From Negativicutes bacterium (GTDB lineage Bacteria > Bacillota > Negativicutes > Anaeromusales > Anaeromusaceae), in contig SAAJ01000004.1 of assembly GCA_009929485.1 (NCBI GenBank), positions 1 through 64,000 of the forward strand: a stretch of 64,000 nt of DNA, in the 5' to 3' direction. Under the pieces are notes generated by a model. That model saw nothing but the letters and a program-made list of their open reading frames with translations. It was not told the DNA's origin and did not search any database. This document shows, piece after piece, positions 1 through 64,000 of this stretch (positions within the stretch are counted from its first letter, which is position 1; each line of letters starts with the position of its first letter). Made by a program: the position numbers and the translations under genes.

Positions 1-320
1 TCATTTAGGAGCCGAGCGACCAAACGTTTGTGGAATAAAAAAGGTTCACGTCCATTTGCTGCTTTGTAGCGTTGCGCTACTTGCAATGGCTCGTGCTAAC
101 CAAAAGCAGGAAAAAGAGGCCGCTTAACGGATAAAAAGCTCCGTTTTAAGCGATAATGGGAGTAGTCTGCCTTTTTTCAGCTGCAGTTCCACCAGTTTTT
201 GCAGTGGAAAGCAGAATTGCATTTTTGGAAGCCTCGTGGAGCGTCTTTGTGTGTGTCATGTCTTGTTATTTTTAAAAAATGCTAGTTATGCAAAAGCCTC
301 ATTTAAGTGACGGCAAAGAA
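1..320. other. hairpin-rich intergenic DNA, no gene seen
   Basis: No reading frame of useful length is present. Two imperfect hairpins stand out. One spans about 47-95 and centres on TAGCGTTGCGCTA with flanking CCATTTGC/GCAATGG and CACG/CGTG arms. The second spans 121-152 with arms CGCTTAACGG and CCGTTTTAAGCG. They resemble in style, but not clearly in sequence, the long hairpin elements elsewhere in the window. The upstream gene lies outside the window. Confidence 0.4.
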
Positions 321-366
321 AAACATGGCTGTAACCTTTGGGCTTACAAGGGGTACAGCCATGTTT
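321..366. terminator. strong stem-loop, probably a bidirectional terminator
   Basis: A perfect 13-bp inverted repeat (AAACATGGCTGTA at 321-333 and its complement at 354-366) encloses a 20-base loop. It is preceded by an A-rich run and followed by CTATTT. It could end a gene transcribed from left of the window. Confidence 0.6.
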
Positions 367-405
367 CTATTTGCGTTGGGTAGGGCGAGTATTTAAAGAA
401 AGAGA

Positions 406-424
406 TGTCACCCGTCGGGTGATA
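406..424. promoter_or_regulatory. short palindrome upstream of the exported-protein gene
   Basis: TATCACCC and GGGTGACA arms flank a 3-base centre, about 80 bases before the start codon at 504. A TATACAAT-like -10 follows at about 446-453. It may be an operator or just a hairpin in the leader. Confidence 0.25.
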
Positions 425-503
425 GCGGGTAAGAGAAATCTCCTATACAATCGTAGTATCGGGATAAAAGGTTGTTTGAAAGCAAAAATAAGGGAGGCAG
501 AAT

Positions 504-932
504 ATGAAAAAATGGATGCAAGTATTGTTACTCTGTTTAGCCGTGTGTTTGGGAACTGGTTTTTGGGGGATGGAGCATGGGGAGGCCGCGGAAAAAGTCG
601 TTTGGACAACGACGGATTTGTACTATGAGCTGGATGGGCAAGGCGCCCCCAAAAATGTACTTGTTATCGAAGGGTATTTTACAAATCATACGGATAAATA
701 TATCAACTATTTTTACGAGCTAAACCTTGCCGCTACCATGAGAGCTGACATTGGGGCTGGCTATACAGGGACCGTGAAGGGAACGTTTCGAAATTTTGAA
801 AAGATGATTGACCCTCATAGCGAGGCTGCTCATACTTTTAGAATTACGAATGCAAAAATAGTTTGGCCTATTGAAGAGTATGAAGTGGTTCAGGGCTATA
901 CGAAATGGAAGCAAAGTGATGCTGCGGGTTGA
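504..932 (+). CDS. small exported protein of unknown function
   Basis: 142 aa. The ATG is well supported by GGGAGGC seven bases upstream. Residues 1-28 form a classic signal peptide (KKW, then a hydrophobic stretch, then an alanine-containing cleavage region before EKVVWTTT). The mature part of about 115 residues looks like a small beta-rich domain with many aromatic residues and a segment reading LVIEGYFTNHTDKYINYF. No catalytic motif, transmembrane segment or lipobox is visible. Its general look recalls short extracellular beta-sandwich proteins, but I do not recognise a family. It is followed after 90 bases by the ankyrin lipoprotein gene in the same direction, so the two may be co-transcribed. 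Confidence 0.75.
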   Translation: MKKWMQVLLLCLAVCLGTGFWGMEHGEAAEKVVWTTTDLYYELDGQGAPKNVLVIEGYFTNHTDKYINYFYELNLAATMRADIGAGYTGTVKGTFRNFEKMIDPHSEAAHTFRITNAKIVWPIEEYEVVQGYTKWKQSDAAG

Positions 933-1022
933 GTTGGTTGGGGTTGATTATTGTATGTATGGATGCGCCGGCGGTTTGCTTAGCCGTGAGATTAAGTAAA
1001 GAAAAAATGGAGGATTAAAATT

Positions 1023-1742
1023 ATGATGATGCGTTTATTCATGGTGGGTTTGCTTTCGATGGCAGTATTGCTTGCGGGATGTTCAAAAAGCCCGGAAGAT
1101 GCAAAGAAAGAGTTAGCCGATAAAAAAATTCAATATAATGAGCAGAGCTTTGTAAAAGCGGTAGAGGATCAAAAGAAGGATGTTGTGGAGCTGTTTATTG
1201 AAGCAGGGATGAACCCCAATGTTACAACTGCTAATGGCACTCCGTTGGTAACCGCAGCGGCGACGGGTAATTTGGAAATGGTTAAGTTTTTGGTTGAAAA
1301 AGGAGCTGACGTAAATAGTAAAAGCAAAGATAAAGGAGACTTAACGCCGCTGTTTGCTGCGATTCTCGGGGGAGGGAAAGACAAAGACAAGCAGGAGACA
1401 GTAAAGTTTTTGTTGGATAAAGGGGCGGACGTGAATGCGCGTTTTGCTTCTAAAGGGTTTGAGGCAACACCGCTGATGATGGCGGCGGCGGAAAAGGATA
1501 CAGAGATCGTTCGGCTGCTGTTGGCGAAGAAACCGGATATTCAAGCGATAGATGCAGGCACAGGACTTACTGCTTTGATGATGGCTGTGCTTAACAATAA
1601 TCTTGAAAATACCAAGGAGCTTTTGGCGCAGGGCGCTGATGTGAATAAGAAAGCTAAAAACAATGTTACAGCTCTTTCGCTGGCGAAACAGGAAAAAAAT
1701 AAGGATATGATTACGATCCTGACGAGTGCAGGAGCAAAGTAA
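1023..1742 (+). CDS. ankyrin-repeat lipoprotein
   Basis: 239 aa. An N-terminal signal ends in the lipobox LLAGC (Cys20), so the protein should be lipid-anchored on the outer face of the inner membrane or in the outer membrane. From about residue 40 it consists of ankyrin repeats. Typical repeat signatures are TPLVTAAATGNLEMVKFLVE and EKGADVNSK, then TPLFAAILG, TPLMMAAAEKDTEIVRLLLA and TALMMAVLNN. Ankyrin repeats mediate protein-protein contacts; no enzyme domain is attached and the partner cannot be guessed. GGAGG lies 7-8 bases before the first of three tandem in-frame start codons (ATGATGATG variants), so the exact start may differ by one or two codons. A strong terminator follows immediately. 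Confidence 0.88.
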   Translation: MMMRLFMVGLLSMAVLLAGCSKSPEDAKKELADKKIQYNEQSFVKAVEDQKKDVVELFIEAGMNPNVTTANGTPLVTAAATGNLEMVKFLVEKGADVNSKSKDKGDLTPLFAAILGGGKDKDKQETVKFLLDKGADVNARFASKGFEATPLMMAAAEKDTEIVRLLLAKKPDIQAIDAGTGLTALMMAVLNNNLENTKELLAQGADVNKKAKNNVTALSLAKQEKNKDMITILTSAGAK

Positions 1743-1744
1743 AA

Positions 1745-1781
1745 AAGGAGAATCGCAACCGTGTGTTGCGATTCTCCTTTT
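1745..1781 (+). terminator. intrinsic terminator of the ankyrin lipoprotein gene
   Basis: Stem AAGGAGAATCGCAA with its complement, 7-base loop, followed by TTTT. It begins three bases after the stop codon. Confidence 0.85.
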
Positions 1782-2172
1782 ATCATCCTGATTGCAGCTG
1801 GTTTCAGAAGCGCTATCAGCGATTTGCTGGCAACGTTCTTTCCAAGAACAACGCTCGTTCCTGCTCCCAACTCATGCCACTCTGTGATCTCATCCCTTCT
1901 GTTGGCATGACGACTAACTCAGTCGCTCAGGATACAGAACTCTTCGGATGAGATGTTGAAGTGGGCTATCCGATCTTACCTTGCCCCACTTATGACTCTT
2001 TGATCCACTTGCGACTCTCTGACTCGCCTATGACTCGTTGACCAAACGGCCCTCTTCTTACTTTCATAGTACACCCGAAAGAGATTAATGTCAATATAGA
2101 GAGGATGTTATATTGTATTCATCAGCAGCCTTTTCATCGAAAAACCTCAAATGCAATACGCAATCCTCTGCC
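1782..2172. other. intergenic region between convergent genes, no gene seen
   Basis: About 390 bases between the ankyrin gene and the end of ppdK. It holds short hairpins (for example around 1833-1856, and TCATGCC/GGCATGA arms at about 1873-1911) and a GACTC-rich repeat tract at about 1985-2042. The short frames here lack good ribosome binding sites and look non-coding. Confidence 0.5.
1985..2042 (-). repeat. purine-rich 3' repeat, copy a (degenerate)
   Basis: The plus strand reads as repeated GACTC/GACTCT units, so the strand matching the ppdK transcript is purine-rich (GAGTC, AGAGAGTC). This resembles the tails found 3' of other genes in the window (see 32215, 34236, 41211, 47285, 53105). 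This copy is the most diverged. Confidence 0.35.
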
Positions 2173-4830
2173 TTAGCGAGTTCCCAATACTTCGCCGTCG
2201 CTCAGCGCCGCCTGAGCTGCAGCCAGGCGGGCTACGGGCACGCGGTAGGGAGAGCAGCTGACAAAGTCCAAGCCGATTTCATGACAAAACTGGATAGAGC
2301 TGGGGTCGCCGCCATGTTCGCCGCAGATGCCGATCAAAAGCTCCGGACGTGTGGCGCGGCCGCCGGCGACAGCCAGGCGCATGAGTTTACCGACGCCTTG
2401 ACGGTCCAGTTCGACAAAGGGATTGGCTTTGAGGATCTTCTGCTCTAAATAATGAGGCAGGAATTTGCCTTCCGCGTCGTCGCGGCTGAAACCCAGGCAG
2501 GTTTGGGTCAGGTCATTGGTGCCGAAGCTAAAGAATTGCGCGCTGGCGGCCAGTTCGTCCGCCAGCAAGGCGGCCCGGGGCAGCTCAATCATGGTGCCGG
2601 CGGTATAGTGGAACTGTACCTGGCGCTCTGCCATGACTTCTTGAGCGATGCGGTCAATGCGCTCTTTGAAGAAATCCATTTCCTCCCGGCTGATGGTGAG
2701 CGGGATTTCTACTTCAGGGAGTGCAGTGAGGCCTTCTTTGGTCAGTCTGGCGGCGGCGTTCATAATGGCCCGGATCTGCATCTCGTATACTTCGGGGTAC
2801 GTAATGCCCAAACGGCAGCCGCGATGTCCCAGCATGGGGTTGAATTCGTGCAGGTGACGGACTTTTTTGAGGAGCAGTTCTTTTTGCGCCAATGTTTGCG
2901 GGTCATTGCCGAGAGTGCGTAGCCGTGTCGTTTCCACTAATAGTTCTTCCAGGCTGGGCAAGAACTCATGCAGCGGCGGATCAAGCAGGCGGATGCAGAC
3001 CGGATAGCCTTCCATGGCTTTTAAAATGCCGTAGAAGTCATTTTCCTGCATGGGCAGCAAATGAGTCAAGGCGTCTTCGCGCGCCTCTAGCGTCTCGGCG
3101 AGAATCATCTGTTGTACATAGGGAAGGCGGTCTTGAGCCATGAACATATGCTCCGTGCGGACCAGACCGATACCGGTTGCGCCGAAGGAACGGGCTTTGG
3201 CGGCGTCTTCAGGGGTATCGGCATTGGCGCGGACATCCAGGCGACGGTATTCATCGGCCCAAGCCAAAAGAGTTAAGTATTCCGGCGAGAGTTCAGGCTC
3301 TTGGAGGGGGATGGAACCGCTGATGACCCGGCCAGTGGCGCCGTCAATAGAGAGGAGGTCGCCTTCTTTTAACGTCAAATTGCCGATGGTCAAGGTCTTG
3401 GCGTTATAATCGATGCGGGCGGCCTCGCAGCCGCAAACGCAAGGTTTTCCCATGCCGCGGGCTACAACAGCGGCGTGGCTGGTCATGCCGCCGCGGCTGG
3501 TTAGAATGCCCTGAGCCATGACGATGCCGTGAATGTCATCAGGAGTGGTCTCGGTACGCACCAAGAGCACTTTTTTGCCTTGGCGTCCCAAAAGTTCTGC
3601 TTCGTCCGCATCAAAGACGATCGATCCTGAAGCGGCGCCCGGCGAGGCTGGCAGACCTTGCGCTAGGACGTCGAGTTTGGCGGAGCTGTCAATCTGGCGG
3701 TGGAGCAGCTGGCCGATTTGCGTTGGTTCCACCATCAAGAGCGCATCGGCGTTGCTTACCAGGCCTTCTTGCACTAAATCGTGAGCCACTTTGACAGCGG
3801 CGGCGGCAGTGCGTTTGCCGTTGCGGGTTTGCAGCATATAGAGCTTGCCTTTTTCGATGGTGAACTCGATATCCTGCATGTTTTTGTAGTGCGTTTCCAA
3901 AGTCTTGACGATTTGACAGAACTGTTCATAGACATGCGGCATGTCGTCCGCCAGCTTTTCAATGCTTTGGGGGGTTCGAATGCCGGCGACGACGTCTTCG
4001 CCTTGGGCATTCATTAAGTACTCGCCGTAGAGCTTGTTTTCGCCGGTCGAGGGATTGCGGCTGAAGGCGACGCCGGTACCGGAGTCGTTGCCCATATTGC
4101 CGAAAACCATAGACTGGATATTGACGGCCGTACCCAGATCGTGGTCGATTTTGTTCAGATTGCGGTAGACGATGGCCCTGTCATTATTCCAAGAGCGGAA
4201 AACGGCCGTAAGGGCCATGAAGAGCTGTTCTTTGGGCTCTTCCGGGAAGTAGCGGCCGCTGTGTTCGTGGACTAGTTTTTTGTATTGTCGGATGACTTCT
4301 TTGAGGGAGTCGGCGCTGAGATCTTGGTCAAAACGGACGCCTTGCTCTTCCTTGACGTCATCAAGAAGTTGTTCGAATTCGTATTTGTGGATGTCAAGAA
4401 CGACGTCGGAGAACATCTGGATAAACCGGCGGTAGGAGTCGTAGGCGAAACGCTCATTACCGGTAGCGGCGGCTAGGCCGACGACGGTGTTGCTGTTCAG
4501 GCCGAGGTTTAAGATGGTATCCATCATGCCAGGCATGGAGAAGACGGCGCCGGAACGAACCGATACCAAAAGCGGATTCGCGGCGTCTCCGAAACGTTTG
4601 CCGGTTTGTTCTTCCAAGACGGCTAATTGACGCGATACTTCCTCTTCCATGCCTGCAGGGAGTTTGGCGCCTTGCGCGTAGTATTCGCGGCAGCCTTCGG
4701 TGCTGATGGTGAAGCCAGGAGGCACCGGCAGACCCAGATTGGTCATTTCGGCTAAGTTGGCGCCTTTGCCTCCTAAAAGCGAGCGCATTTCAGCGCTTCC
4801 CTCCGTAAAAAGGTATACATATTTTTTCAT
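2173..4830 (-). CDS. ppdK: pyruvate, phosphate dikinase
   Basis: 885 aa, usual length for the family. Catalyses the reversible conversion of pyruvate, ATP and Pi to PEP, AMP and PPi in the cytoplasm, serving gluconeogenesis or PPi-linked glycolysis. The N-terminal ATP-grasp nucleotide domain begins with GGKGANLAEM near residue 20. The phosphohistidine loop is TSRGGMTSHAAVVARGMG with catalytic His452. Thr450, two residues before it, is the site that the regulatory protein phosphorylates in this family. The C-terminal PEP/pyruvate TIM barrel includes GIGLVRTEHMF, FFSFGTNDLTQ and SCSPYRVPVARL. The ATG overlaps the stop codon of the upstream PSRP gene by four bases, so the pair is translationally coupled. 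A PPi-type phosphofructokinase at 54612 would fit a PPi-using glycolysis. Confidence 0.97.
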   Translation of the reverse strand: MKKYVYLFTEGSAEMRSLLGGKGANLAEMTNLGLPVPPGFTISTEGCREYYAQGAKLPAGMEEEVSRQLAVLEEQTGKRFGDAANPLLVSVRSGAVFSMPGMMDTILNLGLNSNTVVGLAAATGNERFAYDSYRRFIQMFSDVVLDIHKYEFEQLLDDVKEEQGVRFDQDLSADSLKEVIRQYKKLVHEHSGRYFPEEPKEQLFMALTAVFRSWNNDRAIVYRNLNKIDHDLGTAVNIQSMVFGNMGNDSGTGVAFSRNPSTGENKLYGEYLMNAQGEDVVAGIRTPQSIEKLADDMPHVYEQFCQIVKTLETHYKNMQDIEFTIEKGKLYMLQTRNGKRTAAAAVKVAHDLVQEGLVSNADALLMVEPTQIGQLLHRQIDSSAKLDVLAQGLPASPGAASGSIVFDADEAELLGRQGKKVLLVRTETTPDDIHGIVMAQGILTSRGGMTSHAAVVARGMGKPCVCGCEAARIDYNAKTLTIGNLTLKEGDLLSIDGATGRVISGSIPLQEPELSPEYLTLLAWADEYRRLDVRANADTPEDAAKARSFGATGIGLVRTEHMFMAQDRLPYVQQMILAETLEAREDALTHLLPMQENDFYGILKAMEGYPVCIRLLDPPLHEFLPSLEELLVETTRLRTLGNDPQTLAQKELLLKKVRHLHEFNPMLGHRGCRLGITYPEVYEMQIRAIMNAAARLTKEGLTALPEVEIPLTISREEMDFFKERIDRIAQEVMAERQVQFHYTAGTMIELPRAALLADELAASAQFFSFGTNDLTQTCLGFSRDDAEGKFLPHYLEQKILKANPFVELDRQGVGKLMRLAVAGGRATRPELLIGICGEHGGDPSSIQFCHEIGLDFVSCSPYRVPVARLAAAQAALSDGEVLGTR

Positions 4831-5666
4831 CGTAATTCGGCTCCCTTCCGGTAATATTCTAATACTTTGGCAGCGGTTTCTTCGGTGGCTTTATTGGTGA
4901 CGTCAATAATCGGGCAGCCGATTTTGCGCATAATGCGCACGGCGTACTCAATTTCTTCGAGAATGCGGTCATAGTTTGCGTATTCCGCCGTTTGCGCCAG
5001 TCCCATGGTGCGCAGGCGTTCCCGGCGTATTTCATAGAGATGATCCGCTTTGATGGTGAGGCCGACTGCTTTGTTCGCCGGCACTTGAAAGAGCTCCTGA
5101 GGTACGGTCACTTCCGGAACCAGTGGCAGGTTTGCGGCTTTAAGTCCTTTGTGCGCCAGGTACATGCACAAAGGGGTTTTGGAGGTGCGCGATACGCCGG
5201 TGACGACGATGTCGGCTCGCAACAGGCCGCGCGGCTCTTTGCCGTCGTCGAATTTGACGGCGAATTCAATGGCTTCAATACGATTAAAGTACGCTTCGTC
5301 GATTTTGCGCAAACTGCCAGGCTCATTGCGCGGGTCCAGACCGCTGATTTGCGTGAGAGCGTCAACAACAGGGCCCATTACATCCACACAAGTTAAATTC
5401 AATTTCGCAGCCTTGATTTTCAGAGCTTTACGTAAATTGGGACTAACCAAAGTGTAAATCACGGCGGCGTTGGCAGTGGCTGCAGCTTCCTGCAAGGCTT
5501 CCTCCACTTGATAAACAGAAGCCAGATACGGCATGCGGCGCAATTCGACATGACCGGCGTCGAATTGGCTGCAAGCGGCTTTGGTGACGACTTCCGCCGT
5601 TTCGCCGACTGAGTCGGAAAGCAAATAGAGAACGGCGGGATGCGCGAACTTACCGGAATGAGTCAT
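4827..5666 (-). CDS. ppsR/pdrP: PPDK regulatory protein (ADP-dependent kinase / Pi-dependent pyrophosphorylase)
   Basis: 279 aa from the ATG at 5666, which has AAAGGAGG eight bases upstream; the frame is open further upstream to 5741 but that extension runs into the preceding gene and lacks a ribosome binding site. This is the DUF299 family. It inactivates PPDK by ADP-dependent phosphorylation of a threonine next to the catalytic histidine and reactivates it by Pi-dependent removal. The family P-loop is visible as GVSRTSKTP (residues 157-165), after an N-terminal half containing LSDSVGETAE. It sits between the CcpN-like regulator (13 bases upstream) and ppdK (overlap of four bases), the order expected for a co-regulated unit. 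Confidence 0.95.
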   Translation of the reverse strand: MTHSGKFAHPAVLYLLSDSVGETAEVVTKAACSQFDAGHVELRRMPYLASVYQVEEALQEAAATANAAVIYTLVSPNLRKALKIKAAKLNLTCVDVMGPVVDALTQISGLDPRNEPGSLRKIDEAYFNRIEAIEFAVKFDDGKEPRGLLRADIVVTGVSRTSKTPLCMYLAHKGLKAANLPLVPEVTVPQELFQVPANKAVGLTIKADHLYEIRRERLRTMGLAQTAEYANYDRILEEIEYAVRIMRKIGCPIIDVTNKATEETAAKVLEYYRKGAELR

Positions 5667-5679
5667 GAAGAAACCTCCT

Positions 5680-6324
5680 TTATGAGCGGCTGCCCATTTG
5701 TACAAACAGCCTTGTGATGTTGGACTTGGTGAAGCGGCCAAGCAGGCGGTAACGTTCTCCGTCCGGCGTGTTTTCTATGATGACTACCGGCAGGGAGTCG
5801 ACTTGATGTGTCAGCAGCTTCTGCGCAGCCCGGAGCACGGACTCTTCCGGCGTGGTCACAATAATGTTGGGCATGCGAGTCATGATTACGCTGATAGGCA
5901 AGTCTTCCAGTTTGCGCTGTCCCAAGGCGGTTTTTAGCAAATCTTTACGCGAAACCACGCCTTCGAGAAAGCCTTCTTGAGAGACAATAAACATGGTGCC
6001 CACGTCTTCAATGAACATTTTGACAATGACATCATAGACTGAGGTTTTTTCCCGAACTGCTACGGAGATGGAATGAGCCTCCTTGACGCGCAAGGGGCTG
6101 AGCATGCCGGCGATAATGTCCTTTTCGTCTTTGCCGCTGTAGTAGTAGCCTACCCGGGGGCGGGCTTCCAGCAGACCGGACATGGTCAGAACCGCCAGAT
6201 CCGCACGCAAAGCGGCGCGGCTGACTTGCAGGCGATCAGCCAGCTCTTTGCTGCTCAAGGGTCCGTTTTCTTTGACCCATTCCAGAATGGTGCGTTGACG
6301 TGCCGATAATTCGATGGTACTCAC
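5680..6324 (-). CDS. ccpN: CcpN-like transcriptional regulator (HTH plus two CBS domains)
   Basis: 214 aa, starting at a GTG. Residues 1-60 are a winged helix-turn-helix (RQRTILEWVKENGPLSSKEL, then LQVSRAALRADLAVL). Residues about 80-205 hold a pair of CBS domains (VYDVIVKMFIEDVGTMFIVS; LPISVIMTRMPNIIVTTPEE), which usually bind adenine nucleotides. Bacillus CcpN represses gluconeogenic genes, and its gene is followed by the PSRP homologue; the same arrangement is seen here, extended by ppdK. By inference it represses or autoregulates this operon in response to energy state. The ribosome binding site before the GTG is weak (AAGG), but no better start fits the HTH. Confidence 0.9.
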   Translation of the reverse strand: MSTIELSARQRTILEWVKENGPLSSKELADRLQVSRAALRADLAVLTMSGLLEARPRVGYYYSGKDEKDIIAGMLSPLRVKEAHSISVAVREKTSVYDVIVKMFIEDVGTMFIVSQEGFLEGVVSRKDLLKTALGQRKLEDLPISVIMTRMPNIIVTTPEESVLRAAQKLLTHQVDSLPVVIIENTPDGERYRLLGRFTKSNITRLFVQMGSRS

Positions 6325-6430
6325 CTGCCTTGTAATTCTATTTATTGAACGTGTTTAATGCCATTTGTATGGGTGAATGGCGTAGACGATAAACGAAAAA
6401 GATGTTTAATACTACAAATAGCATACGCTA

Positions 6431-6461
6431 ATTATAGCATATAAGTACCTGCTGTTGGCAA
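6431..6461 (-). promoter_or_regulatory. candidate promoter of the ccpN-PSRP-ppdK operon
   Basis: On the minus strand a perfect TATAAT (6431-6436) lies 19 bases after TTGCCA (6456-6461). Between it and the GTG start there are two copies of ATTAAACA about 50 bases apart (6351-6358 and 6403-6410), each beside a TTTGTA or ACAAAT. They are possible operator half-sites for the CBS-type repressor. Confidence 0.4.
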
Positions 6462-6635
6462 GGAAAAATCGCTGCAGGATAAAATTATAATGAAACAGAG
6501 GCCGTAAGAAGGATTTACGCCAAAGAAAACGGAATACTTATTTTAAGCATTAAGAAACGGTTTGTAATTTATGGAAAAAAGTAAGACAGGCAAGATGATG
6601 TGCCGGTTTGAAGGGGACAAGGGGGACGATTTTGC

Positions 6636-7655
6636 GTGCATGAGCTTTTAAAACGGATTCTTTTTGTATGCCTGGCTTTGTTGTTTATGGCCGGATTCTG
6701 GCAGCCGACGGCGGAAGCGGGGCTAATCAGCAAGGACCAGGAAATTTCTATGGGCCGCGATGTAGCGAAAGAATTGGAGAAAAAATACGGTCTTGTAGAC
6801 GACGCGCAGCTGCAAGAGCGCATCCAAAAAATAGGCATGAGTCTGGTGAAAGTATCGGAACGGCAAGATCTTCCGTATACGTTTAAGGTTTTAAATTCCA
6901 AAGAAGTGAACGCTCTGGCTGTGCCTGGCGGTTTTATCTATGTCTTTAAGGGCTTAGTCGATCTGATGCCGGATGACGATGAATTAGCTGGCGTTATTGG
7001 GCATGAAGTAGGGCATGTGGTTAAGCGGCACAGCGTGAAGCAGATGGAAAAAAGCCTGGGGATGGGCTTGCTTTTCAGCATCCTATTCGGTGATCGAGGG
7101 GTGCCGCTGCAGAGCTTGGCGTATCAGGTGTTAATGGCCGGTTATAGCCGGGATGACGAACGGGAAGCGGATCAATTGGGATTTGTACATTCCTTTAAGG
7201 CTGGCTACAATCCGTATGGCATGGCCATGGGCCTGCGCAAATTGGCGAATACGAATCAAAATTATCACCCGGATCTATTTTCCAGTCATCCCGAGGCGAA
7301 TTCGCGGGTGGAAAAAGTGCTGGGTTATGCCCGGGAGGCCGGTGTGCGTCCCTTTGTGGACGAAGGCGCCAAGCAGGTGAAGGATGGAACTTGGAGCCTG
7401 CCGCCCTTTAAAACCGCTGTTGATGGACAGGAACCTGTGTTTCGGGCTTTTGCCGCTGCGGGCGCCATTTATCGGGCTCGGAGCAGCGCGGGCTTTTCGT
7501 CGGAACGGTATGTGCCGGACAGTGACGGAACTCAGTTTTATATCTATTATAATGAGCGACGTATTATGACGATTGCAGAAAGTGAGGCCGCTGCCTACGG
7601 CGTTTCCCAGGAAGAATTGATGGAACGATATCTGGAGGCGCTGCGGCGGTATTGA
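6636..7655 (+). CDS. M48-family zinc metalloprotease, exported
   Basis: 339 aa from a GTG with GGGGGAC upstream. Residues 1-28 form a signal peptide ending in AEAG. The zinc site is HEVGH (His123, Glu124, His127), and the third ligand is in the EREAD motif (Glu177). The domain order matches the periplasmic M48B/BepA-like proteases that act in envelope quality control. About 100 C-terminal residues after the SSHP motif (FSSHPEANSRVE) lack a recognisable TPR and form a short family-specific tail. It stands alone, 60 bases before glgP and in the same direction, although the glycogen cluster has its own ribosome binding sites and an unrelated role. Confidence 0.9.
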   Translation: MHELLKRILFVCLALLFMAGFWQPTAEAGLISKDQEISMGRDVAKELEKKYGLVDDAQLQERIQKIGMSLVKVSERQDLPYTFKVLNSKEVNALAVPGGFIYVFKGLVDLMPDDDELAGVIGHEVGHVVKRHSVKQMEKSLGMGLLFSILFGDRGVPLQSLAYQVLMAGYSRDDEREADQLGFVHSFKAGYNPYGMAMGLRKLANTNQNYHPDLFSSHPEANSRVEKVLGYAREAGVRPFVDEGAKQVKDGTWSLPPFKTAVDGQEPVFRAFAAAGAIYRARSSAGFSSERYVPDSDGTQFYIYYNERRIMTIAESEAAAYGVSQEELMERYLEALRRY

Positions 7656-7716
7656 AAAAAGAAAGCATTAGCTGGTAGTGAGACGGTAAGACTGATAGTC
7701 AGGAAGGGAGAGACGC

Positions 7717-10176
7717 GTGAATATGAAATCTGACCTTGAACAACAAAGCTCCAAAGAAATATTCCGCAAGAATTTTGTAACCCGTGTGCAGTCTTTATAC
7801 GGGAAAAGTATTGACGAGGCCTTGCCAAGCGAAAAATATATGGCCTTGGGCATGGTGGTCCGGGATTACATTAGCTCGAACTGGATCCAGACAAATCAGC
7901 AATATTCGGATCGCGGCGAGAAGCAAGTTTACTATTTTTCTATTGAATTTCTTCTGGGACGTCTTATGGAGCTTAACCTTATCAATCTGGGCATTCGTGA
8001 TGTGTGTGAAGCGGCCTTGAAGGAAGCGGGGACCGACCTTCAAGAATTGTTAGAAGTGGAACGGGACGCTGGCTTGGGAAATGGCGGCCTGGGGCGCTTG
8101 GCGGCCTGCTTTTTAGATTCGCTGGCGGCCATGGGTTTGCCGGGGCATGGCAATGGCATTCGCTACCGCTATGGTTTGTTTGAACAAAAAATTGTCGACA
8201 ACTATCAGGTAGAGTTGCCGGATCATTGGCTTAAGGATCGTTATGTATGGGAGTACCGCAAAGCGGACAAGGCGGTGACGGTGTGCTTTGGCGGCCGCAT
8301 TGAAATGATCGAGCAAGACGGGCATATGCGGGTAGTGCATCAGGATGCTCAGGCTGTCCTGGCGGTTCCTTATGACGTGCCTGTTATCGGTTATGACAAT
8401 AATACGGTTAACACCCTGCGTTTGTGGAACGCGGAGCCGCTGCAAAGCGAATTTGATTTGACCAGCTTCAACCGCGGCGACTATCTGCAGGCGGTGCAAT
8501 ATCAACAGCAGGTAGAGGCGATCTCCAAGATTTTGTATCCAGAGGATACCTTTTACGAGGGACGTCTTTTACGCTTAAAACAGCAGTACTTCTTTGTCTG
8601 TGCTGGTTTGCAGAGCATTCTGCGGCGGTTTAAGCGCAAGTATTTGGATTTGCATCTTTTGCCGGACAAGGTGGCGGTGCATATCAATGATACGCATCCG
8701 GCCGTAGCCATTCCGGAACTGATGCGTCTTTTAATGGATGAAGAAGGCATGGGTTGGAATGAAGCCTGGGATATAACCATTCGTACGGTGTCTTATACTA
8801 ACCATACGATTTTGCCGGAAGCCTTAGAAAGCTGGCCGGTGGATATGTTTGCAACGTTGCTGCCCAGGGTGTATCAGATTGTGGAGGAAATCAACCGCCG
8901 CTACTGTGCGCGCCTTTTAGACCGTTTTCCGAACGATGATGAAAAAATTAGGCGCATGGCGATTATTGCCGACGGCATGGTGCATATGGCAAGATTGGCG
9001 GTGCTTGGAAGCTACAGCGTCAACGGCGTGGCGGCCATTCATACAGATATATTAAAGCAACATCTTTTTCATGACTTTTGGAAGGAAACACCTCATAAAT
9101 TCAATAATAAAACTAATGGGATTACGCATCGCCGCTGGCTGCTTAAAGCCAATCCGCGTCTTTCTAACTTGCTTACGGAAACCATCGGCGATTCGTGGAT
9201 ATATCACCCTACGGATTTGGGGCGGCTGGCGCATAAGCGGCATGACGCAGGGCTGCTGGCGGAACTAGACCGGGTGAAAAAGGCCAATAAGCTGGATTTT
9301 GCTGACTTTGTGAAACGCCAGTACGGCATATCCATTGATCCGGAGTCTATTTACGATGTGCACATTAAACGAATTCACGCCTATAAACGGCAGACACTGA
9401 ATATTCTTCACGTAATCCATCTTTATAACCAATTGCAGGAGAATCCGGATTTGGACATGGTGCCGCGGACCTTTTTCTTTGGCGGCAAGGCGGCGCCCAG
9501 CTACAATACGGCAAAACAAGTAATTAAGCTGATTAATGAAGTGGCGGACAAGGTCAACAACGATCAGCGCATCGATGGCAAGCTGAAGATCGTATTTCTG
9601 GAAAATTATTCGGTTTCTTTGGGAGAAAAGGTGTTTCCGGCCGCCGATGTGAGCGAGCAAATTTCTACAGCTAGTAAGGAAGCGTCCGGTACCGGGAATA
9701 TGAAGTTCATGATGAACGGGGCAGTCACCATCGGTACGTTGGACGGAGCCAATGTAGAAATCGCCGAGGAAGTGGGCGACGAAAATATTTTCATCTTTGG
9801 CTTGAAGGCGGAGGAAGTCTTCCAATATTACGCCCAAGGAGGCTATAACGCCTGGGATATTTACAACAGCGACGCCCGGGTGCGTCTGGTTGTCGACCAG
9901 ATTATGCGGGGAGTTTATGACGGCGGGGATTCGTACAAGCTGTTGATGGATTTGCTTTTAGGGCATAATGACCAGTTCTTTGTGTTGCGTGATTTTGACG
10001 CCTATGCGGCAGCGCAGCAGCGTCTGGATACCGCTTATCGCGATCGCGAGGGGTGGCTGCGTCGCAGTTTGATGAACATTGCCATGTCCGGCGTGTTTTC
10101 CAGCGATCGCACCATTGATGAATACGCCAAAGCGATCTGGAAAATTCGTCCGGTGGAAATACTGCAAGGATCGTAG
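7717..10176 (+). CDS. glgP: glycogen/alpha-glucan phosphorylase
   Basis: 819 aa, GT35 family and of normal length. It releases glucose 1-phosphate from glycogen with inorganic phosphate and a PLP cofactor. Recognisable parts are the N-terminal YFSIEFLLGRLM, the glycine-rich GLGNGGLGRLAACFLDS, KTNGITHRRWL, and the PLP lysine in GTGNMKFMMNG (near residue 663) followed by TIGTLDGANVEI. A GTG at 7717 and an ATG at 7723 are both possible starts; AAGGGAG is spaced better for the GTG. First gene of the cluster glgP-glgB-glgC-glgD-glgA, so breakdown and synthesis enzymes share one transcript or locus. Confidence 0.97.
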   Translation: MNMKSDLEQQSSKEIFRKNFVTRVQSLYGKSIDEALPSEKYMALGMVVRDYISSNWIQTNQQYSDRGEKQVYYFSIEFLLGRLMELNLINLGIRDVCEAALKEAGTDLQELLEVERDAGLGNGGLGRLAACFLDSLAAMGLPGHGNGIRYRYGLFEQKIVDNYQVELPDHWLKDRYVWEYRKADKAVTVCFGGRIEMIEQDGHMRVVHQDAQAVLAVPYDVPVIGYDNNTVNTLRLWNAEPLQSEFDLTSFNRGDYLQAVQYQQQVEAISKILYPEDTFYEGRLLRLKQQYFFVCAGLQSILRRFKRKYLDLHLLPDKVAVHINDTHPAVAIPELMRLLMDEEGMGWNEAWDITIRTVSYTNHTILPEALESWPVDMFATLLPRVYQIVEEINRRYCARLLDRFPNDDEKIRRMAIIADGMVHMARLAVLGSYSVNGVAAIHTDILKQHLFHDFWKETPHKFNNKTNGITHRRWLLKANPRLSNLLTETIGDSWIYHPTDLGRLAHKRHDAGLLAELDRVKKANKLDFADFVKRQYGISIDPESIYDVHIKRIHAYKRQTLNILHVIHLYNQLQENPDLDMVPRTFFFGGKAAPSYNTAKQVIKLINEVADKVNNDQRIDGKLKIVFLENYSVSLGEKVFPAADVSEQISTASKEASGTGNMKFMMNGAVTIGTLDGANVEIAEEVGDENIFIFGLKAEEVFQYYAQGGYNAWDIYNSDARVRLVVDQIMRGVYDGGDSYKLLMDLLLGHNDQFFVLRDFDAYAAAQQRLDTAYRDREGWLRRSLMNIAMSGVFSSDRTIDEYAKAIWKIRPVEILQGS

Positions 10177-10205
10177 CAAGAGCAGAATGGGAAAGGAGGG
10201 CGTGT

Positions 10206-12143
10206 ATGACACCTTCGCCTTTATCCAAAGACAATCTCTATCTATTCAATGAAGGAACGCAGTATCGCGCCTATAAAATGTTGGGAGCGCATTGCCTCAA
10301 ACAAGACGGCGTGGACGGGGTGCGCTTTGCCTTATGGGCGCCGCATGCCAAATTGGTGCAGTTGGTAGGGGATTTCAACGCCTGGGAAGGCCAGCACCAT
10401 GCGATGAAGTTCCATCCTCGCTCAGGAGTATGGCAGCTTTTTGTGCCGCAAGCTCGCGCTGGCATGGCTTATAAGTATGTTATCCATGCCGCTAACGGCG
10501 AAGTGCTGGAAAAAAGCGACCCTTATGCCGTCCATGCGGAGACGCCGCCCAAGTCAGCTTCTGTGGTGTGGGAACTTGGCGGCTACGAATGGCAGGATGA
10601 ACCTTGGCAAAAGCAGAAAAAACAGCACAATATTTATGAATCGCCGGTGCTCATTTATGAGGTTCACTTGGGTTCTTGGCGCCGCGCGACGGAGGGGCGG
10701 CCGCTGACGTACCGGGAACTGGCGGAGCAGCTGGTGCCATATGCGGCGGAAATGGGCTATACTCATATCGAGCTGCTGCCGTTGGCGGAGCATCCCTTTG
10801 ACGGCTCTTGGGGGTATCAGATTACCGGCTTCTTTGCGGTGACCAGCCGTTATGGAACGCCGCAGGACTTTATGTATTTTGTGGATTGCTGCCACCAGCA
10901 AGGACTTGGGGTGATCATGGACTGGGTGCCGGGGCATTTTTGCCGCGACGGCCATGGCTTACGGTGTTTTGACGGTACGCCTCTTTATGAGCACCCGGAT
11001 CCGATGCAGGGTGAAAATGAAGGTTGGGGCACCTGCAATTTTGATTATGGACGACCAGAGGTCAAAAGCTTTTTGATTTCCAACGCCCTTTTTTGGCTGG
11101 ATGTCTATCATATCGACGGCCTGCGAGCGGACGCGGTAGCCAATATTTTGTACCTGGATTACGGGCGCAAGAAAGGGCAATGGCGGCCGAATCGCTACGG
11201 CGGCAACGGCAATCTCGAGGGCATGGCGCTTTTGCGGCAGACCAATGAAACGGTGTTTCGGGAGTATCCGCAGACCCTGATGATGGCCGAAGAATCGACC
11301 TCTTGGCCCATGGTTTCCTGGCCTACGGATTGCGGCGGTCTGGGGTTCAACTTTAAATGGAATATGGGCTGGATGAACGACATGCTCCGTTATATGGAGC
11401 TGGATCCGATTCATCGCAAATGGCACCATAATTTACTGACTTTTTCCTTGATGTACGCTTTTACGGAGAATTTCGTACTGCCTTTGTCTCATGACGAGGT
11501 GGTGCACGGGAAAAAGTCGCTCTTAAATAAAATGCCTGGCGATTATTGGCAAAAATTCGCTAATCTTCGTGCCTTCTATGCGTATTGGCTGGCGCATCCC
11601 GGGAAGAAGCTGCTTTTTATGGGCTGCGAGTTTGGCCAGTTTATCGAGTGGAAGCATGACGACAGTCTAGACTGGCATTTGCTCGATTATCCTCAGCATC
11701 AGGCGGTGCATCACTGCGTGCGGGAATTGAACCGCTTTTATCGTCAACACGCTGCTTTTTGGGAAAATGACGATGATTGGGACGGCTTTTCTTGGCTGGA
11801 CTGCCAGGATTACGAACACAGCGTAATTTCGTTTTTGAGGCGGGATCGTCAAGGGGGAACGGTTCTCGTGGTTTGTAATTTTACTCCGGTGGTGCACGAA
11901 GGCTATCGCATCGGCGTTCCCGCGCCGGGAGAATACCACGAAGTATTCAATACCGATGCCGGATGTTTCGGAGGCTCCGGCCAAGGCAACGGCGTATTGC
12001 GCTCGGAACCGATACCCTGGCATAGTCAGGAGTGTTCATTGGCATTGCGCCTACCGCCTTTGGCAACAGTATATTTACGGCTCCATACAGTTAAAGAAGA
12101 GCAAGAAACGACCAAGGATACGAGGGGGAATGGCTATGTCTAG
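10206..12143 (+). CDS. glgB: 1,4-alpha-glucan branching enzyme
   Basis: 645 aa. It cuts an alpha-1,4 chain and rejoins it through alpha-1,6 bonds during glycogen synthesis. A CBM48 domain (residues about 30-120; [20 protein letters not shown]) precedes a GH13 barrel with [29 protein letters not shown], the nucleophile Asp in [12 protein letters not shown] (near residue 308), the acid/base Glu in MMAEEST (near 361) and [10 protein letters not shown]. The length matches the shorter form that lacks an extra N-terminal module. AAAGGAGG precedes the ATG. The last eight bases overlap the glgC start, a sign of translational coupling. Confidence 0.97.
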
Positions 12144-13356
12144 AAGAGAGTGTGTCGCCATGCTCCTGGCAGGGGGCCAGGGCACGCGTCTGGGGAATTT
12201 GACGAAGCAGATTGCCAAACCAGCAGTACCCTTTGGAGGGAAATATCGGATCATCGATTTCACTCTTAGTAACTGCCATAATTCCGGTATTGATACGGTG
12301 GGCGTGTTGACGCAGTACAAGCCGTTGGCGCTCAATGCTTATATCGGTATTGGCAGCGAGTGGGACTTGGACCGGCGCGATGGAGGCGTCTTCGTTTTGC
12401 CGCCTTATATGAGCGAAGAAGGCGGCCAGTGGTACAAAGGAACCGCAGACGCCATTTATCAGAATTTAAACTTTTTGGAGCAGATGAATCCAGAGTATGT
12501 GCTGATCCTATCGGGCGACCATATTTATAAGATGAACTATGCGAAAATGCTGGCCTTTCATAAAGAGGAGCAGGCGGACGTAACCATTGCGGTAATTCCG
12601 GTTCCTTGGGAAGATGCTAGTCGCTTTGGTATTATGTCGACCGATGAAAACGCTCGCATTGTTGAATTTGCAGAAAAGCCCAAGGAACCGAAAAGCAATT
12701 TGGCTTCCATGGGTATCTATATTTTCTCGTGGGCGGTCTTGCGGCGTTATTTGCAAGAAGATGCAGAACTGGCTGACTCGTGCCATGATTTCGGCAAAAA
12801 CGTCATTCCGGCTATGCTTAAAGGGCGCAAGCGGTTGATGGCGTATGCCTTTGAAGGGTATTGGAAAGACGTTGGTACGGTGGAAAGCTATTGGCAGGCG
12901 AATATGGATTTGCTGGAGGAAAAGCCATCGTTGGATTTGTTTGATAACGCTTGGCGCATTTACTCGGTCAATCCGGCGCGACCGCCGCACTATCTGGGAC
13001 CGAACGCCAAGGTGAATCGTTCTTTCATTAACGAAGGCTGCCAGATTTTTGGCGAAGTGGAGCATTCGGTGGTTTTCCCCAATGTAGTAATCGAGAAGGG
13101 CGCCGTAGTACGAGATTCTATTCTCATGCCTGGCGTGTATATTGGCGCTGGGTGTCGCGTGGAAAAAGCGGTAGTCGGTCGTCAGGTTCGCTTGGGGGAC
13201 AAGTGCCGCATTGGCACCCCTGTGAATGCGAAAGGGCGGCGGGATATCGTCGTTATTGCGGAGAAGATCAAGCTGCCGGCGGAAACCGTAGTCGATAAGA
13301 CGCTGTCTTGCTATACGGAACTGGCTTGCGCGTTGGCCGGAAGGGAGGGGAAATAA
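12136..13356 (+). CDS. glgC: glucose-1-phosphate adenylyltransferase, catalytic subunit
   Basis: 406 aa from the ATG at 12136. An in-frame ATG two codons earlier (12130) is too close to the GAGGGGG ribosome binding site, and the long upstream extension of the frame inside glgB is not a real N-terminus. Makes ADP-glucose from ATP and glucose 1-phosphate, the committed step of glycogen synthesis. The nucleotide-binding loop [20 protein letters not shown] is intact, with [14 protein letters not shown], then [20 protein letters not shown] and a C-terminal left-handed beta-helix. The stop codon overlaps the glgD start by one base. Confidence 0.97.
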
Positions 13357-14474
13357 TGGACTTGATGGCAATCATCAATCTGAATGAGATGGATGACTTG
13401 GTCAGTGAGCTGACCCACAACCGGCCGTTAGGAGCCATTCCCTTCGCCGGGCGGTATCGGTTGATTGACTTTGCTCTTTCCAATATAGTGAATTCCGGCG
13501 TCGGCAATGTAGGGGTGCTGTTGGGACATAAATACCGCTCCGTAGTGGATCATCTTCGTTCCGGCAAGGAGTGGGATTTAGCCCGTAAACGGGAGGGACT
13601 GGCGCTTTTGCCGCCAGCCTATGCCACGTATCCCCGTTATATGGCGTATCGGGGGGATGTGGAAAATTTCCACGCCAACCTGGAATATTTGCGCTTCAGC
13701 CGGCAGAAATATGTAGTTATCGCCGGGTCGGAGGCGGTTTGCAATATTGATTTCCGTCCTGTGTTGGAATATCACCAAAGCTGTCATGCGGATGTAACTG
13801 TGGTGTATAGTAAGCGCAACTGCAAGGATCATGATTGCAACGGGGCGCTAATGCTGGAGATGGATCATTGCGGTCGCATCTGGGACATGCATGTATCCGG
13901 CGGTGCGGCTTCGGAAGATCGTATGGCTTTAGGCATGTTTTTGCTGGAGCGGGAGCTGTTGATCGAATTGATTGAGGCGACTTCGTCGCGAGGCGGCTAT
14001 GATTTTGTTAAACACTGCCTGATCAGCAATCTCAACGAGCTGGATATGTTCGGCTGGATGTATGACGGCTATGTGGCGCGGGTCAATTCGGTGTCCACCT
14101 ATTTTCAACATTCCATGGAACTGTTGAAGCCGCCCGTTTGGCAGGATTTGTTTGGACGCTGCGGCAATATTTACACCAAGGTCAAAGACGAGCCGCCGGC
14201 TCAGTATACAGAAGCCGCCCAGGTTACCAACTCTATGGTTGCTAACGGCTGCTATATTGACGGCGTTGTGGAGAACTCCATTCTTTTCCGTGGCGTTTCC
14301 GTAGCCAAAGGCGCGGTTGTGCGCAATAGCATTGTTATGCAAAAAGGCGTGATTGGCGAGAATTCTCGTCTTGATTATGTAGTGTGTGACAAAAATGTAA
14401 ATGTTTCTGCAGGGAAAACGCTCAAGGGAGAAGAAAATCATCCTGTTGTCATTCGCAAGGGAAGGAAGGTGTAA
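13356..14474 (+). CDS. glgD: GlgD, regulatory homologue of ADP-glucose pyrophosphorylase
   Basis: 372 aa. The true start is the ATG at 13356, preceded by AAGGGAGGGG and overlapping the glgC stop (TAATG). It is paralogous to GlgC but has lost the GGxGxRL nucleotide loop: the N-terminus reads [20 protein letters not shown] before GAIPFAGRYRLIDFALSN. In Firmicutes GlgD is nearly inactive alone and forms a heterotetramer with GlgC that raises its activity. The C-terminal beta-helix repeats (NSILFRGVSVAKGAVVRNSI) are intact. Confidence 0.95.
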   Translation: MDLMAIINLNEMDDLVSELTHNRPLGAIPFAGRYRLIDFALSNIVNSGVGNVGVLLGHKYRSVVDHLRSGKEWDLARKREGLALLPPAYATYPRYMAYRGDVENFHANLEYLRFSRQKYVVIAGSEAVCNIDFRPVLEYHQSCHADVTVVYSKRNCKDHDCNGALMLEMDHCGRIWDMHVSGGAASEDRMALGMFLLERELLIELIEATSSRGGYDFVKHCLISNLNELDMFGWMYDGYVARVNSVSTYFQHSMELLKPPVWQDLFGRCGNIYTKVKDEPPAQYTEAAQVTNSMVANGCYIDGVVENSILFRGVSVAKGAVVRNSIVMQKGVIGENSRLDYVVCDKNVNVSAGKTLKGEENHPVVIRKGRKV

Positions 14475-14477
14475 ACG

Positions 14478-15911
14478 ATGATGAAAGTGCTTTGCGTTGC
14501 CTCTGAGGCGGTTCCGTTTATCAAAACAGGGGGCTTGGCGGATGTTATTGGTTCGCTGCCCCAGGAACTGCACAAACATAAGGTGGATGTGCGGGTGGTG
14601 CTGCCTTTATATGAGGATATTCCGCAAGAGTTTGTTTCGCAGATGGAATTGGTGGCGGAGCTGAGCGTGCCGGTGTCCTGGCGACAGCAGTATTGCGGCG
14701 TGAAGAAACTAGTATATCAAGGCGTTACCTTCTATTTTTTAGATAACGAGTATTATTTCAAACGCCCGGGGCTTTATGGGTATTTTGACGATGCAGAGCG
14801 CTTTGCTTGGTTTGCGCGGGCGGTGCTGGAAATGCTGCCTGTTTTAGATTTTCAGCCGGATGTGCTGCATTGTCACGACTGGCATGCAGCATTGGCGGTG
14901 GTGTACCTGCGCAGTCTGTATCGGGATGAGGCTTTTTATCAAGGCATGAAGACGCTCTTCACCATTCATAACCTGCGTTATCAAGGCGTTTTCGGCCGCG
15001 AAATTCTTGGCGATATCTTGGGCTTGGGCGAGGATGTCTATGACGAAGCTTTGGAATTCAATCAAGCCGTCAATTTGATGAAAGGCGCTCTTGTTTATGC
15101 GGACCGCATTTCCACGGTCAGCTGCAGCTATGCCGAGGAAATTCAGCAGGCTTATTACGGCGAAGGGCTGGACGGATTGCTGCGGCAGCGCCAGGAAAAT
15201 TTGGAAGGGATTGTGAATGGTATTGACTATGCCAGCTACGATCCGCAGAAAGACGCCCATGTGTTTGTAAATTACGATGCAGACCATCTGCTGGCAAGAC
15301 GCGAGAACAAAGCGCGTTTGCAGGATCGGCTGGGGCTGCCTGTACGGCGGGATGTGCCTCTTGTCGCGATTGTATCTCGGCTGGTAGCTCCTAAAGGGTT
15401 GGATCTAATTGGACATATTCTAGGAGAATTGGTTGCTGGCGAAGACTTGCAAGTGGTGGTGTTGGGAACCGGCGATGCGCAGTACGAAAAAATGTTCCAG
15501 CAAATGGCCTGGGATCACCCGAATAAAGTGTCTGTGAACATTTTCTTTGACGAGACTTTGGCTAGGCAGATTTATGCTGCGGCGGACCTGTTTTTAATGC
15601 CGTCTCAGTTTGAGCCTTGCGGTATTGGGCAGATGATCGCCTTGCGCTACGGCGCCATTCCGATCGCCCGCGAAACAGGGGGACTGAAGGATACCGTGTT
15701 TTCCTTTAATAAGTACACCGGGAGAGGGAACGGTTTTACCTTTGCCAATTACAATGCCCATGACATGCTGTATACGATCAAGCGGGCGTTGAACTATTTT
15801 TACGACAAGCCTGTTTGGGAAAAAATTGTGCGTAATGCTATGAACTGCGATTATAGTTGGGGCGCATCGGCTAAAAAATACGTGGAAGTGTATCGCAACT
15901 TGCTGCGGTAG
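14478..15911 (+). CDS. glgA: glycogen synthase (ADP-glucose)
   Basis: 477 aa, GT5 family and of normal length. Extends alpha-1,4 glucan with ADP-glucose. The ADP-glucose-binding KTGGLADV (residues 15-22), HDWHAAL, FTIHNLRYQG, and the C-terminal FEPCGIGQMIALRYG and ETGGLKDTV are all present. The gene begins three bases after glgD, with GGGAAGGAAGG as the ribosome binding site; ATG 14478 or the adjacent ATG 14481 could be used. It is the last of the tightly packed glg genes: a hairpin element and 150 bases separate it from the debranching fusion. Confidence 0.97.
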   Translation: MMKVLCVASEAVPFIKTGGLADVIGSLPQELHKHKVDVRVVLPLYEDIPQEFVSQMELVAELSVPVSWRQQYCGVKKLVYQGVTFYFLDNEYYFKRPGLYGYFDDAERFAWFARAVLEMLPVLDFQPDVLHCHDWHAALAVVYLRSLYRDEAFYQGMKTLFTIHNLRYQGVFGREILGDILGLGEDVYDEALEFNQAVNLMKGALVYADRISTVSCSYAEEIQQAYYGEGLDGLLRQRQENLEGIVNGIDYASYDPQKDAHVFVNYDADHLLARRENKARLQDRLGLPVRRDVPLVAIVSRLVAPKGLDLIGHILGELVAGEDLQVVVLGTGDAQYEKMFQQMAWDHPNKVSVNIFFDETLARQIYAAADLFLMPSQFEPCGIGQMIALRYGAIPIARETGGLKDTVFSFNKYTGRGNGFTFANYNAHDMLYTIKRALNYFYDKPVWEKIVRNAMNCDYSWGASAKKYVEVYRNLLR

Positions 15912-15942
15912 AGCTACTGTAAAGAAGTATAGGCAATTTAGC

Positions 15943-16028
15943 AGGGAACCACTGATTTCGGAAACACTCCGTCCGGCGCAGCATGCTGTGGCCGCCTTGG
16001 CGCGAGAGTTGCTAGAATCAGTGGTTCC
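15943..16028. repeat. long inverted-repeat element (family A, short form), possible terminator
   Basis: Arms GGAACCACTGATT and AATCAGTGGTTCC enclose about 57 bases. The left end (GGGAACCACTGATTT, then CACTCCGTCCGGCG) resembles the ends of the repeat elements near 52635-53095 (GGGAGCCTGTGATTTAATG, then GCTCCGCCGAGGCG), which suggests a common family. TTAAAAA follows, so it may also terminate glgA transcription. Confidence 0.5.
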
Positions 16029-16061
16029 TTAAAAATAAGCGGGAGAAACGAGGCTGAGATC

Positions 16062-19000
16062 ATGGCTGGTAATGAACAAACTGCAGCCGCTTGGATGTAT
16101 CATCATAGCTGGCGAAGCGAATTTCGCCAGCCTTTTGGCGCTGTTTGCTGCGGCGCCAAAGTACGTCTGGCTTTTCAGACGCCGCCGGCGGAAACGCTGC
16201 GCAAAGTCACCCTGCGGTTGTGGCTACAAGGGCAGGGGGAACGGTTGGTACCGCTGGAGGATGTCGGCGCAGGCTGCTGGCAGGTGCAATTCGAAACGCC
16301 GGCGGAACCGGGCTGGCTTTGGTATCATTTTATTGCCGAGGAAATGAATGGAACAGTTTGGTATTATGGCGCTAGTGAAGATGGACTGGGCGGGCTTGGT
16401 TATCGTCGTTCGCAGGCAGGGCCTCGTTCTTGGCAGATTACGGTGCATCAGCAGCAAGTGGCCCCGTCTTGGTTGACTGACGGCGTCATCTATCAAATTT
16501 TCCCGGATCGTTTCTGCAACGGCCATGAACAAGGCGAGATCTGCGGCGCGCAGCCGGGAAGCCTTTTGCACGCTCATTGGGAGGATGTGCCGTTTTATGT
16601 GCGGGATGTGGATACAGGCCATATGGTAGCGTATGATTTCTTTGGGGGCAATTTGGAAGGTATTTGCAGCAAATTGTCCTATTTGGCGGATTTGGGAGTG
16701 ACCATTCTCTACCTGAATCCGGTCTTTTTATCGGCAAGCAATCACCGTTATGACGTGGCGGACTATCATCAAATTGATCCGATGTTAGGAGAAACGAAGG
16801 ATTTGGTACGGCTGTGCAAGCAGGCGAAAGCCTTAGGCATGCATGTGATTCTGGACGGCGTATTCAGCCACACCGGCAGTGATAGCGTATATTTTAACAA
16901 GGAAGGGCGTTTTCCCGGCGTCGGCGCTTATCAGTCCAAGGAATCTCCGTACTATCCCTGGTATCGCTTCAAAGACTATCCGGAAGAGTATGAAGCTTGG
17001 TGGGGCATCGGTACAATGCCTAATGTGGACGAGGTTAACGAAAGCTATCTGGATTTTATTATCCGCGGTGACGACAGTGTTCTGCGGCGTTGGCTGCGCT
17101 GCGGCGTCAAAGGATGGCGTCTGGATGTGGTGGATGAATTGCCGGACGCTTTTTTGGAAGAGTTTTATCGGGTGTTGAAGGAAGAGGACCCGGAGGCGGT
17201 TCTGATTGGCGAAGTGTGGGAGGATGCCTCACGCAAGGAGAGCTATGGGCAAATGCGCCGATATTTGCTGGGGGACGAACTGGATTCCACCATGAACTAT
17301 CCCTTTCGTAAAGTCTTGCTGGAGTTCTTCTTGGGGCGGGCGACGGCAGAGCGCACATTGAATGTGTTGCGTTCCTTGCAGGAAAACTATCCGACGCCCC
17401 ATTTTTATGGCGCTATGAACTTAGTCGGCAGTCACGATGTGCCGCGTATTTTGACGGAATTGGGCGAAGCCCCGCCTGGAGAGTCGCTGAGTGAAAAAGA
17501 GCGAGCTTTTTATCGCTTGCCCGAAGAACAGCGCCTTTTGGCATTGCAGCGCTATCGCATTTTAGTCTTGTGGCAGATGACTTTTCCAGGCGTGCCCAGC
17601 GTCTATTACGGCGATGAGGCGGGCGTGGAAGGGTATCGCGATCCTTTCAACCGGGGGACTTTTCCCTGGGGCCGTGAGGATGAGGAATTACTGGCTTGGC
17701 ATCGCGCCTTGATTCATCTGCGTCAGAGCCATGCTGCGCTGCGTCGCGGTTTTTGGCTGCCTTTAGAATGCGGCCAAGAGGATGTACTGGCCTTTTTGCG
17801 CACGATCGAGAACGGACAAGATGCCTTAGGCGGCCAAGGGGAAGAGGAAGTCCTGCTGGTAGCTGTCAACCGCCACGAGACGGAGGAACGCTGGCTGACG
17901 GTGACCGATGAAGTTCGCTTCAAGGGGCGCTTTGTGTCGTTAGTGGATGAAACACAGCAGCCGGTAGCTGCCCGGGACGGCGTGGTGACCTTGCGCCTGC
18001 CGCCCTTGTCCGGCGTGGTGCTGCAACGCGAAGAGGCTTCGGTGCTGCCGCGCAGCGCGGGACTGCTGCTGCATCCTACCTCTTTGCCTGGACCGTACGG
18101 CGGCGGTGATTTCGGACCGGAAGCGAGAAAGTTTGTTGATTTTTTGGCGCGCGCCGGCCAGTCTTGGTGGCAACTGCTGCCCCTCAATCAGCCGGGACCG
18201 GCCAGTTGCGGTTCGCCCTATCAAGCGTTGTCCGCTTTTGCAGGCAACGTGGCTTTGCTGTCTCCCGATGATTTAGTGGCTGACGGCTGGTTGCCGCAGG
18301 CGGATTTGGAGCCGCTTCCGAAAGGGGGGGCTGGTGTTTATGATTGGGAAGTCGTTACAGCCTACAAAGAGCAATTGGTTAGGCGGGCCTTCGAACGGTT
18401 GCAGCCGGAATGGGCGGCTGCGCCGGACTATGAGACGTTTTGCCAGTGCCAGGGAGACTGGCTGAAGGATTACGCTTTATTTCGGGCGGCTAAGAACCGC
18501 TACAAGGGACTTCCTTGGACGCAATGGCCGCAAGGGCTGCGCGAGAGACGGCCGGTAGCGCTGGATGAATTGCGGCGCCAAGAAGGGGCGGCCATTGACC
18601 TGTATCAGTTCGAACAGTATCTCTTTTTTAAGCAGGCCCGGCGTTTGCGGGAATACGCTAACAAACAAGGCGTAAAGCTTTTGGGCGACTTGCCGTTGTA
18701 TGTAGCTCATGACAGCAGCGATGTGTGGAGTCGGCAGCAATATTTTCTGCTGGATGGAGAGGGGGAGCCTGTCGGCGTAGCCGGTGTACCGCCGGATTAT
18801 TTCAGCAAGGACGGGCAGCTTTGGGGCAACCCTCTTTATGATTGGAAGGCCATGGAACAGCAAAACTATCGCTGGTGGCGCCGGCGCTTGGAAGTGGTGC
18901 TGGAATTGACAGACTGGGTTCGTCTGGATCATTTTCGGGGAATCGAAGCCTACTGGGATGTACCGGCGACAGCTGAAACGGCGGTGTCCGGGCGTTGGCA

Positions 19001-19550
19001 GCCGGGACCGGGCGCCTCCTTGCTGGCGGCATTGCGTCAAGAAGAAGGCGTACTGCCTCTTGTTGCGGAAGACTTGGGAATTATTACGCCGGAAGTGGAT
19101 GCTTTAAAAGAAGCGTTTTCGCTGCCTGGCATGGCGGTGCTGCAGTTTGCCTTTCGCCAGACGGAAGAAGGAGTCAAAAACCCGTTGGTGTCGCGCAATA
19201 CAATTGTTTACACAGGCACCCATGATAATGATACAAGTCGTTCCTGGTTTGAAACGCTGGCCCGCCAAGACCCGGGGCTGGCTTCGGACATTGCTCGCTT
19301 GCTGCAGGTTCGGGGCGGAGGCGTAGAAGCGGTTGTGCGGGCATTAGTTCGTTATGCCTATGCTTGTGACGGGGATGTAACTATTTTGCCGGTACAGGAC
19401 GTGCTAGGCTTGGGGCGTGAGGGACGCATGAATGTGCCTGGCGTGGCGAAAGGCAACTGGAGCTGGCGTTTGTCGCCGGGAGCGCTTGGCGAACGCCAGG
19501 CGGTCTGGTTGGCGGAATTGTGCGAGCAATATGGTCGGACTGAACGTTAA
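16062..19550 (+). CDS. fusion of a GH13 amylopullulanase/neopullulanase-type enzyme and a GH77 4-alpha-glucanotransferase
   Basis: 1162 aa in one continuous frame. Residues about 20-130 are an N-terminal starch-binding-like beta domain. Residues about 145-640 are a GH13 barrel: GVIYQIFPDRFCNG, YLNPVFLSASNHRYD, nucleophile Asp in GWRLDVVDE (near 354), acid/base Glu in IGEVW (near 384) and VGSHDVPR (near 455). A linker leads at about 660 into GH77 (RSAGLLLHPTSLPGPYGGGD), with Asp in RLDHFRG (near 955), Glu in VAEDLG (near 1003) and THDNDTSR (near 1053). Both catalytic sets look intact. By inference it hydrolyses and disproportionates maltodextrins or debranches glycogen beside GlgP, a bacterial counterpart of bifunctional debranching enzymes. 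CGAGG is the likely ribosome binding site. The stop codon lies within the BirA-like site of bioY. Confidence 0.9.
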   Translation: MAGNEQTAAAWMYHHSWRSEFRQPFGAVCCGAKVRLAFQTPPAETLRKVTLRLWLQGQGERLVPLEDVGAGCWQVQFETPAEPGWLWYHFIAEEMNGTVWYYGASEDGLGGLGYRRSQAGPRSWQITVHQQQVAPSWLTDGVIYQIFPDRFCNGHEQGEICGAQPGSLLHAHWEDVPFYVRDVDTGHMVAYDFFGGNLEGICSKLSYLADLGVTILYLNPVFLSASNHRYDVADYHQIDPMLGETKDLVRLCKQAKALGMHVILDGVFSHTGSDSVYFNKEGRFPGVGAYQSKESPYYPWYRFKDYPEEYEAWWGIGTMPNVDEVNESYLDFIIRGDDSVLRRWLRCGVKGWRLDVVDELPDAFLEEFYRVLKEEDPEAVLIGEVWEDASRKESYGQMRRYLLGDELDSTMNYPFRKVLLEFFLGRATAERTLNVLRSLQENYPTPHFYGAMNLVGSHDVPRILTELGEAPPGESLSEKERAFYRLPEEQRLLALQRYRILVLWQMTFPGVPSVYYGDEAGVEGYRDPFNRGTFPWGREDEELLAWHRALIHLRQSHAALRRGFWLPLECGQEDVLAFLRTIENGQDALGGQGEEEVLLVAVNRHETEERWLTVTDEVRFKGRFVSLVDETQQPVAARDGVVTLRLPPLSGVVLQREEASVLPRSAGLLLHPTSLPGPYGGGDFGPEARKFVDFLARAGQSWWQLLPLNQPGPASCGSPYQALSAFAGNVALLSPDDLVADGWLPQADLEPLPKGGAGVYDWEVVTAYKEQLVRRAFERLQPEWAAAPDYETFCQCQGDWLKDYALFRAAKNRYKGLPWTQWPQGLRERRPVALDELRRQEGAAIDLYQFEQYLFFKQARRLREYANKQGVKLLGDLPLYVAHDSSDVWSRQQYFLLDGEGEPVGVAGVPPDYFSKDGQLWGNPLYDWKAMEQQNYRWWRRRLEVVLELTDWVRLDHFRGIEAYWDVPATAETAVSGRWQPGPGASLLAALRQEEGVLPLVAEDLGIITPEVDALKEAFSLPGMAVLQFAFRQTEEGVKNPLVSRNTIVYTGTHDNDTSRSWFETLARQDPGLASDIARLLQVRGGGVEAVVRALVRYAYACDGDVTILPVQDVLGLGREGRMNVPGVAKGNWSWRLSPGALGERQAVWLAELCEQYGRTER

Positions 19551-19575
19551 CCATTTTACTTGGCGATGTTTACGA
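19544..19575 (+). promoter_or_regulatory. BirA-like biotin operator overlapping the bioY promoter
   Basis: ACGTTAACC, 14 bases, TGTTTACGA. This matches the bipartite BirA operator of Firmicutes (TTGTTAACC, 14-15 bases, GGTTTACAA) at about seven of nine positions in each half. The right half contains a -35 (TTTACG, 19569-19574), followed after 17 bases by a -10 TATGAT at 19592-19597, so binding would block transcription of bioY. The left half overlaps the stop codon of the preceding gene. Confidence 0.6.
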
Positions 19576-19632
19576 AACTTTCCCAGTGTGCTATGATACA
19601 AGAAAAAGTATGCATATCCGGGGGGAGTTAGT

Positions 19633-20211
19633 ATGAAATTAGCTTTGAGGGAACAAATCTTGATTGCCTTGTTTGCGGCATTGACGGCTATTGGCGCGTT
19701 TATCCAAATTCCTACGCCGCTGGTTCCTTTTACGCTGCAATATCTGTTTTGCGCATATTCCGGCGTGATGCTGGGTTCAAAAAAGGGTTTGTATGCGCAG
19801 CTTTTATATGTAGGGATTGGCTTGATCGGTATTCCTATTTTCACTAAAGGCGGCGGACCTTCGTATGTATTGCAGCCGACCTTTGGCTATCTTCTTGGTT
19901 TTATCGCTTGCGCGTATGTGGTGGGGCTGTTGACGGAGCGCCAGGAAAAGCTGCGCTTAGTTCCCACCATGCTGGCTCTTTTGGCTGGACTGACTGTGTT
20001 GTATGCAGCTGGCGTGCTCTATCTCTATGGAATCGTTAATTTTTATCTGGGTAAATCCATGTCCATGCAGGGCGCTTTGGCGGCTGGATTCCTACCGTAC
20101 ATCACGGCTGACTTCATTTTAAGCGTTCTGATCGCAGTGACTTCCATCAAAGTGATGCCGGTGTTGCGGCGTACCGGTCTTGTGCAGGCGACGCTCAGTA
20201 AGTCGGCTTGA
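19633..20211 (+). CDS. bioY: BioY, substrate-specific component of a biotin ECF transporter
   Basis: 192 aa with about six hydrophobic segments. Family features are the N-terminal QILIALFAALTAIGAFIQIP, PFTLQYLFCAYSGVMLGSKKG and GPSYVLQPTFGYLLGFI. BioY is the membrane S-component that captures biotin; some BioY proteins work alone, others recruit shared EcfA/EcfT ATPase and T-components, which are not in this window. GGGGGGAG lies seven bases before the ATG. The BirA-like operator just upstream supports a biotin role, and a terminator follows, so this is a single-gene unit. Confidence 0.94.
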   Translation: MKLALREQILIALFAALTAIGAFIQIPTPLVPFTLQYLFCAYSGVMLGSKKGLYAQLLYVGIGLIGIPIFTKGGGPSYVLQPTFGYLLGFIACAYVVGLLTERQEKLRLVPTMLALLAGLTVLYAAGVLYLYGIVNFYLGKSMSMQGALAAGFLPYITADFILSVLIAVTSIKVMPVLRRTGLVQATLSKSA

Positions 20212-20250
20212 GAACGGAACACAGCGTAAAGCAGCATGATATTGCGAGAG

Positions 20251-20292
20251 AAAGCCAGCCTGAGGCGCAAGGCGCTGTAGGCTGGCTTCTTT
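20251..20292 (+). terminator. intrinsic terminator of bioY
   Basis: Stem AAGCCAGCCT with AGGCTGGCTT around an 18-base interior that can itself fold (GGCGC..GGCGC), followed by CTTTG. Confidence 0.7.
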
Positions 20293-20377
20293 GCGGCTGT
20301 TATGTCTATTTCTTATTTCGGTTAGACATGGTATAATATTTGGTAATAAAAAATATGGAATATCAAGGAGGTGAACC

Positions 20378-20395
20378 TATGCCGTCGTTGGCGTA
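20378..20395 (+). promoter_or_regulatory. five-codon leader ORF (MPSLA) with near-perfect ribosome binding site
   Basis: AAGGAGGTGA (20365-20374) is ideally placed for the ATG at 20378, whose frame closes after five codons (MPSLA, stop). The CNNM gene lies in another frame and has no comparable initiation site. The leader overlaps a small hairpin (CGTCG at 20383 with CGACG at 20399). It could be a leader peptide, a reinitiation device or the 5' end of a frameshifted start. Direct proof is lacking. Confidence 0.35.
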
Positions 20396-20418
20396 AGCCG
20401 ACGAGGGCTGGGGAAGGG

Positions 20419-21756
20419 TTGGACCCTGCGTCGTTTATCGGGAATTTGCTGTTAGTTTTGTTTTTGGTGTTTTTGAATGGTTTTTTTGTGGCTGCGGAGT
20501 TTGCTATGGTCAAGGTGCGCAGTACGCGCCTTGATACGCTGCTGCAGGAGGGCAATGGGCAGGCGAAGATGGCCAGGCAGCTGGTAGATCATTTGGATGC
20601 CTATTTGTCCGCGTGTCAGCTGGGGATTACCTTGGCTTCTCTGGGACTTGGCTGGGTGGGAGAACCGGCGGTGGCTTCGATGATCACGCCGGTGTTGACA
20701 GAGCTCGGTTTGCCGACTGCAGCCATTCATGCTATTTCTTTTGGTTTAGCTTTTTCTTTTATTACGGCGCTCCACATTATTATTGGCGAGCTGGCGCCTA
20801 AATCGCTGGCCATCCAAAAGGCGGAAAGCGTAACGTTGTTGGTGGCCTGGCCTTTGCGCGCGTTTTATCGCTTAATGTACCCTTTTATTTGGGCTTTGAA
20901 TTCTACGGCTAATGCACTTTTGCGCCTGGGCGGCATTTCCCTGGCGAACGAGCAGGATGCGGCTCACACGGAAGAAGAAATTCGTATTTTGATGGAAGAA
21001 AGCCATCGGCAAGGATATATTGATCGGACTGAACTGACCTTTGTCGATAATATTTTTGATTTTGCCGAGCGCAATGTGCGCGACGTCATGGTGCCGCGTA
21101 CGGATATGGTGTGCTTGTATCTGCAGGACGATTTCGCTATCAGCTTGGATACGGCGGTGGAAGAAAAGCTGACAAGGTATCCGGTATGCGATCCGGACAA
21201 AGATCATATCGTGGGTTTTGTGCATATCAAGGATATGCTGCAGGCGGTAGCTAGACAGGAGCAGCCTGCGCTGCGGGATATGATGCGACAGGTGTTGTCG
21301 GTGCCGGAGTCTATGCCGCTAAGCGATTTGCTGCGCCTGCTGCAGCGGAAGAAGCTGCAGCTGGCGATTGTGGTGGACGAGTACGGCGGTACTGCCGGTC
21401 TTGTGACGGTTGAAGACATTTTGGAAGAAATCGTGGGTGAAATTCAAGACGAGTTTGACGAGGAACGCCCAGCCATTGAAATGCGCGGCGAAGACTTGTT
21501 CTCTGTAGACGGTCGGCTGATTTTGGATGAAGTCAACGACGCCCTGGGGGCGCATCTGGAATCGGAAGATGTTGATACCTTGGGCGGCTGGCTGTATTCG
21601 CGCGTGGAAATTCCGCCGCGGGTGGGACAGACCGTGCAGGAAGACGGATATATCTTTACGGTGGAAGAATGCGACGGCTCGCGGATCACCCGGGTATTGG
21701 TGCGATGCTTGCCGCCAATTACGGAGGAAGACGAGAGCGCTTCCAAAAATTCTTAG
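20419..21756 (+). CDS. CNNM/CorC-HlyC family membrane protein with CBS domains
   Basis: About 445 aa if it begins at TTG 20419, where LDPASFIGNLL aligns with the usual MDPSS N-terminus of the family; the frame is open back to a GTG at 20371, but the strong ribosome binding site there abuts that codon and fits the short ORF MPSLA instead. Residues 1-190 are the CNNM membrane domain (FFVAAEFAMVKVRSTRLDTL; GELAPKSLAIQKAE). A CBS pair follows (VRDVMVPRTDMVCLYLQDD; VDEYGGTAGLVTVEDILEEI). The C-terminal CorC_HlyC domain occupies the last 80 residues. Members are linked to magnesium or divalent cation efflux; the old name hemolysin C is misleading. A terminator follows at once. Confidence 0.9.
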   Translation: MDPASFIGNLLLVLFLVFLNGFFVAAEFAMVKVRSTRLDTLLQEGNGQAKMARQLVDHLDAYLSACQLGITLASLGLGWVGEPAVASMITPVLTELGLPTAAIHAISFGLAFSFITALHIIIGELAPKSLAIQKAESVTLLVAWPLRAFYRLMYPFIWALNSTANALLRLGGISLANEQDAAHTEEEIRILMEESHRQGYIDRTELTFVDNIFDFAERNVRDVMVPRTDMVCLYLQDDFAISLDTAVEEKLTRYPVCDPDKDHIVGFVHIKDMLQAVARQEQPALRDMMRQVLSVPESMPLSDLLRLLQRKKLQLAIVVDEYGGTAGLVTVEDILEEIVGEIQDEFDEERPAIEMRGEDLFSVDGRLILDEVNDALGAHLESEDVDTLGGWLYSRVEIPPRVGQTVQEDGYIFTVEECDGSRITRVLVRCLPPITEEDESASKNS

Positions 21757-21767
21757 GTGAAAATTTA

Positions 21768-21812
21768 AAGAAGGAAAGCCTTTGCATGGTAACGAAGGCT
21801 TTCCTTCTTTGC
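21768..21812 (+). terminator. intrinsic terminator of the CNNM gene
   Basis: Stem AAGAAGGAAAGCCTT with AAGGCTTTCCTTCTT, 12-base loop, then TG. It is symmetric enough to act in both directions. Confidence 0.8.
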
Positions 21813-21909
21813 CTATGCGGAGAATCATTGGATGCCTAAGCGACAGAGGCGGATGTTGATAAACTTGTTTCGTTGATTTCGCAAGGCGAAAATAAAGGAG
21901 GCGTTTAGG

Positions 21910-23094
21910 ATGCAAAGGTTGTCTGGCAGAGCTGCTAGCGAAGCAACACGGGCGTTAGCTGCTCGCAACGGGGAAGGACGGTATCGCCGTCTGGGACGCA
22001 GCGCCTTGTGGGTTAGTCAGGCTGGTTTTGGCAGTTATCGGGTAGATGCGGCGGTGGCAGCGCATAAAGAGGCCTTGCGGGCGGCGTTGCAAAGCGGTAT
22101 TAACCTCATTGATACTAGCGCCAACTACGCAGATGGCGGCTCAGAGCGTCTCATTGGCGAAGTGCTGACGGAAATGGTTTCTACTGGCGCTGTGCGTCGG
22201 GACGAAGTGGTGCTTATTTCTAAAGTCGGTTACTTGCAAAACAGCAATCTTCGGCTGCGCCAAGAACGGCAGCAGGCAGGCAATGATTTTCCGGAGGTAG
22301 TTCCTTATGCGCCGACCTTGGAACATTGCATTCATCCGGACTTTTTAGAGGAACAGCTGGAGCTCAGTCTGCAGCGGCTGCAGATAAGCTGCTTGGATGG
22401 ATTTTTGCTGCACAATCCGGAATACTATCTTTTATGGGCTTTGCAGCAAGGCGGCGACGCTGCAGCGGCGCGGGCGGAGTATGTGCGCCGCCTGCGGCAA
22501 GCTGTTTCTTGGCTGGAAAAAGCAGTGCGCCAAGGGCGTATTGCTTGGTATGGAGTCAGCTCCAACACCTTTCCGAGGGCTGCAGGCGATCCGCAGCGGA
22601 CGCCGTTGGACGAACTATGGCAAGCGGCTTCTTTGGCCGGCGGTGCAGGGCATCATTTTGGCTTTATTCAATTTCCGTGCAACCTCTTGGAACCGGCGGC
22701 GGCAATGCTGCCGGCTTGGTCTCAAGAGCGGACGCTGCTGGAGTATGCCGCTGCCTTGGATTTGGGCGTGTTGATCAATCGGCCTTTAAACGCCATTCAA
22801 GAAGGCGATTTGGTTCGCTTGGATGAAGACGTATATGACGCAGAAGGGCGGGCGGCGGCGCGGCGCTTTTATGAAGACGCGGCGCAGCTTAACTCGTCCT
22901 GGGGAGAAGCGCCTCATCTGCGTCATTTGGCGCTGCGGGCTTTGCGGTCAGCGCAGGGGGTAAGCGCCGTCTTGGTGGGCATGCGCCGGACAGCCTATGT
23001 GGCCGATGTGATGGCCGAGTTGGAACGTAAGGCGCCTGAGCGCAGCGATAGAGAAACCTGGAAGCGAGTTAAAGCGTTGCGGGCAAGAACGTAG
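21910..23094 (+). CDS. aldo/keto reductase family protein
   Basis: 394 aa. An (alpha/beta)8 AKR barrel with FGSYRVD, GINLIDTSANYADGGSERLIGE (the Asp and Tyr of the catalytic tetrad), VLISKVGYLQ (Lys) and FLLHNPEYYLL (His). The NADPH-binding C-terminal part reads VSAVLVGMRRTAYVADVM. Length is above the usual 280-340 aa because of a 25-residue N-terminal extension and an insert near residues 105-130. The substrate cannot be told. AAAGGAGG precedes the ATG. It is followed 19 bases later by the helicase gene, so the two form a transcription unit without an obvious common theme. Confidence 0.88.
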   Translation: MQRLSGRAASEATRALAARNGEGRYRRLGRSALWVSQAGFGSYRVDAAVAAHKEALRAALQSGINLIDTSANYADGGSERLIGEVLTEMVSTGAVRRDEVVLISKVGYLQNSNLRLRQERQQAGNDFPEVVPYAPTLEHCIHPDFLEEQLELSLQRLQISCLDGFLLHNPEYYLLWALQQGGDAAAARAEYVRRLRQAVSWLEKAVRQGRIAWYGVSSNTFPRAAGDPQRTPLDELWQAASLAGGAGHHFGFIQFPCNLLEPAAAMLPAWSQERTLLEYAAALDLGVLINRPLNAIQEGDLVRLDEDVYDAEGRAAARRFYEDAAQLNSSWGEAPHLRHLALRALRSAQGVSAVLVGMRRTAYVADVMAELERKAPERSDRETWKRVKALRART

Positions 23095-23113
23095 TGGAGA
23101 GGACAACTGGCCA

Positions 23114-25576
23114 ATGAAGGGGAAAAGGGACACCTTGCCAATTGACGAAGTGTTGCCGCAACTGCAGGAAGTATTGCGGCGGCAAACCCGGGCTGTCCTT
23201 GTGGCGCCTCCTGGCGCTGGCAAGACGACCAGGGTGCCGCTGGCTTTACTAGAGGAGCCATGGCTGCGCGGCCAACGATTGTTGTTGCTGGAGCCGAGAC
23301 GTTTGGCGGCGCGAGCGGCGGCTAGGCAGATGGCGCGCCTTTTGGGAGAGGAGCCTGGGGAAACGGTGGGCTGGCGCATGCGCCATGACAGCCGGGTCAG
23401 CGCCAAAACGCGGCTGGAAGTGATTACCGAAGGCGTCTTGACGCGGCTGCTGCAGGAAGATGCTTCCCTGCCTGGGGTTGGCGCTGTTGTATTTGATGAA
23501 TTTCATGAGCGTAGTTTGCAGGCGGATGTAGGTTTTGCTTTTTGTCTGCAAAGTCAGGCTGTCTTGCGGGAAGATTTGCGCTTGGTGGTGATGTCGGCAA
23601 CGCTGGCGGCGCAAAAGGTGGCGGCTCTTTTAGGGCAAGCGCCGGTTATTGTCAGCGAGGGCCGGCTGTTTCCTGTTGCTGTGCACCGCGTGGGACGTCA
23701 GGATAAGCTGACTATAGAAGAGAATGTGGCTGAAGTTGTCCGCAAGGCGCTGGCGCAAGAAGCAGGGGATGTACTGGTGTTTTTGCCGGGAGCTCCTGAA
23801 ATTCGGCGCACGACCGCTTTGCTTACAGGTCTTGCGGCAGAGGTTAAGGTGCTGCCGTTATATGGGCGGTTGTCCGGATCGGCGCAGGATGAAGCATTGC
23901 TGCCTGCGCCTCGGGGAAGCCGTAAAGTCGTACTGGCTACGTCTTTGGCGGAAACCAGCTTGACCGTGGAAGGCGTCCGGGTGGTTGTCGACAGCGGCCG
24001 CATGCGGGTGCCGCGTTTTTCGCTGCGCAGCGGCTTGACACGGCTGGAAACGGTGCAGGTTACGGCTGATGCGGCGTTGCAGCGACGAGGCCGCGCGGGA
24101 AGGCTGGCTCCGGGAAGCTGCTATTGCCTGTGGAATGAGCGTGAAGAGGCCTTGTTTATAGCGGAACGGACACCGGAACTCCTGGAAAGCGATTTGGCGG
24201 CGCTGGCGCTGGAGTTGGCGCTTTGGGGCGTTAAGGAACCGCAGGAATTAGCGTGGCTTGACGAACCGCCGGCGGAAGCCTTTGCGCAGGGGCGGCAGCT
24301 GCTGGAAGGACTAGGGGCGCTGGATGCTGCTGGCGCGGTGACCGCTTATGGTCGCCGTCTGGCTTTGCTGGGCCTGCCGCCGCGTCTGGCGCACATGGTG
24401 CTCCAAGGGACAGAGCTGGCTTTAGGAGCAACCGCGTGTTTGCTTGCGGCTCTTTTGACGGAAGGAGAAATCGCGCAGGCGGATGTAACGGCGGTGGTGG
24501 CGGAAGCAGCTCAGCACGAAAAGAATCCTCTAGCCGGGCAACGCCTTGTTTGGCGGGCGGCGGCCCGCTATGCACGGGCCGCCGGTGTGCCCCGCGGTGA
24601 AAGTGTAAAACCGGAGCAATGCGGCCTTCTTTTGGCGTTGGCTTTTCCGGAGCGTTTGGGACAAAACCGCGGGGAGGGTAAGTTTTTGTTGGGCAATGGA
24701 CGCGGCGCTTATCTTCCTAAAGGACATCCTTTGACGTGGGCGACCTATGTAGTGGCGGTAGAAGTGGATGATAGCGGCAGAGACGGTCGCATCTTTCAGG
24801 CTGTTGCGGTGGAGATACATGAGGTGAGGCGTGTGTTAGCCGGGCAAATACGCCAAGAAAGCCACGCTTTTTGGGATGCCGCGACGCGAAAAATTTGCGC
24901 TCGGGAAAAGGAATGCCTGGGCGCATTGGTGCTGAAGGAAGCGCCGACAGCGCCAACGTCGGCGCAAGTGCGCCAAGTTCTAAAAGCGGTGTTGCAGAGC
25001 GAGGGGCTGGCGAAGCTGCTTAACTGGACGCCAGCGGCGCAGCAGCTGCGGCAGCGACTGGCGTTTGTTCACCATTGGGATGCGCAAAAATGGCCGGATG
25101 TAAGCGAAAAAGCCCTTTTGGCGCGGACAGACGAATGGCTGGAACCGTTTTTGGGGCCGGAGCCGGATGGCAGCGCTTTGCAGCGTTTGGACTTACACCA
25201 AGCTTTATTGACGCTAGTCCCTTGGGATTTGCAGCGCTCTTTAGAGGAATGGGCGCCAGCGGCGGTGCGAATGCCGTCGGGGCGAAGCGTAGTGATTGAT
25301 TACCAAGATGCGGCAGCCCCTTTTGTGGCCGTCAAGCTTCAGGAAGTCTTCGGCTGGCAGGAAGCACCCTGTTTGGCAGAGGGGCGAGTGCCGTTGACGC
25401 TGCAGCTTTTATCCCCGGCGCAGCGGCCGGTGCAGGTGACGCGCGACTTGGCCAGCTTTTGGCGGAACGGCTATTTTGCGGTGCGCAAGGAGCTGGCTGG
25501 ACGGTATCCGAAGCATTATTGGCCGGAAGACCCGCTGACGGCTGTACCGACAAGCAGGCCTAAAGGGAAAAGATAG
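23114..25576 (+). CDS. hrpB: HrpB-type ATP-dependent helicase
   Basis: 820 aa, normal for HrpB. DExH-box superfamily 2 helicase with Walker A PPGAGKTTRVPLALL (near residue 35), motif II DEFHERS (near 130; DEFH in place of DEAH, as in HrpB proteins), SAT motif III, and motif VI QRRGRAGR (near 323). The helicase-associated domain and the C-terminal HrpB domain (SGRSVVIDYQ, WPEDP near the end) are complete. The cellular role of HrpB is poorly known; it is thought to act on RNA. GAGG stands about ten bases before the ATG. Confidence 0.93.
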   Translation: MKGKRDTLPIDEVLPQLQEVLRRQTRAVLVAPPGAGKTTRVPLALLEEPWLRGQRLLLLEPRRLAARAAARQMARLLGEEPGETVGWRMRHDSRVSAKTRLEVITEGVLTRLLQEDASLPGVGAVVFDEFHERSLQADVGFAFCLQSQAVLREDLRLVVMSATLAAQKVAALLGQAPVIVSEGRLFPVAVHRVGRQDKLTIEENVAEVVRKALAQEAGDVLVFLPGAPEIRRTTALLTGLAAEVKVLPLYGRLSGSAQDEALLPAPRGSRKVVLATSLAETSLTVEGVRVVVDSGRMRVPRFSLRSGLTRLETVQVTADAALQRRGRAGRLAPGSCYCLWNEREEALFIAERTPELLESDLAALALELALWGVKEPQELAWLDEPPAEAFAQGRQLLEGLGALDAAGAVTAYGRRLALLGLPPRLAHMVLQGTELALGATACLLAALLTEGEIAQADVTAVVAEAAQHEKNPLAGQRLVWRAAARYARAAGVPRGESVKPEQCGLLLALAFPERLGQNRGEGKFLLGNGRGAYLPKGHPLTWATYVVAVEVDDSGRDGRIFQAVAVEIHEVRRVLAGQIRQESHAFWDAATRKICAREKECLGALVLKEAPTAPTSAQVRQVLKAVLQSEGLAKLLNWTPAAQQLRQRLAFVHHWDAQKWPDVSEKALLARTDEWLEPFLGPEPDGSALQRLDLHQALLTLVPWDLQRSLEEWAPAAVRMPSGRSVVIDYQDAAAPFVAVKLQEVFGWQEAPCLAEGRVPLTLQLLSPAQRPVQVTRDLASFWRNGYFAVRKELAGRYPKHYWPEDPLTAVPTSRPKGKR

Positions 25577-25585
25577 GAAATGAAC

Positions 25586-25660
25586 AAGAGAACCGGAGTC
25601 GCGGGAGGGTACGCAGGAGAAGTACAAGGAACTGTTTTTGAACAAGAGTAGAGTGAGGGT
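25586..25660 (+). repeat. purine-rich 3' repeat, copy b
   Basis: Two related units lie just after the hrpB stop: one with GAACAAGAG...GGGAGGGTACGCAG and one with GAACAAGAGTAGAGTGAGGG. The purine-rich strand is the sense strand of hrpB. GAACAAGAGTAGAG recurs in the tails at 34236 and 41211. Confidence 0.5.
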
Positions 25661-25737
25661 ATGACGTGATTGGATGGAACAGGAGCCGCGCTGAGAACGA
25701 GCGGGTGCGATTGAGGGCTCAGATATTGTAGATAAGA

Positions 25738-25770
25738 AAAGGAGCTTGCCTTGAGGCAAGCTCCTTTTTA
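25738..25770. terminator. bidirectional terminator between hrpB and the EAL-HDOD gene
   Basis: AAAAGGAGCTTGCCT and its complement with a 3-base loop, followed by TTTTT on the plus strand and AAAA on the other side. The genes on both sides converge here. Confidence 0.88.
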
Positions 25771-25839
25771 AAATATACCAGAATCTACAAAACGAACCGC
25801 GAAATACACGAAAAACGCGAAAGGGTTTTATGAATCAGT

Positions 25840-27063
25840 TTATACTTCTGTAAGGACGATAAACTCTTTTTCCCAGAGCAGGGCGTCGAAGTACGCGTTG
25901 ACAATGGCATCGTGCGGCAGCTGCACCGCTTCGCCCACGGCGAGCACTTGCTCCCAATTGCCTTGCTCATAAGCGATAACCAGATCGAGAACTTGGCGCA
26001 GCGGGTTGGGACGGCCAGTCAAGGCGTCTTTAACAGAACGTGCCAACGGCAGTTGTTCAAGGACGTCGGCTAAGGGCTTTTGTAAAAACGCTTCCAGTAG
26101 AGAAAATAGACCTACTAGAAAAAAATGATCCTGAGGGATGCCAGGATGCGGGCGGTGCTGAATCAAAAGCTCGCTGAAGCGGGCGCGTACTACGGCTGTG
26201 CGCAGAAGTTCCGGCGGCTGCTCTTGCGCTAAGTTGCGCAAGGCTACAAGGGAGATCCATTTAGCCAAGCCTTGCTGTCCTAAAAGGGCGGCGGCATGGC
26301 GAATGGATTGCACCGGCACGCGGAAACCGAAAAAAGCGGAATTTATATACTTAAGAAACTGCAGCGACAGGGAGAGGTCTCGCTTGATGAGCTGCTCAAA
26401 ACGCTCCACATCAAAATCGGCGGTGTAAAGCTGGTTTAAGAGTTGCAAATAGTGCATGTGATTGACAGGAATGCTTTTTTGAGAAAGAATGGCGGGGCGG
26501 CTGAAAAAATAGCCTTGGAATAGAGTGTATCCGTCCGCTAGAGCCTGGCGGAATTCAGCTTCTGTTTCGACCTTTTCCGCTAAGTAGCGAATGCGGCCGG
26601 GACAGAGGCGTTCGGCGAATTGGCGTCCTTGCATGCTTTTGGGGCTGCGAAAGTCGACTTTGATGATGTCAGCCAATAAAATGAGAGGAATCTGCGCCTT
26701 GTCGGGTTCAAAGTCATCTAAGGCTAAGGTATAGCCGGCTTTTTTTAGCAAGGCGCAGGCATTGATGACTTCTTGGGTCGGCTCGACGGTTTCCAGAATT
26801 TCTACGGTGAGAATATTGGCAGGCAAAAGCTGCGGCACTTGATCGAGAAGGGTGGCGGTGCCAAAGTTGACAAAAGCCCTTTGGCCATCAGTAAGAGAGT
26901 CGATGCCCATCATCAAAAAGGCATTAGAGAGGACGGCGCGTGTTGCCGCAGTGTCATCCGTGTGGGTGGCCGTTACGGCTCCGGGGCTGCGAAAAAGCAG
27001 TTCGTAGGCGACAACATTTTTTTGAGTGTCGAAAATCGGTTGTCTGGCAATGAAAAGTTCCAT
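25840..27063 (-). CDS. EAL-HDOD signalling protein (YuxH/CdgJ-like)
   Basis: 407 aa from the ATG at 27063; the frame extends 47 codons upstream through promoter DNA and is not believed there. Residues 1-200 are an EAL-type domain (FIARQPIFDTQKNVVAYELLFR; YTLALDDFEPDKAQIPLILL; IIKVDF; YLAEKVETEAEF). EAL is replaced by ELL and the metal-binding DDFG by DDFE, so cyclic-di-GMP hydrolysis is doubtful. Residues about 205-400 are an HDOD domain, usually a protein-interaction module in signalling. It stands alone and reads toward hrpB. No output partner is encoded nearby. Confidence 0.9.
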   Translation of the reverse strand: MELFIARQPIFDTQKNVVAYELLFRSPGAVTATHTDDTAATRAVLSNAFLMMGIDSLTDGQRAFVNFGTATLLDQVPQLLPANILTVEILETVEPTQEVINACALLKKAGYTLALDDFEPDKAQIPLILLADIIKVDFRSPKSMQGRQFAERLCPGRIRYLAEKVETEAEFRQALADGYTLFQGYFFSRPAILSQKSIPVNHMHYLQLLNQLYTADFDVERFEQLIKRDLSLSLQFLKYINSAFFGFRVPVQSIRHAAALLGQQGLAKWISLVALRNLAQEQPPELLRTAVVRARFSELLIQHRPHPGIPQDHFFLVGLFSLLEAFLQKPLADVLEQLPLARSVKDALTGRPNPLRQVLDLVIAYEQGNWEQVLAVGEAVQLPHDAIVNAYFDALLWEKEFIVLTEV

Positions 27064-27185
27064 TTGGGCACGCTCGTTTCTGTGTTTCTTATGCTTAAAG
27101 TATAGCAGGAAAAACACATAATTGTAAAACAAACAGAAACTCTTTGGTGCAAAGAAGACTTGATGGCTTTTGCCTGTTTTCCAGG

Positions 27186-27233
27186 CAGTGGCCTTGTGGT
27201 ACAATTTTCCTAGAAGAGAACTTGTTTTCTAGG
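27186..27233 (+). promoter_or_regulatory. candidate promoter and palindrome before the Mo-hydroxylase operon
   Basis: TTTTCC (27178-27183), 17 bases, TACAAT (27201-27206). Right behind the -10 lies a CCTAGAA/TTCTAGG inverted repeat (27209-27233) overlapping the expected start of transcription, a plausible operator. No purine riboswitch consensus is seen. Confidence 0.35.
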
Positions 27234-27254
27234 TTGATAAACAGGAGGGATAGT

Positions 27255-28040
27255 ATGCTTACTTTTCAGAAGCTGGCACAGCCGCAGTCGTTGGCGGAAG
27301 CTTACGAAATACTGACGGCGCAAAAGAACAATTTCCTTCTGGGCGGCGGCGCTTTTTTGCGCCTGGGGTCGGCAAAACGGGGCACGGCGGTGGACTTGTC
27401 TGCTTGTGAGTTGAATTATATAGAAGCAAATGAGGAAGAAGTGCGCTTAGGGGCGATGGCATCCTTGCGTGATTTGGAAACGAGTCTTTCTATGCGCCAA
27501 CTTGGGTGCGGCGTGGCGTCGCAGGCAGTGAGTCATATTATTGGCGTGCAGTTTCGGCACAGTGTCACTGTAGGTGGTTCTGTGTTTGGACGTTTTGGCT
27601 TTTCCGATTTGCTGCCGGCGCTGTTGGTGCTGGAGGCGTCGGTTCATTTGTACAAGGGCGGTATTGTGCCGCTAGTACAGTTTATGGAGCAGCCGCCGCA
27701 AAAGGATATTCTTACGCAGGTAGTGATTCCTAAAGGCGCCTGCCGCGCGTCTTACCAGCAGATGCGCACATCGTGCAGCGATTTTCCGCTGCTCAACATG
27801 GCCGCAGCCGAAACAGACGGCGTTTGGAAAATTGCCGTCGGCGCCCGACCGGGACGTGCGGCGCTGGCGATACAGGCTGCTGCTGCTTTGGATGCTGGCG
27901 TTGCGCCGGAAGAGGCGGCGCGCTTGGCGGCGGCAGAATTATCTTTTGCCGGGAACAATCGCGCCAGCGAAGCGTATCGGCGTCAACTTTGTGAAGCGCT
28001 GACAGTTCGAGCTGTCAAGGAGGTGCTGGCATGCAAATAG
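27255..28040 (+). CDS. xdhB: molybdenum hydroxylase FAD-binding subunit (xanthine dehydrogenase XdhB-like)
   Basis: 261 aa from the ATG at 27255, which has AGGAGGG in good position; the frame is open further upstream but unsupported. It carries the electron-transfer FAD domain of the xanthine oxidase family (CoxM/XdhB). The first FAD motif is LLGGGAFLRLG, the second is HSVTVGGSVFGRFGFSDLLPALLVLEA. It is short for the family because the C-terminal domain is trimmed. It overlaps the 2Fe-2S subunit gene by ten bases. Electrons from the Mo centre pass through 2Fe-2S clusters to this FAD. Confidence 0.9.
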   Translation: MLTFQKLAQPQSLAEAYEILTAQKNNFLLGGGAFLRLGSAKRGTAVDLSACELNYIEANEEEVRLGAMASLRDLETSLSMRQLGCGVASQAVSHIIGVQFRHSVTVGGSVFGRFGFSDLLPALLVLEASVHLYKGGIVPLVQFMEQPPQKDILTQVVIPKGACRASYQQMRTSCSDFPLLNMAAAETDGVWKIAVGARPGRAALAIQAAAALDAGVAPEEAARLAAAELSFAGNNRASEAYRRQLCEALTVRAVKEVLACK

Positions 28041-28486
28041 AGACGATTATTAATGGGCATAAAACCATCTGGCAGCTAGAGGCGGATGCTTCTTTGGCAG
28101 ACGTGCTGCGCCAAGAGGGCTATTTGAGCGTACGCAAGGGCTGTGATACGTCCTGTTGCGGCCTTTGCACGGTCTGGCTTGAGGGCAAGCCGGTTCTTTC
28201 CTGCACGGTGCCGGCTTTCCGGGCGGCAGGGAAGGAAATCACTACGTTAGAAGGCGTGAGCGAAGAAGCGGAAGCTTTCGCTAAAGTCCTCGCCGCCGAA
28301 GGCGCGGAGCAATGCGGCTTCTGCAGCCCCGGATTCATTATGACCGTGCTGGCCATGAAGAGGGAGCTTTCGCAGCCGTCAGAGGAAGAAATTCTTCATT
28401 ACTTGACAGGCAATTTGTGTCGCTGCACCGGCTATATGGGGCAGCTGCGGGCGGTTAAAATCTATCTGGGAGGTGGAACGCGATGA
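28031..28486 (+). CDS. xdhC: molybdenum hydroxylase 2Fe-2S subunit
   Basis: 151 aa, usual for the small subunit. The plant-type 2Fe-2S cluster is bound by CDTSCCGLCTVW plus a later Cys (SCTV), and the second cluster by CGFCSPG and CRCTGY. Starts at an ATG inside the end of the FAD subunit gene, with AGGAGGTG seven bases upstream. It overlaps the large subunit gene by four bases. The three-gene order FAD, FeS, Mo is that of clostridial and E. coli type xanthine dehydrogenases. Confidence 0.93.
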   Translation: MQIETIINGHKTIWQLEADASLADVLRQEGYLSVRKGCDTSCCGLCTVWLEGKPVLSCTVPAFRAAGKEITTLEGVSEEAEAFAKVLAAEGAEQCGFCSPGFIMTVLAMKRELSQPSEEEILHYLTGNLCRCTGYMGQLRAVKIYLGGGTR

Positions 28487-30768
28487 AAGTGGTCGGACAA
28501 AGCCTGCCTAAGATTGATGCGCTGCCTATCGCGACAGGGCAGCCGGTATATACAGAGGATCTGGCGCCGTCTCAGGCGCTGGTGGTTAAGGTGCTGCACA
28601 GCCCTCATGCTTTTGCGCGCCTGCGCCAGGTGGATGTTTCCTTGGCCCTGAAGGTTCCCGGCGTGGCCTGTGTCTTGACGCATCAGGACGTGCCGCAGGA
28701 GCGCTTTACCTTGGCAGGACAGTCCTATCCGGAACCGTCTCCCTATGATCGGCGTATTTTGGACGAATATGTACGTTATGTGGGCGATGCCGTAGCCATA
28801 GTGGCGGCAGTGGACGAAAAAACAGCAGAAAAGGCGCTGCAGCTCATTCGCGTGGAATATGAAGTGCTGGAGCCGGTACTGGACTTTGAAACTGCAGCCA
28901 GACATGCCAGCGTCGTGCATCCGGAAGATAATGTGCTTTGCAACTTTCCCATCGGCATGGAGAAAGAGAAAAATATTATTTGTACCCACAAAAACGAATA
29001 CGGCGATGTAGAAGCGGAGCTGGCCCAATGTCCGGTAGTGGTGGAGGAAACCTACTATACCCAGGCGCAGGCTCATGGCATGATGGAGACGTATCGCGCC
29101 TACAGCTACCTAGACCATGCAGGACGGCTGACCATTGTGAGCTCGACGCAGATTCCGTTTCATGTGCGGCGGCAAATGGCAAGAGCCTTGGAAATGCCAG
29201 CCAGTCGCATTCGTGTCATCAAGCCTCGCATTGGCGGCGGCTTTGGCGGCAAGCAGACCGGAGCGGTGGAGATGTTCGTGGCGGCGGTGACTAAACGTAC
29301 CGGCAAGGCGGCGATTATTGTTTACAGCCGCACAGAAACGTTTAGTTGTACGAATAGCCGCCATGCCATGCGCTTGAAAGTGCGCCTGGGGGCGGATGAA
29401 GAGGGAATCATTCGGGCGGTGGATATTCAAGGGCTTTCCGACGGCGGCGCTTACGGCGAGCATGCGCCTACCACCTTTTCCGTGGTAGGCGAGAAAACGC
29501 TGCCGATGTACCACAAAGCCAAGGCGGTTCGCTTTATGGGACAGGTTGTGTATACGAACAAGCTGCCTGGCGGCGCGTTGCGCGGCTATGGGGCAACGCA
29601 GGGGACCTTCGCCCAAGAGTCGGCGGTCAATCTGCTGGCGGCCAGACTAAAGATGAACCCGGTGGAGCTGCGGCAAAAAAATCTGATTCGCCAGGGGGAT
29701 TATTCCCCTATCTATAAGGGCAAGGTGCTGGCGAGTTCGACGCTGGACCAATGCATTGCTACCGGCAAGAAACTCATCGGTTGGGAAGAAAAATATCCGG
29801 TACGCGATTTTGGGGACACCTTGCGTGCTGTAGGCATGGCGGTAACGATGCAGGGCTCCGGCATTGCCGGCATTGATACGGCGTCGGCGGAAATCCGCCT
29901 CAATGACGACGGCAACTATACGCTGCTTATTGGCTCTACCGATATGGGTACGGGAAGCGACACCATTTTGGCGCAGATGGCGGCGGAGGTTCTGGAAACC
30001 AATCTGGAGCATTTGATTGTCCATGCTGCAGATACGGATGTGTCTCCTTTTGATCCCGGTTCGTACGCTTCCAGCACTACCTATGTGACTGGTATGGCGG
30101 TTAAGCTGGCGGCGGAGGAATTGCGCGGCAAGATGCTGGAACAGGCGGCTAAATTATTGGAAGCAGACGGGGCTCAAATTTCTTTCGACGGCGTGAAGTT
30201 TTGGAGTGAGGATGGCAAGAGGCGATTGACCGTGGCCAAGCTGGCGGAACGGATGGCTTTAGGCGCGGGATGTCAGCAATTGACAGGGCAGGGCACTTAC
30301 GGCAGTCCCACGTCGCCGCCGCCCTTTGTGGCGGGCTTTGCGGAAGTGGAAATTGACAAGGCTACCGGCAAGGTGACGCCTATCGATTTTGTGGCCGTTG
30401 TCGATTGCGGTACGGTGATCAATCCGGCTTTGGCCCGCGTGCAGACTGAGGGGGGCGTTGTCCAGGGGATTGGCATGGCGCTCTATGAAGAAGTGCGCTA
30501 TACTGGGCAAGGGCGTTTGGAAACCTGTAATTTTATGCAATATAAGATTCCTTGCCGCAAGGATGTGGGAAACGTGCGGGTGGCCTTTGAGCCTAGCTAC
30601 GAACCGACAGGTCCTTTCGGCGCTAAGTCCATCGGCGAGGCGGTCATTAACACGCCAGCGCCGGCGATTGCCCATGCCGTCTTCAACGCTACCGGCGTAC
30701 AGTTGACACAGCTGCCCTTGACGCCGGAAAAAGTGTTGAACGCATTACTAACCAAGAAACGAGGCTGA
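28483..30768 (+). CDS. xdhA: molybdenum hydroxylase large (molybdopterin) subunit, probable xanthine/purine dehydrogenase
   Basis: 761 aa. The N-terminal a/b hammerhead domain (residues 15-120) is followed by the Mo-cofactor domains with GGGFGGKQTGAVEM (near 250), GALRGYGATQG and the C-terminal GPFGAKSIGEAVINTPAPAI containing the catalytic Glu. After the GGGFGGK loop there is Gln where animal xanthine oxidase has Glu; E. coli XdhA, as I recall, also has Gln, so this does not exclude xanthine. The neighbouring NCS2 purine permease and the convergent xpt gene argue for xanthine or a related purine, but other N-heterocycles are possible. Maturation factors (XdhC-type sulfurase chaperone) are not in the window. 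Confidence 0.9.
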   Translation: MKVVGQSLPKIDALPIATGQPVYTEDLAPSQALVVKVLHSPHAFARLRQVDVSLALKVPGVACVLTHQDVPQERFTLAGQSYPEPSPYDRRILDEYVRYVGDAVAIVAAVDEKTAEKALQLIRVEYEVLEPVLDFETAARHASVVHPEDNVLCNFPIGMEKEKNIICTHKNEYGDVEAELAQCPVVVEETYYTQAQAHGMMETYRAYSYLDHAGRLTIVSSTQIPFHVRRQMARALEMPASRIRVIKPRIGGGFGGKQTGAVEMFVAAVTKRTGKAAIIVYSRTETFSCTNSRHAMRLKVRLGADEEGIIRAVDIQGLSDGGAYGEHAPTTFSVVGEKTLPMYHKAKAVRFMGQVVYTNKLPGGALRGYGATQGTFAQESAVNLLAARLKMNPVELRQKNLIRQGDYSPIYKGKVLASSTLDQCIATGKKLIGWEEKYPVRDFGDTLRAVGMAVTMQGSGIAGIDTASAEIRLNDDGNYTLLIGSTDMGTGSDTILAQMAAEVLETNLEHLIVHAADTDVSPFDPGSYASSTTYVTGMAVKLAAEELRGKMLEQAAKLLEADGAQISFDGVKFWSEDGKRRLTVAKLAERMALGAGCQQLTGQGTYGSPTSPPPFVAGFAEVEIDKATGKVTPIDFVAVVDCGTVINPALARVQTEGGVVQGIGMALYEEVRYTGQGRLETCNFMQYKIPCRKDVGNVRVAFEPSYEPTGPFGAKSIGEAVINTPAPAIAHAVFNATGVQLTQLPLTPEKVLNALLTKKRG

Positions 30769-30771
30769 ACC

Positions 30772-32103
<1,332 letters not shown>

Positions 32104-32161
32104 AAATAGTTGTTTAACGAGGGACGGAACAAAGAGGAAGCAGAGAAAAGTGATACAGACA

Positions 32162-32204
32162 TAAAACGAGGAGTTTTGCTGTTTGCAGCAAAACTCCTCG
32201 TTTT
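32162..32204. terminator. bidirectional terminator between the purine permease and xpt
   Basis: An 18-bp perfect stem AAAACGAGGAGTTTTGCT with a 6-base loop and its complement, ending TTTTT. It lies between two convergent genes. Confidence 0.92.
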
Positions 32205-32214
32205 TGGCTGATGA

Positions 32215-32278
32215 TATCGGATCCCTCTGCGTACCCTCTGTTACTCAGTTACTCTGTGTTCGTTCCTTGTCTGTTTTT
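32215..32278 (-). repeat. purine-rich 3' repeat, copy c
   Basis: Lies within 10 bases of the xpt stop. In the xpt sense it reads GAACACAGAGTAACTGAG followed by TAACAGAGGGTACGCAG. The units AGTAAC and AGAGGGTAC recur in copies f, g and h. Confidence 0.55.
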
Positions 32279-32283
32279 CTTGT

Positions 32284-32883
32284 TTAAATTGAAACATCCG
32301 GCGACGGTTCTTCACCTACAAAGCGAACCTGGCCAGATTTGAAGTCGGCAATACGGGCCAGCGATTCCAGACGGTAGCCGGCGTTTTTGATTTTGGCGGC
32401 GCCGGGTTGAAAGGATTTTTCAATGGCAATACCGATGCCGACAACTTTGCTGCCTGCTTGGCGTACCAGCTCGGCCAAACCTAAAGCAGCTTCTCCGTTA
32501 GCCAGAAAATCATCGATAATCAAGACGCGCTCGCCAGGCGGCAGGAAGCGTTTAGATACAATGACATCACTAGTGAGATTTCTAGTGTAAGAGTGGACTT
32601 GGGTAGCATATACCTGATCATTCATGGTGGTAGAGCGTATTTTGCGGGCGAATACCAAAGGGACGCCCATGCGCAGCGCCGTAGGCAGAGCAATGGCGAT
32701 GCCGGAGGCTTCTATAGTGAAAATGCGCTGTACGCCTTCGTTGGCGAAGCGCCTGGCGAATTCTTCGCCTAGCTCCATCATCAAAACAGGATCAATTTGC
32801 TGGTTGAGGAACGAATCGACTTTTAAAATGCGGTTTTCTAGAACCAGGCCTTCCTTGCGAATGCGTTCTTTAAGCAGTTCCAT
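32284..32883 (-). CDS. xpt: xanthine phosphoribosyltransferase
   Basis: 199 aa from the ATG at 32883 (AAGGAG seven bases upstream); an ATG ten codons earlier has no ribosome binding site. Converts xanthine and PRPP to XMP. Typical features are the N-terminus MELLKERIRKEGLVLEN, ILKVDSFLNQQIDPVLMMEL, FTIEASGIAIA and the PRPP loop VLIIDDFLANGEAALGL. PurR repressors share the PRT fold but carry an N-terminal DNA-binding domain that is absent here. It converges on the xanthine-type hydroxylase/permease operon, which gives xanthine two fates: salvage here or oxidation there. Confidence 0.94.
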   Translation of the reverse strand: MELLKERIRKEGLVLENRILKVDSFLNQQIDPVLMMELGEEFARRFANEGVQRIFTIEASGIAIALPTALRMGVPLVFARKIRSTTMNDQVYATQVHSYTRNLTSDVIVSKRFLPPGERVLIIDDFLANGEAALGLAELVRQAGSKVVGIGIAIEKSFQPGAAKIKNAGYRLESLARIADFKSGQVRFVGEEPSPDVSI

Positions 32884-32945
32884 ACTAAAACTCCTTCTTT
32901 TAAGAAACCACAAAGTGGCGGCTTCCTATCTAACAATAACTTCAT

Positions 32946-32974
32946 TAGGCCATTGTATCATATCGCAATTGGGA
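32946..32974 (-). promoter_or_regulatory. candidate promoter of xpt
   Basis: On the minus strand TTCACT, 17 bases, TACAAT, then a leader of about 55 bases containing a small GAAGCC..GGTTTC hairpin. A purine riboswitch aptamer, often found before xpt, is not recognisable. Confidence 0.35.
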
Positions 32975-33109
32975 AGTGAATGATTTTTGGGAGAAAGAAG
33001 GAAGAGGAAGCAAATGCTTCAAATAAAATAACAAAAATGAAAAAAAATTGTGATATAATAACATTATTGTAATGGGTTGTGTGTGGTGAGAGATAGGGAG
33101 GGGTTTCTT

Positions 33110-33583
33110 ATGGAAGAAAAGACAAGCGTTGGCAGAGTGCGGCAAGTATTGGAAGCGTCCGGGCTGCCGTTGCAGGTGCGGAATATGGAAGAAACGACGC
33201 GGACAGCGGCGGAGGCGGCTGCGGCGATTGGCTGCGAGGTAGGGCAGATTGCCAAGTCCATTGTTTTTCAGGGGAAAAAGAGCGGTATGCCGTTTTTGGT
33301 GATAGCCAGCGGCGCTAACCGCATTAACGAACGCAAAGTAGCCAAGTATTTTGGCGAGGCCCTGCGCAAGCCGGATGCGGACTATGTATTGGAACATACC
33401 GGCTTTGCCATTGGAGGCATTCCGCCGGTAGGGCATATAGAGGAGATTCCGTGCCTGCTGGACGAAGACCTTTTTCAATACGCCGAACTTTGGGCGGCGG
33501 CAGGTTCGCCTTTTGCGGTATTTCGCGTGACAAGCCAGCAATTGCAGGAACTCACTGGCGGACAGGTGGTTGAGGTGAAATAA
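33110..33583 (+). CDS. YbaK/EbsC-family aminoacyl-tRNA deacylase-like protein
   Basis: 157 aa from the ATG at 33110, with GGGAGGGG upstream; an earlier in-frame ATG at 33077 is unsupported. The single YbaK/ProX domain begins with a short helix then AAEAAAAIGCEVGQIAKSIVF, with PFLVIASGANRINERKVAKYFGE and FAIGGIPPVGH (the GxxxP loop of the family). Such proteins clear mischarged tRNA in trans (for example Cys- or Ala-tRNAPro), though members of this short subclass are often uncharacterised. Single gene, divergent from xpt. Confidence 0.88.
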   Translation: MEEKTSVGRVRQVLEASGLPLQVRNMEETTRTAAEAAAAIGCEVGQIAKSIVFQGKKSGMPFLVIASGANRINERKVAKYFGEALRKPDADYVLEHTGFAIGGIPPVGHIEEIPCLLDEDLFQYAELWAAAGSPFAVFRVTSQQLQELTGGQVVEVK

Positions 33584-33713
33584 CGCAGGGGGTAGAGTGC
33601 AGTATTTTCCTTGACGCCGACCGACGGTGACGCATAAAATGGTAAAGATGGCAAGGTTTGGGCCAGGTTTTAGCGCGTAAGAAACGGTTGGTTGAGTAAG
33701 GAAGGAAGTACGA

Positions 33714-34235
33714 ATGAGAAAGACGGTAGGGCTTTGTTTGGGGTTAGCAGCGAGTCTTTTGCTTTTGCCGGCTGCCTCTGCGCAAGCAGTGCTGCAGGAA
33801 GAACAAGAGATGAGTGTGGCTGCTGCTGCAACCATGGAGCCGCTGGATTATGCTTTTTTAGAAGCGCCTGCTTCTGGGAAATTGGAATTGTATGATTTGC
33901 GCAGTGTGGAAAGCGGTTCGGTTTTGACGATGTATCTGGATACGGAGCGGGGGCCGATTTGGCTGCAGCTTCGCTTTGACGGCGGTTATGTCGAGGCGTG
34001 GCTGCCGCATCGCCAGCAGACCTTGTGGCAGGTGCCGGTGTCTGCGGTGTCCCGCAAGAGTCCCTTGACTGTGACGCTGCGGGATGGTCAGCTGGTTGTG
34101 GCTGTGGGGTCTGTCGGTGCAAGCGTGGATGACATCAAAGCATTTCAAGGCGTATTTACGACCCAGGGCGTATCTGGTCGGATGAAGGTTTATAGCTGGC
34201 AGGAGTCCGGCAAAAAGCGGCTTCTCCTGGCTTAG
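33714..34235 (+). CDS. exported protein of unknown function
   Basis: 173 aa. Residues 1-24 are a clear signal peptide (RKTVGLCLGLAASLLLLPAAS, cut before QAV). There is no lipobox. The mature part seems to be a beta-rich domain (YDLRSVESGSVLTMYLDTER; IWLQLRFDGGYVEAWLP). I recognise no family. GGAAGGAAG precedes the ATG. It has no functional neighbours and is followed by repeat DNA. Confidence 0.75.
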   Translation: MRKTVGLCLGLAASLLLLPAASAQAVLQEEQEMSVAAAATMEPLDYAFLEAPASGKLELYDLRSVESGSVLTMYLDTERGPIWLQLRFDGGYVEAWLPHRQQTLWQVPVSAVSRKSPLTVTLRDGQLVVAVGSVGASVDDIKAFQGVFTTQGVSGRMKVYSWQESGKKRLLLA

Positions 34236-34290
34236 AGGTTATGAGGATTTTAACAGGAGTAGAGGGAGTAAAGGGAGGGTTACGAGGATT
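34236..34290 (+). repeat. purine-rich 3' repeat, copy d
   Basis: Sense-strand purine tract directly after the stop codon, with AGGAGTAGAGGGAGTAAAGG then GAGGGTTACGAGG. About 25 bases are identical, on the opposite strand, to copy e at 41211. Confidence 0.6.
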
Positions 34291-34383
34291 TTGGTATAGT
34301 TCTGAGGTTGCCAAAATTCGGAGCAACCCCTGATAGTCTTAGCTTTACTTGAATTTTAAAATTACAAAGTTTGAGAATCATGG

Positions 34384-34442
34384 CATATGTAAAAGAGCTG
34401 CAAATAAAGAAAATCTTCTTGTTTGCAGCTCTTTTACATATG
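34384..34442. terminator. 21-bp perfect inverted repeat
   Basis: Arms at 34384-34404 and 34422-34442 are exact complements (CATATGTAAAAGAGCTGCAA and its partner), loop 17 bases. It lies between convergent genes and probably stops transcription from both sides, although no long T-run follows. Confidence 0.6.
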
Positions 34443-34489
34443 TCTTTTCTGTCATGTTCTTTGGGTATATTAACTTTTGCAATTTTCCA

Positions 34490-34518
34490 GGGAGCCGCTC
34501 ATTTAATGAGCGGTTCCC
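34490..34518. terminator. stem-loop at the end of the MocR gene, sharing the ends of repeat family A
   Basis: GGGAGCCGCTCATT with AATGAGCGGTTCCC around one base. The arms carry the same GGGAGCC and ATTTAATGAGCG words found at the ends of the long hairpin elements near 52.6-53.1 kb, as if two element ends were joined. It abuts the stop codon at 34519. Confidence 0.5.
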
Positions 34519-36024
34519 TTAGAGGATAGGCTGACCGGAGCGGAAGGCGGGGATGGTATGGCGGCGCGGGTGCTTGCGCAGATTGCGCAAGGCTTGCCCT
34601 AAGCGCTGGGCGGCAATTTCCATGGCGGCCTCGTCGTGTGTAGCAAAGCACAGCCGGAAATAATCCGTACCGGCGCGGTCGGCGTAAAAGGCTTCGCCCG
34701 GAACAAAGGACACGCCTTGCCGGGCGGCTTCGTATAAAAGAGCCTGGGCGGAGCCTTCTCCTTTGAGACGGCACCAAAGATAGAAGCCGCCGAGGGGTAA
34801 TTCAAAAGCAAGATCTGCGCTGCAATGGCGTTTAAGCGCTTGGGCTAACGCATCACGGCGGCGCTGGTAGTGGCCGCGGATGTGGCGCAAATGAGCGTCC
34901 GCTTTACCGGAGCGCATATATTCTGCCAGACATAGCTGCGCCAGATTGTTGCTGTGCAGATCGGCGTACTGTTTTTCTTCGGCCAGGCGATTGAGCACTT
35001 CCCGCGGCGCTGCCAGCCAGCCGGTACGTAAACCGGGGAAAAAGATTTTGGAGGCAGACCCTAGATACAAGACGCCGCCGTAGTGGTCGCGGCTTTTTAA
35101 AGGCTGCGGGGCGGGCGTTTCGTAGTGTAGATGTCCATAGGCGTCGTCTTCTACAATGACCAGATGATACTTGGCGGCCAAGTCTAGAAACTTTTGGCAT
35201 ACTGAGGCGTCGGGACTGCGGCCGGTAGGATTTTGGAAGGACGAGCCCAGATAGAATAGCTTGGGGCGGTAGCGGACAAGGTAGTCCTCCAAGAAAGGCA
35301 GCGACTGGCTGTTCAAGGGACCGGGGAGAGTGAGCAGGCGTGCGCCGGCCGCCTGGAAGACTTGGATGGCTCCCAAATAGGTTGGTGATTCGACGACAAT
35401 ACTATCACCGGGAGAGATAAAACATTTGCAGAGAAGATACAGACCTTGCTGAGAGCCGCTAAGAATCATGAGATCCTCCGCGTCTAAGTGAAGCTGGCGG
35501 TTTGCTAGCCAAGCCGCAAGCTCCTGACGTAAGGGCGCATATCCTTCGATCGGCAGATAGCCAAGTTCGGAGGCGGGAACCGGTTGCTGTAGCTGCTGCA
35601 GCATATCTAGGGGGTATAGCGCAGGAGCCGGCATGCCGGCGGCTAGGGAAATGCTGTCAGCAGCAGCGGGAATGGCCAAAAGACTGCGCAAAATTGAGGA
35701 AAGGGGACTACTCAAATGCGGCAGTAAGAGCTGGTTCCAAGGCATCGGCGGCAGGGGGGCAGAAGCGGCGTCTTCGCCGATATAGGTGCCGCTGCCAATG
35801 CGCGAAGATACGCTGCCGTTTTGTTCCAGGAGGCGGTACGCATTGACAATGGTAGTGCGGCTTAGACGCAGGTCTTCTGCTAGACGCCGTTCCGGCGGCA
35901 GGCGTTGCCCGTTGCGAAGCTGGCCGGTTTCAATGGCTTTTGTCAGCGCCAGGGACAATTGTTTATAAAGCGGCAGAGAAGATGGGGGCTGTAATTGAGT
36001 TTGCAAAAAATTGGTTAAGTCCAT
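34519..36024 (-). CDS. MocR/GabR-type transcriptional regulator
   Basis: 501 aa. An N-terminal GntR winged helix (residues 15-80: LPLYKQLSLALTKAIETGQL, LPPERRLAEDLRLSRTTIVN) is fused to a fold-type I aminotransferase domain (residues 110-490) with the PLP lysine in LGSASKIFFPGLRTGWL and the Asp in VIVEDDAYGHL. Such regulators use PLP and an amino compound as ligand and usually control the divergently transcribed neighbour. Here that is azlCD, so a branched-chain or related amino acid signal is likely by inference. AGGAGG precedes the ATG. Confidence 0.93.
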   Translation of the reverse strand: MDLTNFLQTQLQPPSSLPLYKQLSLALTKAIETGQLRNGQRLPPERRLAEDLRLSRTTIVNAYRLLEQNGSVSSRIGSGTYIGEDAASAPLPPMPWNQLLLPHLSSPLSSILRSLLAIPAAADSISLAAGMPAPALYPLDMLQQLQQPVPASELGYLPIEGYAPLRQELAAWLANRQLHLDAEDLMILSGSQQGLYLLCKCFISPGDSIVVESPTYLGAIQVFQAAGARLLTLPGPLNSQSLPFLEDYLVRYRPKLFYLGSSFQNPTGRSPDASVCQKFLDLAAKYHLVIVEDDAYGHLHYETPAPQPLKSRDHYGGVLYLGSASKIFFPGLRTGWLAAPREVLNRLAEEKQYADLHSNNLAQLCLAEYMRSGKADAHLRHIRGHYQRRRDALAQALKRHCSADLAFELPLGGFYLWCRLKGEGSAQALLYEAARQGVSFVPGEAFYADRAGTDYFRLCFATHDEAAMEIAAQRLGQALRNLRKHPRRHTIPAFRSGQPIL

Positions 36025-36070
36025 TTTCTGTTCCTCCTGAAAAAAGCCAGATATTTCTTTGAATATCTTA

Positions 36071-36124
36071 AATTGGCTATTTCCAATTCAAATCCTCCTT
36101 GGTAAGATGCAAATGCAAGAAAAT
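36071..36124. promoter_or_regulatory. candidate MocR operator region between mocR and azlC
   Basis: An exact inverted repeat AATTGG/CCAATT with 6-base spacer (36071-36088) is followed by direct repeats of ATGCAAA (near 36107, 36113 and 36130). MocR proteins commonly bind direct repeats in the shared promoter region. Confidence 0.35.
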
Positions 36125-36149
36125 ACAAAATGCAAAATCAGGAGGGAAA

Positions 36150-36863
36150 ATGATGCTAGAATGTGTTGATAGTGCCTGGCGAAAAGAATTTTGTCTGGGC
36201 ATGAAAGATACGGCGCCGCTGATGCTGGGCGTATTTCCGTTTGGCCTTACTTTTGGCATGCTGGCGCTGGGTGCCGGAATGACGCCGGCAGAAACCATGG
36301 GCATGTCGTTGTTGGTTTTTGCGGGAGCGGCGCAGTTTTTTGCTATTTTGCTGCTGGGCCAGGGAGTGGTGTCTTGGAGCGTACTAGGCTTAACCACACT
36401 CCTTGTCAATTTGCGTCATTTGTTAATGGGAGCATCCATTGCACCTTACGTATTGAAGCTTCCTTTTTGGCAGCAGGCGCTGCTGGCGTTTGGCATGGCA
36501 GATGAAACCTATGCGGTGACCGTAAGCCGTATTGCCACGCATGGTTATCAACCGGCCTATCAATGGGGCAGCAATGCCGCTGGCTACTGTACTTGGGCTG
36601 TTTCTACGGCTTTAGGCGTAGCGGTAGGCAGCCAGCTGGGAGATCCTTTGGCCTGGGGTCTGGATATTGTCATGCCGGCTACCTTCTTAGCTATGCTGAT
36701 GCCGCGTTTGCGTCACAAGCCGGGCTTGGCGGCGGCGCTGACAGGAGCCGTTATTTCTGTAGTGGGCTCGTTGTATTTGCCGGGGAAATGGTATTTGCTC
36801 TTGGCTACGGTAGCGGCAGCGTTTGTGGGCGGCTGTCTGGAGGGAGAGAAGCAAAATGCGTGA
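36150..36863 (+). CDS. azlC: AzlC-family branched-chain amino acid exporter, large subunit
   Basis: 237 aa from the ATG at 36150 (a second ATG at 36153 is slightly better spaced from GGAGGG); the open frame upstream to 36099 is promoter DNA. About seven to eight membrane segments with GVFPFGLTFGMLALGAGM, LLVFAGAAQFFAILLLGQ, LVNLRHLLMGASIAPY and FGMADETYAVT, all typical of AzlC. Together with AzlD it exports branched-chain amino acids or analogues. Divergent from mocR, overlaps azlD by eight bases. Confidence 0.93.
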   Translation: MMLECVDSAWRKEFCLGMKDTAPLMLGVFPFGLTFGMLALGAGMTPAETMGMSLLVFAGAAQFFAILLLGQGVVSWSVLGLTTLLVNLRHLLMGASIAPYVLKLPFWQQALLAFGMADETYAVTVSRIATHGYQPAYQWGSNAAGYCTWAVSTALGVAVGSQLGDPLAWGLDIVMPATFLAMLMPRLRHKPGLAAALTGAVISVVGSLYLPGKWYLLLATVAAAFVGGCLEGEKQNA

Positions 36864-37179
36864 AGAATATTGGCTGATCATTTTAGTTATGGCAGGCGCT
36901 ACGTATGCTACGCGGGTAGGAAGTTTTCTGCTGTTGCGTTTAACCGGTTTGCCGAAGGGGTTGGAACGTTGGACGGCGCAGGTGCCTACCGGTATTTTGG
37001 CGGCGCTGGTAGTACCGGCTTTGCTTTTGCCCCAAGGACAGCTAGATCTGTCTTGGCATAACACCTATCTTGTGGCAGGCGCAGCGGCTGCTTGGGTAGC
37101 GTGGAGGACCAGCCAAGCCGTATGGACGATGGCTGCAGGCCTTGGCGTAATGGGACTGTTGCGCTTAGGAGGAATTTGA
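36856..37179 (+). CDS. azlD: AzlD-family branched-chain amino acid exporter, small subunit
   Basis: 107 aa from the ATG at 36856 (GGAGGGAGA upstream). Four hydrophobic segments; ILVMAGATYATRVGSFLLLR is the family's N-terminal signature. Partner of AzlC in one transporter complex. Confidence 0.92.
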   Translation: MREEYWLIILVMAGATYATRVGSFLLLRLTGLPKGLERWTAQVPTGILAALVVPALLLPQGQLDLSWHNTYLVAGAAAAWVAWRTSQAVWTMAAGLGVMGLLRLGGI

Positions 37180-37180
37180 G

Positions 37181-37624
37181 ATGGCGGATGCGGTGCAACA
37201 ATGGGCATGTGAGCGTGTACACCAGTGTTATTGGCAGAACGATTGGAATTGCGCTCGGACGCAATTGGCTCTGCAATGTGAAGCGGCGCAGCTGTCATTG
37301 CCGCCCCTATGGGCAGAGGCGATGGCTGGGCTTCATGGCGCTGGCGGTTATGGAGCGCAGTGCGGCTTGGTGGAAGGGATGCTGGTCTTTCTTGGTTTGC
37401 AAGGAGCGTTGGCGGAGGAGTCGGCAGAAGAAATCTCGGCACATTGCCGGGGCTTTGCGGCTGCCTTTGAAGCCCGTTTTGGCAGCTTGCTGTGCCGGAA
37501 GCTGCGGCCGCAAGGCTTTCCGCAAGACGGGCCTTCGCATGCTTGCGAAACGTTGACAGCCCAGGCGGTCGTATTTGCCAGACAGTGGTTGTTGGCAGCG
37601 AAGATCCAAGGGAAAATGGATTGA
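37181..37624 (+). CDS. C_GCAxxG_C_C-type redox-active protein
   Basis: 147 aa; starts one base after azlD with AGGAGGA, so it is translated with the exporter. It fits the C_GCAxxG_C_C family: a helix ending GLHGAGGYGAQCGLVEGML around residues 50-66, then FGSLLCRKL and a late Cys (SHACETL). The first cysteines of the usual set are partly replaced (GCA reads as GLH here), so the family assignment rests on the glycine-rich turn and the CG..EG motif. Members often lie beside metal or anaerobic redox genes and their biochemical role is unclear. Its pairing with azlCD is not something I know from elsewhere. Confidence 0.7.
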   Translation: MADAVQQWACERVHQCYWQNDWNCARTQLALQCEAAQLSLPPLWAEAMAGLHGAGGYGAQCGLVEGMLVFLGLQGALAEESAEEISAHCRGFAAAFEARFGSLLCRKLRPQGFPQDGPSHACETLTAQAVVFARQWLLAAKIQGKMD

Positions 37625-37645
37625 CGCCTGCATGGCGTCAACATA

Positions 37646-37687
37646 AAATCAGACCGCTAAATCTATAGATTTAGCGGTCTGATTTTG
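37646..37687. terminator. bidirectional terminator between the azl operon and hypD
   Basis: Stem AAAATCAGACCGCTAAATC with its complement around 4 bases, TTTTGTGTTG after it. Convergent genes on both sides. A smaller TTGACGC/GCGTCAA hairpin precedes it at 37620-37641. Confidence 0.9.
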
Positions 37688-37699
37688 TGTTGTATGTTT

Positions 37700-40078
37700 T
37701 TAGCCAATCGTCTGTTCCGTGCGTTCGATGATTTCATCCTGCAGCTCTCGGCTGAGATTGTGGAAGTGGTCGCTATAGCCGGCGACGCGGACGATAAGAT
37801 CCTTGTAATCTTCGGGGTGTTCTTGGGCAGCTAAGAGCGTTGCCCGGTCAATGACGTTGAATTGAATGTGATGGCCGTCCAGGGAGAAGTAGGCGCGTAC
37901 AAGAGCGGCCATGTGCTCAAGGCCTGCTTCGCCTGCAACGGCGGCAGGATTAAATTTCTGATTGAGCAGGGTCCCGCCAGTGAGAAGCTGATCCATCTTG
38001 GCCGCTGAGCGGATGACGGCGGTGGGGCCTAGGCGGTCAGCGCTTTTTTCAGGTGAAATGCCTTCGGATACCGGCTTGTGAGCTAAGCGTCCGTTGGGGC
38101 TGGCGCCGAGGACGGAGCCGAAGTACACATGGCAAGTGGTGGGAAGCATATTGACGCGGTAGCTGCCGCCGCGGCCATTGGGGCGCCCGGTAACTTCGTC
38201 GTGGAACGAACGAAAGGCTCGCTGCATCAGGTCGTCGGCGGCATCGTCGTCGTTGCCATAGCGAGGGGCTTTTTCGCGCACTAAATGGTGCAAGCGCAGG
38301 TGGCCGTCAAAATTATCTTGTAGGGCCGTAACCAGCTCTGGGAGGGTGAATTTGTTCTCTTTGTAGACCAGAGTTTCGATGGCGGCAAGACTGTCGGTGA
38401 GCGTGCCGATGCCGACGCCTTGGATATAGCTGGTATTATAGCGGGCGCCGCCTGCATTGTAGTCTTGGCCGTTTGTGATGCAGTCGTCTACAAGGCAAGA
38501 CAGAAGAGGCACGGGCATATAACGGGCGTATAGACCTTCGATAATTTGATTGCCTTTTACTTTGATATCTGTCATGTAGTGCAGCTGTTCTTCATAGGCC
38601 CGATAGAACGAGTCAAAGTCGCTGAAGGAAGCCGCTTCCCCGGTTGCCGGTCCCAGACGCTTGCCGGTCATGGGATCCACGCCGTTGAAGAGCGTGAGCT
38701 CCAAAATTTTGGGGAGATTGAGATAGCCTGTCAGGATATAGGCTTCCTTGCCGAAAGCGCCTGTCTCTACGCAGCCGCTGGCGCCGCCTTGGCGCGCATC
38801 CTCCAGGGACTTGCCGGCGTTAAGCAGCTCTTGCACGATACTTTCGGTATTGTAAAAAGCAGGCTGTCCCCAACCCTGGCGGGAAATAGCGCAGGCTTTT
38901 TTGAGAAAATCTTGCGGCGTGCGGCGGCTGATCTGCACGTTGGAGCTGGGTTGCAGCAGGCGCAGTTCGTCCATGGTTTCCAGAATTAGATAGGAGACTT
39001 CGTTAACGCCGTCGTTGCCGTCGGGCGTGATGCCGCCGGTGTTGAGATTGGCAAAATCCGTGTAAGTGCCGCTTTCTTTGAGGGTAATGCCTACTTTGGG
39101 AGGAGCGGGTTGGTTGTTGAACTTAACCCAGAAGCATTGCAGCAGCTCCTTGGCTTGTTCTCGCGTCAGGCGTCCTTCGGCCAGGTCTTTACGATAAAAG
39201 GGAATCAGGTGCTGATCTAGGCGGCCAGGGCTGTAAGCGTCCCAGGGATTGATTTCTGTCGTTACACCGATGTGCATAAACCAATACATCTGCAGCGCCT
39301 GATGGAACGTTTGCGGCGCATGCGCCGGGACGGTAAGGCAGTTGGCAGCAATGGTTTGTAACTCGCTTTTTCGCTGCGGATCGCTTTCTTTTTCCGCCAG
39401 CTCCTGTGCCAAGGCGGCATAGCGGGCGGCATAGAGCATCATGGCGTCGCAGGCAATGCGCATCCCTGTGAGCTGCGCTTTTTTATCTAGATAGGAAGAA
39501 TCGGTCAGCGGGTCTAGTGCGGCCAAGGAGGTATCAATTCGTTTCTGGACATCCAAAAGGCCGCTTTGGTACATTTTGCCGTCGGCAACGGTGTGCCCAG
39601 GACCGCGCTGCTCCATAAACTCTGTGAAAAGGCCGGCTTCATAACAATCGTGCCATTCCTGCGGCAGAGAATCCAAGATCTTGCCGCGCAAGGCGCGATT
39701 TTTCCAAAACGGAATAATTCGTTCTTTTTGCAGCTTTTTTTCGTCCTCGCCAACGCGGAAATACACAATTTCTCGTTGGTCCATGACGGTGAGATCGTCT
39801 TCGGTGTGGCAGCAAAGCTCGGGAAAAGAAGGCGCTTGCTGCGGGGCTTCGGATTTCTCGCCGACTAACAGCTCGCCGGGTCCCAGGTAGAGGGATTTGT
39901 GCAGCATAATATGCTGCAGTGTCAAGGCTCGCAGCATAGGCACGGGGACGCGGCCTTCGTATTTTTCATAGGCTTCGGTAACCAAACGACTGCGCTCCAG
40001 GGATAGGCGAGGTTCCGCCGTGGTACTCTCCTGGCGCAGGCTACGGATGCGTTCATTCATGCCTCGTTCGTGTTTCAT
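37700..40078 (-). CDS. hypD: trans-4-hydroxy-L-proline dehydratase (glycyl radical enzyme)
   Basis: 792 aa. Glycyl radical enzyme that removes water from trans-4-hydroxy-L-proline to give 1-pyrroline-5-carboxylate in strict anaerobes. The thiyl Cys436 and Glu438 lie in GASGCVETGAFGKEAY and the radical Gly767 in VRVAGYSDHF. The positions equivalent to the C. difficile HypD active site (as I recall Ser334, Asp339, Phe340, Phe152, His160, Cys434) are all kept with a shift of two: Ser336, Asp341, Phe342, Phe154, His162. Similarity runs from LRQES..AEPR at the N-terminus to RTEQT at the C-terminus. Starts at ATG 40078 with AAGGAGG, five bases after the activase stop. Unlike C. difficile, no P5C reductase gene is adjacent. 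Confidence 0.93.
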   Translation of the reverse strand: MKHERGMNERIRSLRQESTTAEPRLSLERSRLVTEAYEKYEGRVPVPMLRALTLQHIMLHKSLYLGPGELLVGEKSEAPQQAPSFPELCCHTEDDLTVMDQREIVYFRVGEDEKKLQKERIIPFWKNRALRGKILDSLPQEWHDCYEAGLFTEFMEQRGPGHTVADGKMYQSGLLDVQKRIDTSLAALDPLTDSSYLDKKAQLTGMRIACDAMMLYAARYAALAQELAEKESDPQRKSELQTIAANCLTVPAHAPQTFHQALQMYWFMHIGVTTEINPWDAYSPGRLDQHLIPFYRKDLAEGRLTREQAKELLQCFWVKFNNQPAPPKVGITLKESGTYTDFANLNTGGITPDGNDGVNEVSYLILETMDELRLLQPSSNVQISRRTPQDFLKKACAISRQGWGQPAFYNTESIVQELLNAGKSLEDARQGGASGCVETGAFGKEAYILTGYLNLPKILELTLFNGVDPMTGKRLGPATGEAASFSDFDSFYRAYEEQLHYMTDIKVKGNQIIEGLYARYMPVPLLSCLVDDCITNGQDYNAGGARYNTSYIQGVGIGTLTDSLAAIETLVYKENKFTLPELVTALQDNFDGHLRLHHLVREKAPRYGNDDDAADDLMQRAFRSFHDEVTGRPNGRGGSYRVNMLPTTCHVYFGSVLGASPNGRLAHKPVSEGISPEKSADRLGPTAVIRSAAKMDQLLTGGTLLNQKFNPAAVAGEAGLEHMAALVRAYFSLDGHHIQFNVIDRATLLAAQEHPEDYKDLIVRVAGYSDHFHNLSRELQDEIIERTEQTIG

Positions 40079-40082
40079 TGTA

Positions 40083-40958
40083 TTATCCTCCTTGTTGCAC
40101 CGGATGGCCGGCGTTCTGAATGGTAGTAAGCCAATGTTCTAAGGTAGAAGCTGTGGGCGGCTGTCCCTGGAAAACGGGATAGCCCAGGCGGCTTGATTTG
40201 GAACCGCCAATGCTATGATAGGGAAGCAAGTGGATGCGCTGCGGCTTAATCTCTTCAAACAGTGGCAGCCACGCGGCAAGATCTTGGGGACGGTCATTGC
40301 GATCGGCTGCAAGGGGCAGGCGCAGCGAGAGAGAGGCGCCTGCTGCGGCCAGTTTGCGCAAATTATCCAGGATGATCTTGTTGCCGACGCCTGTAAGACG
40401 TTGGTGTTCTGCATCGTCTGGATGCTTCAAATCGTAAAGAAAGAGCCGCGTATATGGAAGAATAGCGGCAAAATGCTCAAACGGCACATGACCGCAGGTA
40501 TCGACAACGACGGAAAGGCCTCTTGTGTTGGCGGCCTTGGCTAACGCAAGAGCGGCTTCCGGCTGTGCCAGCGGTTCGCCGCCAGATAAAGTAATGCCGC
40601 CGCCGGAGGAGGCGTAAAACGCTTCGTCCCGCAGGGCCAGCTGCAAAGCCTCTGCCAAGGAGTACTGGCGGCCTGCCAAGTGACGGGCGTCTCCCAGGCA
40701 TTCTTCGCAGCAGAGAGCGCAGGCTTGGCAGTTGTTTCTTTGCAGTCGGCCCTGCGGCGGCGCTTGCTGAGGGCAGACGCTTTCACAATAACCGCAGGCA
40801 ATGCATTTTTCCGCAGCATGCAGCAGTTGTGGCTGAAACGCTTGGCTTTCCGGGTTGTGGCACCAAAGGCAGCGCAACGGACAGCCTTTGAAAAAGAAGG
40901 TCGTCCGAATGCCCGGTCCGTCGTGGATGCAGAAGCGTTGGATTTGAAATAGCAGCAT
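40083..40958 (-). CDS. glycyl radical enzyme activase for HypD
   Basis: 291 aa radical SAM protein. CPLRCLWC (Cys26, Cys30, Cys33) binds the SAM-cleaving 4Fe-4S cluster. A ferredoxin-like insert with CIACGYCESVCP and CQACALCCEEC carries two further clusters. GGGITLSGGEPLAQP is the SAM-binding stretch. It makes a 5'-deoxyadenosyl radical to place the glycyl radical on its partner. The partner is almost surely HypD, whose gene starts four bases later. GGAGG precedes the ATG. The upstream spacer is filled with hairpin repeats. Confidence 0.95.
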   Translation of the reverse strand: MLLFQIQRFCIHDGPGIRTTFFFKGCPLRCLWCHNPESQAFQPQLLHAAEKCIACGYCESVCPQQAPPQGRLQRNNCQACALCCEECLGDARHLAGRQYSLAEALQLALRDEAFYASSGGGITLSGGEPLAQPEAALALAKAANTRGLSVVVDTCGHVPFEHFAAILPYTRLFLYDLKHPDDAEHQRLTGVGNKIILDNLRKLAAAGASLSLRLPLAADRNDRPQDLAAWLPLFEEIKPQRIHLLPYHSIGGSKSSRLGYPVFQGQPPTASTLEHWLTTIQNAGHPVQQGG

Positions 40959-40992
40959 AAAAACCTCCGGTTGTTGGTCGTTTCTAAATTAA

Positions 40993-41022
40993 GGAGCTAC
41001 TGGTTTAATGAACGCTCCCACA
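40993..41022. repeat. solo end of repeat family A
   Basis: GGAGCTACTGGTTTAATGAA followed by CGCTCCCACAG. It matches the terminal part of the long hairpin elements near 52.7 kb (GGAGTTGCTGATTTACTGAG, then CGCTCTGCCACAC). The other end is missing; element B follows 16 bases later. Confidence 0.5.
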
Positions 41023-41037
41023 GAACATAACTTTTAC

Positions 41038-41213
41038 TGGCGGCGGCATTGTATTTGAGACAAGATTTGCGCGCGCCTTGAAAAAGCTGTCTAAGACGGC
41101 AGTTTCTTAACTCGCTATGCTCAAACAGGCGAAACTGTGATCCGTCGTAGACATCTTTTTCATCCTGCGGACCGCCTTGCTTCAATAAAAGTCTCAAATA
41201 CAATGACGCCGCC
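41038..41213. repeat. long hairpin element, family B (MITE-like, about 175 bp)
   Basis: The ends are inverted repeats (GGCGGCATTGTATTTGAGAC and its near-complement at 41192-41213, interrupted by a two- to three-base insertion). Inside, TGAAAAAGCTGTCTAAGACG at 41078 pairs with CGTCGTAGACATCTTTTTCA at 41143, and AGTTTC at 41101 with GAAACT at 41130. The whole segment can fold into one imperfect hairpin. No reading frame of note. It sits between the XRE-cupin gene and the hypD activase gene. Confidence 0.65.
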
Positions 41214-41262
41214 GTAACCCTCTGCGAGCCCTCCCTTTACTCCCTCTACTCTTGTTTTTCCT
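41211..41262 (-). repeat. purine-rich 3' repeat, copy e
   Basis: Directly 3' of the XRE-cupin gene; in that gene's sense it reads AACAAGAGTAGAGGGAGTAA, then AGGGAGGGCTCGCAGAGGG. Nearly identical to copy d in its central 25 bases. Confidence 0.6.
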
Positions 41263-41266
41263 TTCC

Positions 41267-41821
41267 CTAATGGGGGTTCGGGTGGCTGACGACGAGAAAG
41301 CGGACGCATTTGTTGGTAAGATTGCCCCAGTTGTGCGGCAAGGAAGAAGGGTAATGGGCGGAGTCTCCTGGGCAGAGTTCTTGGCGTTCACCGTCAAGAA
41401 CAAGGGTCAGCACGCCTTCTAAAACGTAGATGAATTCCTCGCCGTCATGGCTGTAAGGAAGAAGGCTTTCTTCCTTATTTAATGGAAGAAGTTCTACAAG
41501 TCGAGGCAGCATGGCCTTTGGTTCGGCTTGATTCGTGAGATGGTAGTGGATGAAGCGGCCTGGCTCAATTTGTGCAGTTTGTCGCTCGTAGCTGCGCAAC
41601 AAGCGTTTTTTTCCAAGAGGGGGGCTGCTGAAAAAAAGGCTGGGTTCTACATCGAGAGCTACGGCGATTTTGCGCAGGGAATCTACGGCGATGTCGGTGA
41701 GATCTCGCTCTAGTTGCGAGAGGAAACCTGTAGAAAGGCCTGTTTTTTGTGCCACCTCTCGCAGCGTAAGACCGCGGCGGCGACGCAGTTCTTTGATTTG
41801 CGCACCAATGGAAGTGGTCAT
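41267..41821 (-). CDS. XRE-family regulator with C-terminal cupin domain
   Basis: 184 aa. Residues 5-62 are an XRE helix-turn-helix (IKELRRRRGLTLREVAQKTG, LSTGFLSQLERDLTDIAVDS). Residues about 105-180 are a cupin (PYSHDGEEFIYVLEGVLTLV, CPGDSAHYPSSLPHNW). Regulators of this layout (PuuR, SutR-like) sense small metabolites, often amino acids or polyamines, through the cupin. The next gene downstream in the same direction is the hypD activase, 308 bases away, so control of hydroxyproline use is a reasonable guess but not shown. GGAGG precedes the ATG. Confidence 0.88.
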   Translation of the reverse strand: MTTSIGAQIKELRRRRGLTLREVAQKTGLSTGFLSQLERDLTDIAVDSLRKIAVALDVEPSLFFSSPPLGKKRLLRSYERQTAQIEPGRFIHYHLTNQAEPKAMLPRLVELLPLNKEESLLPYSHDGEEFIYVLEGVLTLVLDGERQELCPGDSAHYPSSLPHNWGNLTNKCVRFLVVSHPNPH

Positions 41822-42035
41822 AGAAACCTCCAGACTTTGTATCTTTTTAATTTCATTTTAGCAGTTAAACTTAAAAAAACAATGTCGAATTTTGATAAGA
41901 AGATACTTATTTTGATAAAGTGAACACAAAGAAAGAAAAGGGTCAAAGTTGAGGCTAAAATCCGTATTGACGCTTGTAACTGGCTGTGATAGCTTTGAGT
42001 TATCTTTGAAAAAACCGTAAATTGGAGGGAATAGT

Positions 42036-43124
42036 ATGGCGGAAAGGAAGAAAATCCGACTTTTTTTACAAGAAGTGCAGCCAGGAATGGCTGTGGCGGA
42101 GCCGATCTGCCTAGAAGGCGAAAAAACCGCTTTTTTGGCAGAGGGAGCCTTGCTGACGGAGCGGATTTTAGAGCTATTGCGATTGCGAGGCCAAGAGGCG
42201 GTAGTGGTATATGTTCCAGCCGCGAATGATGCGAATTTCGCCATGCAGACGTTGTTCCGCGAAACCTATCAAAGTTTGTTGGGAACGTTGGAGGGAGTTT
42301 TTCAGCAACTGCGCTATGGCGGCGTAGTCGAAAAAGAAAGCCTGAATTTGCTGGCGGAAGAGACGATGGTTGTTTTGCACCAACCCGATATTTTTTCGCT
42401 TTTAAGCATGTCTGGTCAGGGGCGGGAGTCGTTTTTGCATCATAGTTTGAATGTAGGTCTTTTATGCGGTTTGCTGGCGCTTTGGCAAAGTTACGATGAA
42501 ACCATGGTGCGTGATGCCGTAACGGCCGGATTGCTTCATGATATGGGAAAAAGCCGGGTGCCAGAGCACATTTTGGAGAAACACGATGTGCTTTTGGCGC
42601 ACGAACAGCATGTGATGTACTGCCATCCTTTTCATAGTTATCAACTGCTATTAGGGGTCAGTGTATCGGATCGGGTTTGCCGGGCGGCATTGCACCATCA
42701 TGAACGTCTGGACGGCAGTGGCTATCCGGAAGGATTGAAGGGGGATGATATCTCCCCGTTAGCGCAGCTTGTAGCGATTGCTGACGTGTATGACGCTATG
42801 GTTTCGCCGCGGCCTTACCGCGAAGCCCATTCGCCGTTAGAGGCGCTGGAAGAGTTATTGCAGGGCATGTTTGAACGTTTTAATCCTGCTATTTGCATGA
42901 AAATGGCGGACCGTCTTAAAGATTTGCTTTTAGGGGCGACGGTCGTGCTGGATGACGGAAGGGAAGGCGTGATTCGCCAATTTCCACATTCGTTGAGCCC
43001 GCGTCCGTTGCTTGAATTGCCAGAAGGGGTATATCTGGATCTGGATCGGGAGCCGGAATTAGGGGTGGCGGCTATTCGCGGTTTGCAAGGAACCTGGGGC
43101 AGCCGGGATAGAGTGGAAAGCTGA
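42036..43124 (+). CDS. HD-GYP domain protein, probable cyclic-di-GMP phosphodiesterase
   Basis: 362 aa. Residues about 125-290 form the HD-GYP domain: HHSLNVGLLCGLLA, the HD pair in LLHDMGKSRVPEHIL (near 167), HPFHSYQLLL, and HHHERLDGSGYPEGLKGDDI (near 222) carrying the GYP motif, then ADVYDAMVSPRPYREAHSP. The metal ligands of active enzymes appear present. The N-terminal 120 residues (LFLQEVQPGMAVAEPICLEG) are the helical module common in Firmicutes HD-GYP proteins, and the last 60 residues form a small beta domain (ATVVLDDGREGVIRQF). TTGGAGGG precedes the ATG. Single gene. Confidence 0.92.
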   Translation: MAERKKIRLFLQEVQPGMAVAEPICLEGEKTAFLAEGALLTERILELLRLRGQEAVVVYVPAANDANFAMQTLFRETYQSLLGTLEGVFQQLRYGGVVEKESLNLLAEETMVVLHQPDIFSLLSMSGQGRESFLHHSLNVGLLCGLLALWQSYDETMVRDAVTAGLLHDMGKSRVPEHILEKHDVLLAHEQHVMYCHPFHSYQLLLGVSVSDRVCRAALHHHERLDGSGYPEGLKGDDISPLAQLVAIADVYDAMVSPRPYREAHSPLEALEELLQGMFERFNPAICMKMADRLKDLLLGATVVLDDGREGVIRQFPHSLSPRPLLELPEGVYLDLDREPELGVAAIRGLQGTWGSRDRVES

Positions 43125-43153
43125 GAGTGTTAAGAAGTGGTTTTCACTTTGTC

Positions 43154-43253
43154 TTGACAACGCGGTGAGACTGTGATATTTTGTAATCAATGTTTAAGTT
43201 GACTGATCAGAAATACTGAAGGTCAGAAAAGCGCTGCTTTTCTGACCTTTTTT
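43154..43253 (+). promoter_or_regulatory. metA promoter with a short antiterminator-terminator leader
   Basis: TTGACA (43154-43159), 17 bases, TATTTT (43177-43182). The leader then holds a perfect 12-bp terminator stem, GGTCAGAAAAGC (43221-43232) with GCTTTTCTGACC (43236-43247), and six T. An alternative hairpin TGAC-TCAG (43200-43210) with CTGA-GTCA (43216-43225) would use the first bases of the terminator stem, so the two exclude each other. The metA ribosome binding site (GGAGG) follows at 43258. The leader is only about 60 bases and is not a SAM-I aptamer. It may be a small riboswitch or a protein-controlled attenuator; the stem could instead end HD-GYP transcription. Confidence 0.55.
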
Positions 43254-43267
43254 GCACGGAGGATGCT

Positions 43268-44185
43268 ATGCCGATTAAAATACCCAATCGCCTGCCGGCG
43301 CGTAGCGTGCTGGAAAACGAAAATATTTTCATCATGGATGAGGACCGGGCGTACTCGCAGGATATTCGTCCCTTGAAGCTGCTGCTGCTCAATTTGATGC
43401 CGACAAAAATCGTTACGGAAACGCAGTTGCTGCGCCTGTTAGGGAATACGCCGCTGCAGGTGGAAATTGACTTGCTGTACACGGCATCCTATGAGCCGAG
43501 TAATACGTCGCAAGAGCATTTGGTGAAATTCTACGAGACCTTCCAGGATGTGAAGAATCGTAAATATGACGGCATGATTATTACCGGCGCCCCGGTGGAA
43601 CAGATGCCTTTTGAGGAAGTGGCATATTGGCCGGAGTTATGCGAGATCATGGAATGGTCAAAGACTCATGTATATTCGACCATGCATATTTGTTGGGGAG
43701 CCCAGGCGGGGCTGTACTATCACTATGGCGTGCCGAAGGTGGATTTGCCGGCGAAGATGTTCGGCGTCTTTCCGCATCGCTGCGTGGCTACCGAGAGAGA
43801 ACCGTTGTTGCGCGGTTTAGACGATATTTTTTATGTGCCCCATTCGCGGCATACCGATATTTGTAGGCAATCGCTGGAACAGGTGCGAGAGCTCCGCATT
43901 CTGGCGGAATCGGCGGAGTCTGGCGTCTATCTCGTGGCAGATGCCACGGGCCGGCAGATTTTTTTGACGGGCCATGTGGAATACGACGCGCTGACCCTGC
44001 ATAAGGAGTATGAGCGCGATATTGCCAAAGGACTGGATATTGCAGTGCCCCGCAATTATTATCCCCAGGACGATCCGGCGCAAAAGCCGCTGGTTACCTG
44101 GCGCAGCGCGGCGCATTTGCTTTTCGCCAACTGGCTTAACTACTATATGTACCAAGATACGCCGTATGATTTAGAAACATTGTAG
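43268..44185 (+). CDS. metA: MetA, homoserine O-acyltransferase, predicted acetyl-CoA specific
   Basis: 305 aa, normal length. Activates homoserine for methionine synthesis. The nucleophile is Cys142 in [16 protein letters not shown]; His236 and Glu238 lie in LTGHVEYD. The residue known to set acyl-CoA choice is Glu111 ([16 protein letters not shown]): Glu at this place gives acetyl-CoA use and Gly gives succinyl-CoA use in studied MetA enzymes. O-acetylhomoserine as product agrees with the O-acetylhomoserine sulfhydrylase encoded next. The promoter and attenuator-like leader lie just upstream. Confidence 0.95.
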
Positions 44186-44216
44186 TGAGATTAGTAATGC
44201 AAAGGAGTGTTGTTGA

Positions 44217-45503
<1,287 letters not shown>

Positions 45504-45560
45504 ACGATAGCGTAACGTGAATTTGTAATACAAGAGAATAAACGGCTGATCCGAAAGCGG

Positions 45561-45609
45561 AAGGCCGGCAAACAGAGCGCGGAGGCGCCTGTTTGCCGGC
45601 CTTTTCTTT
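45561..45609 (+). terminator. intrinsic terminator of metA-metY
   Basis: A 15-bp stem AAGGCCGGCAAACAG with its complement around 13 bases, then TTCTTT. Confidence 0.9.
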
Positions 45610-45649
45610 ATCTTAATTTTCTAGTGCCAAGAAAAAAGGAGGAGATGGT

Positions 45650-45940
45650 ATGTCGGTAATGATTGTAGGCGCTGACCATTTGGGAAATATGCGTAAGAAT
45701 TTGGAAGACTATGGAATTAAAGAGGTTGAGCATATTTGCGGCCGCAAAACAGCGGACCGCAAGCGTTTTGAGCTTTCGCGCGGCACCTCTTTGGTTGTGG
45801 TGCTGGTGGATTTTGTTAATCACGGTACAGCCAAACACATTAAAGAACAAGCGAAAAGCCAGGGAATTCGTACCGTTTTCGCGCAGCGATCCTGGTGTTC
45901 TCTGCAGCAGCAGCTGGAGCGTATTGGTCTGAATGTGTAA
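45650..45940 (+). CDS. DUF2325 family protein
   Basis: 96 aa. Matches the DUF2325 family: MSVMIVGADHLGNMRKNLED at the start, VEHICGRKTADRK, and VVLVDFVNHGTAKHIKEQAK followed by FAQRSWCSLQQQL. The fold looks like a small Rossmann-like domain; the family's function is unknown. AGGAGGAGA precedes the ATG. It lies between the metA-metY terminator and the convergent metC gene, only nine bases from the metC stop. Confidence 0.85.
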   Translation: MSVMIVGADHLGNMRKNLEDYGIKEVEHICGRKTADRKRFELSRGTSLVVVLVDFVNHGTAKHIKEQAKSQGIRTVFAQRSWCSLQQQLERIGLNV

Positions 45941-45949
45941 TTCCTTTAT

Positions 45950-47089
45950 TTAGCGTGCTTGAAGGGCCTGGCGTAAATCCTGCAGCAAGTCGTCTGGACT
46001 TTCCAAACCTACGGACAGGCGCACAAGGGAATCCGCAATGCCCAGCTTTTGCCGTTCCGCTGCAGGAATGGCGGCATGGGACATGGTAGCCGGATGGGAG
46101 AGAATGCTTTCTACGCCGCCAAGGCTGACGGCAACGGCGGGGAGCTTTACTTGCCCTAAGAGGCGCTGCGTCAATTTGAAGTTCACTAAATCAAAAGAAA
46201 GCACAGCGCCAGGGCCAGCGGCTTGTCCTTCGTGAATGCTGCGGCCGGGATGATTGAGTAAGCCGGGATAATAGACGGCTTTTACTTCCGACCATTGCTG
46301 CAGCTCGGCAGCGATATAGGCGGCTGATTTTTGCGCGGCTTCCAGACGGACCTGCAGCGTGCGCAGGCCGCGCAACGTCAGCCAGCTGTCCTGCGGACCC
46401 AGCACAGCGCCTAGACCGTTTTGCAGCAGATAGACTTCTTTGGCCAGCGCCTTGTCTTTAACAATAACGAGGCCGGCAATGACATCGCTGTGACCGGCGA
46501 TGAATTTAGTAGCCGAGTGGACGACAATATCGGCGCCCAGCTCTAAAGGCCGCTGCAGGAAAGGGGTCATAAAGGTGTTGTCGACGATAACCAACAGTTC
46601 GTGTTTTTTGGCCCAGGCGCAGGCGGCCTTCAGGTCGGTGATCGCCAGCAGCGGATTGGAGGGGGTTTCTAAATAAAGAGCTTTGGTGGTGGGGCGCAAA
46701 GACGCTTCCAGCTGCGCCTGGTCATTCGGGTCAATGAAGGAGTGCTCAATACCCCAGCGCGGGCAGAGGCGGGTCAACACGCGGTGCGTGCCGCCGTAGA
46801 TATCTCTGGCCGCCAAGATGTGATCGCCTTGAGAAAAAAGCAGCAGCGAGGCGCTGACGGCGGCGATGCCGGAAGCAAAAGCAAAAGCTTGGCTGCCTCC
46901 TTCTAGGTCTGCGGCTACCGTTTCCAGCGCCTGCCTTGTAGGATTGCCGCTGCGGGAGTATTCAAAGGGCGCGTTTTCTTCATAACGTTGGTCAAAGGTG
47001 GAAGTTTGAAATACAGGGACGCTGCTGGCCCCTAGGCGTTCGTTTGCCGGCAGGCCGGGAGCCAGCAGGCGGGTAGCAAAATCATGCAT
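45950..47089 (-). CDS. metC: cystathionine beta-lyase
   Basis: 379 aa from the ATG at 47089, which has AAGGAGG eight bases upstream. The frame is open to 47128, but that part lies in repeat DNA and is not coding. Cleaves cystathionine to homocysteine, pyruvate and ammonia. Motifs are FEYSRSGNPTRQALETVAAD, FASGIAAVSA, ETPSNPLLAITDL, the PLP lysine in HSATKFIAGHSDV and VSLGGVESILSHPATMSHAA. Sequence flavour is that of Bacillus MetC, while its neighbour at 47346 matches MetI. A repeat element of 155 bases sits between the two genes, so transcription across it is uncertain. Confidence 0.88.
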   Translation of the reverse strand: MHDFATRLLAPGLPANERLGASSVPVFQTSTFDQRYEENAPFEYSRSGNPTRQALETVAADLEGGSQAFAFASGIAAVSASLLLFSQGDHILAARDIYGGTHRVLTRLCPRWGIEHSFIDPNDQAQLEASLRPTTKALYLETPSNPLLAITDLKAACAWAKKHELLVIVDNTFMTPFLQRPLELGADIVVHSATKFIAGHSDVIAGLVIVKDKALAKEVYLLQNGLGAVLGPQDSWLTLRGLRTLQVRLEAAQKSAAYIAAELQQWSEVKAVYYPGLLNHPGRSIHEGQAAGPGAVLSFDLVNFKLTQRLLGQVKLPAVAVSLGGVESILSHPATMSHAAIPAAERQKLGIADSLVRLSVGLESPDDLLQDLRQALQAR

Positions 47090-47110
47090 AATAAGTCCTC
47101 CTTGAAGGCG

Positions 47111-47265
47111 ACGTTGCTTTACTCGCATCTCACGCTAAACGGGTTCTTTTTCCGCCGGACATCGTCAGAAAGCCTCGGTATAGCGCCGCTATGCCTGTTT
47201 TTTCTTTCTCGTCTGGCGAAAAAACTCCTTAGTTTAGCGGAGTGCTCATGAAAGCAGCGGCTCCT
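47111..47265. repeat. long hairpin element, family A, complete copy
   Basis: Imperfect terminal repeats (TTGCTTTACTCGCATCTCAC then GCTAAAC; at the far end GTTTAGCGGAGTGCTCATGA then AAGCAGC). The centre AGAAAGCCTCGGTATAGCGC then CGCTATGCCT matches the element at 52635. CCGCCGGAC and GTCTGGCG pair farther out, so the whole piece folds on itself. It sits between metI and metC and provides the spurious upstream extension of the metC frame. Confidence 0.65.
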
Positions 47266-47284
47266 TTGTTTTATTTTATAGTGT

Positions 47285-47340
47285 TTTCGTAACCCTCTAT
47301 CGTACCCTCAGTTACTTTGATTCTCTTTTTCGTTTTCTGT
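47285..47340 (-). repeat. purine-rich 3' repeat, copy f
   Basis: Begins right after the metI stop. In that sense it reads AGAATCAAAGTAACTGAGGG, then TACGATAGAGGGTTACG. Confidence 0.5.
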
Positions 47341-47345
47341 ATTCT

Positions 47346-48479
47346 TCAGCCTAAAGCCTGATCCAGGTCTGCGATGAGGTCGTCGGCGTCTTCAATGCCG
47401 ACGGATAGACGCAGCAGGCAGTCAGAGATGCCAAGGCGTTCACGGTCGGCAGCGGGAATGTCCGCGTGGGTTTGCACGGCGGGGAAAGTAATCAGCGTTT
47501 CAACGCCTCCCAAGCTTTCGGCAAATTGGATGAGCTGGACTTTAGCCAATACCTGGGGTACCAAAGCCGGGTCATTTACTTCAAAAGACACCATGCCGCC
47601 GTAGCCGCTGGCTTGGCTTTCATGAATCGTATGGCCGTTGTGCAGCGGCAGTCCGGGATAGAATACGCGGCTGACTTTTGGGTGTTCTAGCAGCCACCGA
47701 GAAATAGACAGCGCATTAGCGTTGTGCTTTTCCATGCGCAGCGCCAGAGTTTTCAAGCTGCGGATGAGCAGCCAGCTATCGCTGGGGCTGAGAATAGCGC
47801 CGGTAGCATTTTGCAGAAACTTTACTTTTTCGGCCAATTCCGGTTCTTTAGCGACGATGACGCCGCAAAGCAAATCGTTGTGTCCTGCAAGATACTTGGT
47901 GCCGCTATGTACGACAAGGTCGGCGCCAAGCTCTAAGGGGCGCTGGAAGTACGGCGTCAAAAACGTATTATCTACAATAAGATGGAGATTATTGCTGCGA
48001 CAAAACGAAGCCAAGGCCCGCAAATCCACAATGCGCAGGAGGGGGTTTGTGGGGGTTTCAATGAAGACGGCTTTAGTTTCCGGGCGCAAGGCTTGTCCGA
48101 TGGCATCGAGGGTGGTCGCGTCGACATAGGAAGCAGTCAGGCCAAAGCGCGACAGCACTTGTTCAAAAAGGCGATAAGTGCCGCCGTAACAGTCTTCGAC
48201 GACAATCAAATGGTCGCCTTGCTGATACAGCATTAAAAGTGTAGTGATAGCCGCCAGACCGGAAGAAAACGCACAGGCGCCGGCGCCTCCTTCAAGGCGG
48301 GCCAGTCCTTCTTCGAGAGCTTGCCTTGTAGGATTGCCGCTGCGGGTGTAATCATAGCCGGTGCTTTCTCCCAAAGCAGGGTGGCGGAAGGATGCGGTTT
48401 GGTAAATCGGGGTGCTCAACGAGCCGGTGCGAGGATCGGCTTTGCAGCCGATTTGAACAAGCTGTGAAGAAATATGCAT
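47346..48479 (-). CDS. metI: cystathionine gamma-synthase / O-acetylhomoserine thiolyase, MetI-type
   Basis: 377 aa from ATG 48479 with AAGGAG eight bases upstream; a GTG three codons earlier overlaps that site. PLP enzyme that joins O-acetylhomoserine with cysteine (or sulfide). It resembles Bacillus MetI: GSLSTPIYQTASFRHPALGE, YDYTRSGNPTRQALEEGLA, FSSGLAAITTL, ETPTNPLLRIVDL, PLP lysine in HSGTKYLAGHNDLL and FAESLGGVETLITFPAVQTH. Homologues of this type are sometimes cystathionine gamma-lyases, but the paired metC and the SAM-I riboswitch upstream favour methionine synthesis. The tiny gene at 48500-48619 ends 20 bases before it. Confidence 0.9.
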   Translation of the reverse strand: MHISSQLVQIGCKADPRTGSLSTPIYQTASFRHPALGESTGYDYTRSGNPTRQALEEGLARLEGGAGACAFSSGLAAITTLLMLYQQGDHLIVVEDCYGGTYRLFEQVLSRFGLTASYVDATTLDAIGQALRPETKAVFIETPTNPLLRIVDLRALASFCRSNNLHLIVDNTFLTPYFQRPLELGADLVVHSGTKYLAGHNDLLCGVIVAKEPELAEKVKFLQNATGAILSPSDSWLLIRSLKTLALRMEKHNANALSISRWLLEHPKVSRVFYPGLPLHNGHTIHESQASGYGGMVSFEVNDPALVPQVLAKVQLIQFAESLGGVETLITFPAVQTHADIPAADRERLGISDCLLRLSVGIEDADDLIADLDQALG

Positions 48480-48499
48480 GATAGTCACTCCTTGCTATA

Positions 48500-48619
48500 C
48501 TATTTTTTTTCTATTACACGTTTCGTAAAGCTGACAATACTGCCGCCGCGGATGACAATAACAATTTCTTCTTCCTGCGAGGTCGGCTCACAGGGAGGCT
48601 TTGGCGTGCTTGGATTCAT
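48500..48619 (-). CDS. 39-aa microprotein behind SAM-I riboswitch 2
   Basis: 39 aa from ATG 48619, with GGAGGTGA seven bases upstream; the longer open frame runs through the riboswitch terminator and is not the gene. The start is proline- and threonine-rich (MNPSTPKPPCEPTS), then comes QEEEIVIVIRGGSIVSFTKR and VIEKK. The block QEE-x-(I/V)3-xxx-GS-(I/V)V-xx-T-x-R recurs in the 47-aa protein at 48817, so the two are paralogues. No signal peptide or membrane segment. It lies between riboswitch 2 and metI and should be expressed with metI when SAM is low. Function unknown; a regulatory or sulfur-related small protein or a leader peptide are options. Confidence 0.65.
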   Translation of the reverse strand: MNPSTPKPPCEPTSQEEEIVIVIRGGSIVSFTKRVIEKK

Positions 48620-48639
48620 GAAGGTCACCTCCGGAAAAT

Positions 48640-48672
48640 AAAAAAACAGGCCCCAAGACGAACGGGCCTGCC
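48640..48672 (-). terminator. expression-platform terminator of SAM-I riboswitch 2
   Basis: CAGGCCC with GGGGCCTG followed by seven T on the minus strand. The competing antiterminator GACG-ACGG with CCGT-CGTC uses the 3' strand of aptamer helix P1, the normal OFF-switch design. Confidence 0.88.
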
Positions 48673-48676
48673 GTAC

Positions 48677-48788
48677 GTCTCTCATCTTTCAGGCGCATTG
48701 CCTGCTGGAATTGGCACCACTGCAGTTTCCTGCCGGTTGCCGGGCGTCATTGGGCCAGTCCCTCAGCCTCTCTTGATAAGAGAACTTA
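48677..48788 (-). ncRNA. SAM-I riboswitch 2 (S-box), upstream of the 39-aa gene and metI
   Basis: On the minus strand the full S-box consensus is present: CTTATCAAGAGAGGCTGAGG, then GACTGGCCC, ATGACGCCCGGCAACC, GGTGCCAATTCCAGCA and GAAAGATGAGAGA. P1 forms from TCTCTTATC and GATGAGAGA. Over about 80 bases it differs from riboswitch 1 at a single position, which indicates recent duplication or gene conversion. Confidence 0.96.
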
Positions 48789-48816
48789 CATATGAAGTTA
48801 AAAAGTATGGCTTTTA

Positions 48817-48960
48817 TTAGGTTAGGCTTGTTGGAAGAAACGAGCTGTCGCCGCTGCGGCTAGTGCAGGTAACAACCGAACCGTCACTTAAAAACACCAA
48901 CACCTGCTCTTCCTGACCATGGGCTTGTTCGGGTGAAAAAATAAATTCCTTTTGTTCCAT
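48817..48960 (-). CDS. 47-aa microprotein behind SAM-I riboswitch 1
   Basis: 47 aa, too short for usual gene calling. ATG 48960 has AGGAGGTG at ideal spacing, directly after the riboswitch 1 terminator. The centre QEEQVLVFLSDGSVVTCTSR matches QEEEIVIVIRGGSIVSFTKR of the protein at 48500, the flanks differ (MEQKEFIFSPEQAHG; SGDSSFLPTSLT). No signal peptide or membrane helix. Its placement behind a SAM-I switch means expression at low SAM. I know no such family. It could be a small partner of a methionine enzyme or a remnant of one, but the kept core, ribosome binding site and riboswitch in both copies favour a functional gene. Confidence 0.65.
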   Translation of the reverse strand: MEQKEFIFSPEQAHGQEEQVLVFLSDGSVVTCTSRSGDSSFLPTSLT

Positions 48961-48990
48961 GACGGCACCTCCTGTCAACTTCCGCAAAAT

Positions 48991-49021
48991 AAAAAATCCT
49001 CTTCTCTAGAGAGAAAAGGGG
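48991..49021 (-). terminator. expression-platform terminator of SAM-I riboswitch 1
   Basis: CCTTTTCTCT pairs with AGAGAAGAGG, then ATTTTTTATTTT on the minus strand. The 3' strand of P1 (GATAAGAGGAGGG) can instead pair with CCCCTTTTCTC. Confidence 0.82.
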
Positions 49022-49034
49022 TGCAAACAAATGC

Positions 49035-49144
49035 CCTCCTCTTATCTCCCAGGCGGCTAGCCTGCTGGAATTGGCACCACTGCAGTTTCCTGCCGGTTGC
49101 CGGGCGTCATCGGGCCAGTCCCTCAGCCTCTCTTGATAAGCGGT
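49035..49144 (-). ncRNA. SAM-I riboswitch 1 (S-box), first of the tandem pair
   Basis: Same conserved blocks as riboswitch 2 (CTTATCAAGAGAGGCTGAGG, ATGACGCCCGGCAACC, GGTGCCAATTCCAGCA). P1 is GCTTATC with GATAAG. Its promoter lies directly upstream. The order promoter, switch 1, 47-aa gene, switch 2, 39-aa gene, metI means metI transcripts from this promoter must pass two SAM checkpoints. Confidence 0.96.
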
Positions 49145-49168
49145 AAAACAACTATTTAATTTATAAAG

Positions 49169-49197
49169 AGAATACCATGGGTTTATGCAGGAGTCAA
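49169..49197 (-). promoter_or_regulatory. promoter of the riboswitch-metI operon
   Basis: On the minus strand TTGACT, 17 bases, TATTCT, ending about 25 bases before the aptamer. No equally clear promoter is visible between the 47-aa gene and riboswitch 2. Confidence 0.6.
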
Positions 49198-49362
49198 GAG
49201 TGAAAAAGTTATTTTGAAACAAAAATGTATAATTCAAAGGACGAAATACCGACAAATGTCCGAAAACCGACATTGAGTTCTTGGCGTGTTCACCTTAAAA
49301 TGAAAGATGTGTTTTTGAGAGCGACTAAAATGCGTCAAAGTAATAAAAAAGGAGCAAAGAAT

Positions 49363-51363
49363 ATGAGGAAGTTGCTGAACCGGCTGCGGTTTCGCAGCAA
49401 GTTTACTCTGCTGATGGTTTTAGTATTGCTGCCTGTGGCAATGCTGGCTTATTTTCTAGTGCAGGAAATTGATAAAAATCTTGATTTTTCCGCGCAGGAA
49501 CAAGGCGGGGCGGAATATTGCCAGACGGCGGTACAATTATTGGTGGAACTGGAAGGGGCCAATGATGCTTCTAAAGTACAGTCTTTGTTTGGAAAAATGC
49601 TGGTCGTGGATGGCCGTTTAGGTAAAGACTTTAAGACTGAGCTGCCTTTGCAGGAATTGAAAAACGCATTAGACTTAAAGCGCGGCCATGAATCAGGACG
49701 CGCCATGGTTAAACTAATCGCTCAAGTGGGGGATGGGTCTAACTTGATTTTGGATCCGGACCTGGACAGTTATTATACGATGGATACGGTTATTACGAAG
49801 CTGCCAACCTTACTTGTACGTAAAACCGATCTATTGTTGCAACTGCAAAAATTAGAGCAAACGCGGCAAATTACAGTGGAAGAACGTATTGAACTCGCTA
49901 TGACGTTAGGAAATATCCAAAATCTTTCTGAGACTATGCGAGGCGGCTTGCAAGTGGCGTTTCGGGAAAATGCGCTGACACGTCAAACTCTGGAAGAGAA
50001 GCTTTTGGTGCAGCAGCAAAAGGAGAAACAGCTTTTAGACCGGTTGAATGCCCTCTTGGCTAAAGGAGAACTGCAAAACGTTCCTGAGGGGGATTTTGCG
50101 GCGCTGCGTCAGGCGGCGACGGCTTCCAAGGCGGCGGACGCAGCCTTGTTGCTCCAAGCCAACAGCGAATTGCTGCGGTTGCTGGACGTACGCATGGACA
50201 CCATGAGCAGTCATAAGTATAGCGTGCTTTTGTCAGCACTCATCTTATTGGTACTGGCAGCGCTGATGATTGGACTGGTCTATCGTTCATTAGCCTTCGG
50301 TTTGGAACGGCTGGCGACGGCTTCTGACGAATTGCAGTCAGGAAATTTGACAGCCCGAGCCGGCATGGAGGGCCAGGACGAACTGGCCAAAGTCGGCATG
50401 GCGTTTGACGAGATGGTAATGTCACTGCAGGAAATGGTGGTTCGTACGCAGTCTGCAGGAGAACGGCTAAATCGGGCGGCGGTAACGGTACGGTGTATTG
50501 CAGAGGGAAATCAGGAAACGTCTCAGGATATTGAACTATTTTCGTCTCGCTTGGCGGCGGTGACTAAGGAAGAAGGGCGCTCCATCCAGCAAATTGGCGG
50601 CAGTCTCCAGGAAATCAGCGCCGAAGTGCAGCAGATCGACGCTATGTCTGTGGAAACAGGGGAAGCTACGCAGCATGTGAGGGAACGGGCGCATACGGGT
50701 CAGTCTATTCTTAAGCAGGTTGTAGAAAATATTGACTTGGTTCAGGAAAAAGCCGGGCAGACAGAGCGTTCTACAGGGGAGCTGGTGCAGACGCTGCAGA
50801 TGATCAACCAAGCGGTGCAGACCATCAGCTCCATTGCCAATCAGACCAATTTGTTGGCGCTCAATGCTTCCATCGAATCGGCTCGGGCTGGCGAGGCTGG
50901 GCGGGGCTTTGCCGTGGTAGCGGAAGAAGTGCGGAAACTGGCGGAACAGACAAAAGGTTTTTCTGAATCCATTATTCGTGAGCTGGCGGAAGCGGCGGAG
51001 CATGCGCAGCAGATGCAAGCTGCAGTGCGTGGTGTGAACGCTGATATTTATCAAGGCGTTGATTTGTCGAAAGAGGCGCAAAGCGAGTTTGCTCGTATTG
51101 TAGAAAGACTGGATCGAGTATCGGGGGCAGTACAGCAAATGGCTTCTTCTGTAGGGACGGTCAACCGGTCGGTGCAGCAGATTTCCTTGGCGGCGGAAGA
51201 ATTATCCGCTTCGGCAGAAGGTACAGAGGAGGATGTGGTGCGTGTAGCGGGACAAGTGCAACAGCAAGTTGCAACTGCTAACGAATTAGTGACCGAAGCC
51301 GATGAAATGGCTCGTCTTTCTGAGCGGCTCACAAGTCGCCTGGCGACCTTCCAGACATCTTGA
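49363..51363 (+). CDS. methyl-accepting chemotaxis protein
   Basis: 666 aa from ATG 49363 with AAGGAG ten bases upstream; the open frame further upstream to 49225 crosses the divergent promoter region and is not supported. TM1 spans about residues 14-33 ([20 protein letters not shown]), a helical periplasmic/extracytoplasmic sensor about 34-308, TM2 about 309-333 ([20 protein letters not shown]), then HAMP and the cytoplasmic coiled coil. The signalling hairpin [40 protein letters not shown] is perfect, so it should engage CheA/CheW. The sensor contains [16 protein letters not shown] and [11 protein letters not shown], resembling helical-bundle sensor domains; the ligand is unknown. A terminator follows the stop. 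Confidence 0.94.
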
Positions 51364-51374
51364 GACGTAAGTTG

Positions 51375-51419
51375 AAAAACCGGAGCAGCGCAATTGGTTT
51401 GCGTTGCTCCGGTTTTTCT
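51375..51419 (+). terminator. intrinsic terminator of the chemoreceptor gene
   Basis: AAAAACCGGAGCA.CGCAA pairs with TTGCG.TGCTCCGGTTTTT, loop about 5 bases, T-run of five. Confidence 0.88.
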
Positions 51420-51660
51420 TGCTATACCAGAATCTATAAGTTTTTACGGCTGAAAAATCTAGGGTTATCAAGGGCTGGGAGCTTCTGGGTAAACGGCAGC
51501 CGCAGGCTCGTTCATTCCCTCGCATTACTCCGCTGGCCTTTCTCTGTTACCTCTGTTACCTCTGTTACTCTGTGTGCCGTTCTCTTTCAAAGGACCGCGC
51601 AGCGGTTTTTCTTACTAAGCAGCAGGATTGCGTTAGTAATGACGCGAATTATTTACTTCA
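51420..51660. other. intergenic DNA before GluQ-RS, with purine-rich repeat copy g
   Basis: No gene seen. At 51512-51600 the minus strand carries AGTAACAGAGG repeated three times in tandem at about 51544-51575, the same words as in copies c and h. Unlike the other copies, its purine strand is antisense to both flanking genes. Confidence 0.5.
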
Positions 51661-51688
51661 ATAAAGCAGTGAATGAGGAGAGACGACG

Positions 51689-52636
51689 TTGGCGAAGGAA
51701 ATGCGAGGGCGCTTTGCCCCAAGCCCTACAGGGCAGATGCACTTGGGCAACGCCTGGACTGCGCTGTTGGCTTGGCTGCAGGTGCGGGCCCAAGGCGGAA
51801 GCCTGGTATTGCGGATGGAGGATTTGGATCCGGATCGCTCCCGAGAGGAGTACGTGCAGGGCTTAGAGGCGGATTTGCGCTGGCTGGGGCTTGATTGGGA
51901 TGAAGGTGGTGATTTGGGCGGGGCCTATGGGCCATATGCCCAAGATACGCGCCGTGATTTGTACGAAGCGGCGCTGCAGCGTTTGCAGGAGCAGCACATG
52001 GTATATCCTTGCTATTGTACGCGAGCGGAGCTGGCGGCGTCAGCGCCGCACGGCGAAGACGGCGAACGCATCTACCAGGGAACTTGCGCTAGTGGCGTAG
52101 CAGAGAATAAGCGGGGCAGGAAGCCATCGCTGCGGCTGAAAGTGCCGGCGGTGGAGATTGTCTTTGAAGACGGCGTATATGGCTTGGTACGGCAAAACTT
52201 ACGCCAAGAGTGCGGCGATTTTGTTGTGCGCCGTTCCGACGGCGTTCATGCCTACCAACTGGCGGTGGTGGTAGATGATGCGCTGATGGGCATTACCCAT
52301 GTGCTGCGCGGCGCGGATTTGCTTTCCTCTACGCCGAGGCAACTATATTTGTATCGCTTGTTGGGCTATGATGCGCCTTCGTTCTCGCATGTGCCTCTTT
52401 TAGTGGACGAAAAGGGAGTACGCTTGTCCAAGCGACATGGCGCTTTAGCGGTGGCGGCCTTGCGGGAACGCGGCGTAAGAGCGGAGAAGATTATTGGCTT
52501 ATTGGCGTGGCTGGCTGGGTTGCTTCCCCTGTTGGAAGAGGTGAAGCCGCAGGAGCTTGTTGGGCTTTTTGATTTGAAAAAAATACCGCGCCAGGACATC
52601 ATCGTTTCCGAGACGGCCTGGCGCTTCCTTAGTTGA
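51689..52636 (+). CDS. gluQ: glutamyl-Q tRNA(Asp) synthetase
   Basis: 315 aa. A truncated glutamyl-tRNA synthetase homologue without the anticodon-binding half; it attaches Glu to queuosine in tRNA-Asp. Class I signatures are RFAPSPTGQMHLGNAWTALL (HIGH as HLGN) and GVRLSKRHGAL (KMSKS as RLSKR). MEDLDPDRS and the zinc-type CYCTRAEL with a later Cys (YQGTC) are typical of GluQ-RS. Start is TTG 51689 (GAGGAG eight bases upstream) or ATG 51701. The stop codon lies at the outer edge of a hairpin repeat array. Confidence 0.93.
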   Translation: MAKEMRGRFAPSPTGQMHLGNAWTALLAWLQVRAQGGSLVLRMEDLDPDRSREEYVQGLEADLRWLGLDWDEGGDLGGAYGPYAQDTRRDLYEAALQRLQEQHMVYPCYCTRAELAASAPHGEDGERIYQGTCASGVAENKRGRKPSLRLKVPAVEIVFEDGVYGLVRQNLRQECGDFVVRRSDGVHAYQLAVVVDDALMGITHVLRGADLLSSTPRQLYLYRLLGYDAPSFSHVPLLVDEKGVRLSKRHGALAVAALRERGVRAEKIIGLLAWLAGLLPLLEEVKPQELVGLFDLKKIPRQDIIVSETAWRFLS

Positions 52637-52796
52637 GAAGTTGCTGACTTATGAGCCCATGCCACGCTAGTCCTTTTTCCGCCTAGCGGCGTCAAGAAAG
52701 CCTCAAAATAGCGCCGCTATTCCCTCGGCTTCCTTTCCTTGCCAGACGAAAAAATTACTCAGTGTGGCAGAGCGCTCAGTAAATCAGCAACTCCTC
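52635..52796. repeat. long hairpin element, family A, most complete copy
   Basis: About 162 bp. Terminal repeats: GAGAAGTTGCTGACTTATGA then GCCCATGCCACGCTAG at the left; GTGTGGCAGAGCGCTCAGTA then AATCAGCAACTCCTC at the right. Inside, TTTTTCCGCCTAGCGGCGTC pairs with the region ending GCCAGACGAAAAAA, and the centre is the palindrome ATAGCGCCGCTAT. The whole element can form one long imperfect hairpin and codes for nothing visible. Confidence 0.75.
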
Positions 52797-53095
52797 TTAT
52801 TGGTTTAAATTATATTTTCTTTCTTGCCTGGCGAAAACATTCTTCGTCTCGGCGGAGCGCTCATTAAATCACAGGCTCCCTTTAAACTGTTATAGAATTT
52901 ACTCAGTGTGGCAGAGCGCTCAGTAAATCAGCAGCTCCTCTTATTGGTTTAAATTGGTTTAAATTATATTTTTTGTTTTTTATGAGCAGTTATCGTGAAA
53001 GCCTCGCCATAGCCCCGCTATGCCTGCGTTTTCTTTCTTGCCTGACGCAAACATTCTTCGCCTCGGCGGAGCGCTCATTAAATCACAGGCTCCCT
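52797..53095. repeat. mosaic array of partial family A elements
   Basis: Contains two further half elements and one near-complete one (52981-53095). A block of about 57 bases at 52755-52811 (TTACTCAGTGTGGCAGAGCG...TTATTGGTTTAAATT) is repeated at 52899-52955. A block of about 62 bases at 52819-52880 (CTTTCTTGCCTGGCGAAAAC...CACAGGCTCCC) is repeated at 53034-53094. GGTTTAAATT is itself doubled at 52946-52965. The order suggests insertion of elements into each other followed by duplication. Confidence 0.7.
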
Positions 53096-53104
53096 ATAAA
53101 TAAT

Positions 53105-53172
53105 AAAAAGATATTCTCTGTTTTCCTCTGTTACTCAGTTGCTCTGTGTTCCGTACCTTCCGCCGGGTCTGT
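53105..53172 (-). repeat. purine-rich 3' repeat, copy h
   Basis: Lies just 3' of trpB; in the trpB sense it reads GGAACACAGAGCAACTGAGT then AACAGAGGAAAACAGAG, closely like copy c after xpt. Confidence 0.55.
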
Positions 53173-53176
53173 TCTA

Positions 53177-54355
<1,179 letters not shown>

Positions 54356-54419
54356 TGTTGTTTCTCTCCTTTTATTTTAAAATATGAACAAAAAGAACAA
54401 GTGAAACCTTAACTTCACC

Positions 54420-54459
54420 AATGTAGTACAAAAAATACATTTTAGCAAGATATAGCTAT
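54420..54459 (-). promoter_or_regulatory. candidate trpB promoter with operator-like inverted repeat
   Basis: On the minus strand TTGCTA, 17 bases, TACATT. The -10 is one arm of an exact AATGTA/TACATT inverted repeat with a 10-base spacer (54420-54441). Downstream the short leader contains a weak GTGAA/TTCAC hairpin. A T-box or a trp leader peptide is not recognisable. Confidence 0.4.
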
Positions 54460-54611
54460 GAAAAACGTCACTTAATAGAAGTGGATAGTTGTAGGGGGGG
54501 ACAAACAAGCCGCAGAGATGGTCTGCTGGGATAAAAAAGAGAAAGAGGCGCTTGTTTTGCGCCGGCGGGGCTGGTATAGTCTTCAGAGTATAGAGTAAAA
54601 GGAGTGAGGTT

Positions 54612-55826
54612 ATGACGATGAAGGGCAATGTTTTGATTGCGCAGGGTGGTGGACCGACGGCAGTAATCAACCAAAGTCTGGCCGGCATTGTCCGGGAAGT
54701 GCGGCGGTTAAGTCCGGAAAGCCGTATTTACGGGGCACTGCATGGTGTGGAAGGCGTGGCAAAAGAAGAATTTGTCGATTTGACGCAAGTAACAGAGGCC
54801 AATTTGGAAGCGGTAGCGGCAACTCCTTCGGCAGCCTTGGGTTCTACGCGTGTAAAGCCTAAAGCGGATTTTTGCAAGAAGATGTTTGCTGTTATGAAAG
54901 CCCATGATATTCGTTATTTCTTCTATATAGGGGGCAATGATTCGTCAGATGCGCTGCTGATCATCAGTGAAGAAGCAGCGCGGGAGAAGTATCCTCTCAA
55001 AGCGATTCATGTACCGAAAACTATTGACAATGATTTGCTTGTTACCGACCATACTCCGGGTTATGCTTCGGCAGCTCGCTTTGTAGCGCAGGCCTTTGCG
55101 GGGGTGTCGTTGGATATGCGATCCTTAGGCGGTGTGTATGTCGGTATTGTCATGGGGCGGCACGCCGGCTTTTTGACAGCGGCCGCTGCTGCGGCGCGGC
55201 GCTATGAGGGAGATGGTCCGCATTTGGTATATCTGCCGGAGCGTTCTTTTTCATTAGCAGCTTTTTTGGAGGATGTACGGCGTGTACATGAACAATACGG
55301 TTTTTGCGTAGTGGCCGTCTCTGAGGGGATTTGCGACAAATCAGGACAACCGCTTTTATTGAGTCTTGTTGATGAGGTGGAACGGGACGCTCATGGCAAC
55401 GCTACCTTGTCCGGAACCGGCGCATTGGGAGACTGTCTTTCGAAAAAGCTTAAGGAAGGACTAGGCATTTCGCGAGTGCGTTGTGATACCTTCGGCTACC
55501 TGCAGCGCTCTTTCTTAGGCTGCGTGTCTTCCGTTGATGCGGCGGAAGCGCGGGAAGCTGGGGAGAAAGCGGTTCAGTTTGCTGCATTTGGGCAGGAAAC
55601 GAATGGCTCCGTAACCATTCACCGAGTGGGCGATTATGCGGCTGCGTATCGATTGACGCCGTTGATCGAATTGGCGGGCAAAACGCGTTACATGCCGGAT
55701 TCCTTCATTAATGAAGCAGGCAACGACATTACTCCCGCTTTTTTGGAATACGTACGGCCGCTTTTGGGGAAAGACTGCCCTGTGGCAGCGAGACTGGAAG
55801 CGCCTCGCATAGCCGGAAGCTGCTAA
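54612..55826 (+). CDS. pfp: 6-phosphofructokinase, probably pyrophosphate-dependent type
   Basis: 404 aa, PFK superfamily. Phosphorylates fructose 6-phosphate reversibly if PPi is the donor. Gly residues that allow ATP binding in E. coli PFK are replaced in the way of PPi enzymes: FYIGGNDSSDA has Asp110 at the second position, and HVPKTIDNDL has Lys136 instead of Gly. Asn109 replaces the usual Asp of GGDD, as in the poorly studied GGND clade. GRHAGFLTAAAAAARR and VAVSEGICDKSG are typical. AAGGAGTGAGG precedes ATG 54612 (or ATG 54618). Together with PPDK it would fit PPi-based glycolysis. Confidence 0.88.
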   Translation: MTMKGNVLIAQGGGPTAVINQSLAGIVREVRRLSPESRIYGALHGVEGVAKEEFVDLTQVTEANLEAVAATPSAALGSTRVKPKADFCKKMFAVMKAHDIRYFFYIGGNDSSDALLIISEEAAREKYPLKAIHVPKTIDNDLLVTDHTPGYASAARFVAQAFAGVSLDMRSLGGVYVGIVMGRHAGFLTAAAAAARRYEGDGPHLVYLPERSFSLAAFLEDVRRVHEQYGFCVVAVSEGICDKSGQPLLLSLVDEVERDAHGNATLSGTGALGDCLSKKLKEGLGISRVRCDTFGYLQRSFLGCVSSVDAAEAREAGEKAVQFAAFGQETNGSVTIHRVGDYAAAYRLTPLIELAGKTRYMPDSFINEAGNDITPAFLEYVRPLLGKDCPVAARLEAPRIAGSC

Positions 55827-55839
55827 TAGGAAAATGGAA

Positions 55840-55881
55840 AAGAACAGGCTTGCAGTCGGGATAGGCTGCAAGCCTGTTTAT
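55840..55881 (+). terminator. intrinsic terminator of the phosphofructokinase gene
   Basis: AACAGGCTTGCAG pairs with CTGCAAGCCTGTT around 10 bases, then TATTATT. Confidence 0.85.
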
Positions 55882-55939
55882 TATTGGCGAGTGTATGCTC
55901 GTTTGAGAGTGTCATTATCGGCCATAAAGAAACGAAGTT

Positions 55940-56260
55940 TTAATGTGCTAATTTCAAACCGATGACACCGGCAATGATGAGGAGCACCGATGCGATACGT
56001 AAAATCCCGATGGGATCGTTATATAGTATAATCCCCAATATAAATGTACCTGCAGCCCCGATGCCGGTCCAGACGGCATACGCTGTGCCCATGGGAATGT
56101 CCTTTTGCGCCGTAAATAGGAAAAAACCGCTAAGTCCCATGGCGATTACCGCTATGGCAAGGCCTGTAAATTGTTTTCCTTCCATGGTTTGCGCCATTTT
56201 TAAACCGAGAGGCCAGCCGATCTCGAACAATCCCGCAATAACCAAATAGATCCATGCCAT
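55940..56260 (-). CDS. gdx: SMR-family exporter, Gdx/SugE type
   Basis: 106 aa with four membrane helices. Glu13 and Trp16 in GLFEIGWPLGLK and the segment GTAYAVWTGIGAAGTFILGI mark the Gdx (SugE) branch, proton-coupled guanidinium exporters, rather than the multidrug EmrE branch. Starts at ATG 56260 (AGGAGG eight bases upstream). No guanidine riboswitch class that I know is visible upstream, and it is a single gene, although Gdx proteins often work as homodimers. Export of other small cations is possible. Confidence 0.88.
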   Translation of the reverse strand: MAWIYLVIAGLFEIGWPLGLKMAQTMEGKQFTGLAIAVIAMGLSGFFLFTAQKDIPMGTAYAVWTGIGAAGTFILGIILYNDPIGILRIASVLLIIAGVIGLKLAH

Positions 56261-56682
56261 CAACGATTCCTCCTTTAAAACTAGGACTGACGGGGTTAGT
56301 TAACTAGTTCCTTGTTTGGAGAATATTTCCTGCCAAAAAACAAGGCGACGACGGAAAAATGTTGAATTTTCAAAAAAAATAATTGCCGTTAATTTCTATG
56401 AAGTAGAGGGCTGAGTTATAGTAACTGAAATCTTGGATAAACAGAATGATGAAAGTTTTATTATCCATAAAAATAGATTGTGTGTTTACTGAAAAGACGT
56501 TATACTGTATAATGCTGAAACTGACTGCTTGGTCCAAAAAAAACAGTAGTTTCCTAAAGGTATTTTTTAGCAAATAAAGAATAAGTAGTTTTATTAATAG
56601 GTAATCCATAAAATAACAGTAATGTATCGCGTTTACATAATCGTATTAACTGTAAAGAATAAAGAAACGGAGGCATTTATCT
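56261..56682. other. AT-rich divergent intergenic region between gdx and the RND operon
   Basis: About 420 bases, clearly more AT-rich than the surroundings. It holds an imperfect CCTTGTTTGG/CCAAAAAACAAGG hairpin (56310-56345) on the gdx side and, on the RND side, a possible promoter TTTACA, 17 bases, AAGAAT (56631-56659) overlapping a TGTA/TACA inverted repeat. The frames present lack ribosome binding sites. Confidence 0.45.
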
Positions 56683-57852
56683 ATGCTATTTAAACCATGG
56701 GGTAATTCCGCAGGAAAGAAAAGACTGGCTTGTGTTATGGCACTTTTGCTGAGCGGCTTGCTGCTGGCAGGATGCAACGGCAAACAGCAGGCGCCGCAAG
56801 GGCAAGCAGTGGCTGTAAAGGCCATGAAGGTGATCAAGCAAGATACGCCGGTTTCCTATGAGTTCGTGGGCGAAGTGGAAGCCAAGCAGGAAGTGCAGAT
56901 TAAAGCGCAGGTAAGCGGGAATATTATTGAAAAAATGGTGGATGGCGGTACTACTGTGTATCGCGGCCAGCCCTTGTTTGTCATTGATCGGCGCCAGTAT
57001 GAAGCTAATTCATTGAATGTGCAGGCGCAACTGGCGCAGGCTGAAGCGTCGCTGAGTCGGACGCGGCGCGACGTAGCTCGTTATGAGCAATTGGCAGGAC
57101 AGCAGGCGATTGCTCAACAGGTACTTGATAATGCCGTGGCGGAAGAGCGTCAAGCGGCGGCTCAGGTAGACGCGCAGCGGGCACTTTTGCAAAAAGCTAA
57201 TAACGATGTGAACGATACGACGATTGTCGCGCCTTTTGACGGACGTATTGACACGAAGGATTTAAGCATTGGTAACTATGCTACAGCTGGCTCGACGGTG
57301 CTGGCAACCATTTCTTCTACCGATCCGGTGCGGGTGCGCTTTAGCGTTGGTGAAAACGATTACCTGAAATTTATGCGCATGGGCGGGGGAGCTGCAACAA
57401 CGGAACGCAAGCTGCGCCTGATTCTAAGCGATGGCAGTGAATATCCCTTGGAAGGAACGGTGGACCAAATTGACCGTGCCTTGGGGTCGGATACTGGCGC
57501 CTTGACCATTAAAGCGCTGTTTGCTAATCCGAATCGTATGCTAGTGCCTGGCATGTTTGCACGGGTAGTTGCGGTGGCGGAAATGCGTCAAGGCGCACTC
57601 CTTGTACCGCAGCGGGCGGTGCAGGAAGTGCTGGGGAAAACCTTCCTTACTATTGTAAATGCAGAGGGTAAGGCGGAAATGCGTCCCGTGAAAATGGGGG
57701 CGCGTATTGGTCAAAAACTTTGGATGGTGGATGAAGGCCTGAACGAGCAGGATGTAGTGGTTGTAGAAGGATTCCAAAAAGCACAGCCTGGTACGCCGGT
57801 GGATGTGCAGACAATTACTCTTGCGGACTTGGCCGACGCAAATCAGAAATAA
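56683..57852 (+). CDS. acrA: RND efflux periplasmic adaptor lipoprotein (AcrA/MexA type)
   Basis: 389 aa. Signal peptide with lipobox LLAGC (Cys27), so it is an inner-membrane-anchored lipoprotein. The HlyD/MFP order is clear: beta-barrel start VKAMKVIKQDTPVSYEFVGE, lipoyl part AKQEVQIKAQVSGNIIEKMV, an alpha-hairpin rich in Ala/Gln (residues about 110-165), the second lipoyl half TTIVAPFDGRIDTKDLSIGN, and the membrane-proximal domain. It bridges the RND pump at 57865 to an outer-membrane channel. GGAGG precedes the ATG by seven bases. Confidence 0.95.
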   Translation: MLFKPWGNSAGKKRLACVMALLLSGLLLAGCNGKQQAPQGQAVAVKAMKVIKQDTPVSYEFVGEVEAKQEVQIKAQVSGNIIEKMVDGGTTVYRGQPLFVIDRRQYEANSLNVQAQLAQAEASLSRTRRDVARYEQLAGQQAIAQQVLDNAVAEERQAAAQVDAQRALLQKANNDVNDTTIVAPFDGRIDTKDLSIGNYATAGSTVLATISSTDPVRVRFSVGENDYLKFMRMGGGAATTERKLRLILSDGSEYPLEGTVDQIDRALGSDTGALTIKALFANPNRMLVPGMFARVVAVAEMRQGALLVPQRAVQEVLGKTFLTIVNAEGKAEMRPVKMGARIGQKLWMVDEGLNEQDVVVVEGFQKAQPGTPVDVQTITLADLADANQK

Positions 57853-57864
57853 GGAGGTGGCTTG

Positions 57865-60800
57865 ATGGCCAAGTTCTTTATTGATAGACCGATTTTTGCT
57901 ATCGTTCTGTCAATTTTCATTACGATTGCCGGACTTGTTTCCATTACGCAGCTGCCTATTGCGCAGTATCCGCAGATAACGGCTCCGGTGGTTAATGTAA
58001 GCGCCAGCTATGTCGGCGCGAATGCGGAAGTTGTGGAGCAGGCTGTTGGTCAAGCCATTGAGCAGCAGGTCAATGGCGTGGAAAACATGGTGGACATGCG
58101 TTCCACCAGCGATGATAACGGCCAATATTCCTTAAATGTGAAATTTGAGTTGGGCGTCAATCCGGATATGGCGACCGTGCAGGTGCAAAACCGCGTGGCC
58201 CAGGCGACGGCGAAGATTCCGGCTGCTGTGCAAAGTTCAGGCATTACCGTACAGAAGCAGTCACCGGATACGGTTATGTATCTGTCCTTATGGTCGCCAA
58301 AAAACACCTATGATTCGTTGTTTTTGAAAAACTATGCGAATATTTACTTGGTGGATGACCTGAAACGTGTCAAGGGCGTTGGCAGCGTTGGCGAATATGG
58401 TCCTGAGTTTGGCATGCGCGTTTGGCTGCAGCCGGATAAAATGGCCCGTCTTGGTATTACCGCTGATGACGTGGGCGACGCGATTAAGGAACAAAACGTG
58501 CAGGCTCCGGCAGGTACGATTGGTCAGCTGCCTTCTCCTAAAGGTCAAGAGTTTCAGTACTCGGCGAGGGTACAGGGACAATTGCAAGAGGAAAACGAGT
58601 TTTCGCGGATTATTGTGCGGGCGAAACCGGACGGCTCCTTTGTGCGAGTCAGTGATGTAGCCAGGGTTGAACTGGCGGCGAAAAACTATCAGTATACCAG
58701 CGATTTGAACTTGCGGGATTCGGTGACGTTGGCTATCCAATTGACTCCGGACGCGAATGCGCTGGATACGGTTACCGAGGTCAAGAAGGTGCTGGAGACC
58801 AACTCCAAACGCTTCCCGACGGACCTGGAATATCATATCGTTTCCGATAATACCCGCTTTATTGATGAGTCGATGATTGAAGTGGTCAAGACCTTTGTCG
58901 AAGCGTTGCTGCTGGTCTTGCTGATCGTATTTATCTTTTTGCAAAGCTGGCGGGCTACTCTCATTCCGATGCTGGCGGTGCCGGTATCCTTGATTGGTAC
59001 CTTCGGCGCGTTTATTCTTCTGGGCTTTAATATTAATACTTTGACGATGTTTGCGATGGTACTGGCCATCGGCTTGGTTGTTGACGATGCTATCGTTGTG
59101 GTGGAAGCGGTAGAGCATCATATGCGCCATAATGGTATGACGCCGAAAGAAGCGGCCTATCGGGCGATGGAGGAAGTGTCCGGGCCGGTTGTGGCTATCG
59201 CCTTTGTGTTGGCTTCCGTATTTATACCGGTTGCTTTCTTTGGAGGGACGGCAGGCGTGCTGTATAAGCAGTTTGCCTTGACCATTGCGGTTTCTATGGG
59301 GCTTTCGGCGTTAGTGGCGTTAACGTTGACGCCGGCTTTGTGCTCGCTTATCCTTAAGCCGCATGATCCCAATGCCCACGCAGGATATTTGGGGCGCTTC
59401 TTTGAGGCGTTTAATGACAAGTTTGATGCTATGACTGGACGCTATGGAAAAACGGTACGTAAGCTCATTCGAGGCAGCAAACTTTGTTTGGCTGGGTTAT
59501 TGGTAATTGTTGTTTTGGCGCTGACTTTCTTTAAGATGCTGCCGACGACCTTTGTGCCGAATGAAGACCAAGGGTATTTTATGGCTACCATTAGCTTGCC
59601 CGAAGCGGCCTCTATGAATCGGACCCGTCAGGTTGGCTATGATGTGGCCGAGATTGTGAAAGGAATTCCTGGGGTAAAGGATACTCTGGTTATTGCTGGT
59701 TATGATGTTCTCGCAGGTGCTTTGAAGCCTAATGCCGCCTTACTAGTTGTGGCTTTGGATACTTGGAGCGAGCGGCCGGATAAAGAGCGGTATGTAGACA
59801 GTATTATTCGTCAAGTTTACATGAGAACCGCGCGTGTTCCAGAAGCTACGGTTATGGCCTTTAACGCCCCGGCCTTGCCAGGCGGCGGTTCGACAGGCGC
59901 TATGACCTTCATGCTGCAGGACCGCGGCGGCGGTAATGTAGAAGAGATGACAGATGTGTCTAAGAAATTCTTAGGCGAGGCGCGCAAACGTCCGGAATTG
60001 ACCGGCGTATACTCTACCTTCCGCAGTGATACGCCAGCGTTCCGCTATGAAGTAGACCGGGAAAAAGCGGAGAAGCTGGGCGTTAAGGTGGACGATGTGT
60101 TTAGTACGCTGCAGGCTTTTCTCGGTGGTTTGCAGGTCAATGACTTTACTCGTTTTGGTCGTACTTGGAAAGTGGTTATGCAGGCGGAGCCCCAGTATCG
60201 CTCCGACGCGAACGACATTCGCTACTTCTTTGTGCGCAGCAATACGAATGCCATGGTGCCGCTGGCTACCTTGGTTAAACCGTTGCCGATCAGCGGTCCT
60301 ACGGCGATTAAGCGTTTTAACGGCAATCGAGCCATTCAAATTGGCGCTAGTCAGGCGCCGGGGTACAGCAGCGGCCAAGCCATGACGGCCTTGGAGGAAG
60401 TGGCTAAGGCAACCTTGCCCAATACGTACAGCTACGAATGGGCGGACCAAAGCCGCGATGAAAAGCTGTCCGGCGGTCGTGCTGTGTATGTCTTTGGAGC
60501 GGCCATCCTGTTTGCGTTCCTGTGCTTGGCGGCATTGTACGAGAGCTGGAGCGTTCCCTTTGCGGTACTGCTTTCGGTGCCTACGGCGATTTTCGGCTCG
60601 GGCTTGTTCCAGTGGGCTCGCAGCCTGGAAAACAGTATTTACATGCAAATTGGCTTGGTCATGCTGATTGGCTTGGCAGCCAAGAACGCGATTTTGATTG
60701 TAGAATTTGCCAAGGTGCGCGTGGACAAAGGCGTTGATCCGGTAGAGGCGGCCATTGAAGCGGCGAAGCTGCGCTTGCGGCCGATTCTAATGACCTCTCT

Positions 60801-60984
60801 GGCGTTCATCTTGGGCTGCGTGCCGTTGATGATTGCTACAGGCGCTGGCGCCGGTGCGAGAAACGCCATGGGTACGGCGGTTGTCGGCGGCATGCTGGCA
60901 GCAACTATGCTGGGCGTATTCTTGATTCCAGTGCTCTACGTAGTCGTTGTAAAACTGACGCGTAAGCTTACTTGGCGCAAATAG
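57865..60984 (+). CDS. acrB: RND multidrug efflux permease (AcrB/MexB type, HAE1)
   Basis: 1039 aa from ATG 57865 (AAGGAGGTGG upstream; an in-frame TTG one codon earlier is less likely). Twelve membrane segments and two large periplasmic loops as in AcrB: MAKFFIDRPIFAIVLSIFIT, PIAQYPQITAPVVNVSASYV, QVQNRVAQATAKIP, the proton-relay Asp pair in GLVVDDAIVVVEAVE of TM4, and GLAAKNAILIVEFAKVR of TM10. Proton-driven export of hydrophobic compounds. No TolC-type gene follows, so an outer-membrane partner is encoded elsewhere. Its presence supports a diderm cell. Confidence 0.97.
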   Translation: MAKFFIDRPIFAIVLSIFITIAGLVSITQLPIAQYPQITAPVVNVSASYVGANAEVVEQAVGQAIEQQVNGVENMVDMRSTSDDNGQYSLNVKFELGVNPDMATVQVQNRVAQATAKIPAAVQSSGITVQKQSPDTVMYLSLWSPKNTYDSLFLKNYANIYLVDDLKRVKGVGSVGEYGPEFGMRVWLQPDKMARLGITADDVGDAIKEQNVQAPAGTIGQLPSPKGQEFQYSARVQGQLQEENEFSRIIVRAKPDGSFVRVSDVARVELAAKNYQYTSDLNLRDSVTLAIQLTPDANALDTVTEVKKVLETNSKRFPTDLEYHIVSDNTRFIDESMIEVVKTFVEALLLVLLIVFIFLQSWRATLIPMLAVPVSLIGTFGAFILLGFNINTLTMFAMVLAIGLVVDDAIVVVEAVEHHMRHNGMTPKEAAYRAMEEVSGPVVAIAFVLASVFIPVAFFGGTAGVLYKQFALTIAVSMGLSALVALTLTPALCSLILKPHDPNAHAGYLGRFFEAFNDKFDAMTGRYGKTVRKLIRGSKLCLAGLLVIVVLALTFFKMLPTTFVPNEDQGYFMATISLPEAASMNRTRQVGYDVAEIVKGIPGVKDTLVIAGYDVLAGALKPNAALLVVALDTWSERPDKERYVDSIIRQVYMRTARVPEATVMAFNAPALPGGGSTGAMTFMLQDRGGGNVEEMTDVSKKFLGEARKRPELTGVYSTFRSDTPAFRYEVDREKAEKLGVKVDDVFSTLQAFLGGLQVNDFTRFGRTWKVVMQAEPQYRSDANDIRYFFVRSNTNAMVPLATLVKPLPISGPTAIKRFNGNRAIQIGASQAPGYSSGQAMTALEEVAKATLPNTYSYEWADQSRDEKLSGGRAVYVFGAAILFAFLCLAALYESWSVPFAVLLSVPTAIFGSGLFQWARSLENSIYMQIGLVMLIGLAAKNAILIVEFAKVRVDKGVDPVEAAIEAAKLRLRPILMTSLAFILGCVPLMIATGAGAGARNAMGTAVVGGMLAATMLGVFLIPVLYVVVVKLTRKLTWRK

Positions 60985-60994
60985 AGTCAATTAC

Positions 60995-61035
60995 AAACCC
61001 GCCTCTCGAATTTTCGGGAGGCGGGTTTGCTTTTT
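60995..61035 (+). terminator. intrinsic terminator of the RND operon
   Basis: AAACCCGCCTC pairs with GAGGCGGGTTT (one bulge) around 11 bases, then GCTTTTTG. Confidence 0.85.
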
Positions 61036-61159
61036 GCTCCCGCGACTCTTGTTCGATCTTCGTTCTCTGACTTTCGTTCTTTCCTAGAGGTTTCTCGGCA
61101 GTGCAGGCAGGAATTTTCCTTCTCCAAGAGTAATAGAATAAGCCAAGGAGGCGGAAGCA

Positions 61160-61789
61160 ATGAGAGAATGGCTTGTTTTTGACGTCATGGGAGTCATCTT
61201 TACCGTCGGAGACGATACCAATGAGTTGCTGGTGCCGTATGTACAGAAATTTGCGCCGTCGCTTACCAGCGATGAAATTAACCAGGCCTATTTGGAAGCT
61301 AGTTTAGGGAAAGTAGCTTCCTGCGGTTTTTGGAAAACCTTAGGTTTGGGGGAGCGCTATCCGCAGATTGAGCAAGACTATCTGGAAAGCCAGTTGACGT
61401 TGGATGCGGATTTTCCGGCGGTGGCCCCAAAATTGCAAAAAGACCACCATTTGGCTTTGTTGTCCAATGATGTCAGCGAATGGTCTGCGTATTTGCGGAA
61501 AAAATATGATTTAAACCAATACTTCGAGGAAATTGTCATTAGCGGCGATGTCGGGCTGCGTAAGCCGGATCGGGCTATTTACGAGCTGTTGCTGCGGCGG
61601 CTGCAGTGCCGGCCGGAGAACAGCGTCTTTATTGATGATCGTCAGAAAAATCTTATTCCGGCTATGCGGGAGGGTATGAGGACGATCCAGTTTAAACGGG
61701 GCTGTGACGGCAGTGAAATGTGCGGCAGCTTTGAGGTGAAGTCGTTCAAACAGCTGCCAGGGCTTGTAGCGCATTTGTTTGGTGTTTAG
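61160..61789 (+). CDS. HAD-superfamily hydrolase
   Basis: 209 aa, HAD subfamily IA. The nucleophile Asp8 lies in LVFDVMGVIF. The second Asp of the usual DxD, which acts as acid/base in phosphatases, is Met10 here. Motif II is ALLSNDV, motif III Lys is in GLRKPDRAIY, and motif IV is VFIDDRQKNL. The pattern resembles YihX-like and dehalogenase-like HADs, so a typical phosphatase activity is not assured. AAGGAGGCGG precedes the ATG. The dehydrogenase gene begins 48 bases later and is likely co-transcribed. Confidence 0.9.
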   Translation: MREWLVFDVMGVIFTVGDDTNELLVPYVQKFAPSLTSDEINQAYLEASLGKVASCGFWKTLGLGERYPQIEQDYLESQLTLDADFPAVAPKLQKDHHLALLSNDVSEWSAYLRKKYDLNQYFEEIVISGDVGLRKPDRAIYELLLRRLQCRPENSVFIDDRQKNLIPAMREGMRTIQFKRGCDGSEMCGSFEVKSFKQLPGLVAHLFGV

Positions 61790-61837
61790 CGCGTTTTGCG
61801 CAGCAGTTGTGCCGGAAAGATAGAAGGAGTGAGCAGG

Positions 61838-62905
61838 GTGACAACTTATAAAATTGCGGTGATTCCCGGAGATGGCGTCGGGCCGGAGGTTCTAGCGGAA
61901 GGAATTAAGGTGCTCCAAGCGGTGGCCGCGCTGGACGGGACTTTCTCTTTTGAATTTGAAACCTTTCCCTGGGGCTGTGAGTATTATTTAAAGCACGGGA
62001 AAATGATGGACGAAGACGGGATGGAACGCCTCGCTGCTTTTGACGCTATTTATCTTGGAGCCGTGGGCTTTCCGGGAGTTCCCGATCATATTTCCCTGTG
62101 GGATTTGCTGCTGAAAATTCGCAAAGGCTTTGATCAATACATTAATTTGCGTCCCATACAGCTGTTGAAGGGCGCGCCTTGCCCTTTGGCTGGGGTAAGG
62201 GCTGGCGAAATTGATATGCTGGTAGTGCGGGAAAACAGTGAGGGCGAATATGCTGGCGCTGGCGACTGGCTGTTTAAGGGCAAACCGGAGGAAGTGGTGT
62301 TGCAGACCGGTGTGTTTTCACGCAAAGGAACGGAACGCGTGATTCGCTATGCCTATGAATTGGCTCGCAAGACCGGTAAGACCCTTACCAGCATCAGCAA
62401 AGGCAACGCTTTGAATTATTCCATGGTTTTTTGGGATCAGGTTTTTGCGGAAGTGGGCAGGGAGTATCCGGATGTTAAAATCTATTCGTACTTGGTTGAC
62501 GCAGCCAGCATGTTTTTTGTCAAAGATCCGGGCCGTTTTCAAGTCATTGTGACGTCTAATTTGTTCGGCGATATTTTGACAGACTTGGGCGCTGCCATTA
62601 CCGGCGGCATGGGCCTGGCGGCAGGAGCCAATTTAAATCCGGAGCGGGCCTATCCGTCCATGTTTGAGCCTATCCATGGTTCCGCGCCGGATATTGCCGG
62701 GCGCAGCATTGCTAATCCGCTGGCCTCCATATGGTCGGTTAGCCAGATGCTGGACTTTTTCGGTCACGAAGAGTGGGGCCGGCGCGTGCTGCAGGCTATT
62801 GAGGATGTGCTGCAGGAGAAGGCCTGCTTGACGCCGGACTTGGGCGGCAGCGGCAAAACGCAGGAAGTGGGCGATGCTGTAGTCGCTAAGCTGTCCAGGC
62901 AGTAA
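61838..62905 (+). CDS. tartrate dehydrogenase / decarboxylating D-malate dehydrogenase
   Basis: 355 aa from GTG 61838 with AAGGAG eight bases upstream; an in-frame ATG at 61796 is unsupported. A member of the beta-decarboxylating dehydrogenase family (isocitrate/isopropylmalate type): IAVIPGDGVGPEVLAEGIKV, LGAVGFPGVPDHISLWDLLL, INLRPIQLLKGAPCPL, VVRENSEGEYAGAG, and GSAPDIAGRSIANPLASIWS. The LWDLLLKIRKGFDQYINLRP part and the PGVPDHISLW loop are those of TtuC/DmlA rather than LeuB. NAD-dependent oxidation of tartrate or D-malate, or a related compound such as 3-isopropylmalate, is likely. A sodium:solute symporter gene follows. Confidence 0.9.
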   Translation: MTTYKIAVIPGDGVGPEVLAEGIKVLQAVAALDGTFSFEFETFPWGCEYYLKHGKMMDEDGMERLAAFDAIYLGAVGFPGVPDHISLWDLLLKIRKGFDQYINLRPIQLLKGAPCPLAGVRAGEIDMLVVRENSEGEYAGAGDWLFKGKPEEVVLQTGVFSRKGTERVIRYAYELARKTGKTLTSISKGNALNYSMVFWDQVFAEVGREYPDVKIYSYLVDAASMFFVKDPGRFQVIVTSNLFGDILTDLGAAITGGMGLAAGANLNPERAYPSMFEPIHGSAPDIAGRSIANPLASIWSVSQMLDFFGHEEWGRRVLQAIEDVLQEKACLTPDLGGSGKTQEVGDAVVAKLSRQ

Positions 62906-62928
62906 AGGCATAAGGTAAGGTCGTATTA

Positions 62929-62970
62929 GTGCCGGGTTTGGCGGTTGACAGAGCAAACCCGGCACTGCTA
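62929..62970 (+). terminator. stem-loop after the dehydrogenase gene
   Basis: AGTGCCGGGTTTG.C pairs with G.CAAACCCGGCACT around 9 bases. There is no T-run, so termination is uncertain. Confidence 0.5.
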
Positions 62971-63109
62971 TCATAATTGGGTAGTGTAGTGATGCTGCGC
63001 GGCGGCATCGGTAGGGAAGGTTCTGGTAAGCTTCACTAAGGTGATCTTGCGGAGAAGCTTCAACAAGAATAGCAGGTAGTTGAACGTGTAGAAAGGTAGG
63101 ATGGGTAGG

Positions 63110-64000
63110 ATGACAATTCAATTTTGGATCATAGTATTGTATATTTGTGTTTTGTTTGCTATTAGTATTTACGTAAAGCGGCGGGCTGGCAACAGCAGCG
63201 GCTTTTTGTTTGCCGGACGTAAATTGACTACGCCTTTGGTGGCGGCGAATATCGCCGGCACGGCGATTGGCGCGGCGGCTACCATCGGCGTGGCGGAGAA
63301 CGCCTTCCAATCGGGCATTGCCGCCGGTTGGTATAATGGCGCCTGGGCGGCTGGCGCTGTGATGATGGCCTTTGTAGCGGCTAAAAAATATCGGGAGCTT
63401 AACTGCACTACGGTTCCCGAACTGTTTGAACGGTATTACGATAAAAAAGGCCGGGTCATTGCTGTCTTGGGCATGCTGACCATTCAGCTGGTTATTACGT
63501 CGCTGCAATATTTGGCAGGCGGCGCTATTTTGTCTTCGTTGCTGCCGGATATTTTTTCCTTCCAAGGCGGCATGGTTACCAGTGCGGCGGTCTTTATTGG
63601 CACGACCATTCTGGGCGGGCTGTGGTCGTCTGGATTGTCCAACATTCTCAGCGTTTCTCTGATTTATGTAGGCGTGCTGATCAGCACAATCACTATTGTT
63701 AATAATCAAGGCGGTATTGGCGCTATTGCCGCTTCGCTGCCGCCGGGTGTCGATTGGTTCGGTCCTGTAGGCGGTTTGGGTTTGGCTACGGTTATCGGTT
63801 GGTTCGTGGTGATGATGACCCAGGCTATTACAGCCCAGGGACCGGTACAAGTAGCTTGTGCGGCTAAAGACGGCGCTGCGGCGAAAAAGGGCTTTCTTTG
63901 GGGCGCTTTGCTGATGTTCCCCATTGGTTTTGCCTGCGCCATTATGGGCGTGGCCGCCCGGGCGGCGCATCCGGAGATGAAGGCGACCTTGGCGCTGCCT
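63110..64000 (+). CDS. sodium:solute symporter family protein, 3' end outside the window
   Basis: The frame is open for 297 codons to the window end and has no stop, so the gene is truncated by the boundary, not by mutation. Start ATG 63110 or the in-frame ATG 63101; both follow AAAGGTAGG-like sequence. It begins TIQFWIIVLYICVLFAISIY, then the SSS signature FLFAGRKLTTPLVAANIAGT with AIGAAATIGVAENAFQSGIA, and several membrane helices. The conserved Gly-rich substrate region (GWYNGAWAAGAVMMAFVA) is present. It probably takes up an organic acid or similar compound by sodium symport. The neighbouring tartrate/malate-type dehydrogenase hints at a dicarboxylate, but this is a guess. Confidence 0.88.
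   Translation, partial: MTIQFWIIVLYICVLFAISIYVKRRAGNSSGFLFAGRKLTTPLVAANIAGTAIGAAATIGVAENAFQSGIAAGWYNGAWAAGAVMMAFVAAKKYRELNCTTVPELFERYYDKKGRVIAVLGMLTIQLVITSLQYLAGGAILSSLLPDIFSFQGGMVTSAAVFIGTTILGGLWSSGLSNILSVSLIYVGVLISTITIVNNQGGIGAIAASLPPGVDWFGPVGGLGLATVIGWFVVMMTQAITAQGPVQVACAAKDGAAAKKGFLWGALLMFPIGFACAIMGVAARAAHPEMKATLALP

Follow-up and report, generated by a model that had tools for sequence, protein, structure and literature searches.

SAM-I riboswitch-controlled microproteins of the Negativicutes, a probable hairpin-only offshoot of the DUF2292/YezD family

Two very short genes, encoding microproteins of 47 and 39 amino acids (A and B), each follow a SAM-I riboswitch in the analysed window, a stretch of 64,000 nucleotides from a member of the Negativicutes, and they represent a family which is linked to SAM-I riboswitches throughout this class. 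On balance, we favour the view that A and B are a SAM-I-controlled, hairpin-only offshoot of the DUF2292/YezD family (PF10055) and that they are likely accessory to enzymes forming homocysteine or cysteine.

The module is encoded on the minus strand and starts with a probable promoter (49169..49197; TTGACT, 17 nt, TATTCT, with a TG before the -10 hexamer), which was recognised by a consensus scan and alignment, is sigma-70-like and is mostly kept within the genus. It is followed by SAM-I aptamer 1 (49039..49142; Rfam RF00162, 87.3 bits, E 2.4e-19), a terminator stem running into ATTTTTT (48998..49019; terminator scan and folding), and ORF A (48817..48960 including the stop codon; MEQKEFIFSPEQAHGQEEQVLVFLSDGSVVTCTSRSGDSSFLPTSLT), which is kept in four genomes. 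The stop codon of A is located 34 nt upstream of aptamer 2 (48679..48782; RF00162, 92.4 bits, E 7.8e-21), and behind this aptamer a terminator-like hairpin, caggccc...ggggcctg followed by TTTTTTT, was identified from the sequence, its fold and the spacer listing (48649..48674, limits approximate). Then come ORF B (48500..48619 including the stop codon; MNPSTPKPPCEPTSQEEEIVIVIRGGSIVSFTKRVIEKK) and, 20 nt after its stop codon, the ATG of a gene for a MetI-like PLP enzyme (47346..48479; Shine-Dalgarno sequence aaggag; Cys_Met_Meta_PP, Pfam PF01053, E 2e-147). The two aptamers are the sole RNA-family matches to Rfam in the window and both exceed the RF00162 gathering threshold of 44.4 bits; behind each lies a GC-rich hairpin with a U-tract, i.e. 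an intrinsic terminator, so that an expression platform is present. Strong Shine-Dalgarno sequences precede A (acaggaggtgccgtcATG, containing aggaggtg) and B (ccggaggtgaccttcATG), 78 and 59 nt past the respective aptamer. The sequence-only reading had described both ORFs as tiny genes with strong ribosome binding sites directly behind SAM-I riboswitch terminators, and this was borne out, coordinates and sequences included.

In NCBIfam, the MetI-like enzyme is placed in the cystathionine gamma-synthase/gamma-lyase group with scores under the equivalog cut-offs. A second PLP enzyme of Cys/Met metabolism is encoded downstream of it on the same strand (MetC-like; 45950..47089; PF01053, E 7e-137), the best NCBIfam match of which, under the cut-off, is cystathionine beta-lyase. 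Facing this metI/metC pair, a homoserine O-succinyltransferase-family gene and a MetY-type gene are located on the plus strand (43268-45503), upstream of which no riboswitch was found. The window also contains a dispersed intergenic repeat of about 60-97 nt, whose copies are 60-97% alike and are clustered near 52.7-53.1 kb (52730-52822, 52815-52907, 52896-52955 and 53029-53121), with one further copy between the two PLP genes (47168-47264).

A and B are real, selected protein-coding genes. The window genome and the three other genomes of the genus all carry the complete, undamaged module, and the substitutions between them fall predominantly in third codon positions (14 of 18 in A between G000, the window genome, and G001; 9 of 10 in B between G000 and G002). 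The synonymous bias is strong in both genes (pN/pS 0.03-0.28; for A, 0.05-0.15 in the five pairs with at least six changes), with pS values of 0.12-0.45 versus pN values of 0.01-0.05 in diverged genome pairs. Among the more diverged genomes, A shows 9-13 synonymous versus 4-5 non-synonymous changes, the respective numbers of sites being about 30 and 112; for B the counts, which leave out the B gene of the fourth genome (82% identical), are 9 versus 1, 6 versus 2 and, in the least diverged pair, 3 versus 3. The ribosome binding sites of both genes are moreover invariant in the genus alignment. A and B are selected as proteins, as the sequence-only reading had proposed, and are probably translated in the cell. 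Two conditions were named in that reading as refuting it, a lack of homologues downstream of S-boxes and a lack of codon-position bias; both were examined, and neither applies.

Sequence comparison identifies A and B as paralogues: their gapless local alignment covers 26 residues with a score of 51, which was reached by none of 5000 shuffles of A (mean 19.3, sd 3.9). The aptamers preceding them are 92% identical, while an identity matrix gave 59-70% against three further SAM-I aptamers of this genome. Taken together, the paralogy and the aptamer identity argue for a joint duplication, and riboswitch and microprotein were therefore probably duplicated as a unit before the genus split, in line with the duplicated module suggested earlier. 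A second tandem SAM-I pair is present in another family of the class (L034), with aptamers 90% identical, a microprotein gene between them and metI thereafter; it is either an independent duplication or a pair kept similar by conversion. For A, a sequence search yielded no clear homologue outside the genus. Weak matches to A were obtained in genus g57 but were rejected, as the one example checked had no SAM-I riboswitch nearby and no short ORF preceded by a ribosome binding site. Compared with the members of the family described below that come from other genera, summed over all of them, A scored above 1000 of 1000 shuffles, and against the family profile only 9 of 20,000 shuffles scored as well.

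A search of the class with B gave weak matches which turned out to lie downstream of SAM-I riboswitches. With a family profile built from ten members, 22 loci outside the genus, 14 of them absent from the training alignment, were detected at E < 1e-4; they are distributed over nine further families of the class. Of these 22 loci, 21 have a SAM-I riboswitch upstream on the same strand. In 16, the microprotein gene is the first gene after the aptamer, with a terminator between them and, where measured, a distance of 59-164 nt; in five (L107, L110, L159, L161 and L162) the riboswitch lies farther up the operon with at least one gene between. At the remaining locus (L160), no SAM-I riboswitch was found within the stretch read, the neighbouring genes of which resemble metQ and metY by inspection. 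With about four aptamers per genome, the regions downstream of SAM-I riboswitches are estimated to make up on the order of 0.1% of one strand of these genomes, which excludes chance linkage even when families rather than loci are counted. In the reverse direction, when the 1795 segments of a six-frame translation of the window were searched with a profile from other genera only, B came first (E 3e-9) and A second, with an E value of 0.55 that is not significant alone.

The members of this family, 39-65 amino acids long and distributed over about ten bacterial families, have as their conserved part the consensus E-I-I-I-x-I-R-x-G-x-V-V-x-F-x-Q, which would correspond to a single beta-hairpin. 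A first profile search of genome contigs (alignment A2) gave no confirmed relative; in a second one, Pelosinus propionicus and P. fermentans were among the carriers. In sampling across the phylum, no matches were obtained from other classes apart from double-DUF2292 proteins and chance similarities to a strand of BadF-type ATPases, and the microproteins thus look restricted to the class in the sample searched. Neither A nor B matched Pfam at E values up to 1 or any NCBIfam model, no meaningful match was obtained when PDB sequences were searched with profiles of the microproteins and of YezD, and no description of riboswitch-linked microproteins was found in open-licence full texts. The family thus is apparently undescribed and absent from curated models. 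The earlier statement that the two proteins have no known family accordingly holds for these models, but not beyond them, because homologues downstream of S-boxes do exist throughout the class and are probably distantly related to DUF2292/YezD.

The genes next to family members include metI, metY, metX, larE, hcp, thiF and DUF2292 genes, the commonest neighbour being a LarE-type sulfur transferase gene. The arrangements comprise SAM-micro-SAM-metI (L034), SAM-metX-micro-metY (L107), SAM-YezD-metY-micro-metI (L159), SAM-YezD-YezD-micro-larE (L110), SAM-ACT-micro-YezD-YezD-metY-larE (L161) and, in Pelosinus-type genomes, SAM-micro-larE. At L161 (914-1588), and probably also at L162, the gene right behind the riboswitch and upstream of the microprotein gene encodes an ACT-domain protein, which at L161 possibly provides the operon with a second, protein-level amino acid sensor. 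Another locus (L163 of genome G305, 807-3149) contains a SAM-I riboswitch, a microprotein ending in GDGI, a ThiF/MoeB-like adenylyltransferase and a small sulfite/nitrite reductase-like protein, and is a candidate sulfur module. The window genome itself has, on another contig (L156; G000 contig C78, 9000-14500), a SAM-I riboswitch followed by genes for an aminotransferase, a lipoprotein that is MetQ-like by inspection, a LarE-type sulfur transferase, a double YezD protein of 108 amino acids and CysK; in the class at large, LarE is repeatedly encountered next to YezD and methionine genes.

DUF2292 genes of the class have a gene for CysK, MetI, MetY, LarE or MetQ within 1.5 kb at 24 of 30 loci, which points to an accessory role in homocysteine and cysteine synthesis at low SAM. 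It might instead be assumed that the microproteins are standalone modulators without a tie to sulfur enzymes, for which SAM shortage is only a timing cue, and it fits this assumption that some relatives precede hcp or genes without an obvious sulfur role, such as those for cation efflux or an outer-membrane efflux protein. We consider it unlikely, though still to be given some weight, in view of the DUF2292 surroundings just mentioned and of the metI, metY, metX, larE, thiF or DUF2292 neighbours found in most genera.

To our knowledge, the function of DUF2292/YezD is uncharacterised, and the family occurs in sulfur operons. In open-licence full texts we found passing mentions and no study devoted to it: yezD is included in an expression table together with yitJ (PMC3862929) and adjoins a sulfate transporter gene (PMC7953295). 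Like the microproteins, YezD proteins are encoded in Cys/Met-synthesis operons, often under SAM-I control, and at L161 and L110 in adjoining genes. The tail LEGxxGDGI, with which many microproteins end, is also present in the second protein of SAM-I-linked DUF2292 pairs of the same class. A profile-profile comparison of the two groups gave an hhalign probability of 95% (E 2.6e-8) over small local alignments. When a profile of 59 DUF2292 domains, containing no microprotein, was run over 1773 segments, six real DUF2292 ORFs came first and eight microproteins occupied places 7-14, with individual E values that are not significant (best 0.039; 26 for B), and none of ten family members matched PF10055 at E values up to 10 (gathering cut-off 22 bits). 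The microproteins therefore fall outside PF10055 in its present definition, but they probably descend from DUF2292/YezD.

AlphaFold predicts for B a beta-hairpin formed by strands 15-24 and 27-37 around a GG turn, with block pLDDT values of 90-98 in the hairpin from residue 21 on and no helix in residues 1-14, and for YezD a helix (residues 6-30) followed by strands 36-43 and 46-54 (mean pLDDT 68). In these models the microprotein looks like the tight-turn hairpin of YezD minus the helix. No significant match was obtained when the YezD model was compared with the folds in the PDB. Besides the predicted N-terminal helix, the microproteins lack the QIERxEKxR motif of YezD, and in A and B the GDGI tail is missing as well. 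The similarity could also be due to convergence of short beta-hairpins, in which case the microproteins would be an unrelated new family. The missing Pfam match fits such an origin, and a strand pattern can be mimicked by unrelated proteins; short alternating beta-strand motifs indeed also match BadF-type ATPases with E values of about 1e-3, so that motif likeness by itself is weak. We regard convergence as quite improbable, however, given the shared C-terminal tail, the common operons, adjoining genes and regulator, and the rank enrichment obtained with the profile that had been trained on DUF2292 domains alone. The evidence favours an origin from YezD and the predicted hairpin fold, and the accessory role is a likely reading of the gene context.

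Characterised S-boxes follow a SAM-OFF logic, and by analogy with them and from the order of aptamer and terminator, both riboswitches of the window should switch in this direction. A single promoter would then serve the whole transcript, which either riboswitch would terminate when SAM is plentiful; at low SAM, polymerase passing riboswitch 1 would allow A to be made, and polymerase also passing riboswitch 2 would allow B and the MetI-like enzyme to be made. With the switches in series, B and MetI would need both to be open and A only the first, so that the joint production with MetI proposed in the sequence-only reading is likely for B, located 20 nt from the metI start, while A, preceding the second riboswitch, can be produced on its own. 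The aptamers as such are ordinary representatives of RF00162, and what is unusual is the microprotein gene behind each. A review counted 164 tandem SAM-I doublets, for which pseudo-cooperative control is expected (PMC9481103). The present locus resembles these in having two complete riboswitches with two expression platforms in series, but differs in that a selected ORF sits between them, and the first riboswitch thus has a gene product of its own.

The position of A between two riboswitches, together with the short distance from B to the metI start, makes translational coupling plausible and could mean that A and B are regulatory leader ORFs, in which ribosome movement tunes riboswitch 2 or couples to metI and the peptides themselves are inert. 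We think this has little chance of being correct: selection acts on the amino acids, the core of which is kept over about ten families while the gene sits in different places (in the metX-metY or the metY-metI interval, or behind a pair of YezD genes), runs of Met or Cys codons do not occur, and a ribosome at the stop codon of A would scarcely reach aptamer 2. Sulfur carriers of the ThiS/HcyS type have a C-terminal Gly-Gly and a ubiquitin-like fold, and it is highly improbable that the microproteins are such thiocarboxylate-forming carriers, whose C terminus a ThiF- or LarE-type ATPase would activate, even with LarE as the commonest neighbour and a ThiF/MoeB-like enzyme after one member, since A ends in SLT, B in EKK and others in GDGI, and the predicted fold is a hairpin.

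According to the reading we favour, A and B would assist, as small accessory proteins, the enzymes by which sulfur is incorporated into homocysteine and cysteine, with MetI, MetY, CysK or the LarE-type sulfur donor encoded beside the family elsewhere as candidate partners, and the edge of the hairpin might dock onto the enzyme or onto YezD. More speculatively, the hairpin microproteins could, together with YezD pairs and the LarE-type ATPase, form an unrecognised SAM-gated module for supplying or metering the sulfur needed in homocysteine and cysteine synthesis, in which the microprotein would be an adaptor or brake, paired by lineage with MetI, MetY, CysK or LarE; in this full form, we would hold the proposal to be rather doubtful.

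The family is more widespread than the sequence-only reading had claimed and its hairpin-only form is new, although the relation to YezD, already known as a family but still uncharacterised, takes away part of its novelty. A gene right behind a riboswitch inherits a functional clue from the ligand, and here a riboswitch of known ligand marks a family of 39-65 amino acids and ties it to DUF2292/YezD. This uncharacterised domain thereby gains a testable hypothesis, namely that its members are small accessory factors of sulfur-amino-acid synthesis, and some of the arrangements described as tandem SAM-I riboswitches are two genes with their own switch each rather than a single control unit for one gene.
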